From IMG/VR virus record IMGVR_UViG_3300034121_000175, positions 1 through 29,915 of that record: a stretch of 29,915 nt of DNA; one strand, written 5' to 3'. Position numbers and translations under genes: made by a program. The notes under the pieces were generated by a model, which worked only from the letters and a program-made list of their open reading frames with translations, had not been told where the DNA came from and did not search any database. Positions 1 through 29,915 of the stretch are shown here, one piece after another. The DNA is from a virus. Each line of letters begins with the position of its first letter. Position 1 is the stretch's first letter.

Positions 1-61
1 TTATACATTTGAACCAATCGGTGGCGAATTTAGCGCGGGCTTAACCTTTCGGGGCTTCTAA
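1..61 (+). CDS. 3' fragment of the 144-residue tail-region protein
   Basis: This is the duplicated end of the gene at 29415-29849, present because the circular molecule was cut inside it. The last 19 codons and the TAA at 59-61 match the full copy exactly. It is not a separate gene. Confidence 0.95.
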   Translation, partial: YTFEPIGGEFSAGLTFRGF

Positions 62-127
62 ATAGCCCATTTCCTTACGCATAGCTAACATATTAAAGAC
101 AAAGATTAACGGCAACTCGCCGACTTC
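1..127. repeat. Terminal direct repeat, left copy (contig overlap)
   Basis: Bases 1-127 are identical to 29789-29915. The repeat cuts through the 3' ends of two convergent genes, and joining the ends restores both reading frames. An exact length of 127 equals a common largest assembler k-mer, so this is most likely the overlap of a circular assembly graph and not a packaged terminal repeat. Confidence 0.97.
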
Positions 128-823
128 GTCTGTTTTAGTTATGTCACCTTCGCAAAGGTCGTAAAGCAAACGTTCCCAGCCCCACTTTTTAGCCTTTTTG
201 CCTTGTTCTACAGCTTCTTTGTTAGCCTTGTATTCGTCTACGCTATCAAAGTCTTTTAAATCGTCTGTTTCGTCGTCGTCTTCGTCGCTGTCATTGAACA
301 AGTTTTCGTATTTCTGCATGAAATTTTCCCTATATTTAAGATAGTCCGTAAGAATTCCGTACAAGTCTGTTACTTTTACTTCGTCAAATAGTTCGAAACG
401 TTCAAAAGGACTAAATGCGTACGGCTCAAACTCTATATTTTCCCACTTGTCTAGTTGAATACGTCGGTAAAACACGGACGCAATATGAGAAATATGTACT
501 ATATAGTCGTTACTTAGAAAATATTCAAGGTCTATGAATTCATAAAGACTTAATTTCTTAAAATCTTTAAAGACATACGTATTATCTTCGATGGATAGTT
601 CGTGTTTATAGGTCTTTTTAGGTTCACTTAAACACCACTTAACCTCGTTAAACATTTCGTTTATTTCGTCGATGTCTTTGTCTTCGATGTCGTCGGCGTC
701 TATGTCTAACAAAACAGATAGGGTATCTACTTGAAACGTAAAATACCCTTGCGTTCTGTCTAGTTGTCTAAGTTCTTTAAACTGATAAAGTTTAATTTCA
801 TTCCACGCCTTCGGTAGCTTCAT
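41..823 (-). CDS. Unknown minus-strand protein, possible tail assembly chaperone
   Basis: 260 residues, acidic, with an Asp/Glu-rich linker near residues 178-195 and a Lys-rich stretch after it. I do not recognise it securely. The N-terminal pattern (LPKAWNEIKLYQFKELRQL) parallels that of the upstream gene (a Pro, then an acidic or aromatic stretch, then hydrophobic-Gln-Phe-Glu), which suggests paralogues. Short, poorly conserved protein pairs of this style in tail regions are often tail assembly chaperones; that reading is inference. Its ATG at 823 lies 26 bases inside the upstream gene, in a different frame, so translation is probably coupled. Its 3' end overlaps the convergent 144-residue gene by 21 bases across the contig join. 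Confidence 0.8.
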   Translation of the reverse strand: MKLPKAWNEIKLYQFKELRQLDRTQGYFTFQVDTLSVLLDIDADDIEDKDIDEINEMFNEVKWCLSEPKKTYKHELSIEDNTYVFKDFKKLSLYEFIDLEYFLSNDYIVHISHIASVFYRRIQLDKWENIEFEPYAFSPFERFELFDEVKVTDLYGILTDYLKYRENFMQKYENLFNDSDEDDDETDDLKDFDSVDEYKANKEAVEQGKKAKKWGWERLLYDLCEGDITKTDEVGELPLIFVFNMLAMRKEMGYLEAPKG

Positions 824-1346
824 TCGACTTTTGTACGTGGTTATTTATTTTGTCTGCAACGGCTACCAAATAAGGTACGGCAACGTCCGCTTTTAATTCT
901 CTAATTAATTTAGCCTTTTGTTTAATGTGTGCGTCTGTATAATGTTCTGTTTTCGTTAGGTCGGTACGTTTGAATAACACCGCTAGAACTTCGCTAATAT
1001 ATCCTTTGTGCTTATTTCCTAAAATCTTTTCAATTAGTTTCGTGTCTTTGGCTGTTAGCCGAAAGTCTTCGTCGTAGGCTTGGTAAGTATACCCGCCAGT
1101 TTCAAAACGTTTTAATAGTTCCGAACTTGGAATCTTTGCCGTGTTAAACTTTTCCACGTACTCTTTGAACACCTCGAAATCTACTTCTTCGATGTCGTCA
1201 CTAACACCCATAAATTTAAACACCTCTAAATGTTTTTCGATAATGTCTAGTTTGTCGTTAGCGTGAATGTCCGTAATTTCTTCGAATTGCTGGATCGTTA
1301 ATTCGTGCATTTCATTCGGAATTTCTTTTCCTAATATTTCTACCAT
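798..1346 (-). CDS. Unknown minus-strand protein, possible tail assembly chaperone
   Basis: 182 residues from the ATG at 1346. An in-frame TTG at 1364 would add six residues but lies inside the probable -7 box, so I prefer the ATG. The N-terminus (ELTIQQFEEITDI) looks like the phage family in which a short helical protein with LTL-x-QF near its start assists tail or head assembly. No enzymatic motif, signal peptide or membrane segment is visible. It is first in a two-gene minus-strand unit that diverges from the protease gene. A perfect TAnnTTTG box on this strand lies 16 bases upstream of the start. The function is a guess from position and shape; that it is coding is well supported by the length of the open frame. 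Confidence 0.8.
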   Translation of the reverse strand: MVEILGKEIPNEMHELTIQQFEEITDIHANDKLDIIEKHLEVFKFMGVSDDIEEVDFEVFKEYVEKFNTAKIPSSELLKRFETGGYTYQAYDEDFRLTAKDTKLIEKILGNKHKGYISEVLAVLFKRTDLTKTEHYTDAHIKQKAKLIRELKADVAVPYLVAVADKINNHVQKSNEATEGVE

Positions 1347-1359
1347 AATATAAATTTTG

Positions 1360-1388
1360 AACAAATATAAACAAAATGTAATATAGTT
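1360..1388 (+). promoter_or_regulatory. Late promoter-like element S1, upstream of the protease gene
   Basis: TAATATAGTT at 1379-1388 directly abuts the ATG at 1389. A GAACAA block with its AAC at 1360-1362 lies 16 bases upstream. This is one of seven copies of the phage-wide element and faces the protease-scaffold and capsid genes. If it is a promoter the transcript would be leaderless or nearly so. Confidence 0.65.
1362..1369 (-). promoter_or_regulatory. Host-type -7 box for the minus-strand pair
   Basis: Read on the minus strand this is TATATTTG, an exact match to the Bacteroidetes -7 consensus TAnnTTTG. Transcription would start near 1356, giving a leader of about ten bases to the ATG at 1346. 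I see no TTG at the usual -33 distance, so it may be weak or activator-dependent. It shares base 1362 with the AAC triplet of the plus-strand late promoter. Confidence 0.45.
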
Positions 1389-2357
1389 ATGATTAAAGAT
1401 TTACCTATTTACAAAATTACAATCGACCCCGAATATTCAGACGGCGAAGATTTAGGTATTGAACAAATAGCGTTCACAGATTCACCAGCGGTTAAGGTTA
1501 AAGGTATGGCGTTTTCAAATGTAGAAAAACGTTTCTTTTCCGATAACTTAAAATATAGAGTAACCGCGCCCGCTATGATTCCAATGGAAATTTATAGACG
1601 TGACGACGAAGCTGGTGACTATTTCGTGAGTTTTGACGAACAAACAATCGAACAAATATACGTTAAGTTCATGCGTGACCTACAGAACCGCAACGTGTTC
1701 AACTTAGAACATGACAAAGAACAAAGCGTACCCGCATACATTCTAGAAGCTTGGATAGTTGAAAACCCTAAACAAGACAAAGCTTTTACAACCTACAATA
1801 TAGACGTTCCAAAAGGTACTTTAATGTTAACCGCACAAGTTACCGACGTGGACTACTATAACGAACTAGTAAAAAACGAACAAGTAGGATTTTCAATAGA
1901 AGGTTTTTTAGGAATGAAATTAAGTAAACACATAAATAAATATAACATGAATTTCCCAGATGGAGAACACCTAATCGAAGGTAAAATCTACGTTGTCAAA
2001 GATGGCGAAGTAGTAGAAATTAAAGAAGCTGAAATGGCAGAAGTAACAGAAGAAGTAACCGAAGAAGTTGCTATGGAAGATACAGCCGTAACAGAAGAAG
2101 AAGTAGTAGAAGAAGAAGTGGCAATGGAAGAAGTAGCTATGGCTATTGATCCAGCTGTTGACACAGAAGCTATTTTAGCAATCGTTAAACCACTTATCGA
2201 AGAAAACGTTAACGCGGTTATTGCAATGATTGCAGACCTTAAAAATCAAATGGAAGAACTTCTAGTACAAGAAGAAGAAGACGAAATGGAAATGTCGAAA
2301 GATGTTAAAATGTCCGCTTTCGATAAATTCAAAGCGTTCCGTTCATTCAACAAGTAA
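1389..2357 (+). CDS. Prohead protease fused to a scaffold-like tail (XkdF-like)
   Basis: 322 residues. Residues 1-205 resemble XkdF-type putative phage serine proteases: His108 in NLEHD, an EAWIVENPKQD segment, and VGFSIEG with Ser169 as the likely nucleophile. Residues 212-250 are Glu/Val-rich and repetitive, followed by a helical region (255-298) and a basic C-terminus, as expected for a scaffolding domain cleaved during maturation. It lies directly upstream of the major capsid gene, where protease and scaffold normally sit. The His/Ser pair and the context are seen; the maturation role is from family knowledge. It starts immediately at late element S1. Confidence 0.8.
   Translation: MIKDLPIYKITIDPEYSDGEDLGIEQIAFTDSPAVKVKGMAFSNVEKRFFSDNLKYRVTAPAMIPMEIYRRDDEAGDYFVSFDEQTIEQIYVKFMRDLQNRNVFNLEHDKEQSVPAYILEAWIVENPKQDKAFTTYNIDVPKGTLMLTAQVTDVDYYNELVKNEQVGFSIEGFLGMKLSKHINKYNMNFPDGEHLIEGKIYVVKDGEVVEIKEAEMAEVTEEVTEEVAMEDTAVTEEEVVEEEVAMEEVAMAIDPAVDTEAILAIVKPLIEENVNAVIAMIADLKNQMEELLVQEEEDEMEMSKDVKMSAFDKFKAFRSFNK
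2030..2140 (+). repeat. Low-complexity Glu/Val coding repeat
   Basis: Imperfect GAAGAAGTA-like triplet repeats inside the protease-scaffold gene encode residues about 214-250. This explains the acidic, repetitive scaffold linker; it could vary in length between relatives by slippage. Confidence 0.6.
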
Positions 2358-2387
2358 TAAATTAAACACAAATAAAAACAAAACAAA

Positions 2388-3317
2388 ATGATTAGAAATT
2401 TAAAATTTGACCTTGACGTAGATACTAACGCGTTATTGTGTCCTAACCCAGACGAGTTTTACTCAAAAGCGTATTTGACTGAGGATATCGCAGACAACTA
2501 CAGAACGTTGCCAGGTATTAAATCTGCAACTAAATTAGCTAACGTTACTTTCGGGAACTTGCTTGCACCTTCTACGTGTAACTTTAGCGCACCTACAGAC
2601 AACCTAGACGCTATCACAATCGACGTTTGTGCGTTAAGTGCGATGAGCCAAATTTGTCAGTTTGAAATCGAGCAATCGTTTTTAGCTTTGCAAATGTCTC
2701 AAGGTTCAAACGGTGATTTTTCTGTAGCTTCTTTCATGTCTTATTACTGGAATGAAATGGCTGGACGTATCGGTAACGATTTAGAGTTAATCCGTTGGCA
2801 AGGTGACACAGAAAGCGAAGACGATGTTCTTTCTTTGTGTGATGGTTACTTAAAAAAATTGTGTGCTGACGTTGCTGTTATCGGTCAATACGATGGTGCT
2901 ATTAACGCGTCTAACGTACTTGCTAGAATGACTACATTGTTACAAGCTTCTCCTACAGCTGTACAATCAAAAAGAAATGATTTACGTTTGTTCGTATCTA
3001 GCGACGTATTCGTAAACTACCAAATTGCAGCGGCTTCTGGTAACACATTAACTTACGTTACAGCTCCATTAGCACCAACGTTCTTAGGTATCAAAATCGT
3101 ACTTGCAGAAGGTATGCCAGTTAACACTATGGTTTTAGCTTTGAAAACAGACTTAATCTACGCATTCGATGCAGAAGGTGACGCAAAAGCGTTAAAAGCT
3201 GTTAACCTTGCTGACACGGTTGCAGAACCTTACTTACGTACACGTGCTAACTTGAAAGCTGGATTCTCTTATACGAACCCTTCACAGATTGTTGTTTATA
3301 ACGTTTGTTTCGACTAG
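2388..3317 (+). CDS. Major capsid protein
   Basis: 309 residues. Placed directly after the protease-scaffold gene and followed by a strong terminator. Its codon choice is shifted toward GCT, GTT, TCT and AAC, as in highly expressed genes. The length and the alternating helical and beta-rich segments fit an HK97-fold capsid subunit, and the sequence style matches capsid proteins I associate with Bacteroidetes phages. It has seven cysteines (C18, C64, C81, C90, C151, C159, C306), a high number for a cytoplasmically assembled shell. The leader is A-rich with no Shine-Dalgarno sequence. The identification is by context and composition, not by a short motif. Confidence 0.8.
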   Translation: MIRNLKFDLDVDTNALLCPNPDEFYSKAYLTEDIADNYRTLPGIKSATKLANVTFGNLLAPSTCNFSAPTDNLDAITIDVCALSAMSQICQFEIEQSFLALQMSQGSNGDFSVASFMSYYWNEMAGRIGNDLELIRWQGDTESEDDVLSLCDGYLKKLCADVAVIGQYDGAINASNVLARMTTLLQASPTAVQSKRNDLRLFVSSDVFVNYQIAAASGNTLTYVTAPLAPTFLGIKIVLAEGMPVNTMVLALKTDLIYAFDAEGDAKALKAVNLADTVAEPYLRTRANLKAGFSYTNPSQIVVYNVCFD

Positions 3318-3337
3318 TCAATAACTAACTAAATAAC

Positions 3338-3369
3338 GGGGGTGGGTCGAACGCCCGCCCCTTTTTTTT
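3338..3369 (+). terminator. Intrinsic terminator after the major capsid gene
   Basis: GGGGTGGG (3339-3346) pairs with CCCGCCCC (3354-3361), eight pairs with one G-U, over a seven-base loop, followed by eight T (3362-3369). It begins about 20 bases after the capsid stop codon. Confidence 0.92.
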
Positions 3370-3391
3370 CACTTTAAAACATAAAAAACCG

Positions 3392-3907
3392 ATGGCTTGT
3401 TCTACACTACAAGAGATTCTGAAAGGGTGTTCCCCGAACAGTGGGGGAATTTATACCCTATTAATAAATCAACAAGATAACATTACTTCTATTACTACGT
3501 TAGAAACATTAACAAACTGGGAAGTAACAGCAATTACACACACTGAACCATTCGTACCGATGGAGTTCAAACGTAATACTGGTAACTTCACAGAAGAAGG
3601 CGCAATCGACCTAGTAAATGGTTCGTCTTATGTTACTCAAACTATTAACTTAATGTTCCACAGACGCGACCAAGAGAAGTCAAAAGCTATCAAAATCTTA
3701 GGCGCTGGACAACAATACCTTACAGCTGTCGTAGGTGACGCAAATGGTAAGTATTGGTATTTCCCATTCTTACAAGTTACTGCATACGGCGAAGGTTCGG
3801 GAACGGCGCGCGCGGATGGTTCTAAATACTCGTTAGTTCTTACAGCTGAAAACGCGGAACTTGCATACGAAGTAGATTCTGCTATTATCGCTGGTCTTAC
3901 AGCTTAA
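3392..3907 (+). CDS. Probable major tail (tube) protein
   Basis: 171 residues, beta-rich, no membrane segment. The C-terminal third (KYWYFPFLQVTAYGEGSG, then KYSLVLTAENAELAYEVD) has the pattern of tail-tube proteins I associate with Bacteroidetes siphophages. It is flanked by terminators on both sides, so it can be expressed as its own short unit, and it shares the GCT/GTT/TCT codon bias of the capsid gene, as expected for the second most abundant virion protein. A decoration or minor capsid protein is the main alternative. The leader between the upstream hairpin and the ATG is only 22 bases and contains no late element, so some read-through from the capsid unit is likely. Confidence 0.6.
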   Translation: MACSTLQEILKGCSPNSGGIYTLLINQQDNITSITTLETLTNWEVTAITHTEPFVPMEFKRNTGNFTEEGAIDLVNGSSYVTQTINLMFHRRDQEKSKAIKILGAGQQYLTAVVGDANGKYWYFPFLQVTAYGEGSGTARADGSKYSLVLTAENAELAYEVDSAIIAGLTA

Positions 3908-3946
3908 TTAGTTTAGTTACATTCTAGAAACGTAACACTTATAACG

Positions 3947-3978
3947 ACCCTACCTTAATCGGTGGGGTTTTGTTTTTT
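3947..3978 (+). terminator. Intrinsic terminator after the tail-tube gene
   Basis: ACCCTACC (3947-3954) pairs with GGTGGGGT (3961-3968) over a six-base loop, followed by TTTGTTTTTT. Late element S2 begins right behind it. Confidence 0.9.
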
Positions 3979-3979
3979 G

Positions 3980-4009
3980 AACAAGCGCCTAAACTAAAAT
4001 AATATAGTT
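3980..4009 (+). promoter_or_regulatory. Late promoter-like element S2, upstream of the 114-residue protein and portal
   Basis: TAATATAGTT at 4000-4009 abuts the ATG at 4010. AAC at 3980-3982, inside GAACAA, is 17 bases upstream. Its position just after a terminator supports a transcription-start role over a purely translational one. Confidence 0.7.
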
Positions 4010-4354
4010 ATGATTTACATTGAAAAAGGACAAGTTAACACGTTTGCTTTGACGCTGTCAGAAGTTACAACGCTAGTAGACCCTTTTTATTTATTCGTGT
4101 TTGAAGACGAATTTAACACGGCTATAGACCCGATTCTTTGGGAGGGCGTAGACACGTCTAACTATCAATATAGATACAATCTATTTACAATGGAAGAAGG
4201 CGTCGACATAGACCTTTTAAAAGGGCAATACACGTACAAAGTGTACGAAAGTCCTACGGCAATAGACATAAACACGAACACAGAAGATTTAAACTTAATC
4301 GAAGAAGGGCGCATGGTAGTTAGCGGTGTCGCTGTTTCTTCTATATATGAATAA
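4010..4354 (+). CDS. Conserved structural-cluster protein of unknown role
   Basis: 114 residues, soluble and acidic, predicted mostly beta. The pattern MIYIEKGQVNTFALTLSE, then a YLFVF strand and a GQYTYKVYES segment, resembles a small protein I have seen in head-tail regions of flavobacterial phages, without an assigned function. Its stop overlaps the portal start (ATGAATAA, 4347-4354), so the two are probably translationally coupled. It could be a head-tail joining or decoration protein; that is inference from position between tail tube and portal. Confidence 0.7.
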   Translation: MIYIEKGQVNTFALTLSEVTTLVDPFYLFVFEDEFNTAIDPILWEGVDTSNYQYRYNLFTMEEGVDIDLLKGQYTYKVYESPTAIDINTNTEDLNLIEEGRMVVSGVAVSSIYE

Positions 4355-5639
4355 CATGGGTATTTTTGACAGATTTAAACAACAAAAAATAGAAGTTTCA
4401 GAAGGGTATCAATCCTTTTCAACTCCATTTGGTAAGATAGGTAACGCGAACTTGTCGCTACCTTACGTAAACGGACGTTATCAAGTTGCGGGTTACATTC
4501 CTTTTGGACAAGACAACCTTTTCCCAGAAACTTTAAACCAGTTGTATTTTACTTCGCCTTTACATGGTGCAATAGTTGATTTTAAAGTAAACGCTACTAT
4601 AGGCGCTGGATACCAATTAAAGACGGACAAGCTAACGCCACAAGAAAAACTAGACCTATATACGTTTGAAAAGAAGATGAAGCTAGCGAAGTCTGTTAGG
4701 TTAGTAGCTAAACAGATAGTCTTACACAACCGCGTTTATTTCATGATTCACTTTGACGATAAAAACAAAGTAAAAAGAATCGAGAATATTAGCCCCGAAA
4801 AAGTACGTATTAACCGCGCAAAAGATTGTTATTATTTATGTGACGATTGGGCGTCAAGAATCGACGTTATCCCAGTAACAAAATACCACCCGTTAAACAC
4901 AGACAAATGTCAGCTATACGCATACGAAATACCAGCTATTGGACAAGACTATTACCCATTACCACAATACACAAGCGCGTTAAACTTTGCGTTTTTGTCG
5001 GGTGAACTTTCGTACTTTGCAAAATCAAACATTCAAAATAGTATTTTCCCAGCGTTTGCTATGATGTTTCCTAAGCGTCCACAAAGCGAAGAAGAAAAGA
5101 AAGTCCTACGCGACACTATAGACAGAATGAAAGGCGCACAAAACGCGGGTAAAGGCGTTGCGTTCTTTGCAAATAGTTTAGACCAACTACCAAAAATTGA
5201 AAGTATACCGACGAACTCAAACGACAAAATGTTCCAAGAAGCTAGCGGATTAAACACCGAACAAATTTGTTTCGCTCACACAATCGACCCTATCTTAATG
5301 GGTGTTCGTACAACTGGATCACTAGGTAACGGCGCTGACATTAAACAAGCTTACGTTATCTTCGAAAAGAATGTTGTTATTCCTTTGCGTGAAATGGTAG
5401 AAGAAGTCTTTACAGAACTATTAAGTATTTCTAAATTGAAAGCGGATTTTACTATTAAGAATTTCCAAATCATTAACGAAACAATCGTAGAACGCGACGA
5501 AAAGATACTAAAAATAGTAGACTCTTTAAACACTTTAGACCCTTCTATAGCTTCGAAAGTAATTGAACAAATGACACCGAACGAATTACGTTCTTTGGCG
5601 TCTTTACCACCACTTGAAAACCAAACACCTACAGCGTAA
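4347..5639 (+). CDS. Portal protein
   Basis: 430 residues from the ATG at 4347; the ATG at 4356 is nearly as likely. An upstream in-frame GTG at 4326 is poorly placed. The protein has the portal pattern: an N-terminal wing (PLHGAIVDFKVNATIGAGY), a middle alpha/beta region, and a C-terminal stem and clip segment (TIDPILMGVRTTGSLGNGAD, then a long helix) typical of siphophage portals in which a bound-lipid-like GLN/GNG loop precedes the stem helix. It would form the dodecameric ring at the capsid vertex through which TerL packages DNA. The order capsid-tail tube-portal differs from the usual portal-protease-capsid. Confidence 0.85.
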   Translation: MNNMGIFDRFKQQKIEVSEGYQSFSTPFGKIGNANLSLPYVNGRYQVAGYIPFGQDNLFPETLNQLYFTSPLHGAIVDFKVNATIGAGYQLKTDKLTPQEKLDLYTFEKKMKLAKSVRLVAKQIVLHNRVYFMIHFDDKNKVKRIENISPEKVRINRAKDCYYLCDDWASRIDVIPVTKYHPLNTDKCQLYAYEIPAIGQDYYPLPQYTSALNFAFLSGELSYFAKSNIQNSIFPAFAMMFPKRPQSEEEKKVLRDTIDRMKGAQNAGKGVAFFANSLDQLPKIESIPTNSNDKMFQEASGLNTEQICFAHTIDPILMGVRTTGSLGNGADIKQAYVIFEKNVVIPLREMVEEVFTELLSISKLKADFTIKNFQIINETIVERDEKILKIVDSLNTLDPSIASKVIEQMTPNELRSLASLPPLENQTPTA

Positions 5640-6196
5640 TGTTATATTTTATTACTGAAACATATTTAAAAACGAACACGCCAATAACGGCTAACGTAGA
5701 CGTAACAGACGTAACGCCTTACATTAAAACACAAGCGGATTTAAGAGTACAACCGATTTTAGGTTCGGTGTTTTACAATTATTTGTTAGCGGAATATAAC
5801 GCGCAAACGTTAAACCCAGACGAAGAAACGCTAGTAGGATTTATTCAACCCGTTGTAGCGTGGCGTTCAGCAGAAGATGCTGTTTTCGGTCTTACCTACC
5901 AGTTAAAAAACAAAGGTTTACAAACACAATTCGGTGATAACAGCGGTTCGGTTAGTCGTGCTGAAGTAGCTTTCGGAATGGAACACTACGCACAAAAAGC
6001 GAGTTTCTTTGAGGCTAGATTAATTCGTTATTTACTAGCTAATAAAAACTTATTTCCACAATTCACAAGTTTAGAAAACCGCGACACAGATTTACGTCCA
6101 CAAATAGAAATGTGTGATTGTGTAAGTACGTGTTACGGACGTTGTGGACAGCGTTACAATGACAACGGATATAATAACCAAATAATGGTTTTCTAA
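5639..6196 (+). CDS. Head-tail connector-like protein (DUF6712-like)
   Basis: 185 residues. The N-terminus (LYFITETYLKTNTPITANVD, then VTPYIKTQADLRVQPILGS) matches my memory of the DUF6712 group common next to Bacteroidetes phage portals. The helical core and the position directly behind the portal fit an adaptor between portal and tail. The C-terminus is unusual: four cysteines in CDCVSTCYGRCG followed by an Asn/Tyr-rich end. The start overlaps the portal stop by one base (TAATG). Confidence 0.7.
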   Translation: MLYFITETYLKTNTPITANVDVTDVTPYIKTQADLRVQPILGSVFYNYLLAEYNAQTLNPDEETLVGFIQPVVAWRSAEDAVFGLTYQLKNKGLQTQFGDNSGSVSRAEVAFGMEHYAQKASFFEARLIRYLLANKNLFPQFTSLENRDTDLRPQIEMCDCVSTCYGRCGQRYNDNGYNNQIMVF

Positions 6197-6423
6197 TGAC
6201 TGAAATAGTAACGATTGTAAAAAAGTACGGAGTAACGGGTGTGTTATGTATATGGTTATGGCACACAGATAACCGACTAAATAAAGTAGAAACAGCGCTT
6301 TACGATTGTTATAAAACGCAAACGATTAAATCCTTCACAAGTTCAAGTGTTATTTTACCAGAACGTTTATTAGCAGTCCTACCAAATGATAAAAAAGTTT
6401 ATAAACGATACATTAAAGCCTAA
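6196..6423 (+). CDS. Small protein with an N-terminal membrane segment
   Basis: 75 residues with one probable membrane segment (residues about 5-22, VTIVKKYGVTGVLCIWLW) and a charged C-terminal half. Such proteins sit next to holins in flavobacterial phage lysis cassettes and may be holin-like or a regulator of lysis timing. The stop codon of the connector overlaps its ATG. Confidence 0.6.
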   Translation: MTEIVTIVKKYGVTGVLCIWLWHTDNRLNKVETALYDCYKTQTIKSFTSSSVILPERLLAVLPNDKKVYKRYIKA

Positions 6424-6610
6424 CGGCAAATGGTCAATAAAAAGAATTAGCGCTTTTACTTCTTTTTGGCTAGCTATTTTCTATGCGTTCGTTCCGTTAT
6501 TATACCCTTTTAAAGTACATGAATTTGTTTTTGTAGGGTTGTTAGCTTACTCGTCCGCATCTATTGGCTTAACTGTTTTAAATAAAAAAATAAAAGAACC
6601 CGAAATATGA
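6386..6610 (+). CDS. Putative holin
   Basis: 74 residues with two hydrophobic stretches (about 22-42 and 47-65), a basic N-terminus and a charged C-terminus, matching a class II holin in size and topology. It overlaps the previous gene by 38 bases and the amidase by four, giving a compact lysis cassette. Holin families are too variable for a firm call from sequence alone. Confidence 0.65.
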   Translation: MIKKFINDTLKPNGKWSIKRISAFTSFWLAIFYAFVPLLYPFKVHEFVFVGLLAYSSASIGLTVLNKKIKEPEI

Positions 6611-7254
6611 AACTAGACATAAGTAAGATTAAACAAGTTCGTTTAAAAGATAGCCAGTTCTTCAAAGAAGAAGCACCGAAAACACAAATTTACCTTCATC
6701 ACACGGCGGGAAATGGTAACGCAGAACTAGTATCTAGATACTGGAACTCTAACGAAACACGAATCGGTACGGCTTTTGTAATCGGAGAAGACGGTTTAAT
6801 TGTTCAATGTTTCAGCTCTAAGCATTGGGCGTGGCACTTGGGAATTGATAACCAAGACTTCGCTGTTAACGGCGCAAAATACGTGAACTTAAACAAGTCT
6901 TCTATTGGTATAGAGGTTTGTAATTGGGGCTACTTAACTAAACGTGGCGACAAGTTTTACAATTACGCTGGCGGTGTTGTTAAACCCGAAAACGTTACTA
7001 CTTTGGATCAGTCTTTTAAGGGCTTTAAATACTACTACAAGTATTCAGACAAACAAATAGAGTCACTACGTCAACTAGTGGAATATTTATGCGAGGCGTA
7101 CGACATTCCAAAAGATTATAACGATTCAATCTGGACTATAGACAAAGACGCGTTTAAAGGCGTTAAAGGAATATTTACACATAACAGCGTTCGTAAAGAT
7201 AAATCGGATATGTACCCTTGTCCACGTGTAATTGAAATGTTAAAAAACCTATGA
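6607..7254 (+). CDS. Endolysin, N-acetylmuramoyl-L-alanine amidase (Amidase_2)
   Basis: 215 residues. Amidase_2 fold: YLHHTAG with H31/H32 as first zinc ligand, SSKHWAWHLG around residues 71-79, SIGIEVCNWG with E103, and THNSVRKDKSDMYP with H192, K198 or K199 and D201. These correspond to the zinc ligands and catalytic Lys of T7-lysozyme-like amidases, with Asp in place of the third-ligand Cys. It would cut the amide bond between MurNAc and the peptide stem. No signal peptide or separate wall-binding domain is visible, so it needs the holin for release. Confidence 0.92.
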   Translation: MKLDISKIKQVRLKDSQFFKEEAPKTQIYLHHTAGNGNAELVSRYWNSNETRIGTAFVIGEDGLIVQCFSSKHWAWHLGIDNQDFAVNGAKYVNLNKSSIGIEVCNWGYLTKRGDKFYNYAGGVVKPENVTTLDQSFKGFKYYYKYSDKQIESLRQLVEYLCEAYDIPKDYNDSIWTIDKDAFKGVKGIFTHNSVRKDKSDMYPCPRVIEMLKNL

Positions 7255-7694
7255 AAGTAATATTTGGAATTGCGATTAGCGTTATTCTCGCTTCGTGTTC
7301 GGCTCATTACCACGTAATGCGTGCCATGAAAAAAGGATATACTTGCGGACAAGAAACCGACACAATAACTATTTCATCTATAGATTCAATTCCGTACGTT
7401 CTAAACGACTCTATTTACTTCGAAAGGGTAATCGTTCAAAAAGATACAATAGTTCGTTACAAGTCATATAAAGTGCCTCAAACGAGATTCCAGACGCGTA
7501 TTGAATACAGATACAAAACAAAAGTAGTTAAAGCGGACGTTTTAAAAGTTAAGTACAAAAACAAGTACATAACTAAATACAAGACGCGCTGGTTTTTTGT
7601 TATCATTGCTTTCGTTTTAGGGTTGCTAGTTAAGTTTACCTTTAGTGAAACTTTTAGAAGTAGATTGCAATTGTTTACTAAACTAATCAAATGA
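7251..7694 (+). CDS. Lipoprotein with C-terminal anchor, candidate unimolecular spanin
   Basis: 147 residues. A short hydrophobic signal ends in the lipobox LASC (C16), so the mature N-terminus would be lipidated and carried to the outer membrane. A second membrane segment (about 114-131, WFFVIIAFVLGLLVKFTF) sits at the C-terminus. The region between is rich in beta-branched and charged residues (VRYKSYKVP, then repeated YK/KY). This is the layout of T1 gp11-type u-spanins, which join inner and outer membranes and fuse them after the endolysin acts. The ATGA overlap with the endolysin gene is the expected spanin position. Confidence 0.7.
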   Translation: MKVIFGIAISVILASCSAHYHVMRAMKKGYTCGQETDTITISSIDSIPYVLNDSIYFERVIVQKDTIVRYKSYKVPQTRFQTRIEYRYKTKVVKADVLKVKYKNKYITKYKTRWFFVIIAFVLGLLVKFTFSETFRSRLQLFTKLIK

Positions 7695-8761
7695 TTAAAA
7701 AAAAGCAACTCCCAAGAATAAGACTTAACCAACAAGAATTTGATTTAATACAGCAATTCCGCGCCATAAAAGACAAGTCTAACGAAATGGGCTTGAATGA
7801 AAACGATGTTAAGCACGGTTGGATTAAGACAAAGGACGCTAGTTTGTTCTTTGCGAACCCGTCTTTTAATAGCGGTAAAGAAATAGACCTAGACTTTGTT
7901 AAGCTACTAGAAAACGCACCTAAAATAAACACGGAAAAAGTTAAACGAACTGAATACAGCGGTGAATTTGACAAGCTAGTTTTTACCGATGTTCACATCG
8001 GAATGGATTCCAGCGACAAAGGGCGTAGTTTATACCCGTCCGAATGGAATGAAGACATACTATTTGAGCGTCTGTCTAAAATGATTGATTACACACTAGC
8101 AAAACAGAACTCTAATATCTTACATATACTAGATTTAGGCGACTACCTGGACGGCTTTAACGGACAAACAACGCGAGGTGGCCACACGTTACCGCAAAAC
8201 ATGAGTAACCAAAAAGCGTTCGACGTTGGTTTTATGTTTAAGACTTTACTAATTACACAGCTTTCGCCGTTCTACGATAAAATCTACGTGCGTAATATCT
8301 GTAACGATAATCACAGCGGGGACTTTTCCTACTTCGTTAACCAGTTCTTTAAAACATACGTCGAACGTGATTTAAGAAACGTTTTTGTGACTAATCAGAC
8401 TTTGTTTATTGATCACGAAGTAATAGGTAACAAATGCTTTGTAACGACACACGGAAAAGACACACATAATTTAAAGTTTGGATTCCGTCCTAAAATAGAC
8501 GCGAACCAGATTAACAAAATACTCGGGTATTTAAACACGAACCAACTACTTAATAAAGGTTACGATATTATTTTCGAAAAAGGTGATAGTCATTTATATC
8601 TATTCGACTCGTCTAGTAGTGACGTCTTTAAGTATTACAATTATCCCGCGTTTAGTCCGTCAAGTAACTGGGTGGCTATGAACTTTCAGCTAGGTAAAAG
8701 CGGATTCATACATTTTAACTACGATTTAGAACAAAAGAGTATAAACGAATTCTTTTTTTAG
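7691..8761 (+). CDS. Calcineurin-like metallophosphoesterase
   Basis: 356 residues. Metal-site motifs appear in the canonical order: D100-x-H102 (FTDVHIG), G150-D151-x-x-D154, N205-D206-N207-H208 in place of GNHD, H254 in TTHGKD, and GDSH at 298-301 in place of GHxH. The N-terminal 90 residues are a basic helical extension that could bind nucleic acid. It may act as a nuclease or phosphatase on DNA, like SbcD-type enzymes; substrate unknown. It is the last gene of the head-lysis unit and is followed by a terminator. Confidence 0.85.
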   Translation: MIKKKQLPRIRLNQQEFDLIQQFRAIKDKSNEMGLNENDVKHGWIKTKDASLFFANPSFNSGKEIDLDFVKLLENAPKINTEKVKRTEYSGEFDKLVFTDVHIGMDSSDKGRSLYPSEWNEDILFERLSKMIDYTLAKQNSNILHILDLGDYLDGFNGQTTRGGHTLPQNMSNQKAFDVGFMFKTLLITQLSPFYDKIYVRNICNDNHSGDFSYFVNQFFKTYVERDLRNVFVTNQTLFIDHEVIGNKCFVTTHGKDTHNLKFGFRPKIDANQINKILGYLNTNQLLNKGYDIIFEKGDSHLYLFDSSSSDVFKYYNYPAFSPSSNWVAMNFQLGKSGFIHFNYDLEQKSINEFFF

Positions 8762-8798
8762 TGTATCTTTACATCAGTTAAATTAGTTTTTGTATTAT

Positions 8799-8835
8799 AA
8801 AGGGGGTTGTCATCACGTTGGCAATCCCTTTTTTT
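8799..8835 (+). terminator. Intrinsic terminator of the head-lysis unit
   Basis: Bases 8799-8811 pair with 8820-8832 over an eight-base loop: thirteen pairs including three G-U, ending in a run of seven T (8829-8835). It starts 38 bases after the phosphoesterase stop codon. Confidence 0.88.
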
Positions 8836-8867
8836 ATTCGTTTACCTTTATTCTGTTACAAAAAACG

Positions 8868-8904
8868 TCACAATTTACCCTTGTTTTATTACAATATATT
8901 GTGA
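8868..8904. promoter_or_regulatory. Operator-like palindrome
   Basis: ACAATATATTGT (8891-8902) is a perfect 12-base palindrome, and TCACAAT (8868-8874) is the inverse of ATTGTGA (8898-8904). Both suit a dimeric DNA-binding protein. No matching regulator can be named. Confidence 0.4.
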
Positions 8905-8984
8905 TTTTACATATTATTTTATCCATAAGTGGTCATATAAAGGTCAAATACATATTATAATGTGCTTTATAAGTTACATTTTAC

Positions 8985-9043
8985 ACCTTGTCGGGTATAA
9001 ATAAACCCATTTCCTTTACATTAGTACCTTATCGGGTATAAAT
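8985..9043 (+). repeat. Pair of 18-base direct repeats (ACCTTrTCGGGTATAAAT)
   Basis: Copies at 8985-9002 and 9026-9043 differ at one base and start 41 bases apart, close to four helical turns. Each is preceded by TACATT. They lie 70-150 bases upstream of the early promoter and could be operators or iterons. Confidence 0.75.
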
Positions 9044-9109
9044 TTTTCCTAGTAAAATCAAGGCTTTCAAGATTATTTTGTAAATAAGTGAAAAATAATT
9101 GTTAAAAAG

Positions 9110-9142
9110 TTTGTTTAGATGAAAATATAATACATATCTTTG
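9110..9142 (+). promoter_or_regulatory. Early promoter, Bacteroidetes type
   Basis: TTTG at 9110-9113, 21 bases, then TATCTTTG at 9135-9142: an excellent match to the Bacteroidetes -33/-7 consensus. Transcription should begin about 9148, giving a short A-rich leader to the ATG at 9164. Confidence 0.88.
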
Positions 9143-9163
9143 TAGAAACAAAAACGAAATAAC

Positions 9164-9334
9164 ATGAAAACTGCAACTTTTAAATTTTACGAAATGACTA
9201 ATGAAGGTTTAAAGTACACTATTATTACTTGTCCATTATTAATGGTTTTAAGTAGTGGAAGTATTTTAGTAGAAATGGAAGGCAAACCACAAGGTAAATG
9301 TATTGCATCAGAAAACGTAATATCAATAAAATAA
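9164..9334 (+). CDS. Small early protein, 56 residues, unknown
   Basis: First gene behind the early promoter, with ATG preceded by an A-rich leader. The sequence (MKTATFKFYEMTNEGLKYTI, a hydrophobic LLMVLSSGSILVEM stretch, then GKPQGKCIASENVI) suggests a small beta-rich soluble protein. First-transcribed small phage proteins often act on host functions, but nothing here identifies a target. Confidence 0.7.
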   Translation: MKTATFKFYEMTNEGLKYTIITCPLLMVLSSGSILVEMEGKPQGKCIASENVISIK

Positions 9335-9345
9335 TTTTAATTACT

Positions 9346-9510
9346 ATGAAAGCAAGCGAAATTATTAACATTATCAAAACACAAGAACAAGAACTATACA
9401 ATGAAGTTCAAAAGTGTTTAGAACAATTAGGCGCTAACGACCCTATTACAGATTCAGCGGTTACACGTTGGGCAACTATTAACAATTTATTAAAAACTTT
9501 AGAAGCATGA
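9346..9510 (+). CDS. Small early protein, 54 residues, helical
   Basis: I take the ATG at 9346, preceded by an A/T-rich leader. An upstream in-frame ATG at 9298 lies inside the previous gene. The protein (MKASEIINIIKTQEQELYNE and onwards) is almost entirely predicted helix and may form a coiled coil. Function unknown. Its end overlaps the next start by four bases. Confidence 0.7.
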   Translation: MKASEIINIIKTQEQELYNEVQKCLEQLGANDPITDSAVTRWATINNLLKTLEA

Positions 9511-9701
9511 AAACTACACAAAAACAAACCGAGTTATTAGATCTATTTTTACCCGTAGCTTTATTTTTAGCTGTTATGGTATTCTTTATAGCAACTAGAC
9601 CTAACTACATTAAAGTGGACAAAATAATTCAAGACATACCTACGCACGTTCAAAGTCCCGTACTAGAAAAATATGGCGAACTAATCACTAAACATAAATA
9701 A
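9507..9701 (+). CDS. Small single-pass membrane protein
   Basis: 64 residues with one clear membrane segment (about 11-29, LDLFLPVALFLAVMVFFIA) and a basic soluble tail. Function unknown. ATGA overlap with the previous gene and one-base spacing to the next place it inside the early operon. It might modify the host membrane or exclude other phages; that is speculation. Confidence 0.7.
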   Translation: MKTTQKQTELLDLFLPVALFLAVMVFFIATRPNYIKVDKIIQDIPTHVQSPVLEKYGELITKHK

Positions 9702-9702
9702 A

Positions 9703-10047
9703 ATGAACTTCGAAATAACAGATTATACAATGTCACCTTTTAAAATGGAAATTGAATACGTTTTAGGCGACTACTATTACAACGTTGTATGCGATTTTAA
9801 CTGGCTTGACGACGAGTATAACGGCACTTATTTAGATTTTAATATCAATCCTTTACATGGTACGTTTTTCCATAGCACAACGGACGAAACGGGAACGATT
9901 AAAATAACGGACGAATACACGGAATTTATACAAGAAGCTGTAAAAGAGTTTAGAAATAATTCTTTGTGGCTTTATAACGAAGCTTTGGAACGTCAACACT
10001 ATTTAGATAAAAACGATTATAATTACTGGGCTGACTATGGTATTTAG
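9703..10047 (+). CDS. Unknown acidic early protein, 114 residues
   Basis: Tyr-, Asp- and Glu-rich soluble protein, predicted beta in the first half (EIEYVLGDYYYNVVCDFNW) and helical in the second. Strongly acidic small phage proteins of this kind sometimes mimic DNA, but there is no direct evidence here. Its 3' end overlaps the next gene by 11 bases. Confidence 0.75.
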   Translation: MNFEITDYTMSPFKMEIEYVLGDYYYNVVCDFNWLDDEYNGTYLDFNINPLHGTFFHSTTDETGTIKITDEYTEFIQEAVKEFRNNSLWLYNEALERQHYLDKNDYNYWADYGI

Positions 10048-10165
10048 ACTACAAAGGATGGTTAAGTTCTGGACGAGCAAAACATCACACGAACACGTTA
10101 GGGGGTCATTTAACGAAGACCTTTATAAAAGAATATGTGAAATTAAATTTAATCAGAAGTTATGA
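10037..10165 (+). CDS. Very small basic protein, 42 residues
   Basis: Reads MVFRLQRMVKFWTSKTSHEH and continues for 22 residues to a TGA that overlaps the next ATG (TTATGA). It is basic, with no membrane segment. Tight overlaps on both sides, in the same pattern as its neighbours, are the main support for it being real. Function unknown. Confidence 0.55.
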   Translation: MVFRLQRMVKFWTSKTSHEHVRGSFNEDLYKRICEIKFNQKL

Positions 10166-10332
10166 CACCGAAAGAAAAAGCACAAGAATTAGTAGATAAA
10201 ATGTATCACTATCAATGGCGAGAAAAACAACGAGCAAAAGAATGTGCATTGATTGCAGTTGATTTATTGTTAAGCGAATTTTACGCAGATGATTACTATG
10301 CACAAGTTAAACAAGAAATAGAAAAGTTATGA
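10162..10332 (+). CDS. Small conserved phage protein, 56 residues
   Basis: The pattern MTPKEKAQELVDKM, then AKECALIAVDLLL and VKQEIEKL, is one I recognise as a widespread small helical protein in Bacteroidetes phages and prophages, without known function. ATGA-type overlaps at both ends tie it to the operon. Confidence 0.8.
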   Translation: MTPKEKAQELVDKMYHYQWREKQRAKECALIAVDLLLSEFYADDYYAQVKQEIEKL

Positions 10333-10541
10333 AATACTACTGGAAAATGAAAAACGGAAATTTAATTGATATTGACCAAATGACTGAAACGCATTTACGC
10401 AATACGTTAAAAATGATTGTTAGAAATAGTCAAGTTAAAAAGACTAAAACAAGAACTGGAAATATAGAAGCTAATTTCATGGAAGAACTATTCCTAGAAT
10501 ATGCACAAGACGATTCATTAGATAATTTTTATGGGATATGA
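10329..10541 (+). CDS. Small early protein, 70 residues, unknown
   Basis: The N-terminus (MKYYWKMKNGNLIDIDQMTE) and a long helix (THLRNTLKMIVRN) resemble another recurring small protein of flavobacterial phages. Basic in the middle, acidic at the end. No motif gives a function. Confidence 0.75.
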   Translation: MKYYWKMKNGNLIDIDQMTETHLRNTLKMIVRNSQVKKTKTRTGNIEANFMEELFLEYAQDDSLDNFYGI

Positions 10542-10684
10542 AATATAAACTAGTATACTACAGCGGTTCGAATGTAATTCACAGCTGGACGTTTGATAAT
10601 AAAGCGCTTTGTAATTGGAAGAAAAAGGAATTAAGAACGCGTGGTCTTTGTTTGCTAGGACATTTTAGAATTGAAAAGGTATGA
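10538..10684 (+). CDS. Small basic early protein, 48 residues
   Basis: Runs from an ATGA overlap at 10538 to a TGA overlapping the next ATG. Reads MKYKLVYYSGSNVIHSWTFD and continues with a Lys/Arg-rich stretch. Predicted alpha/beta, soluble. Function unknown. Confidence 0.65.
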   Translation: MKYKLVYYSGSNVIHSWTFDNKALCNWKKKELRTRGLCLLGHFRIEKV

Positions 10685-10923
10685 AACAATGTTTTAAATG
10701 TCGTAGAATGTTAGATCTAAATGAATACACGGACAATAAAAGAGGCTACACCTTAAAAACTGACATGGGTAAAAACAGAGTTTGTAAAATATGTAACTTC
10801 GACAGCGCTGTTAAGAAAAAAAGTCTAGTATCTTTTAACTACGAACAAAAGAAATTTGAAGTAATTAATTTTAATAACATTGGTGAAGTAGGCGAATACT
10901 TCGAAACAAATAAACTGATATGA
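10681..10923 (+). CDS. Small zinc-ribbon-like protein
   Basis: 80 residues with two CxxC knuckles (C4/C7 and C35/C38) about 28 residues apart, enough for one structural zinc site. The second half is beta-rich (SFNYEQKKFEVINF). Possible DNA or protein contact role. It lies directly before the DnaA-like gene, overlapping it by four bases. Confidence 0.75.
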   Translation: MKQCFKCRRMLDLNEYTDNKRGYTLKTDMGKNRVCKICNFDSAVKKKSLVSFNYEQKKFEVINFNNIGEVGEYFETNKLI

Positions 10924-11315
10924 ATAATACAATAGAAAAAGTACATTACTACCTGGAACGTGACGGACTAAACGAAAAGACACGCAAACGCGAAATAGTA
11001 TATAAACGAGCCTATTTAATGCACGTACTACGCTGTCAAAACATGACATTTCACGAAATAGGACAAACATTTAACCGAGATCATGCGACAGCAATTTATC
11101 AATGCAATATGGTAAAGCGTTATTTACACGAATTAAAAGACGAAATATATATTAACTTAATTAGTGAATATTTAGAAGCCTTTGAAGGTGAAAAATACAA
11201 GCCAGAATACTATAATCTTACCGACGACGTGTTAAATTGTACCAGTACGTACGAACTTAAGTTGATAAAAGAACGAATCAAAGAAAATAAGTACGGAAAC
11301 AATGACACAGATTAA
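10920..11315 (+). CDS. DnaA domain-IV-like DNA-binding protein
   Basis: 131 residues. Residues about 28-72 follow the C-terminal DNA-binding domain of DnaA: a helix, then MTFHEIGQTFN and RDHATAIYQC (53-62), which corresponds to the RDHTTVLHA-type signature that contacts DnaA boxes. The AAA+ ATPase is absent, so it cannot act as a full initiator. It could recognise the phage origin, compete with host DnaA at its boxes, or act as a transcription factor. It ends the early operon and is followed by the structured region at 11316-11446. Confidence 0.75.
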   Translation: MNNTIEKVHYYLERDGLNEKTRKREIVYKRAYLMHVLRCQNMTFHEIGQTFNRDHATAIYQCNMVKRYLHELKDEIYINLISEYLEAFEGEKYKPEYYNLTDDVLNCTSTYELKLIKERIKENKYGNNDTD

Positions 11316-11334
11316 AGTAATATAGTTACATTTG
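11298..11334 (+). promoter_or_regulatory. Late promoter-like element S6 plus host-type -7 box
   Basis: TAATATAGTT at 11318-11327 with AAC at 11298-11300, 17 bases upstream. Overlapping it, TACATTTG (11327-11334) matches the Bacteroidetes TAnnTTTG box, though no TTG stands at -33. This is the only copy of the element not close to a coding start; what follows is the structured region. Confidence 0.55.
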
Positions 11335-11339
11335 TAAGC

Positions 11340-11427
11340 GTTCATCCGACATTATAAACGCAAGGTATTATTTAGCCATTTTAATGAACAAGAGGTCGGA
11401 TGCTTGGGATTTAAAGTGGCTTTTTTT
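11340..11427 (+). ncRNA. Candidate structured small RNA ending in a terminator
   Basis: CATCCGAC (11343-11350) pairs perfectly with GTCGGATG (11395-11402). A second helix, 11374-11384 with 11411-11421 (eleven pairs, one G-U), crosses the first, so both together make a pseudoknot. A third option, GTTCAT (11340-11345) with ATGAAC (11384-11389), competes with both. Seven T (11421-11427) follow. It could be a free RNA of about 90 bases driven by S6, or a leader-type switch for the replication genes at 11447. The pairing is seen; the function and 5' end are inferred. Confidence 0.5.
11374..11427 (+). terminator. Hairpin with T-run after the early operon
   Basis: AGCCATTTTAA (11374-11384) and TTAAAGTGGCT (11411-11421) form an eleven-pair stem over a 26-base loop, followed by a T-run. 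The large loop contains half of the competing helix, so termination may be conditional. Confidence 0.6.
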
Positions 11428-11446
11428 ATGCTGAAAAATTAACACA

Positions 11447-12061
11447 ATGAGTAAAGAACTACCATTCTTTAAGTTTAACGCCACCGAGTGGATAACTGGT
11501 AATATCAGTTACGAATCATTCGAACTTCAAGGCGCATTTATTAGCGTGTGTGCTGAATACTGGAATCGAAATAATCAGATGACAATAGAAGAAGCAAAGC
11601 TACGTTTACGTAATGCAGAAATAGTTGATTTATTAATAGCAAAAGGATATTTAAAAACTAAAAAAAATAATTTAGTAATTTTATTTTTGGATTTAGAAAA
11701 GCAAACTATTTCAGCTAAACGTCTGATATTAAGCGAGTCGGGTCGTAAGGGTGGCTTAAGCAAGGCTAAAGGGTCGCTAAAGCAAGGCTCTAGCATTATA
11801 GATAAAGATAAAGAAGAAGATAATATATTAGTTCGCAAACAAAAGTTTGGCGATAAATTAAAGCCTTTTTTGGATTCTTATGAAAAGATAATGATTAGAG
11901 AATTTTACGAATATTGGACAGAACACGGCGACAAGGATAAAAAGATGCGATACGAAAAACAAGCTAGTTTTAATATCGAATTAAGGCTAAAGACATGGCT
12001 TAAAAATAAAATCGAAAGGAATAAACCTAAATTTAATTTACCCACTACAATAATAGACTAA
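11447..12061 (+). CDS. Replication initiation or helicase-loader-like protein
   Basis: 204 residues. The N-terminus (FFKFNATEWITGNI, then ELQGAFISVCAEYWNRNN) is the winged-helix-like domain found in DUF1376 and DnaD-type phage replication proteins. A Gly/Ser/Lys linker (SGRKGGLSKAKG) follows, and the C-terminus (FYEYWTEHGDKDKKMRYEKQ) matches the conserved tail of such proteins, thought to contact helicase or ssDNA. It overlaps the helicase gene by one base, which supports a loader or origin-binding role. Confidence 0.75.
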   Translation: MSKELPFFKFNATEWITGNISYESFELQGAFISVCAEYWNRNNQMTIEEAKLRLRNAEIVDLLIAKGYLKTKKNNLVILFLDLEKQTISAKRLILSESGRKGGLSKAKGSLKQGSSIIDKDKEEDNILVRKQKFGDKLKPFLDSYEKIMIREFYEYWTEHGDKDKKMRYEKQASFNIELRLKTWLKNKIERNKPKFNLPTTIID

Positions 12062-13050
12062 TGTACAAAAGACTAACAAGCGTAAATAACGAACTTTTTG
12101 ATATACGACAACAAAAAGACGTAAGAGGAAAGTCCATAGGTTGGGACTGGGATATTTTACCATACACAATTAAAGAAGGTTGTACTACTTACATAGGTTC
12201 AGCGCCAGCTAGTGGGAAAACAGAACTTTGGTTTGAAATATTAATTAACCTTTCGTGTTTACATAACTGGAATCATGTGATATTTTCACCAGAAACTGGT
12301 AGTAGTGCCGAAATCTTTGCTGAATTATGTTACAAATACGTAGGAAAGCCTTACGTACAAGGTCAAAACTCCATGACAAACAGCGAACAAATACAAGCTG
12401 AAATGTTTATTAACGAACATTTTATAGTAATTGACCCTATAGACGAAGACCTAACTATTACTAAATTCTACGAACTAGTAGACGAAATCGAACGCAAAGA
12501 GGGAATGAAAATTCACACGACTACAATAGACCCATGGAATGAATTAACCGAGGAGTTTATACAAGCCGACTTAGGACGCGAAGACAAGTATTTAAGTCGT
12601 ATTTTAGGACAAGTAAGAAAAAACGCACGTAAAACGGGACGCCATAACTGCGTAATTAACCACGTACGCGACCAACCTATGGTAAGTAGTAAAACAATAG
12701 CTGGAACTGACATAAGTTATTTTCCTATGCCTAGCGCTAGAGACTTCGCGGGCGGTCAAGTTTGGTTTAGAAAAGGTCTAAGCGTATTAATACCATGGCG
12801 ACCACCTTACGGCTTGTTAAATTCAGAAGGTAACGGCGCAGAAAAGAATGAAGTACATTTAAAAGTAGCAAAAAGTAAACCGAAAGGCGTATCGAAAAAC
12901 GGAGTATATAAGTTATTTTTGGATTTAGATAAATATCAATACTATATGTTAGATTTTAAAGGTAATCGTATCTACGCCAACCGAACAAAGAAACAAGCGC
13001 CACAGCTTACAATGACAAATTTAGGACACAAATTAAAATCAATGCAATAA
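12061..13050 (+). CDS. DnaB/RecA-superfamily replicative helicase-like ATPase
   Basis: 329 residues. Walker A is GSAPASGKT (46-54). The Walker B strand is IHTTTIDPWNE with D157. FSPETG near 75-80 supplies the catalytic Glu position of DnaB-like ATPases, and INHVRD near 199-204 fits the sensor motif. The N-terminal primase-contact domain of DnaB is missing, leaving only the motor, as in several small phage helicases. With the preceding loader-like gene it forms the replisome core; no polymerase or primase is visible, so the host must supply those. Confidence 0.85.
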   Translation: MYKRLTSVNNELFDIRQQKDVRGKSIGWDWDILPYTIKEGCTTYIGSAPASGKTELWFEILINLSCLHNWNHVIFSPETGSSAEIFAELCYKYVGKPYVQGQNSMTNSEQIQAEMFINEHFIVIDPIDEDLTITKFYELVDEIERKEGMKIHTTTIDPWNELTEEFIQADLGREDKYLSRILGQVRKNARKTGRHNCVINHVRDQPMVSSKTIAGTDISYFPMPSARDFAGGQVWFRKGLSVLIPWRPPYGLLNSEGNGAEKNEVHLKVAKSKPKGVSKNGVYKLFLDLDKYQYYMLDFKGNRIYANRTKKQAPQLTMTNLGHKLKSMQ

Positions 13051-13346
13051 TGGACATAGCCTTACAGCTTTTACTAGTAAAAAGCAAACTACAAAGTATT
13101 AAAACACGAATTAGATTAACACGTGAAGACCTAGAAGCAAAGAAGCCAAACGCCACCGCATTTATTCAAGGCGCGCATGACGTAGAACTAGACTTAACAG
13201 AAATAGAAAAAACTATCTACAATTTAGAAATGGAAATGCGCATGATAGGACGCGAAATGAACTACGCCATGCAGATAAACGGACACTTAAAAGAAAAGAT
13301 TAACGATTTAGAAAAAGAAAACAAATACAAAAATTTAGACTTATGA
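13050..13346 (+). CDS. Coiled-coil protein, unknown
   Basis: 98 residues, nearly all predicted helix with heptad-like spacing from about residue 40 to the end. No enzyme motif. One-base overlap with the helicase gene and four-base overlap with the next gene suggest co-translation, so it may be a replication accessory factor. Confidence 0.7.
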   Translation: MDIALQLLLVKSKLQSIKTRIRLTREDLEAKKPNATAFIQGAHDVELDLTEIEKTIYNLEMEMRMIGREMNYAMQINGHLKEKINDLEKENKYKNLDL

Positions 13347-13528
13347 CAGATGAACTAGCAAGGGATATTTTATACAACTATCTTCAAAAAAAAATAGAAA
13401 ATAAACAAGAATTACCTATCTGGGACGAACGAATAACGACAACCTACGAAAATAATGTACTAGCTACATGGACATTTAGGGGAATATTACAATTTTTATA
13501 CAATTTAAAAGACGAAAACAATGACTAA
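13343..13528 (+). CDS. Small unknown protein, 61 residues
   Basis: A helical N-terminus (MTDELARDILYNYLQKKIEN) is followed by a mixed region with Trp43 in ATWTFRGILQ. Soluble and acidic. No family recognised. It overlaps both neighbours by four to eight bases in the replication operon. Confidence 0.65.
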   Translation: MTDELARDILYNYLQKKIENKQELPIWDERITTTYENNVLATWTFRGILQFLYNLKDENND

Positions 13529-13778
13529 ACAACACAAACTAGTAACCTTGTCCGCTGTACTACCAGTACTAGCCGACTTCATAGAAGACTTAAACGACCA
13601 GTTCGTTTTTAAACAAGACCTAAAACGTAAAGCTAACATACTAGCTGACGAAATACGCAAGGTAGATAACCGACTTTTAAATACGAACGAAGCAAACCGC
13701 GAAGAAATATTTAAACAACAGATTGATTTACAGCTAGAGTTTAGAAATTGGATAAAAGAAACAATAAAATTTGACTAA
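13521..13778 (+). CDS. Small helical protein, 85 residues, unknown
   Basis: Predicted all-helical (LVTLSAVLPVLADFIEDLND, then a long charged helix). No motif recognised. Its stop overlaps the next ATG (TAATG). Confidence 0.65.
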   Translation: MTKQHKLVTLSAVLPVLADFIEDLNDQFVFKQDLKRKANILADEIRKVDNRLLNTNEANREEIFKQQIDLQLEFRNWIKETIKFD

Positions 13779-14446
13779 TGAGAAAATTAAGAGTATTGAT
13801 AGCTTGTGAAGAAAGCCAAGCTGTAACAAAAGCGTTTAGAAAATTAGGACATGAAGCGTTTAGCTGTGACTTATTGCCGTGTAGCGGTGGTCACCCCGAA
13901 TGGCATTATCAACAAGACGTCTTCGAAGTAATTGATTTAGGATGGGATTTAATGATCGCACACCCACCATGTACATTTTTAGCTGTAAGCGGTGCTAGAT
14001 GGCTTTACAATAAAGACGGAACTAAAAACGAACAAAGACACAAAGACCAAGAAGAAGCCTTAGAGTTTGTCGGTCAATTAATGAACGCACAAATAAAATA
14101 TAAAGCTATTGAAAACCCTATTTCAGTCATAAGCACGGGAATAAGAAAACCTAATCAAATAATTCAGCCGTGGCAATTTGGCGACGAAGCGCAAAAATCA
14201 ACTTGTCTTTGGTTATTCAAGTTACCTAATCTAGTTCCTACAAATATTGTAGGTAAAGGCGAGTTTATAGAATTCGTTAGCCATAAAGGACAACTTAAAA
14301 AACAGCCTAAATGGTACTTCGAAGCGTTAAAAAATGCAAAGACACCCGCAGAACGTCGAACGTTAAGAAGTAAAACCTTTGACGGAATCGCTAACGCCAT
14401 GGCTGAACAATGGTCTAACTATATTTTAAGTCAAGATGAGGTGTAA
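13778..14446 (+). CDS. Cytosine-methyltransferase-like phage protein
   Basis: 222 residues. It keeps core elements of C5-cytosine methyltransferases: VLIACEES as a motif-I equivalent, AHPPCTFL with the PC dipeptide (P64-C65) of motif IV, and ENP (112-114), the counterpart of motif VI ENV. Length is far short of a classical Dcm enzyme, no target-recognition domain is seen, and motif I lacks FxGxG. This short type is common in phages and is usually annotated as a Dcm-like or SAM-dependent methyltransferase. It could protect phage DNA from restriction or have another nucleotide-modifying role. Confidence 0.75.
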   Translation: MRKLRVLIACEESQAVTKAFRKLGHEAFSCDLLPCSGGHPEWHYQQDVFEVIDLGWDLMIAHPPCTFLAVSGARWLYNKDGTKNEQRHKDQEEALEFVGQLMNAQIKYKAIENPISVISTGIRKPNQIIQPWQFGDEAQKSTCLWLFKLPNLVPTNIVGKGEFIEFVSHKGQLKKQPKWYFEALKNAKTPAERRTLRSKTFDGIANAMAEQWSNYILSQDEV

Positions 14447-14945
14447 AAATTGCCGTGAAAAGTTCGAGCCTATCCGTTTTAATCACAAGTTCTGCTTAAA
14501 AGACGAATGTATTAAAGCCTTTGTCGAAGAAGTCAAAGTAAACCAATGGAAGGAAACGAAAACACGAATGAAGAACGACCTAAAAACGACACAAGACTGG
14601 TTAAAAGAAGCGCAAACAATATTTAATAAGTATATAAGACTTCGCGACAACGGTTTAAATTGCATTTCGTGTGGACAAAAAATAAACGGAGTTAAACACG
14701 CTTCGCACTATTTAAGTTCTGGCGGTCATTCAGCTGTAAGATTCCACGAGGATAATGTTTGGGTGTCTTGTTACAAGTGTAACGTTATGTTATCTGGAAA
14801 TCAAATTGAATACCGAAAAAGTTTGATTAAAAAAATAGGAGTTGAACGCGTCGAATGGCTAGAAGAAAACGGAAGCAAAGTAAAGAAATGGACTATAGAC
14901 GAACTCAAAGAATTGATAAAAGAGTATAAACAAAAAATTAAATAA
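14436..14945 (+). CDS. ninG: NinG/Rap-like recombination nuclease
   Basis: 169 residues. N-terminal zinc knuckle C3/C6/C20/C25, a helical linker, then CISCG (C76/C79), HASHYLSSGG (H88/H91), RFHEDNVWVSCYKCN (C112/C115) and LSGNQIEYR. This order is that of lambda NinG (Rap), a structure-specific nuclease that cuts Holliday junctions and other branched DNA. It lies just upstream of the Erf and exonuclease genes, making a recombination module, and overlaps the preceding gene by 11 bases. Confidence 0.92.
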   Translation: MRCKNCREKFEPIRFNHKFCLKDECIKAFVEEVKVNQWKETKTRMKNDLKTTQDWLKEAQTIFNKYIRLRDNGLNCISCGQKINGVKHASHYLSSGGHSAVRFHEDNVWVSCYKCNVMLSGNQIEYRKSLIKKIGVERVEWLEENGSKVKKWTIDELKELIKEYKQKIK

Positions 14946-14946
14946 T

Positions 14947-15348
14947 ATGGAAATTTGGAAAGATGTAATAGGTTACGAAGGTATTTACAAAGTGTCTAGT
15001 TTAGGACGTATTAAACGCATTTCAAAAAATCACCTATGCAATTTAAGGTATCAAGGTGAATACTATTTAAAACCACTAGACAACGGAAAAGGATATTTAA
15101 GAATGAAGCTATCAAATAACGGATCATCGAAACGTGTAATGTTACACAGAATAATAGCAGAAGCGTTTATAAACAATCCCGAAAACAAAAAGGTAATTAA
15201 TCACATTAATTGTGATAAAAAAGATAATCGTATTGAAAATTTAGAGTGGTGTAGTCAAAGTGAAAACGTTTTACATTCGGTTAAATTAGGTAGATGGACG
15301 CAAGGACGAAAAAAAATAAATAAAACTATTGCTTATATCAAAATATAA
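14947..15348 (+). CDS. Free-standing HNH homing endonuclease (NUMOD4-HNH)
   Basis: 133 residues. The NUMOD4 DNA-binding motif opens the protein (EIWKDVIGYEGIYKVSSLGR). The HNH_3 catalytic part follows: H67 in MLHRIIAEAF, NHINCDKKDNRIENLEW (85-101), then SENVLHS. There is no intron or intein near it, so it is free-standing. It interrupts the recombination module between ninG and erf, the usual sign of homing mobility. The -33 box of the erf promoter lies in its last codons. Confidence 0.9.
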   Translation: MEIWKDVIGYEGIYKVSSLGRIKRISKNHLCNLRYQGEYYLKPLDNGKGYLRMKLSNNGSSKRVMLHRIIAEAFINNPENKKVINHINCDKKDNRIENLEWCSQSENVLHSVKLGRWTQGRKKINKTIAYIKI

Positions 15349-15358
15349 ACTATCTTTG
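15329..15358 (+). promoter_or_regulatory. Host-type promoter for the recombination operon
   Basis: TTG at 15329-15331, 19 bases, TATCTTTG at 15351-15358. It fits the Bacteroidetes consensus and has the same -7 box as the early promoter. The start would be near 15364, leaving a short A-rich leader to the erf ATG at 15380. Confidence 0.87.
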
Positions 15359-15379
15359 TACAAACAAAACTAATTTAAC

Positions 15380-15889
15380 ATGAAAAATTTATTTAAAGCG
15401 TTGGCAACATTCCAACAAGAAGTACCAGTGATCCACAAAGCGACACAAGGATACGGGTATTCGTATTCCGATTTACCTAAAATCTTTAGCGTTATCAATC
15501 CGTTACTAAAAAAACACGGACTAGGATTCACGCAGTTGATTAACGACACTAATTTAGTTACGTGTTTATTTCACGTAGAAAGTGGCGAAACAATCGAAAG
15601 CACTACGGCAATACCGCAGAACGTAGCGTTAAAAGGTATGAATGACTTTCAAGTTATGGGTTCTGCTATTACTTACGTACGTCGTTACGCTATCAGTTCA
15701 ATGTTAGGACTAGTAACCGACAAAGACACGGACGCTTCTGGCGAACAAGTTAAGAAATTACCTACTATAGACGCTAAACGTTTTCAAAGTGCTGTAGAAG
15801 CTATTAACGCGGGTAAGTATACACGCGAAGAACTCGAAAGTAAGTTCGAATTAACACAAGGTCAAACCGATTTAATTAACGCGCTATGA
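15380..15889 (+). CDS. erf: Erf-family single-strand annealing protein
   Basis: 169 residues. ERF superfamily signature: YGYSYSDLPKI (25-35), a hydrophobic core, and QVMGSAITYVRRYAISSMLG (91-110). These proteins coat single strands and anneal complementary ends, enabling genome circularisation and recombination. The 3' overlap with the exonuclease gene gives the standard annealase-exonuclease pair. The C-terminal 40 residues are a helical extension of unknown role. Confidence 0.9.
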   Translation: MKNLFKALATFQQEVPVIHKATQGYGYSYSDLPKIFSVINPLLKKHGLGFTQLINDTNLVTCLFHVESGETIESTTAIPQNVALKGMNDFQVMGSAITYVRRYAISSMLGLVTDKDTDASGEQVKKLPTIDAKRFQSAVEAINAGKYTREELESKFELTQGQTDLINAL

Positions 15890-16566
15890 ATACTTTTAAA
15901 ATTAGATGCTCTGCAATAGGTAAGATAATGACAAACCCCCGCACTAAGGGGGAGTTATTAAGTCAAACCGCGAAAACATATATCGAAGAACAAGTTATAT
16001 CGGACAAGTACGGAATTAAAAAGCAATTCTACAGCCGTTACACCGACAAAGGTATTCTAGTAGAAGACGATGCGATTAAATTAGTATCGGACATTCTAGA
16101 TTTAGGCTTTACATGGAAAAACGAAGAACATTTTAGTAATGACTTCATGACTGGGACACCCGACGTAAACACGGACACGGTGCTACTAGATGTTAAGAGT
16201 TCTTGGGACGCTACTACCTTTCCGTTTTTTGCTACAGAAATTCCTACAAAGGATTACTATTACCAACTTCAAGGATATATGGAACTAACGGGTAAAACCG
16301 AATCGTTGCTGTGCTATTGTTTAGTAAACACGCCCGAAGAAATGGTAGAAGACGAAGTAAGACGCGCACATTGGAACGCTAACCTACTAGAAGAGAGTTT
16401 AGACCTACGCGACGAAGTACAGAAACGCCATAACTTTGACCACATACCAGATAACCGACGCGTTAAAGTCTTCAAAGTAGAAAAAGACGAACAAGTAATA
16501 GAAGCAATCAAAGAACGCGTGGAGCTTTGCCGAGAGTATTACAACACCTTAATCAATTTCTTATGA
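15886..16566 (+). CDS. YqaJ/lambda-type recombination exonuclease (PD-(D/E)xK)
   Basis: 226 residues. RCSAIGKIM near the start, KGILVEDDAI with E60, TGTPDV with D93, LLDVKSSW with D102 and K104, and YYYQLQGYM with Q127 or Q129: the ordered motifs of YqaJ-like and lambda-Exo-like nucleases. It would resect double-strand ends 5' to 3' and hand the 3' strand to the Erf protein. Length is normal for the family. Confidence 0.9.
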   Translation: MNTFKIRCSAIGKIMTNPRTKGELLSQTAKTYIEEQVISDKYGIKKQFYSRYTDKGILVEDDAIKLVSDILDLGFTWKNEEHFSNDFMTGTPDVNTDTVLLDVKSSWDATTFPFFATEIPTKDYYYQLQGYMELTGKTESLLCYCLVNTPEEMVEDEVRRAHWNANLLEESLDLRDEVQKRHNFDHIPDNRRVKVFKVEKDEQVIEAIKERVELCREYYNTLINFL

Positions 16567-16772
16567 GTGTAATAGAATGGTTATTAAATAACTTAAATTC
16601 AGAACCATATTCAGAAGCGGATTTTAAGCATAATTCCATGTTATGGGATAAAGCAGAAGAATACGAAACGCAACAATTAGAACAAGCATATTTCGATGGT
16701 ACTAATTTTGAAACTAATGGATTTGGTAATGATGCAAGTAGGTATGTTAAACAACTAAAAAACGAAATATGA
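16563..16772 (+). CDS. Small acidic protein, 69 residues, unknown
   Basis: I choose the ATG at 16563, which overlaps the exonuclease stop as TTATGA; an in-frame TTG at 16527 is inside that gene. The protein is acidic and Asn-rich (EWLLNNLNSEPYSEADFKHN), probably helical at both ends. No family recognised. Confidence 0.65.
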   Translation: MSVIEWLLNNLNSEPYSEADFKHNSMLWDKAEEYETQQLEQAYFDGTNFETNGFGNDASRYVKQLKNEI

Positions 16773-16996
16773 ATCAGCAAATAGAAGATAAAATAGTATT
16801 ACGCGTTTTGGCACGTTTTAACGAACGTTCTCAAGTCGGAATAACCAAGTATAACACAACACTTGAAAGAACTGATTTAAGCACGTTAGAATGGATTACA
16901 CACGCACAAGAGGAGGCTATGGACTTTGTTCTGTATCTGGAACGACTGAAAGACGAATACAAAAGCAAGGATATTTCACGAACAATGCCTAAATAA
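16769..16996 (+). CDS. MazG-like small protein
   Basis: 75 residues. HAQEEAMDFVLYLERL (45-60) has the E-E-x-x-D helix typical of all-alpha NTP pyrophosphohydrolases, and the preceding RSQVGITKYNTTL segment resembles small phage versions of that family. If active it would hydrolyse a nucleoside triphosphate or alarmone; the second metal-binding helix of full MazG is missing, so it may be a non-catalytic relative. Confidence 0.6.
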   Translation: MNQQIEDKIVLRVLARFNERSQVGITKYNTTLERTDLSTLEWITHAQEEAMDFVLYLERLKDEYKSKDISRTMPK

Positions 16997-17002
16997 AAAC
17001 AG

Positions 17003-17206
17003 ATGAAAATAGTAATAGAACAATACGACCATAAAATAACATACGAAGTTCCACAAAATGACGTAAGCATGGAAGAAATGCTAGAAATACTCGAACGACT
17101 ATTAAAAGCAACTGGCTATGTGTTTAGCGGAAATCTTGACATAATAGATACAAGCTGTGAAAATAGCACTATTGAAATGGACGGGGGTTCATTCAGAGCA
17201 ATTTAA
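17003..17206 (+). CDS. Small acidic alpha/beta protein, unknown
   Basis: 67 residues: a beta hairpin (MKIVIEQYDHKITYEVP), a long amphipathic helix (SMEEMLEILERLLKATGY) and a C-terminal strand. The pattern resembles small conserved phage proteins without known role. It follows the MazG-like gene after six bases. Confidence 0.7.
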   Translation: MKIVIEQYDHKITYEVPQNDVSMEEMLEILERLLKATGYVFSGNLDIIDTSCENSTIEMDGGSFRAI

Positions 17207-17223
17207 ACTAAACAACAAGAACA

Positions 17224-17328
17224 ATGAAAGAGAAAACAATCGCAATCATCGGAGTAATATTAGCCATGTCTTTTATTATCACACTAGGAACGTTTATATG
17301 TTCGTGGATATTCAAAGGATTATTTTAG
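17224..17328 (+). CDS. Tiny membrane protein, 34 residues
   Basis: Reads MKEKTIAIIGVILAMSFIIT and continues to a hydrophobic end, with one membrane segment covering most of its length. The A-rich leader (AACAAGAACA) before the ATG and its position in a gap between two genes support it. Function unknown. Confidence 0.6.
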   Translation: MKEKTIAIIGVILAMSFIITLGTFICSWIFKGLF

Positions 17329-17357
17329 TTACCAATTAGTAAGTTACCAAACAGTAA
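17328..17357 (+). repeat. Tandem 15-base repeat (GTTACCAAnnAGTAA-like)
   Basis: Two adjacent 15-base units, 13 of 15 bases the same. Each unit contains inverted TTAC/GTAA arms, so they look like paired small operators before the gene at 17381. Confidence 0.55.
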
Positions 17358-17380
17358 GTAAACAATTAAATAAATATACA

Positions 17381-17614
17381 ATGGAAAACAAATTGAATTC
17401 GGGTGCAATCTTTAAGAACGACAAAAAGACGAAGGACACCCACCCAGACTACAGAGGTAAAGTAAACGTAAACGGTAAAGAAATGGAAGTAGCCTTATGG
17501 GTAAAACAAGGTAAAGCTGGATCGTTCATGTCTGCTTCATTTAGCGAGCCTTACGTAGCGCCAGCGCAAAGCGAACCAATTAGTAAAGTAGATAACGACG
17601 ATTTCCCGTTCTAA
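17381..17614 (+). CDS. Small protein with an SSB-like C-terminal tip
   Basis: 77 residues. The body (NSGAIFKN, HPDYRGKVNVNGKEMEVALW) resembles a small beta-rich phage family. A Pro/Ser-rich linker follows, then the end DNDDFPF. An acidic cluster closing with Pro-Phe is the hallmark of single-strand binding proteins, whose tip recruits repair and replication enzymes. The body is too short for a full OB fold, so it may mimic the SSB tip, or be a minimal ssDNA binder. It lies at the end of the recombination operon. Confidence 0.7.
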   Translation: MENKLNSGAIFKNDKKTKDTHPDYRGKVNVNGKEMEVALWVKQGKAGSFMSASFSEPYVAPAQSEPISKVDNDDFPF

Positions 17615-17615
17615 T

Positions 17616-17816
17616 ATGTACATTAACGACACAGAACTACGAAACAAGCTTAAAGAGGCGCTAAGAACGAAAACACGTAACCAAATAGTAACAGACATTA
17701 AAACACGTACGGGTAAATTTCACCAATACCAGATAGACAAGTTTCTAAAAGGTCACGACATAAGTTTAAGCACCGCTATAAAGCTAGACGAATTCTTATT
17801 AAGGGAACGAATGTAA
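17616..17816 (+). CDS. Small HTH-like protein, possible regulator
   Basis: 66 residues, basic. The second half (HQYQIDKFLKGHDISLSTAIKLDEFL) resembles the recognition-helix part of XRE/Cro-like proteins, where a short helix and the pattern LS-x-x-x-x-x-KL-x-x-(F/Y)L recur. It lies 130 bases upstream of the GATTA/TAATC cluster, so it could be the protein that binds there. The call rests on pattern resemblance only. Confidence 0.6.
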   Translation: MYINDTELRNKLKEALRTKTRNQIVTDIKTRTGKFHQYQIDKFLKGHDISLSTAIKLDEFLLRERM

Positions 17817-17855
17817 CTTAAAGCATACCATTAGAACTGCAATAGGTTCGTTTAT

Positions 17856-17880
17856 AAGCCAGTTTAACCGCTGGCTTTTT
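17856..17880 (+). terminator. Intrinsic terminator of the recombination operon
   Basis: AAGCCAG (17856-17862) pairs with CTGGCTT (17871-17877) over an eight-base loop, followed by T residues to 17880. Confidence 0.85.
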
Positions 17881-17904
17881 CTATGTTAATAACTTTTTTT
17901 TACC

Positions 17905-17946
17905 GTGATTAGATTATAATCGTAATTTTGATTAAATATTAATCAC
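17905..17946. promoter_or_regulatory. Promoter with clustered GATTA/TAATC half-sites (operator)
   Basis: Five GATTA or TAATC pentamers lie in 42 bases: 17907-17911, 17912-17916, 17917-17921, 17930-17934 and 17940-17944. Two of them form the perfect palindrome GATTATAATC (17912-17921), and GTGATTA/TAATCAC (17905-17911, 17940-17946) bracket the region. TAATTTTG (17923-17930) is a host-type -7 box. The ATG at 17947 follows at once. Binding here would block the promoter of the regulatory module. Confidence 0.65.
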
Positions 17947-18198
17947 ATGGAATACCTATATTTAATTCCCTTCGTTTGGTTTATCACAAACTTCGAACCT
18001 TTCCACGAAGTAATTGACCGCATTTTCATGAACTTACCACTAAACAAGTGGACTTTGGCTATTCATTCGGCTTTCGGTTGTCCTAAATGCGTTGGGTTCT
18101 GGTCTACGTTGGTTATATCTGGCAATTTCTTTACGGCTTGTCTAGTTAGTTTGTTATCTTATATACTTGACAAATGCTTACAGAGGCTAGAATACTAG
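17947..18198 (+). CDS. Small membrane protein with CPKC motif
   Basis: 83 residues with an N-terminal hydrophobic segment (LIPFVWFITNF), a central FGCPKCVGFW (C45, C48), and a C-terminal hydrophobic segment (about 52-74). Phage membrane proteins with a CxxC followed by a FW pair recur in Bacteroidetes phages; function unknown. First gene behind the putative operator; overlaps the next gene by 25 bases. Confidence 0.7.
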   Translation: MEYLYLIPFVWFITNFEPFHEVIDRIFMNLPLNKWTLAIHSAFGCPKCVGFWSTLVISGNFFTACLVSLLSYILDKCLQRLEY

Positions 18199-18377
18199 AA
18201 ATAAACGGAATACTAGCGGACATAAAGCCCGAGCGATTAGGTAAGATGCCACTACGCAAGCTTCAAGCTATCAAAGTAAAAGAAACGGGCATACGTGATA
18301 ACGAATGTTTTTGCAGACCCGACAAACGCCAAAAATGGTACGCACAATTTCTAGAATGGTATGAAGCAAACGCTTGA
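18174..18377 (+). CDS. Small protein before the sigma-like gene, unknown
   Basis: 67 residues, basic, predicted helical with a short CFC element (C46, C48) and the end KWYAQFLEWYEANA. No family recognised. Overlaps both neighbours (25 and 17 bases), so its translation is likely coupled to that of the sigma-like protein. Confidence 0.65.
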   Translation: MLTEARILEINGILADIKPERLGKMPLRKLQAIKVKETGIRDNECFCRPDKRQKWYAQFLEWYEANA

Positions 18378-18915
18378 CAAATACATAAGCGAACATTACG
18401 ACGAGGTTAGGAAATATACTAACCACTTTTTAAAGGCGTACAATAAAAAAAAGAACATAAACCTATCAATGTTAAACGCGGATACGTGCATTAATAACGC
18501 ATACCTTCATGTTTTAACAATAGACAAACAAGACGCGGACGAAAACACGGTAAAAAGCTATTTACTAAACACTATTAAGTGCCAAATTATCTGGGATAAA
18601 TCAATCAGTCACAAACAAGACGACTGCAACACTATAGAATACATAGGTAACGACGTACCCGACGACGACGAAGTAAGTAGAAAAATAGCAATAGAACAAA
18701 GATTTAACGATCAACGCGCATACATAGAAATATTCAGACGTCAAATTACTTGTCCTATCCAAAGGGTAACTTTTGAGTGCTATTACGACAAAGGTTTTAA
18801 CTCCGCACGTAGCCTATCTAAATACTTTGGGATATCTACGACGTCGGCGCATTACATGCTTAGGGAAATAAAACAAAAAATCCGCGAAATTCAATATAGT
18901 TATGAAAACAAATGA
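18361..18915 (+). CDS. Sigma-70/ECF-like factor, candidate late-gene activator
   Basis: 184 residues, the length of an ECF sigma factor. Residues 10-85 resemble region 2: a helical segment with DTCINNAYLHVL where ECF factors have the D-x-x-Q-E-x-F core helix, then TVKSYLLNTIKCQIIWDKS. An acidic linker (86-105) follows. Residues 133-177 resemble region 4: QRVTFECYYDKGFNSARSLSKYFGISTTSAHYMLREIKQKI, with the helix-turn-helix at about 149-168. Late element S7 overlaps its last codons and others precede the late units, so it probably directs host polymerase to them. The region-4 call is firmer than region 2; a plain HTH regulator is the alternative. Confidence 0.75.
   Translation: MKQTLDKYISEHYDEVRKYTNHFLKAYNKKKNINLSMLNADTCINNAYLHVLTIDKQDADENTVKSYLLNTIKCQIIWDKSISHKQDDCNTIEYIGNDVPDDDEVSRKIAIEQRFNDQRAYIEIFRRQITCPIQRVTFECYYDKGFNSARSLSKYFGISTTSAHYMLREIKQKIREIQYSYENK
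18872..18901 (+). promoter_or_regulatory. Late promoter-like element S7 (packaging unit)
   Basis: CAATATAGTT at 18892-18901 differs from the others only in its first base and abuts the ATG at 18902. AAC at 18872-18874 is 17 bases upstream. It lies inside the 3' end of the sigma-like gene and would drive the genes leading to terminase. Confidence 0.6.
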
Positions 18916-19066
18916 AATAGCAGACCAACTGGCTAGGTTAATCTTATTCTTAATAGGTGGGGTTATCTGTTTAGGCGGTTACGAAGTAGCCTTACGTATG
19001 TTGGGCGTACTAATTATAATTAAAGCAATAGGACACGAACTAAAACACGAACAAAATGAAAATTAA
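18902..19066 (+). CDS. Small membrane protein, 54 residues
   Basis: Starts directly at late element S7 and overlaps the sigma-like gene by 14 bases. A central hydrophobic stretch (LILFLIGGVICLGGY and on to LGVLIIIKAI) predicts one or two membrane passes. The stop overlaps the next ATG. Function unknown. Confidence 0.65.
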   Translation: MKTNEIADQLARLILFLIGGVICLGGYEVALRMLGVLIIIKAIGHELKHEQNEN

Positions 19067-19343
19067 AGATGAGTACAAAGGAAAAACGATTATCTGTTAT
19101 GATAGCGTACTGGGACAACGTAGAATAGAAGTCGACAAAATCGACCTTAAACGCTACAGCTTTTATACCAGTATGGGATTAGGCTACCTATTCGAAAAGG
19201 AAAACGTTACAATCAGTTACAAAGGAATCGAAGAAGACCAGGACGCAGACGTAAACGAACCCAAAGAAGTAGAACCAAAAGTAACTAGAGTTAAACCAGC
19301 TACAAAAACACGAAAACGTAAAACAAATGTCGCAACCAATTAA
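19056..19343 (+). CDS. Unknown protein, 95 residues, basic tail
   Basis: A beta-rich N-terminal domain (KIKDEYKGKTIICYDSVLGQ and on to residue 57) is followed by an acidic stretch and a very basic end (KPATKTRKRKT). Shaped like small phage proteins of the packaging region that may bind DNA; no specific family recognised. Confidence 0.65.
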   Translation: MKIKDEYKGKTIICYDSVLGQRRIEVDKIDLKRYSFYTSMGLGYLFEKENVTISYKGIEEDQDADVNEPKEVEPKVTRVKPATKTRKRKTNVATN

Positions 19344-19506
19344 AGGGGAAAAGAAACCCACGTTTATAAATAGATGTTTACAAGAACAAAAGGAAGCAAA
19401 GAACACGCTAACGGACAAAGAACACCTAGCAACGTGTAACCGAGTTTGGGAAACACACGCACGCGAAGCACTAAGCAACTACGTAAAGACGTTTCAAAAG
19501 AAATGA
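19327..19506 (+). CDS. Small protein upstream of terminase, 59 residues
   Basis: Reads MSQPIKGEKKPTFINRCLQE and continues with ATCNRVWE (37 Cys to 41 Trp). The pattern PxKGEKKPTF-x-x-x-C ... VCN-x-x-W/Y is one I associate with short proteins before terminase genes in Bacteroidetes phages, probably a small metal-binding or virion-associated family. It overlaps both neighbours. Confidence 0.65.
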   Translation: MSQPIKGEKKPTFINRCLQEQKEAKNTLTDKEHLATCNRVWETHAREALSNYVKTFQKK

Positions 19507-19694
19507 AGTTTTACCTACTAGACTACGGTAAAGAAATGATAAACGAAGGTAAGGTAATAACCGACTACCTAGATAAAATGCAATTTCACTACATAGCCTA
19601 CCTAACAAACGCGGACGGGTTGCTATGTCTTGAAGAAATAGACGAAGACGAATTTTTAAACCACTTCAAAAACACGAAACATGGCAAAGCCTAA
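19503..19694 (+). CDS. Small acidic protein, 63 residues, unknown
   Basis: I use the ATG at 19503, which overlaps the preceding stop (AAATGA); an upstream in-frame ATG at 19446 lies inside that gene. Predicted alpha/beta with an acidic cluster (EEIDEDEF). Overlaps the small terminase gene by 14 bases. Function unknown. Confidence 0.6.
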   Translation: MKFYLLDYGKEMINEGKVITDYLDKMQFHYIAYLTNADGLLCLEEIDEDEFLNHFKNTKHGKA

Positions 19695-20109
19695 ATACAT
19701 AAAGACACCAGAAGAACTATACCAACTATTCGAAAGCTATACACTAGACACAAAGCAAAGAGTAAGAACAATACCAAAGGCAACTAATAAAGGAGTGCTA
19801 TACGAAGAACACGTGCCACCTTTAACAATAGACGGTTTTAAAACCTACGCCAATAAACAAGGGTCGGATATTAACCGATATTGGTATAACGTAGACGGGA
19901 CACTCAACGACTATGTAAGTATCGTTACGCGCATTAAAGAAGAAATACGAAACGACCAGGTCGAAGGTGCGCTAGTCGGGCAATATCAACAGAACATAGT
20001 TGCACGTCTAAACAACCTAACCGAAAAGACGGACGTAACGACCAACGGCGAGGCTATCAATGAAATTAAAATCTCGATAATTAGACCCGACACGAAACAA
20101 CTAGACTAA
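19681..20109 (+). CDS. terS: Terminase small subunit (P22 gp3-like)
   Basis: 142 residues. It resembles the gp3-type DNA-packaging proteins: TPEELYQLFESYTLDTK at the start, VPPLTIDGFKTYANKQGSD near 45-63, a helical middle, and a C-terminal tail (EIKISIIRPD) ending in a basic-acidic mix. It would recognise the packaging site and load TerL. The stop overlaps the TerL ATG (TAATG), the usual arrangement. Confidence 0.8.
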   Translation: MAKPKYIKTPEELYQLFESYTLDTKQRVRTIPKATNKGVLYEEHVPPLTIDGFKTYANKQGSDINRYWYNVDGTLNDYVSIVTRIKEEIRNDQVEGALVGQYQQNIVARLNNLTEKTDVTTNGEAINEIKISIIRPDTKQLD

Positions 20110-21260
20110 TGGAACTCAAGTCGACTATTGTATTTGAAAGGAATTACGACGCGCTTTACAATAACGAGGCGCGTTTTATCATTAACGAGGGTGGTAGCCG
20201 TTCAAGTAAGACCTACAGCCTATGCCAACTGATTCTAGTTTATTGCCTACAGAATAGAGGCGTTGTCGTTTCAATCATACGTAAGACGTTCCCAGCGTTA
20301 CGCGCTACAGCTATGCGTGACTTTTTAGAAGTTCTTAAAGATGCGGGTATCTACGAAAAGAGTTCACATAACATGAGTGAACACATCTACAGCTTTAACA
20401 ATGGATCAATAGTGGAATTCTTTTCAGTCGATGACGAACAAAAAATAAGGGGTCGCAAGCGCCACCTTGCATGGTGTAACGAAGCTAACGAACTTTATTA
20501 CGACGACTTCACACAGTTGAACATGCGTACTGAATCCAAACTCATTTTTGATTACAACCCGTCCGATTCTAACTCATGGCTTTACGACCTACCAAAAAAC
20601 GAAAGCATATTAATTAAGTCCACGTATAAAGACAACCCGTTCTTACCCGAAAGCATAAAGACACAGATAGAAGACCTCAAACGAACCGACGAGGCACTAT
20701 ATCAAATATACGCGCTAGGTGAAAAGGCTATCAGTAAAAGTAATATCTATTCAAACTGGACATTCTTACCGCATAGACCCGCTAGGTTTACTCAGTTCAT
20801 ATACGGAATCGATTTCGGGTATAACCACCCCACCGCGTTAGTAAGAATATACTGGCATGAAAAAGATGTCTTTATCGAACCCGTAATTTACGAAAGCTAC
20901 CTAACGACGTCAGACCTACTAGAACGCTTTGAACAACTTAACATTGAAAAGAACGCCGACATCATAGCTGACTACGCGAGACCCGAAATAATAGCCGAAC
21001 TAAACAACAACGGTTACAACGTTATTAACGCGAACAAGTCCGTTAAAAAGGGTATCGACAACGTAAAGACTTTCGGAATCTTTTGCATGGAACACGAAGG
21101 CTTAAAGAAGGAATACCAGAATTATAAATGGAAAAAGATAGGAGACCAAATACTAGACGAACCCGTGAAACTTTGGGACGATGCTATGGACGCGACCAGG
21201 TACGCGACCGCCTACATTAAAGAACAATACTTTACAGACGACGCTTACTACGCGTTCTAA
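20109..21260 (+). CDS. terL: Terminase large subunit
   Basis: 383 residues. ATPase domain: Walker A EGGSRSSKT (27-35), Walker B RHLAWCNEANE (118-128) with the catalytic Glu. Nuclease domain: GIDFGYNHP with D235, DIIADYARPE with D288, and LWDDAMDATRY with D357/D358. This is the Terminase_3/PBSX-like class. Length is slightly short for the class but all active-site elements are present. It packages DNA into the head through the portal. Confidence 0.95.
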   Translation: MELKSTIVFERNYDALYNNEARFIINEGGSRSSKTYSLCQLILVYCLQNRGVVVSIIRKTFPALRATAMRDFLEVLKDAGIYEKSSHNMSEHIYSFNNGSIVEFFSVDDEQKIRGRKRHLAWCNEANELYYDDFTQLNMRTESKLIFDYNPSDSNSWLYDLPKNESILIKSTYKDNPFLPESIKTQIEDLKRTDEALYQIYALGEKAISKSNIYSNWTFLPHRPARFTQFIYGIDFGYNHPTALVRIYWHEKDVFIEPVIYESYLTTSDLLERFEQLNIEKNADIIADYARPEIIAELNNNGYNVINANKSVKKGIDNVKTFGIFCMEHEGLKKEYQNYKWKKIGDQILDEPVKLWDDAMDATRYATAYIKEQYFTDDAYYAF

Positions 21261-21289
21261 CCTAAACAAAGACCGAAAATAATATAGTT
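21259..21289 (+). promoter_or_regulatory. Late promoter-like element S3 (tail unit)
   Basis: TAATATAGTT at 21280-21289 abuts the ATG at 21290. AAC at 21259-21261 is 18 bases upstream; a second AAC (21265-21267) is only 12 bases away. Confidence 0.65.
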
Positions 21290-22759
21290 ATGGCACAATC
21301 GATAATAGCAAAACCGCAAGCGTTCACACCCGCTTACAACCCAGTCAAGTACATAATTGACAGCACGAATAAAAACCTAACTGGATTTAGATACATTTTC
21401 CAAGTGTACAACGGTGCAACCCTCAAAGGAACTTTTAAAGTATTACCTACCTTTTCGACGGGGTACGGCGAACTTGACCTATCTAAGTTCTTAAGTTCTT
21501 ACGTAAGCTGGGACTTTGACCCGAACGTAACGCAAGACCTTGACGCTGTAAATAGCTTTTACAATTACGACGTTAACGTCGGCGAAGAATACTTGTACGA
21601 ACTTAGTTACACGTCAGCTTTAACGGCAAGCGGTACGAATACACGAATTAACGTTACTAACATTTTCCAAGTAGGTGACCAGATTAATATCCTACAAGAC
21701 GACTTAGGCGTAGCCAATCCATTACTTGAAGGCTTGCACACGGTTATTGCCGTGTCGGGTTCTTGGATAGACGTTAACGTACCTTTTAGTTCAATCACAA
21801 ACGTAAACATAAACGGAACTATTAACTACGCGGACAACCGCAAGGTAGTAACGTACGACATAACCGAAATAGTAAGTAAGAAGGTTTTTAACGGGGCTTT
21901 CACTTGGGTTGACTTCAAAGTATACAATGAGAATACTTACACGCTAAACGGCGTAACAAAGGAATTCTTAACGAACCAACCTACAACGGATTTCTACGCA
22001 ACGTTAGGCCAGGATATATGGTTAAACGGACGCGCACGAATAGGTAAAAAAATGTACTTTCAAAATGACGACGGACACATATACAGCAAAGACATAGTAA
22101 ATAATAACTCTATAGTTTCGGTTGCTGTAGGTCCTAACAATTACGGCGTAGTTACTCCTATTACTGGAATCTTACCAATGGTTAAACCCGATACAACTTA
22201 CTACGATTTCTGGTATTACGACGGCGCACAGTTTTCGCAGAAGTACCGCGTTAACATAGACAGACGCGTACAAATTAACGAGTATCACATTTGCTTTTTA
22301 GATCGTAAAGGTTCGTTCTCATCTTTTGCCTTTCAGCTTAAAAGTTACGAACGTGGCGAAGTTACACGCGACGAGTTTAACAAAGACGTACAAGGCTACG
22401 TTAGCGGTGGCGAGTGGAGTTACAATTACGAAGAATTCGGGTTTAATACTTTCAACATAAACGTAACAAAGACCCTCGAACTAAATACGAACTGGATGAC
22501 TCAAAAAATGTCGGACTATTTCCAAGAACTTATAACAAGCCCTCAAACGTTTTTAAAGTTAGTTCAATACGTAACAACAGAAGAAGGCGAACTAGTTCTA
22601 GATGAAGACGGTTGTCCCGTGTTAGTGTCTGAAAGTACCGCATACGTGCCGTGTATCGTTCAAACAAACAGCTTTGAAGTATTCAAACAGCGAAACAAGA
22701 ACCTAATCAAACAAAGCATAGTAGTTAAATTAGCAAACAACGACAACGTAAATGGTTAA
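21290..22759 (+). CDS. Tail structural protein (distal tail or baseplate type)
   Basis: 489 residues, beta-rich, no membrane segment. The C-terminal half has the run FLDRKGSFSSFAFQLKSYER, VQGYVSGG, LELNTNWM and YFQELITSP, which I recognise from a conserved tail protein of Bacteroidetes siphophages. Exact role (distal tail, baseplate or tail-associated) is not settled. Overlaps the 904-residue gene by eight bases. Confidence 0.75.
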   Translation: MAQSIIAKPQAFTPAYNPVKYIIDSTNKNLTGFRYIFQVYNGATLKGTFKVLPTFSTGYGELDLSKFLSSYVSWDFDPNVTQDLDAVNSFYNYDVNVGEEYLYELSYTSALTASGTNTRINVTNIFQVGDQINILQDDLGVANPLLEGLHTVIAVSGSWIDVNVPFSSITNVNINGTINYADNRKVVTYDITEIVSKKVFNGAFTWVDFKVYNENTYTLNGVTKEFLTNQPTTDFYATLGQDIWLNGRARIGKKMYFQNDDGHIYSKDIVNNNSIVSVAVGPNNYGVVTPITGILPMVKPDTTYYDFWYYDGAQFSQKYRVNIDRRVQINEYHICFLDRKGSFSSFAFQLKSYERGEVTRDEFNKDVQGYVSGGEWSYNYEEFGFNTFNINVTKTLELNTNWMTQKMSDYFQELITSPQTFLKLVQYVTTEEGELVLDEDGCPVLVSESTAYVPCIVQTNSFEVFKQRNKNLIKQSIVVKLANNDNVNG

Positions 22760-25466
22760 CATAGTAAAAATAATACTTGAAACGGGGGTACTTGAAGTAA
22801 GACAAGACGTAGCTTTCCCGATTAACTTTTCTGTAGGTGACATTCGCGACATATCAAAGCGTTCGGGTACGTTCTCAAAGACTATCGTACTTGCGGGTAC
22901 GGATAACAATAACCAACTATTAAACCACTACTACGACGTAAATATCGAAGCGGGTACGTTTAACGTTGCGACCTTAACTAAATGTCAAGTCGTACAAAAT
23001 AACGTAGTGATTTTAGATAATGCTTTGTTACAGCTAATCAATGTAAACAAACAGCAACTAACGGACGCACACGAACAAATTGTTAATTACGAAGTCGTAA
23101 TAAAGGACACGAAAGCCGAACTATTTACAACAATGAATAGTAAGGAATTAAACGACCTAGATTTTAGCGACCTAGACCACTTTCAAACGACTAGCTACAT
23201 TCAATCGACCTTTACAAACACGGTTGCCAACGGCTTTAAATATCTATTACCATACGCGACAAACGGCAATCAATATTTCATGTCACAGATGAAGCCCGCT
23301 ATATACGCTAAAACTTACTTTGATAGGATATTTAACACGGCTGGTTTTACTTACCAATGGGATGACTTAGTAGCGTCTAGGTTCGACAAGTTATTAATAC
23401 CTTACAACGGTGACGAAAACGCTGTAGATTGGAACGATTATAAAGTAGTCGCAAATACTAATTTTGAAACCGCATACGTTCAAGCATTTCCAGGCAATTT
23501 TACCCCGTGGGCTGAAGAAGTAAACGGATGGACAGAAACGCTAGACCTTCAAGGTATCTTTAATCCTACGACTGGATATTACACCGCGCCAACGGACACC
23601 GACCCCGCTAGTTCACAATCTTACGAATTTAAAATTAACGTAGAATTTGAATACATATTCGAAAATCACGGCGCGTTACCCGCTAGAGTTTTCCAATATA
23701 CGAACAATACATACATTCCAGTTACGGGAGTTTTCGCGCCTTACTTTAAGGCTATGTCACCAGCTAACACGGGAACGGCTGCATACGTAACGACTCAAAC
23801 AATAACTGATTATATACCTTCTGGTACTACCACTTTTGGGGCGTATGCAAATACAATGATAACTAGCCCGACTACGTTTATATCTAGTGGCGACATTTTA
23901 AAACTTGTCGTAGGTATACAGTCAAACATGAACACGGGGGCTTACGCTTGGAAAACATCTGCTACTAGTGCGGGCGCACTTGTTGACGTTAACATTAAAG
24001 TAAATAACATTACTTTAGAAATATTACCGAATAGTAACACGCCCGTAATAGGTGGGTTCTTAAATATGAACGAATACGTACCGCAAAAGATTAAACAAAG
24101 CGACTTCGTTAAGTCTATATTTCAGATGTACAATTTGTTTGCTGACGTCGACCCGTCACAACCGAATAACATTATCTTAAGACACCGCGACGAATACTAC
24201 GACAACGGACAAGAAAAAGATTGGACATATAAGCTAGCAAAAGACCGCGAACAAAATTTAGAGTTCTTACCCGACGTTTCTAGCAAGCGAGTAATATTAA
24301 CTTACAAACAAGACACGGACGACCCGAACGTTTTATTTTTCCAAAGCACAGACGAAATTTACGGACAACAAGAATACATATTTGATAGCGAGTATGTCCG
24401 CGACATTGACGTAAAAGAATTAATCTTTAGTCCTACGCCTATAGCTAAAACAACTTTCGGGGCTATCGTTCCAATGATTAACGGACAAACACCTAAAACA
24501 AATATTAGAATCCTTTACGACGGCGGTCAACAGCCTTGCGGGTCATGGAATCTTATTAGTAGCGGTGTCGCTGGAACTTATGGTATTTTAGAATATCCAG
24601 CTATTACCCACTTTGACGACGCGAACACGCCTACTTTCGACTTGAACTTTGGAACGTGTGACTTTTACTATTATAACCCCGCAACGTTAACTAACAATAC
24701 GCTTTTCAATCTTTACTGGCGTCGAACAATTAATCAAATTAACGTCGGGAAAATGTTAACGGCTTACTTCAAACTAGACGAAGGCGACATACATAGCTTA
24801 AAGCTTAACGACAAAATCCGTATCGACAACAGCTGGTGGAATATTAACAAGGTAATAGATTACAACGCTAACATAAACCAATTAACAAAGGTCGAACTTA
24901 TAAGCGTAGATACTGAAATAGACCTGGCACGCTTTCAAACGAACACGGGTAACCCCGCACCTTCGACAACTACTAACACGGCTTTAATGTCTGTTAGGTC
25001 TTCTGCTATGAATTCGGGTAACGTTATACTTGAAGGTTCAAACGTAGCGGTATACGGCACGCGTAACAGCATAGCTCAAAACGTTAGGGGTGTCGTAATA
25101 GGTGACGACCAAACACTAAACGAAGACGGATTAATAACACCAAGAATTAACGGCGTAGCTACTCAAATAGGCGGTTATATTGCTAACCTTACCCAAACGG
25201 GAACGGGCGCACCTACAGCACTAGTTTTCACGGGTCAACTTATTACATGGACTAGAACAAGCGCTGGCGACTATTTAGGCACACCCGTAACGCCTTACGA
25301 CTTTTCAACTACCTATGTAATGATTAACAACGTAGAACATGACTTCTTAACTAGTGCGTACATAAACACGGACGGAAACGTAGTTATTGTTACTTGTCGA
25401 ACTAACGGACATTCACACCAAGACGACGTTTTAAATAATACTACCTTAGAAATTCGAACCTACTAG
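22752..25466 (+). CDS. Large tail/baseplate protein
   Basis: 904 residues. The N-terminus (FPINFSVGDIRDISKRSGTF, then SKTIVLAGTDNNNQLLNHYY) is the conserved opening of a large Bacteroidetes phage tail protein. The middle contains a lectin-like or jelly-roll-like beta region (about 290-410). The end (residues about 735-904) is Ser/Thr/Asn-rich and looks like a receptor-contacting or fibre-attachment part. By size and place it may be the tail hub. No peptidoglycan-hydrolase motif is visible. Confidence 0.75.
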   Translation: MVNIVKIILETGVLEVRQDVAFPINFSVGDIRDISKRSGTFSKTIVLAGTDNNNQLLNHYYDVNIEAGTFNVATLTKCQVVQNNVVILDNALLQLINVNKQQLTDAHEQIVNYEVVIKDTKAELFTTMNSKELNDLDFSDLDHFQTTSYIQSTFTNTVANGFKYLLPYATNGNQYFMSQMKPAIYAKTYFDRIFNTAGFTYQWDDLVASRFDKLLIPYNGDENAVDWNDYKVVANTNFETAYVQAFPGNFTPWAEEVNGWTETLDLQGIFNPTTGYYTAPTDTDPASSQSYEFKINVEFEYIFENHGALPARVFQYTNNTYIPVTGVFAPYFKAMSPANTGTAAYVTTQTITDYIPSGTTTFGAYANTMITSPTTFISSGDILKLVVGIQSNMNTGAYAWKTSATSAGALVDVNIKVNNITLEILPNSNTPVIGGFLNMNEYVPQKIKQSDFVKSIFQMYNLFADVDPSQPNNIILRHRDEYYDNGQEKDWTYKLAKDREQNLEFLPDVSSKRVILTYKQDTDDPNVLFFQSTDEIYGQQEYIFDSEYVRDIDVKELIFSPTPIAKTTFGAIVPMINGQTPKTNIRILYDGGQQPCGSWNLISSGVAGTYGILEYPAITHFDDANTPTFDLNFGTCDFYYYNPATLTNNTLFNLYWRRTINQINVGKMLTAYFKLDEGDIHSLKLNDKIRIDNSWWNINKVIDYNANINQLTKVELISVDTEIDLARFQTNTGNPAPSTTTNTALMSVRSSAMNSGNVILEGSNVAVYGTRNSIAQNVRGVVIGDDQTLNEDGLITPRINGVATQIGGYIANLTQTGTGAPTALVFTGQLITWTRTSAGDYLGTPVTPYDFSTTYVMINNVEHDFLTSAYINTDGNVVIVTCRTNGHSHQDDVLNNTTLEIRTY

Positions 25467-25470
25467 AAAA

Positions 25471-25480
25471 TAATATAGTT
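25471..25480 (+). promoter_or_regulatory. Late promoter-like element S4 (tape-measure unit)
   Basis: TAATATAGTT at 25471-25480 abuts the ATG at 25481 in a 14-base gap between genes. The only AAC nearby (25457-25459) is 11 bases upstream, unlike the other copies. Confidence 0.6.
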
Positions 25481-27586
25481 ATGAATGAAGTAGAGATACC
25501 ATTAAAACTAACGGGCGTCGGTTCAATGAAAGCCGAACTACGAAGCCTAAAAGCTGAATTAGCAAACGCCACCGACCCCGCACAAATGGACGCACTAGCC
25601 CGCAAAGCTGGTGAACTATCCGATAGAATAAAAGACGCTAACGATCAAGTTAACGTGTTTGCGTCGGGTTCTAAATTCGAACAAGTTAGTAACGGGTTGG
25701 GCGGTATTAAAGATAGTTTAATGTCTTTGGACTTTGAAGAAGCTAGCCAAAAGTCGCAAGCCTTTGCAAAGAATCTAGGCAAACTTAATCAAGCCGACAT
25801 TAGCGGGGCTATTAAAGGCATTACTGGAACGGTAAAAAGTCTAGGTGGCGCGTTTATGAAGTTAGGCGTACAGATATTAATGAACCCTATATTTTTACTA
25901 GTCGTAGTTATCACTGCTATCGTAGTTGCTATAGGTGTTTTCCTAAATAAAATAGGCGTACTTGACAAAGTTTTAGAGGTTTTAATGTATCCTATTAATT
26001 TACTTATTCAAGGCTTTAAAGACTTAACGGATTGGCTAGGTTTAACATCTTTTGAAGCAGAAGACAACGCGGAAAGAATTAAAAAAGCTAACGAAGAAAT
26101 AATAGCTTCAAGTAACAAAAGAACCGAAGCGGTCGGGGCTATGTATGATTTCGAAATTGAAAAGGCTAAAATAGCTGGTAAAGAAACGTCAAAACTAGAG
26201 TTAAACAAGTCGAAAGCGTTAAGTAACGAAGCTAAATTAAGACGTGACAGACAAGTAAAAGAATTACAAGCGTTAAATAAAATAGCAAACGAAGACAATG
26301 CGGAGCAACGCAAGAAGTTAAAGGAATCTATTAACGCTGAAAACATTACTATCCGTCAAGGTTCACGTGAGCGTATCTTAATTTTATTACGTGAAACAGC
26401 GAAGAAAAAAGAGGAGTACAAAAAGCAACGCGACGACGCTAAAAAAGTAGCTGACGACGAAGCTAGCGACGCAAAGAAACAAGCAGAAGAACGAGCAAAA
26501 GAAGCACAAGCTAGATACAAGGAAAAAAAGGACGCACTTAAAAAAGCAACCGAAGACATTCAAAAAGAAATAGCAACGGCTAACAAATTTATTACTGATT
26601 CTAGTAAGACGCAACAGCAACGCGAAGTAGACGACGTTAAGTTAAAATATACCGCGTTAATTGCCGAAGCTACTAAATACGGACAAGACACAAAGGCTTT
26701 CGCACAAGCTCAACAAATAGAACTAGACGCTATTAATAAAGCGTTTACAGACGCTGAAATTGAAAAGCAAAAGAAACTAGACGAAGAAAAACTAGCTAAC
26801 GAGAAACGCGTTGCAGACGGAATAAAAGCGTTTAAAGAATCGGAGTTGCAAAAAGAAGAAGAACTAGACGAATTAATTTACCAGTCTAAACTTACCGCAC
26901 AGCAAAAAGAACTTGAAGCGAACAAATACAAGTACGACGAATTACTAGCACAATACGAACGCTACGGAAAAGACACTACGGATTTAATAGCACAGCAAAA
27001 AGAAGAAGAAGATAAAATAAACGCGAAGTATACACTAGCTGAAATCGAAAAAGCTAAACAAGTTCGAGATACTAAAATTCAATTTGCTAGCGACATAGCT
27101 AACGGAATCGGTGCGATTGGTGAAATGTTCATAAAAGACCAAAAGAAACTAGAGAAATTCAATAAAGCACAAGCGTTAGTTCAAATAGGAATAGATACAG
27201 CGAAGGCAATTAGTTCCCTTGTCGCTATGTCACAAGCTAACCCAGCGAACGCGGTTACGGGTGGGGGTGCGGGTATTGCTCAATTTGCTAGCGGTATCGT
27301 TCAAATTATAACCAATGTAGCGAAAGCAAAAGCTTTACTTTCGAACCCTTCTGGCACACCTTCGCCAAATACGGGTGGGGGTGGCGGTAACAACTCCGAA
27401 ACTTCTGTTAGTATGGCTACGCCAGCGGTTCAAATGTTTGGACAAGGTAACAACTTAAATAGTCAAGGCGGTACTAAATCCGCTAACGCTAATCAAAACA
27501 TGGTAGTAACAGCAATCGTAAGCGAAAGCGACATAACCAACACACAAAACAAAATTAGTAAACTTCAAAAATCTGCTGAACTATGA
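25481..27586 (+). CDS. Tape measure protein
   Basis: 701 residues. A helical N-terminus is followed by hydrophobic membrane-type segments (about 136-156 and 165-180), long charged coiled coils (about 195-560), then an Ala-rich helical part and a Gly-rich linker (about 630-650). This layout and the SGAIKGITGTVKSLGGAFMK segment (108-127) are typical of Bacteroidetes tape measures. At the usual 1.5 angstroms per residue it predicts a tail near 105 nm. No lysozyme or peptidase domain is visible. Confidence 0.9.
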   Translation: MNEVEIPLKLTGVGSMKAELRSLKAELANATDPAQMDALARKAGELSDRIKDANDQVNVFASGSKFEQVSNGLGGIKDSLMSLDFEEASQKSQAFAKNLGKLNQADISGAIKGITGTVKSLGGAFMKLGVQILMNPIFLLVVVITAIVVAIGVFLNKIGVLDKVLEVLMYPINLLIQGFKDLTDWLGLTSFEAEDNAERIKKANEEIIASSNKRTEAVGAMYDFEIEKAKIAGKETSKLELNKSKALSNEAKLRRDRQVKELQALNKIANEDNAEQRKKLKESINAENITIRQGSRERILILLRETAKKKEEYKKQRDDAKKVADDEASDAKKQAEERAKEAQARYKEKKDALKKATEDIQKEIATANKFITDSSKTQQQREVDDVKLKYTALIAEATKYGQDTKAFAQAQQIELDAINKAFTDAEIEKQKKLDEEKLANEKRVADGIKAFKESELQKEEELDELIYQSKLTAQQKELEANKYKYDELLAQYERYGKDTTDLIAQQKEEEDKINAKYTLAEIEKAKQVRDTKIQFASDIANGIGAIGEMFIKDQKKLEKFNKAQALVQIGIDTAKAISSLVAMSQANPANAVTGGGAGIAQFASGIVQIITNVAKAKALLSNPSGTPSPNTGGGGGNNSETSVSMATPAVQMFGQGNNLNSQGGTKSANANQNMVVTAIVSESDITNTQNKISKLQKSAEL

Positions 27587-28032
27587 CAAGTTACCAAGCC
27601 TTAATAAACGAAATAACGGCGTTTTATGATAACCACGTTCAAGTAATGAAGGTAGGGTCTGACTTCAAAGAACAAATGTTTAATTTCGCTACCAAAGACG
27701 AAAAATATCCGATTATCTATATAGTTCCTATCAGTGCCGTACCTACCGAAAACACGAACGATTTTAGTTTAGAAATATATTGCTTTGATATAATCCAAAA
27801 AGACCGCGCAAATATTAACGTTATCCTTTCAGATTGCCAGCAAATTCTTTACGACCTTTACACGTACTTTATTAACTCAACTAATTACGCCTTTGACGTG
27901 GTGGACATTCCAAGCTTTACGCCTTTGAACAACGACTTGTTAGACTATTGCGCGGGTTGGGTAATGACTGCTACATATTCAGTAAACAACTGGACTGATT
28001 GCGCTGTCCCACTTAAACAAATAGAGAATTAA
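27583..28032 (+). CDS. Tail completion/terminator-like protein
   Basis: 149 residues. The patterns MTSYQALINEITAFYDNHVQ, YPIIYIVPISA, SLEIYCFDIIQKDRANINVI and GWVMTATYSVNNWTDCAVPL are ones I associate with a conserved protein of flavobacterial phages. The alpha/beta layout with a terminal strand pair resembles siphophage tail terminator proteins that cap the tail tube. ATGA overlap with the tape measure gene. Confidence 0.7.
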   Translation: MTSYQALINEITAFYDNHVQVMKVGSDFKEQMFNFATKDEKYPIIYIVPISAVPTENTNDFSLEIYCFDIIQKDRANINVILSDCQQILYDLYTYFINSTNYAFDVVDIPSFTPLNNDLLDYCAGWVMTATYSVNNWTDCAVPLKQIEN

Positions 28033-28045
28033 AAATAATATAGTT
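28016..28045 (+). promoter_or_regulatory. Late promoter-like element S5 (fibre unit)
   Basis: TAATATAGTT at 28036-28045 with AAC at 28016-28018, 17 bases upstream. Here the ATG (28059) is 13 bases downstream, which argues that the element is not simply a start-codon context. Confidence 0.65.
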
Positions 28046-28058
28046 AAACACGTAAACA

Positions 28059-28358
28059 ATGAGTAGTAATTTATTAGGCGAGTTAGTCGCTAACAACGGT
28101 ACATATTTTTTAAATGTTGGTGCAAGATACGTGGGTAATGTAGATCAAGTTATAGTTCGTGGAAATGGTATAACTGATATTGAATTATTTATAACTATTG
28201 ATGGTGAATTATTAGAAGTTACTGAAGATTATTTAGGTGATTTACGTTTACCAGATGGATTAAGAATAACTCCAAAGGGTGACGATGTATTTACAAATGT
28301 TAGATGTAATGATTCGGAAACTCCAGGCGTAGGTCTTGAATTAGTTTTGTCTGCGTAA
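28059..28358 (+). CDS. Small beta-rich protein upstream of the fibre gene
   Basis: 99 residues, acidic, all-beta prediction with GNGITDIELFITIDGELLEV in the centre and two cysteines. Its codons are much richer in A/T than the neighbouring tail genes, with ACG and GCG nearly absent, which suggests separate origin. It may be a fibre chaperone, a decoration protein or a fibre part. One-base overlap with the fibre gene. Confidence 0.65.
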   Translation: MSSNLLGELVANNGTYFLNVGARYVGNVDQVIVRGNGITDIELFITIDGELLEVTEDYLGDLRLPDGLRITPKGDDVFTNVRCNDSETPGVGLELVLSA

Positions 28359-29257
28359 TGGCTACCAGTATTAAAATATCACAACTACCAGCAAAGGGCG
28401 CGAACCTTGAAGCTACTGACTTACTAGAAGTTTCTGAGTTTAACGGCACTGGTTACGTTTCAAAATCTATTACGGGTCAAGAAATTATCGACGCTGTCGC
28501 TGGTTCTGGCGTGACTGATGTCACTGCATCAGCTCCATTGGCCTCAAGCGGTGGCACTACGCCCGATATTTCAATCCCACAAGCGGACGCGGGTAGTGAT
28601 GGATATTTAAGTTCAACTGACTATATCAGCTTCACCAATAAACAAGATGCCTTAGTAAGCGGTACTAATATCAAAACAATCAACGGGAGTTCTGTTTTAG
28701 GTAGTGGTGATTTGGTTGTAAGTGGTGGTGGTGCGAGTGGTATTCATAGTTTTGTAAAACCTCAAACTGGAGATTCAACAAGTGCCTCAATTAACGCTGG
28801 AGCATTAAGTACAATAGCTATCTCAAACAATAGATTGTACGCCAATCCATTTATACCAGTTCAATCAATTACTTGTTCATCTCTATATGTGAGCTGTTCA
28901 ACTTCACAAGCAAGTTCATTAGGAAGGATATTAATTTACTCAGATTTAAATGGACTTCCAAATACAAAACTTTATGAAAGTGCAAACTTAGACCTATCAG
29001 TAACGGGTATAAAAACGGCAACAACAACTTTTACTTTTACTGCGGGAACTACTTATTGGTTATCTTTTCATGGTTCGGGGACTGCAAGTATTCATTCAAT
29101 AAGTGTCGGAAATGTAATACCATTAAGAATAAGTTCAATTTCAGTTAACTCACTTTATATTGCAACAACTGCTCCAGCGTTTGGCTCTGCTCCTTCACCT
29201 TTTGGTGCGGTTAGTGGGACAAATACAACAGTACCTTTTATCGGAATAACTTTATAA
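28358..29257 (+). CDS. Tail fibre / receptor-binding protein
   Basis: 299 residues. The N-terminal virion-attachment part (SIKISQLPAKGANLEATDLL, then SKSITGQEIIDAV) is a common anchor of Bacteroidetes phage fibres. INGSSVLGSGDLVVSGGG (109-126) is the repeat-like linker frequent in fibres. Residues 127-299 form a Ser/Thr-rich beta domain, probably the host-binding tip. Codon use changes at about residue 127, from mixed to A/T-rich, so the tip looks exchanged. The fibre decides host range. Confidence 0.8.
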   Translation: MATSIKISQLPAKGANLEATDLLEVSEFNGTGYVSKSITGQEIIDAVAGSGVTDVTASAPLASSGGTTPDISIPQADAGSDGYLSSTDYISFTNKQDALVSGTNIKTINGSSVLGSGDLVVSGGGASGIHSFVKPQTGDSTSASINAGALSTIAISNNRLYANPFIPVQSITCSSLYVSCSTSQASSLGRILIYSDLNGLPNTKLYESANLDLSVTGIKTATTTFTFTAGTTYWLSFHGSGTASIHSISVGNVIPLRISSISVNSLYIATTAPAFGSAPSPFGAVSGTNTTVPFIGITL

Positions 29258-29259
29258 CC

Positions 29260-29415
29260 ATGCCACAAGTAAGAAACGAAATATACGATGATAACGGACT
29301 TGTAAGAGTAGAGTTCATCGAAGTAGAAGAACAAAGTCAAGAGGAACTAATCGCACAAAAGGAAGCGGAGTTACTCGCTATGTACAACGAATTGAAAGCA
29401 CTTAAAGGAGAGTAA
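29260..29415 (+). CDS. Small acidic helical protein, 51 residues
   Basis: Reads MPQVRNEIYDDNGLVRVEFI and continues as a Glu-rich helix (EEELIAQKEAELLAMYNELK-like). Short Glu-rich proteins of this form follow fibre genes in many phages and may be fibre-assembly chaperones. Its stop overlaps the next ATG (TAATG). Confidence 0.65.
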   Translation: MPQVRNEIYDDNGLVRVEFIEVEEQSQEELIAQKEAELLAMYNELKALKGE

Positions 29416-29849
29416 TGGCTAGATACGCAAACAACGGAATTTTCAACGTCAAATACAAGACACGTAACAAAGTTGCGCAGACCTTGCGTAAAATCATTCT
29501 AGAAGAAAACCTAATAGATACTACAGCCCTTTACGATTCGATTAGAATTAACGCAAAGATACCCGCACTTGGTGAACTAGAAATACAGATACTAGCTATG
29601 TACTATTTTGGTTTCTTAAATAACGGAACTATTAACATGGCGCCCTTTGATCTATGCGCTAAACTTACAGCACGTTTAAACGCAGAAGGTACGACCGCAG
29701 AAATTTACAGCCAGTACACAGAATGGATGACAGAACGTTATCCTATCTTACAAGTCGCTAAAATTCTAGGTGATAAAAAGAAAATCGTTTATACATTTGA
29801 ACCAATCGGTGGCGAATTTAGCGCGGGCTTAACCTTTCGGGGCTTCTAA
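29415..29849 (+). CDS. Unknown tail-region protein, 144 residues
   Basis: Soluble alpha/beta protein (MARYANNGIFNVKYKTRNKV at the start, then ALYDSIRINAKI and AMYYFGFLNNG). The DSIRI plus YYFGFLNNG pattern resembles tail-completion or HK97-gp10-like proteins, in which a short beta hairpin precedes an aromatic helix; not certain. Its 3' end overlaps the convergent minus-strand gene by 21 bases across the contig join. Confidence 0.75.
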   Translation: MARYANNGIFNVKYKTRNKVAQTLRKIILEENLIDTTALYDSIRINAKIPALGELEIQILAMYYFGFLNNGTINMAPFDLCAKLTARLNAEGTTAEIYSQYTEWMTERYPILQVAKILGDKKKIVYTFEPIGGEFSAGLTFRGF

Positions 29850-29915
29850 ATAGCCCATTTCCTTACGCATAGCTAACATATTAAAGACAAAGATTAACGG
29901 CAACTCGCCGACTTC
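29789..29915. repeat. Terminal direct repeat, right copy (contig overlap)
   Basis: Right copy of the 127-base repeat, identical to bases 1-127. Removing one copy leaves 29,788 unique bases. Confidence 0.97.
29829..29915 (-). CDS. 3' fragment of the 260-residue minus-strand protein
   Basis: Duplicated end of the gene at 41-823, present because of the 127-base overlap. It is cut by the end of the window and is not a second gene. Confidence 0.95.
   Translation of the reverse strand, partial: EVGELPLIFVFNMLAMRKEMGYLEAPKG

Follow-up and report, generated by a model that had tools for sequence, protein, structure and literature searches.

A covarying kissing-loop RNA with a promoter box and a terminator-like end precedes replication genes in Bacteroidota phages and is probably a regulatory switch

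In the leaders of the I-complex plasmids a pseudoknot serves as a switch: a long-range pairing activates translation, and an antisense RNA from the opposite strand blocks this pairing. In the countertranscript-driven attenuators of the pT181 type, a terminator is situated in the leader of the replication gene, and loop-loop pairing is decisive. Small RNAs are also known from phages, e.g. the OOP RNA of phage lambda, which has 77 nt and is antisense to cII, and the pRNA of phage phi29, which carries two complementary loops in one small RNA. The lambda RNA PreS is Hfq-dependent and targets the host gene dnaN (PMC12197685). The phage RNAs GOLLD and ROOL, which are hundreds of nucleotides long and multimeric, contain conserved kissing loops (PMC12286853).

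The RNA described here is located in a virus record of 29.9 kb that was analysed over its whole length (the “window”) and encodes ERF, NinG, and a terminase in addition to replication genes. A gap of 131 nt (11316-11446), between the genes at 10920-11315 and 11447-12061, contains a −7 promoter box, an RNA of 90 nt, and a short 5′-UTR (Table 1). A sequence-only reading of the window had proposed a discrete RNA of about 90 bases between a DnaA-like gene and the replication genes, with a host −7 box on its upstream side. The two flanking genes, the box (TACATTTG, 11327-11334), and a structured RNA bounded 5′ by a promoter and 3′ by what resembles an intrinsic terminator, both ends being predicted, agree with that proposal, whereas the late-type element that it had also placed there is not supported. 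Model R1, of which the window itself is a member, scores the window RNA with 87.8 bits (E 5e-17).

Table 1. Features of the RNA and of its surroundings in the window
Feature	Position	Strand	Basis or remark
Upstream gene with a DnaA C-terminal HTH domain	10920..11315	+	not a constant neighbour of the RNA; only 7 relatives found
−7 promoter box TACATTTG, TAnnTTTG, Bacteroidota sigma-A type	11327..11334	+	sequence; enriched upstream of elements
Structured RNA: P1, linker, P3/P4 terminator hairpin, U-run	11338..11427	+	covariation; model R1
P1, 5′ arm GCGTT	11338..11342	+	5 of 5 P1 pairs changed on both sides in relatives
P1-loop kissing strand CATCCGAC	11343..11350	+	7 of 8 kissing pairs changed on both sides; 91-95% of cells paired
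P1, 3′ arm AACGC	11357..11361	+	covariation
Unpaired 12-nt linker AAGGTATTATTT	11362..11373	+	ATTATT (11367-11372) invariant in class A
P3 terminator stem, 5′ arm	11374..11384	+	97.6% of cells paired; 7 of 11 pairs changed on both sides
GAA side of the GAA/GGA internal loop	11386..11388	+	invariant or nearly so
P4, 5′ arm CAAG	11389..11392	+	4 of 4 P4 pairs changed on both sides
P4-loop kissing strand GTCGGATG	11395..11402	+	covariation; exact complementarity
P4, 3′ arm CTTG	11403..11406	+	covariation
GGA side of the GAA/GGA internal loop	11407..11409	+	invariant; in the class A search pattern, so partly ascertained
P3, 3′ arm	11411..11421	+	covariation
U-run (T7) of the intrinsic terminator	11421..11427	+	sequence; also present in protein-ascertained relatives that have the element
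Short 5′-UTR after the terminator, without promoter box	11428..11446	+	boxes rare in such gaps
Downstream gene, first of the replication module	11447..12061	+	own protein matches only PHROGs of unknown function

Two helices of the RNA cross exactly as proposed: CATCCGAC (11343-11350) and GTCGGATG (11395-11402) form a perfect helix of 8 bp, and 11374-11384 pairs with 11411-11421 over 11 bp and is closed by the anticipated T-run, T7 at 11421-11427. The pseudoknot that had been deduced from this crossing is better described as a loop-loop kiss plus P3, because two stems that had been missed, P1 (11338-11342/11357-11361) and P4 (11389-11392/11403-11406), each present one strand of the 8-bp helix in their loop. 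In the window, P1 reads GCGTT-CATCCGAC-ATTATA-AACGC, and the upper part of the terminator hairpin CAAG-AG-GTCGGATG-CTTG. Folded alone, the window RNA forms P1 and the P3/P4 hairpin with −19.7 kcal/mol (z = −1.5, which is weak evidence); the kiss of the P1 and P4 loops amounts to −11.8 kcal/mol as a free duplex.

About 200 distinct element sequences were obtained from environmental viral contigs, and they fall into two classes, with at least 120 matching viral contigs for the pattern of each class. Class A has a kiss of 8-9 bp, and its P3 and P4 are separated by a GAA/GGA internal loop. In class B, the kiss has 6-7 bp with an invariant GCAG/CTGC core, and the internal loop is AGTA/GAA, a loop that we take to resemble the loop-E motif. 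Both classes have the promoter, P3, and the U-run at the same place, as well as an ATTATT-type linker (in most elements of class B), which, counted to the outermost possible P3 pair, has 13-17 nt in class A and 14-21 nt in class B. The window element belongs to class A, i.e. it has the GAA/GGA loop, does not have a downstream copy of CATCCGAC, and does not show the features of class B. Because the U-run and parts of the internal loops were built into the class patterns, conservation at these sites is partly ascertained. The linker ATTATT is also part of the class A search pattern, and relatives that were retrieved via their proteins carry it too. A divergent element with a 10-bp kiss, GCGGCTTCAC/GTGAAGCCGC, at L056 1949-2040 suggests that further classes exist.

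In an alignment of 45 distinct class A elements, 93.8% of the cells are paired with the kiss included, versus 72.4% after shuffling, and 23 of the 28 pairs show changes on both sides, values that are lowered by a few rows in which MAFFT places P1 wrongly. The covariation score is 0.614, compared to 0.208 ± 0.011 for shuffles, which do not keep relatedness, and 0.06-0.11 (maximum 0.106) for slid partners, which do. For the stems of 37 class B elements, 95.3% of the cells are paired, and the score is 0.705 versus 0.274 for shuffles and at most 0.177 for slid partners. The class B kiss matches in 20 of 20 distinct P1/P4 combinations, versus 22% in shuffles. Taking all elements, the kissing strands are exact complements of at least 6 nt in 204 of 211 cases. 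Compensatory changes in homologues, on which the sequence-only reading had made its proposal depend, are found in class A as well as in class B. Judged by these comparisons, the conserved stems P1, P3, and P4 and the L1-L4 kiss mark a genuine structured RNA, with covariation being the decisive evidence. An ordinary terminator of the upstream gene that stands next to an unrelated promoter and owes its structure to chance would be expected after a DnaA-like gene and would agree with the unremarkable fold of the single sequence. However, compensatory changes in P1, the kiss, P3, and P4 refute a chance structure, and the promoter lies upstream of the terminator and not after it, making this explanation vanishingly improbable.

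G-U cells outnumber A-C cells by 96:7 and 77:15 in the two classes, which indicates an RNA of the + strand and not a DNA cruciform. A DNA-level element, e.g. a replication origin or a cruciform, would fit the position before replication genes and the rise of the GC skew around 10-11 kb, but it is largely refuted by this asymmetry, and a promoter at the 5′ edge and a U-run at the 3′ edge are found in one orientation only; we regard it as very improbable. The fold, the kiss, the + strand signature, the promoter box, and the terminator-like 3′ end can all be read from the aligned sequences.

A third pairing, 11340-11345 with 11384-11389, had been suggested to compete with the two helices and to act as a built-in antiterminator. 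It exists in the window, but it is not conserved, with 63% of cells paired versus 61.5% in shuffles, and has no covariation above the control. The helix was rejected as an antiterminator for this reason, and no conserved antiterminator was found in the elements. A switch would more likely reside in the partner choice of the P4 loop than in an antiterminator stem.

A box T[AT]nnTTTG is present in 189 of 195 elements, nearly always 7-12 nt 5′ of the kissing strand. The interval upstream of the RNA holds a box in 182 of 194 elements (11 expected), boxes are depleted within the RNA (4 versus 34 expected), and only 6 of 210 gaps between element and ORF contain one. Antisense boxes are not enriched around the elements (24 versus 31 and 17 versus 20 expected). 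The flavobacterial −7 box has been placed at −12 to −5 (PMC9723704), which predicts a start at about 11339, in the first bases of P1. The start and the end of the window RNA are predicted positions.

The distribution of the element was also approached via the downstream protein, which yielded 65 loci. All 50 loci that are closest apart from a few short or distant matches (L002-L051) carry one element upstream of the gene according to the covariance models, with class A being the best match for 39 and class B for 11. As these relatives were found by protein, the high prevalence is not an artefact of RNA-based searching. In bacterial genomes, the class B pattern had no match, and the class A pattern had 108 matches, none of which was better than a model E of 0.07 in the loci checked; bacterial genomes are without a credible copy at the sensitivity used.

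Several named phages carry the element. With the class A model, Cellulophaga phage phi10:1 was found with an E of 6e-8 and phi13:2, more weakly, with 0.008. The class B model retrieved Olleya phage Harreka_1 (4e-5), Flavobacterium phage FCV-1 (1e-4), and phage 11b (3e-4), and gave weak matches for morran9-1 (0.04) and filifjonk9-1 (0.07). In phi18:3 and Nekkels_1, which has a much longer P3, the element was recognized with the kissing descriptor and by eye; the descriptor is permissive and too noisy on named phages unless its hits are read by eye. The weaker cases, represented by few sequences each, all have the promoter box, a kiss of at least 6 nt, P4, and P3, and most are situated just before replication genes; the next gene of FCV-1 is HNH-like by eye. 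The U-run is weak in phi10:1 and phi18:3. A blastn search of named phages with consensus RNAs gave nothing relevant, whereas covariance models and the kissing descriptor did detect the RNA, which argues that its sequence drifts too fast for blastn. The RNA is unannotated in the named-phage records examined.

Three observations concern individual phages. In Flavobacterium phage morran9-1, the small hypothetical gene gp042 (L382 1367-1510) and the RNA (about 1398-1500) overlap, and the gene has probably been called in error. A conserved block of ~45 nt, AGTTATnGGTAATCTTAAAACC, precedes a small ORF before the replication gene in Cellulophaga, Flavobacterium LMO, and Olleya phages (L379 2740-2790, L382 1500-1545, L383 1201-1250) and directly follows the terminator in L379 and L382. 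Cellulophaga phage Nekkels_1 (L378 2344-2480) has a P3 of roughly 20 bp, a much longer linker, and a possible extra helix GTCTAAC/GTTAGAC; the linker seems to lengthen with P3.

For the assignment of a function, the genes behind the RNA are informative. A same-strand ORF starts within 100 nt of 193 of 193 elements with enough flank, a lax measure that 44% of random positions also satisfy; the point is the tightness of the gap, which has a median of 18 nt. A close downstream gene is partly expected, because phage genes are compact and co-directional. In the window, about 20 nt without a promoter separate the U-run from the start of the next gene. The next genes of relatives belong to various families that mostly share one function, with matches to O-like replication initiation proteins, DnaD-like helicase loaders, primosomal proteins, and primases with a BT4734-like N-domain, and a ParB-methyltransferase gene was also found. 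The RNA is thus the leader of a replication-initiator gene by the PHROG matches of relatives, the window's own gene matching families of unknown function only. An HNH gene or a small ORF sometimes lies between RNA and replication gene, and in several phages NUMOD4/HNH endonuclease genes directly follow the RNA before the replication gene (L335 4085-4480 (−) and similar loci). Both classes occur 1.9 kb apart in one genome type (L246, at 10262-11614 (−) and 8193-9680 (−), and L165), the class A element standing before a ParB-N6/N4-methyltransferase fusion and the class B element before a primase-like gene (phrog_28855), and their kissing sequences differ.

The reading we favour, with a probability of roughly 0.58, is a cis-acting promoter-leader-attenuator module of the phage replication operon, with the P4 loop as switching strand. 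The RNA would probably serve as a switch that regulates the onset of viral DNA replication; its transcription and termination, the regulation with its direction, and the trigger are what we infer from the sequences. A host RNA polymerase of the sigma-A type would start at the first base of P1. The P1 hairpin would form first, followed by the linker, by P4, the loop of which would kiss the P1 loop, and at last by P3, the closure of which would free the polymerase at the U-run and yield an RNA of ~85-90 nt. Because no promoter lies between U-run and gene, expression of the operon would need read-through of the terminator, from its own or an upstream promoter, and the leader would therefore be placed to set the amount of replication initiator made. 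The lack of a conserved antiterminator and the weak U-runs of phi10:1 and phi18:3 speak against such a module.

A second level of control is suggested by sequences before the start codon. The P1-loop sequence is repeated downstream in 65 of 79 class B elements, compared to 19 of 790 swapped controls, and the copy usually ends 0-6 nt before the next ATG. Two partners would thus be open to the P4 loop, the P1 loop and the start-codon region, and the sequence is identical at both. The copy covaries with the P4 loop, 10 of 12 distinct combinations matching, and the exceptions look like recombinants. One of them is the chimeric element of L130, in which the start-codon copy mismatches its own P4 loop; in the chimeric L004 and L087, a P1 loop CCTTCGAC stands opposite a P4 loop GTCGGATG. 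These chimeras offer natural tests of the switch. Four class A elements with CTTCGAC also have a downstream copy, and it is absent from most class A elements, including that of the window. In class B and these few class A elements, the two partners of P4 would be mutually exclusive: P4 on the start-codon site would block initiation, and P4 on P1 would free it. Structure around the start codon is known to tune translation initiation in Flavobacterium (PMC6847099). This translational arm would not be universal, as most class A elements have no such copy.

It is possible, though doubtful, that the product of ~90 nt is a discrete small RNA that acts in trans by pairing with host or phage mRNAs or by binding a protein, its proximity to replication genes being incidental. 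Its own promoter and terminator enclose a molecule as compact as an sRNA, which is conserved in front of widely varying genes. For a phage sRNA that acts on replication, lambda PreS (~88 nt) sets a precedent (PMC12197685). However, the next start codon is at most ~22 nt away from the U-run, with no promoter between, in more than 90% of the cases, and copies of the loop near phage gene starts are no commoner than swapped controls. In the phage DNA analysed, sites complementary to the loops, also those near gene starts, show no excess over k-mers swapped in from other phages, apart from the site that directly follows the RNA. These counts speak against trans targets in the phage genomes.

A tree of the downstream protein requires at least 18 changes of the kissing allele, and on it classes A and B have been swapped before the same gene at least three times. 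For pairs with near-identical coding sequences, the upstream 300 nt are as divergent as the kissing parts. Recombination therefore suffices for the allele turnover, and selection for diversification of the kissing alleles was rejected. In a comparison of locus L142 with the window over 10920-11446, the DnaA-like gene is 98% identical, but a class B RNA and another replication gene follow in L142; this difference is read as a recombination joint at the promoter.

The turnover bears on a scheme in which cis and trans action are combined and the P4 loop of the terminated RNA would bind the P1 loop or the start-codon site of new transcripts, so that the initiator falls as copies rise, as in plasmid copy control, with kissing sequences specific to each allele. 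Cis and trans pairing would use the same sequences, and such a feedback would agree with the at least 18 allele changes and with the different kissing sequences of the two elements in one genome (L246, L165). The equal flank divergence, however, explains the turnover by recombination without selection for specificity, and the lack of an enriched antisense promoter argues against the classical antisense scheme; we consider this feedback quite unlikely. We also judge it unlikely that the kiss itself acts between molecules, i.e. that terminated RNA accumulates with genome copies and its P4 loop pairs with the P1 loop of nascent leaders, or of the RNA itself in dimers or rings. If true, an intermolecular kiss would let RNA alone sense the copy number in an allele-specific manner and throttle the initiation of replication, possibly also between phages that infect the same cell.

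A comparison of the whole window with the covariance models of Rfam 15 gave no match at the gathering score, and at E ≤ 5 the region of the RNA and one class B element gave only irrelevant sub-threshold hits. Models of known riboswitches had no match in the window, and no description of this RNA was found in the open literature. By these comparisons, it is an uncatalogued new RNA family, widespread in phages of Bacteroidota, whose mode of control, by a kissing-loop leader, would be of a known kind. The RNA looks like a standard control element of these phages that annotation has overlooked. It would offer a first RNA-level handle on replication timing in Bacteroidota phages and a possible part for gene regulation in Bacteroidota, and for studies that dissect kissing-loop control the family would already supply compensatory mutants made by nature.

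Kissing loops are shared with GOLLD and ROOL, which are far longer (PMC12286853); the new RNA has no Rfam match. The phi29 pRNA also has complementary loops, but here there is no Rfam match, the place is at replication and not at packaging genes, and the window encodes an ordinary large terminase. OOP and PreS are likewise small phage RNAs, of ~77-90 nt, that are linked to phage replication, but conserved kissing hairpins are not described for them (PMC12197685). The attenuators of the pT181 type share the terminator in the leader and the loop pairing, whereas here there is no antisense RNA and the partner of the loop lies in cis. Taken together with the antisense boxes, the classical plasmid antisense scheme is disfavoured. 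The I-complex leaders (IncIalpha/ColIb-P9 repZ, IncB, IncL/M repA) likewise precede a replication-initiator gene and have kissing at their centre, and one of their hairpin loops reaches a distant site close to the start of the initiator (PMC10724649), as the P4 loop would in class B. The RNA was not filed with them, since it is without their antisense RNA. In contrast to these leaders, pairing of the P4 loop with the start-codon site would block and not activate, and its competitor would be a hairpin further upstream in the same molecule. The carrier here is a phage, antisense promoters are not enriched, and the hairpin that bears P4 doubles as a terminator.

Follow-up and report, generated by a model that had tools for sequence, protein, structure and literature searches.

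What reads the late genes of an uncultivated phage that carries one short AT-rich word in front of most of its late units, and a gene for a small sigma-like protein at the end of its early block? Phage late sigma factors are a known principle, and a preliminary description of this DNA had proposed that such a factor redirects the host polymerase here. We analysed the whole stretch of 29,915 nucleotides (IMG/VR record IMGVR_UViG_3300034121_000175, hereafter the window), together with its relatives. A 127-base direct repeat lies at both ends of the window, which is therefore probably a complete circular assembly of ~29.8 kb.

The window belongs to a group of uncultivated phages with ~30-kb genomes, whose host is most likely a member of the Bacteroidota. 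The best matches of the large terminase are phages of Bacteroides, Parabacteroides and Flavobacterium (~32% identity), and no relatives were found at terminase identities between about 32% and about 70%. The early promoters of the group are of the Bacteroidota type. The genome collection returned a single match, a contig labelled as a bacterial MAG that is nevertheless 29.6 kb long and itself phage-like, and that therefore yields no host. Homologues of the sigma-like protein were found at 48 loci in IMG/VR, and two other searches gave 388 and 338 confirmed stretches; in the isolated-phage collection there was no credible homologue of this protein and none of a 489-aa structural protein.

A two-part element precedes the late units

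The motif TAATATAGTTA occurs exactly at 1379, 4000, 11318, 21280, 25471 and 28036 and with one mismatch (CAATATAGTTA) at 18892, all on the plus strand and all at the positions given earlier; the minus strand of the window holds no exact copy. The earlier estimate that the word is commoner than chance stands, with 10 matches at up to one mismatch against 2.4 expected. The further matches at this threshold (9602 and 14416 on the minus strand, 15550 on the plus strand) were set aside as coding background. An AAC triplet was likewise said to lie 16–18 bases upstream of six of the seven copies, and it does: the gap is 16 at 1379, exactly 17 in four copies (4000, 11318, 18892 and 28036) and 18 at 21280, and AAC is absent at gaps 16–18 from the copy at 25471. 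The combined word, AAC followed by 16–18 bases and [TC]AATAT[ATG]GTTA, has six occurrences on the plus strand and none on the other, where a first-order Markov model predicts 0.013 per strand.

We number the copies S1 to S7; all are on the plus strand. S1 (18872–18902) combines AAC at 18872–18874, a gap of 17 and CAATATAGTTA at 18892–18902, fused to the ATG at 18902, and lies inside the sigma-like gene, whose 3′ end it overlaps as previously reported. S2 (21259–21290) has AAC at 21259–21261, a gap of 18 and TAATATAGTTA fused to the ATG at 21290; the gene that opens there encodes the 489-aa protein and follows the large terminase. S3 (25471–25481) consists of the −10 part only, fused to the ATG of the tape-measure gene at 25481, and S4 (28016–28046) has AAC at gap 17 and TAATATAGTTA, with its ATG 13 bases on, at 28059. 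S5 (1360–1389, gap 16) is fused to the ATG of a protease-like head gene at 1389. S6 (3980–4010, gap 17) is fused to the ATG at 4010 and, also as described before, directly follows a terminator, here a terminator-like hairpin with a T-tract at 3946–3969 (plus strand).

The claim that the copies sit at the starts of late units, whose late timing we infer from gene content and gene order, holds for most of them and fails for S7 (11298–11328). This copy, with AAC at gap 17 and TAATATAGTTA at 11318, belongs to the early region, where a structured RNA follows it and 119 bases separate it from an ORF downstream; its motif overlaps a host-type box, TACATTTG (11327–11334).

The early genes carry promoters of the host type. 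One (TTTG-N21-TATCTTTG, 9110–9142, plus strand) precedes the first early gene at 9164, and another (TTG-N19-TATCTTTG, 15329–15358, plus strand) precedes the gene at 15380; most of the relatives read have TTTG-N19-TATATTTG at the early operon, and the leaders of early genes measure about 20–38 bases. These early sites have the host form TAnnTTTG, whereas the late sites have no TTTG in their −10 part.

The promoter set recurs in relatives and co-occurs with the sigma gene

All 12 of the larger relatives that we read have TAATAT[A/T/G]GTTATG at the same late genes, in each case on the late strand. ATGs that match 9–10 of the 10 upstream bases are few in these genomes and stand clearly apart from the rest, and no ATG on the other strand reaches nine matches. 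The promoter is retained in genomes in which an unrelated gene has replaced the tail gene that follows the tape measure (class 4 sites). By this comparison the element is close to certain to be a promoter.

The spacing of the two parts was counted at 38 sites from loci fetched by protein similarity only and non-redundant at 70% identity, with loci fetched by the AAC pattern left out. AAC lies at gap 17 exactly in 24 of the 38 and at gap 16–18 in 27, and other gaps are represented by mostly zero to three sites each, with six at gap 12. The tape-measure copy is a regular exception for AAC, and AAT replaces AAC at S2 in several clades and at S1 in one.

A scan of IMG/VR with the pattern AAC-N17-TAATATAGTTATG, made with no protein input, returned at least 120 stretches, and 114 of 120 among the scan matches listed encode proteins of this phage group. 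All 23 loci among the matches listed that include the large terminase with over 3 kb of sequence upstream of it also hold the sigma gene, 0.75–1.7 kb upstream. A relative with the element and no sigma gene, which the preliminary description had named as evidence against its proposal, was thus not seen among the judged loci. Muminvirus (MN812206), which lies outside the group, has neither an annotated sigma factor nor the element.

The motif also changes as a set. In a deep clade whose sigma is ~46–52% identical to that of the window, the late sites read TAATATAGGTA with AAC at gap 17, and genome L177 (sigma identity 42%) has CAATATAAGTA at three sites, again with AAC at gap 17, so that the forms make up a series from GTT to GGT to AGT. 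The copy in the sigma gene and the other copies show the same variant 71 times (48 GG, 23 GT) and disagree in two GG–GT pairs and one GA–GG pair, a count that excludes two coding hits of a different form, attributed to chance. A tree of the sigma proteins separates two motif forms with 99/98 support. Among T4 relatives, a diverged gp55 (in Aeh1) is likewise paired with a diverged late promoter (PMC1524935). Because the shift amounts to one or two deep events, it could also reflect another factor that changed with the clade.

A probable ECF-like sigma factor closes the early block

The sigma-like gene (18361–18915, plus strand) encodes 184 aa and is the last gene of the early block. The proposal of an ECF-sized sigma-like protein is borne out weakly by sequence, and by fold as well. 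The NCBIfam sigma70-ECF profile matches residues 5–176 of the window protein (E = 3.8e-5, 23.4 bits, below the curated cut-off of 42.9 bits) and 20 of 44 homologues (best E 9.9e-7). Pfam gives a weak HTH match only, Pfam and PHROGs alone give the protein no name, a profile search of the PDB with the protein found nothing, and a single-sequence PDB search returned only unrelated proteins, which we discarded.

An AlphaFold2 model built with 44 homologues (mean pLDDT 80; pTM 0.43, the relative placement of the two domains not being predicted) places helices at residues 2–90 and 104–182, with a low-confidence linker around 81–101. It thus contains two helical domains, corresponding to regions 2 and 4, the linker and no other regions. 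Foldseek searches with the model do match sigma factors, as the preliminary reading of the protein supposed: hits in the PDB and among viral models (BFVD) are mostly sigma factors, many at probability 0.9–1.0. Those in the PDB include ECF and other sigma factors, none with E below 0.001, and those among viral models include phage sigma-70/ECF proteins, four of them with E below 0.001. Region 4 alone aligns to solved region-4 structures with a target TM of about 0.6. Profile and predicted fold together indicate that the protein is ECF-like, short of a proven member of the ECF family.

Two small genes (17947–18377, plus strand; 83 and 67 aa) adjoin the sigma gene and were found in 49 of the 49 relatives tested. 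Their products have no convincing family match and are candidate partners of the sigma.

The promoter copy within the sigma gene is constrained at the DNA level

The copy at the 3′ end of the sigma gene is not in frame with the following gene's ATG. Across 131 distinct sigma genes, synonymous diversity is zero at codons 171, 178, 179 and 181, against a mean of 0.44 over 173 codons. Codon 171 is AAA and belongs to the −35 box; codons 178, 179 and 181, which are CAA or GAA, TAT and TAT, belong to the −10 box. Most codons between the two boxes vary, and the residue at codon 180 (Ser, Cys, Arg or Lys) changes in step with the promoter variant. This pattern indicates that the in-gene copy is under selection as DNA.

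In most copies the element is fused to the start codon of a late gene

In five of the seven copies (1379, 4000, 18892, 21280 and 25471) the motif ends on the start codon of a late gene, its final A doubling as the first base of the ATG (at 1389, 4010, 18902, 21290 and 25481, respectively), a feature that the preliminary description had missed. The same distance of zero from the motif's last A to the ATG holds in 133 of 159 distinct two-part sites. The other distances in this set are 2 (two sites), 6 (seven), 11 (nine), 13 and 14 (one each) and about 120 (three), and sites offset from the ATG retain both boxes. Among orthologues of S4, the motif abuts the ATG in most.

This distribution suggests that transcription starts at or 5′ of the motif's last A, because a start further on would strip the start codon from most late messages. 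In Flavobacterium johnsoniae, 4–5 bases usually separate TAnnTTTG from the start (PMC6847099), and the T4 late word lies at −13 to −6 (PMC1524935). Either spacing would place the start 2–3 bases beyond the motif's A in the 3′ direction, within or immediately behind the ATG, and the F. johnsoniae spacing conflicts with the distribution of distances. On balance we lean towards late messages that are leaderless or nearly so. Whether this is a phage sigma family with its promoter built into the start codon, so that the whole late regulon is leaderless, we consider an evenly balanced question. Leaderless messages are rare in this bacterial group, and only 5.5% of mapped mRNAs are of this type in F. 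psychrophilum (PMC9723704).

A proposed programme and its alternatives

The host-type early promoters and the position of the sigma gene as the last in the early block make a host sigma followed by the phage sigma the simplest programme. The early operon would be read by the host sigma from TTTG...TAnnTTTG promoters, and the diverged ECF-like sigma (18361–18915) would be made at its end and redirect the host RNA polymerase to the late promoter. This promoter would consist of a −35 core (A/G)AAC(A), a 17-base spacer (16–18) and the −10 region TAATATAGTTA, or TAATATAGGTA in the sister clade. Six such promoters would drive the packaging, head, tape-measure and tail units, the first of them from within the 3′ end of the sigma gene itself, and transcription would probably start in most copies at the final A of the motif, shared there with the ATG, giving leaderless or nearly leaderless late mRNAs. 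The comparative data are best explained by what the preliminary description had put forward, a sigma-type promoter in two parts that has AAC as its −35 core and is read by a phage ECF-like sigma: the element is found again at orthologous genes, changes as a whole set, keeps its 17-base spacing and co-occurs with the sigma gene in the loci judged. On these grounds recognition of the late element by the phage sigma is likely, and we have good confidence in the overall picture of an ECF-like sigma driving a late regulon of mostly leaderless mRNAs.

The elements could also be real promoters that are recognised by an alternative sigma of the host, or by host RNA polymerase aided by a different phage activator, the sigma-like protein doing something else. 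A candidate activator exists, a protein with a DnaA C domain (10920–11315) present in 44 of 49 relatives, and a single specified position distinguishes the variant TAATATTG from the host box TAnnTTTG. We nevertheless find this explanation improbable: the late element lacks TTTG in its −10 part and carries AAC, not TTTG, at −35 while the early genes keep the host-type box, the ECF-type motif of F. psychrophilum differs from it in having a CGT box (PMC9723704), the sigma gene is present in every judged element-bearing locus among the matches listed, and the promoter set and the sigma tree share the same split.

Far less probable is that TAATATAGTTATG serves as a translation-initiation signal, either a start-codon context or a ribosome-binding word. 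Its abutment on the ATG at most sites and the lack of Shine-Dalgarno sites in Bacteroidota mRNAs (PMC6847099) would fit such a role, but in entire clades the motif persists together with AAC at gap 17 although the ATG lies 6 or 11 bases downstream, and S4 in the window is offset as well. Copies 2–14 bases from the ATG mean that the element is not a pure ribosome signal, and we rejected a translation-only reading because of them. An AAC box at a fixed distance of 17 bases has, moreover, no known role in translation, and the F. johnsoniae context favours A at −3 (PMC6847099), where the late genes have G. An operator function, with a phage repressor or some other DNA-binding protein bound across the gene starts, would equally account for a DNA word conserved there, and is just as implausible given the two blocks at fixed 17-base spacing with −35/−10 geometry, an orientation relative to the gene that is always the same and the absence of dyad symmetry; nor was any other recurrent promoter-like box seen for the late units.

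Relation to known systems

If the late element is read by the phage sigma, a close parallel in principle is the late system of T4, where a phage-encoded sigma (gp55) likewise acts at an AT-rich word (TATAAATA) before late genes. The T4 late promoter is described as a short word at −13 to −6, assisted by gp33 and gp45, of which no homologue was noticed in the window. Unlike TATAAATA alone, the element described here has an upstream AAC box at −35 with a spacing of 17 bases; it is fused to ATG in most copies and goes with an ECF-like protein of two domains. With ECF sigma factors (TIGR02937) the phage protein shares size, fold matches and the AAC −35 core of its putative promoter; its profile match is full-length but falls below the curated cut-off. 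ECF sigma factors have a CGTC-like −10 box, in contrast to TAATATAG or TAATAT[A/T/G]G here, and the protein is encoded by a phage and has no recognised anti-sigma. The −10 part of the Bacteroidota primary (sigma A) promoter, TTTG/TAnnTTTG, likewise begins with TA and has G at the eighth position, whereas the late element has AAC for the upstream TTTG and no TTTG in its −10 part. The late promoters of AR9 and phiKZ (AACA-N6-TA/G and TATG, respectively) are phage-specific late words too, with AACA in AR9 (PMC5312081), but they have other spacing and are recognised by the phages' own multisubunit RNA polymerases; in the window, no gene for a phage RNA polymerase was noticed.

Searches of the literature on ECF-type phage late sigmas and on sigma promoters of Flavobacterium phages found nothing relevant, and within the collections and literature searched neither the sigma family nor the promoter nor its fusion with the start codon appears to have been described. 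They would add a late sigma regulon in a group absent from the isolates of the phage collection searched, and hundreds of its metagenomic members show the sigma factor and the entire set of promoters changing in concert. With its matching sigmas, the natural series TAATATAGTTA, TAATATAGGTA and CAATATAAGTA offers a test of how the bases next to the −10 box are read. If the start-codon fusion acts as proposed, the phage would alter transcription and, at the same stroke, the way in which translation is initiated, and leaderless late messages would open a route to the study of leaderless translation in Bacteroidota. The promoter also provides a reliable marker by which phages of this group can be found and annotated.

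Structured RNAs in the early region

Pairing and covariation across 18 sequences identify a structured RNA, some 100 bases long, on the plus strand at 11335-11432. It consists of a hairpin, an 8-bp pseudoknot that joins the hairpin loop to a terminator hairpin, and a U-tract. Across the 18 sequences, 98.4% of cells conform to the pairing of the model, 19 of its 27 pairs show changes on both sides, and covariation reaches 0.69 vs. 0.06-0.09 for slid structures. A search of Rfam returned no match for this RNA. Most relatives carry only the host-type box TATATTTG, a -10 element of the Bacteroidota primary type, upstream of the RNA; the window and a few others additionally have the late element (AAC -35 core and AT-rich -10 word) there.

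At the equivalent position, a second RNA class is found in other relatives (L065, L050, L103, L042, L084, L078, L022, L025, L009, and L060), in which a hairpin encloses the loop word xGCAG and the complement of this word lies within the terminator hairpin. In several of these RNAs the loop word occurs a third time, adjoining the next ATG, which looks as though two pairings were in competition.

Gene context of the late promoters

Two minus-strand genes lie amid the late genes (41-1369, including their promoter box); their host-type box, TATATTTG (1362-1369, minus strand), stands in the divergent gap that also contains late promoter S5, which partly accounts for the conservation of GAACAAATATA in this gap. 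The tail-end genes behind one and the same late promoter (28036-29257 in the window; class 4 sites, behind the tape measure gene) are unrelated between relatives (types MSSNLLGEL, MATSIKIS, MNLTQKIS, MAIYNQSW, and xxxWWGDWR), and this promoter therefore marks an exchange point.

Immediately upstream of the gene for the ECF-like sigma factor, two small plus-strand genes (17947-18377) encode proteins of 83 and 67 aa that are found in 49/49 relatives and could be a sigma partner or anti-sigma factor; the second gene (67 aa) overlaps the sigma gene start. The identical 127-base repeat at the window ends (1-127 and 29789-29915) probably has no biological meaning and arose where the assembly of a circular map overlaps itself; the end repeat of relative G008 is likewise 127 bases long.
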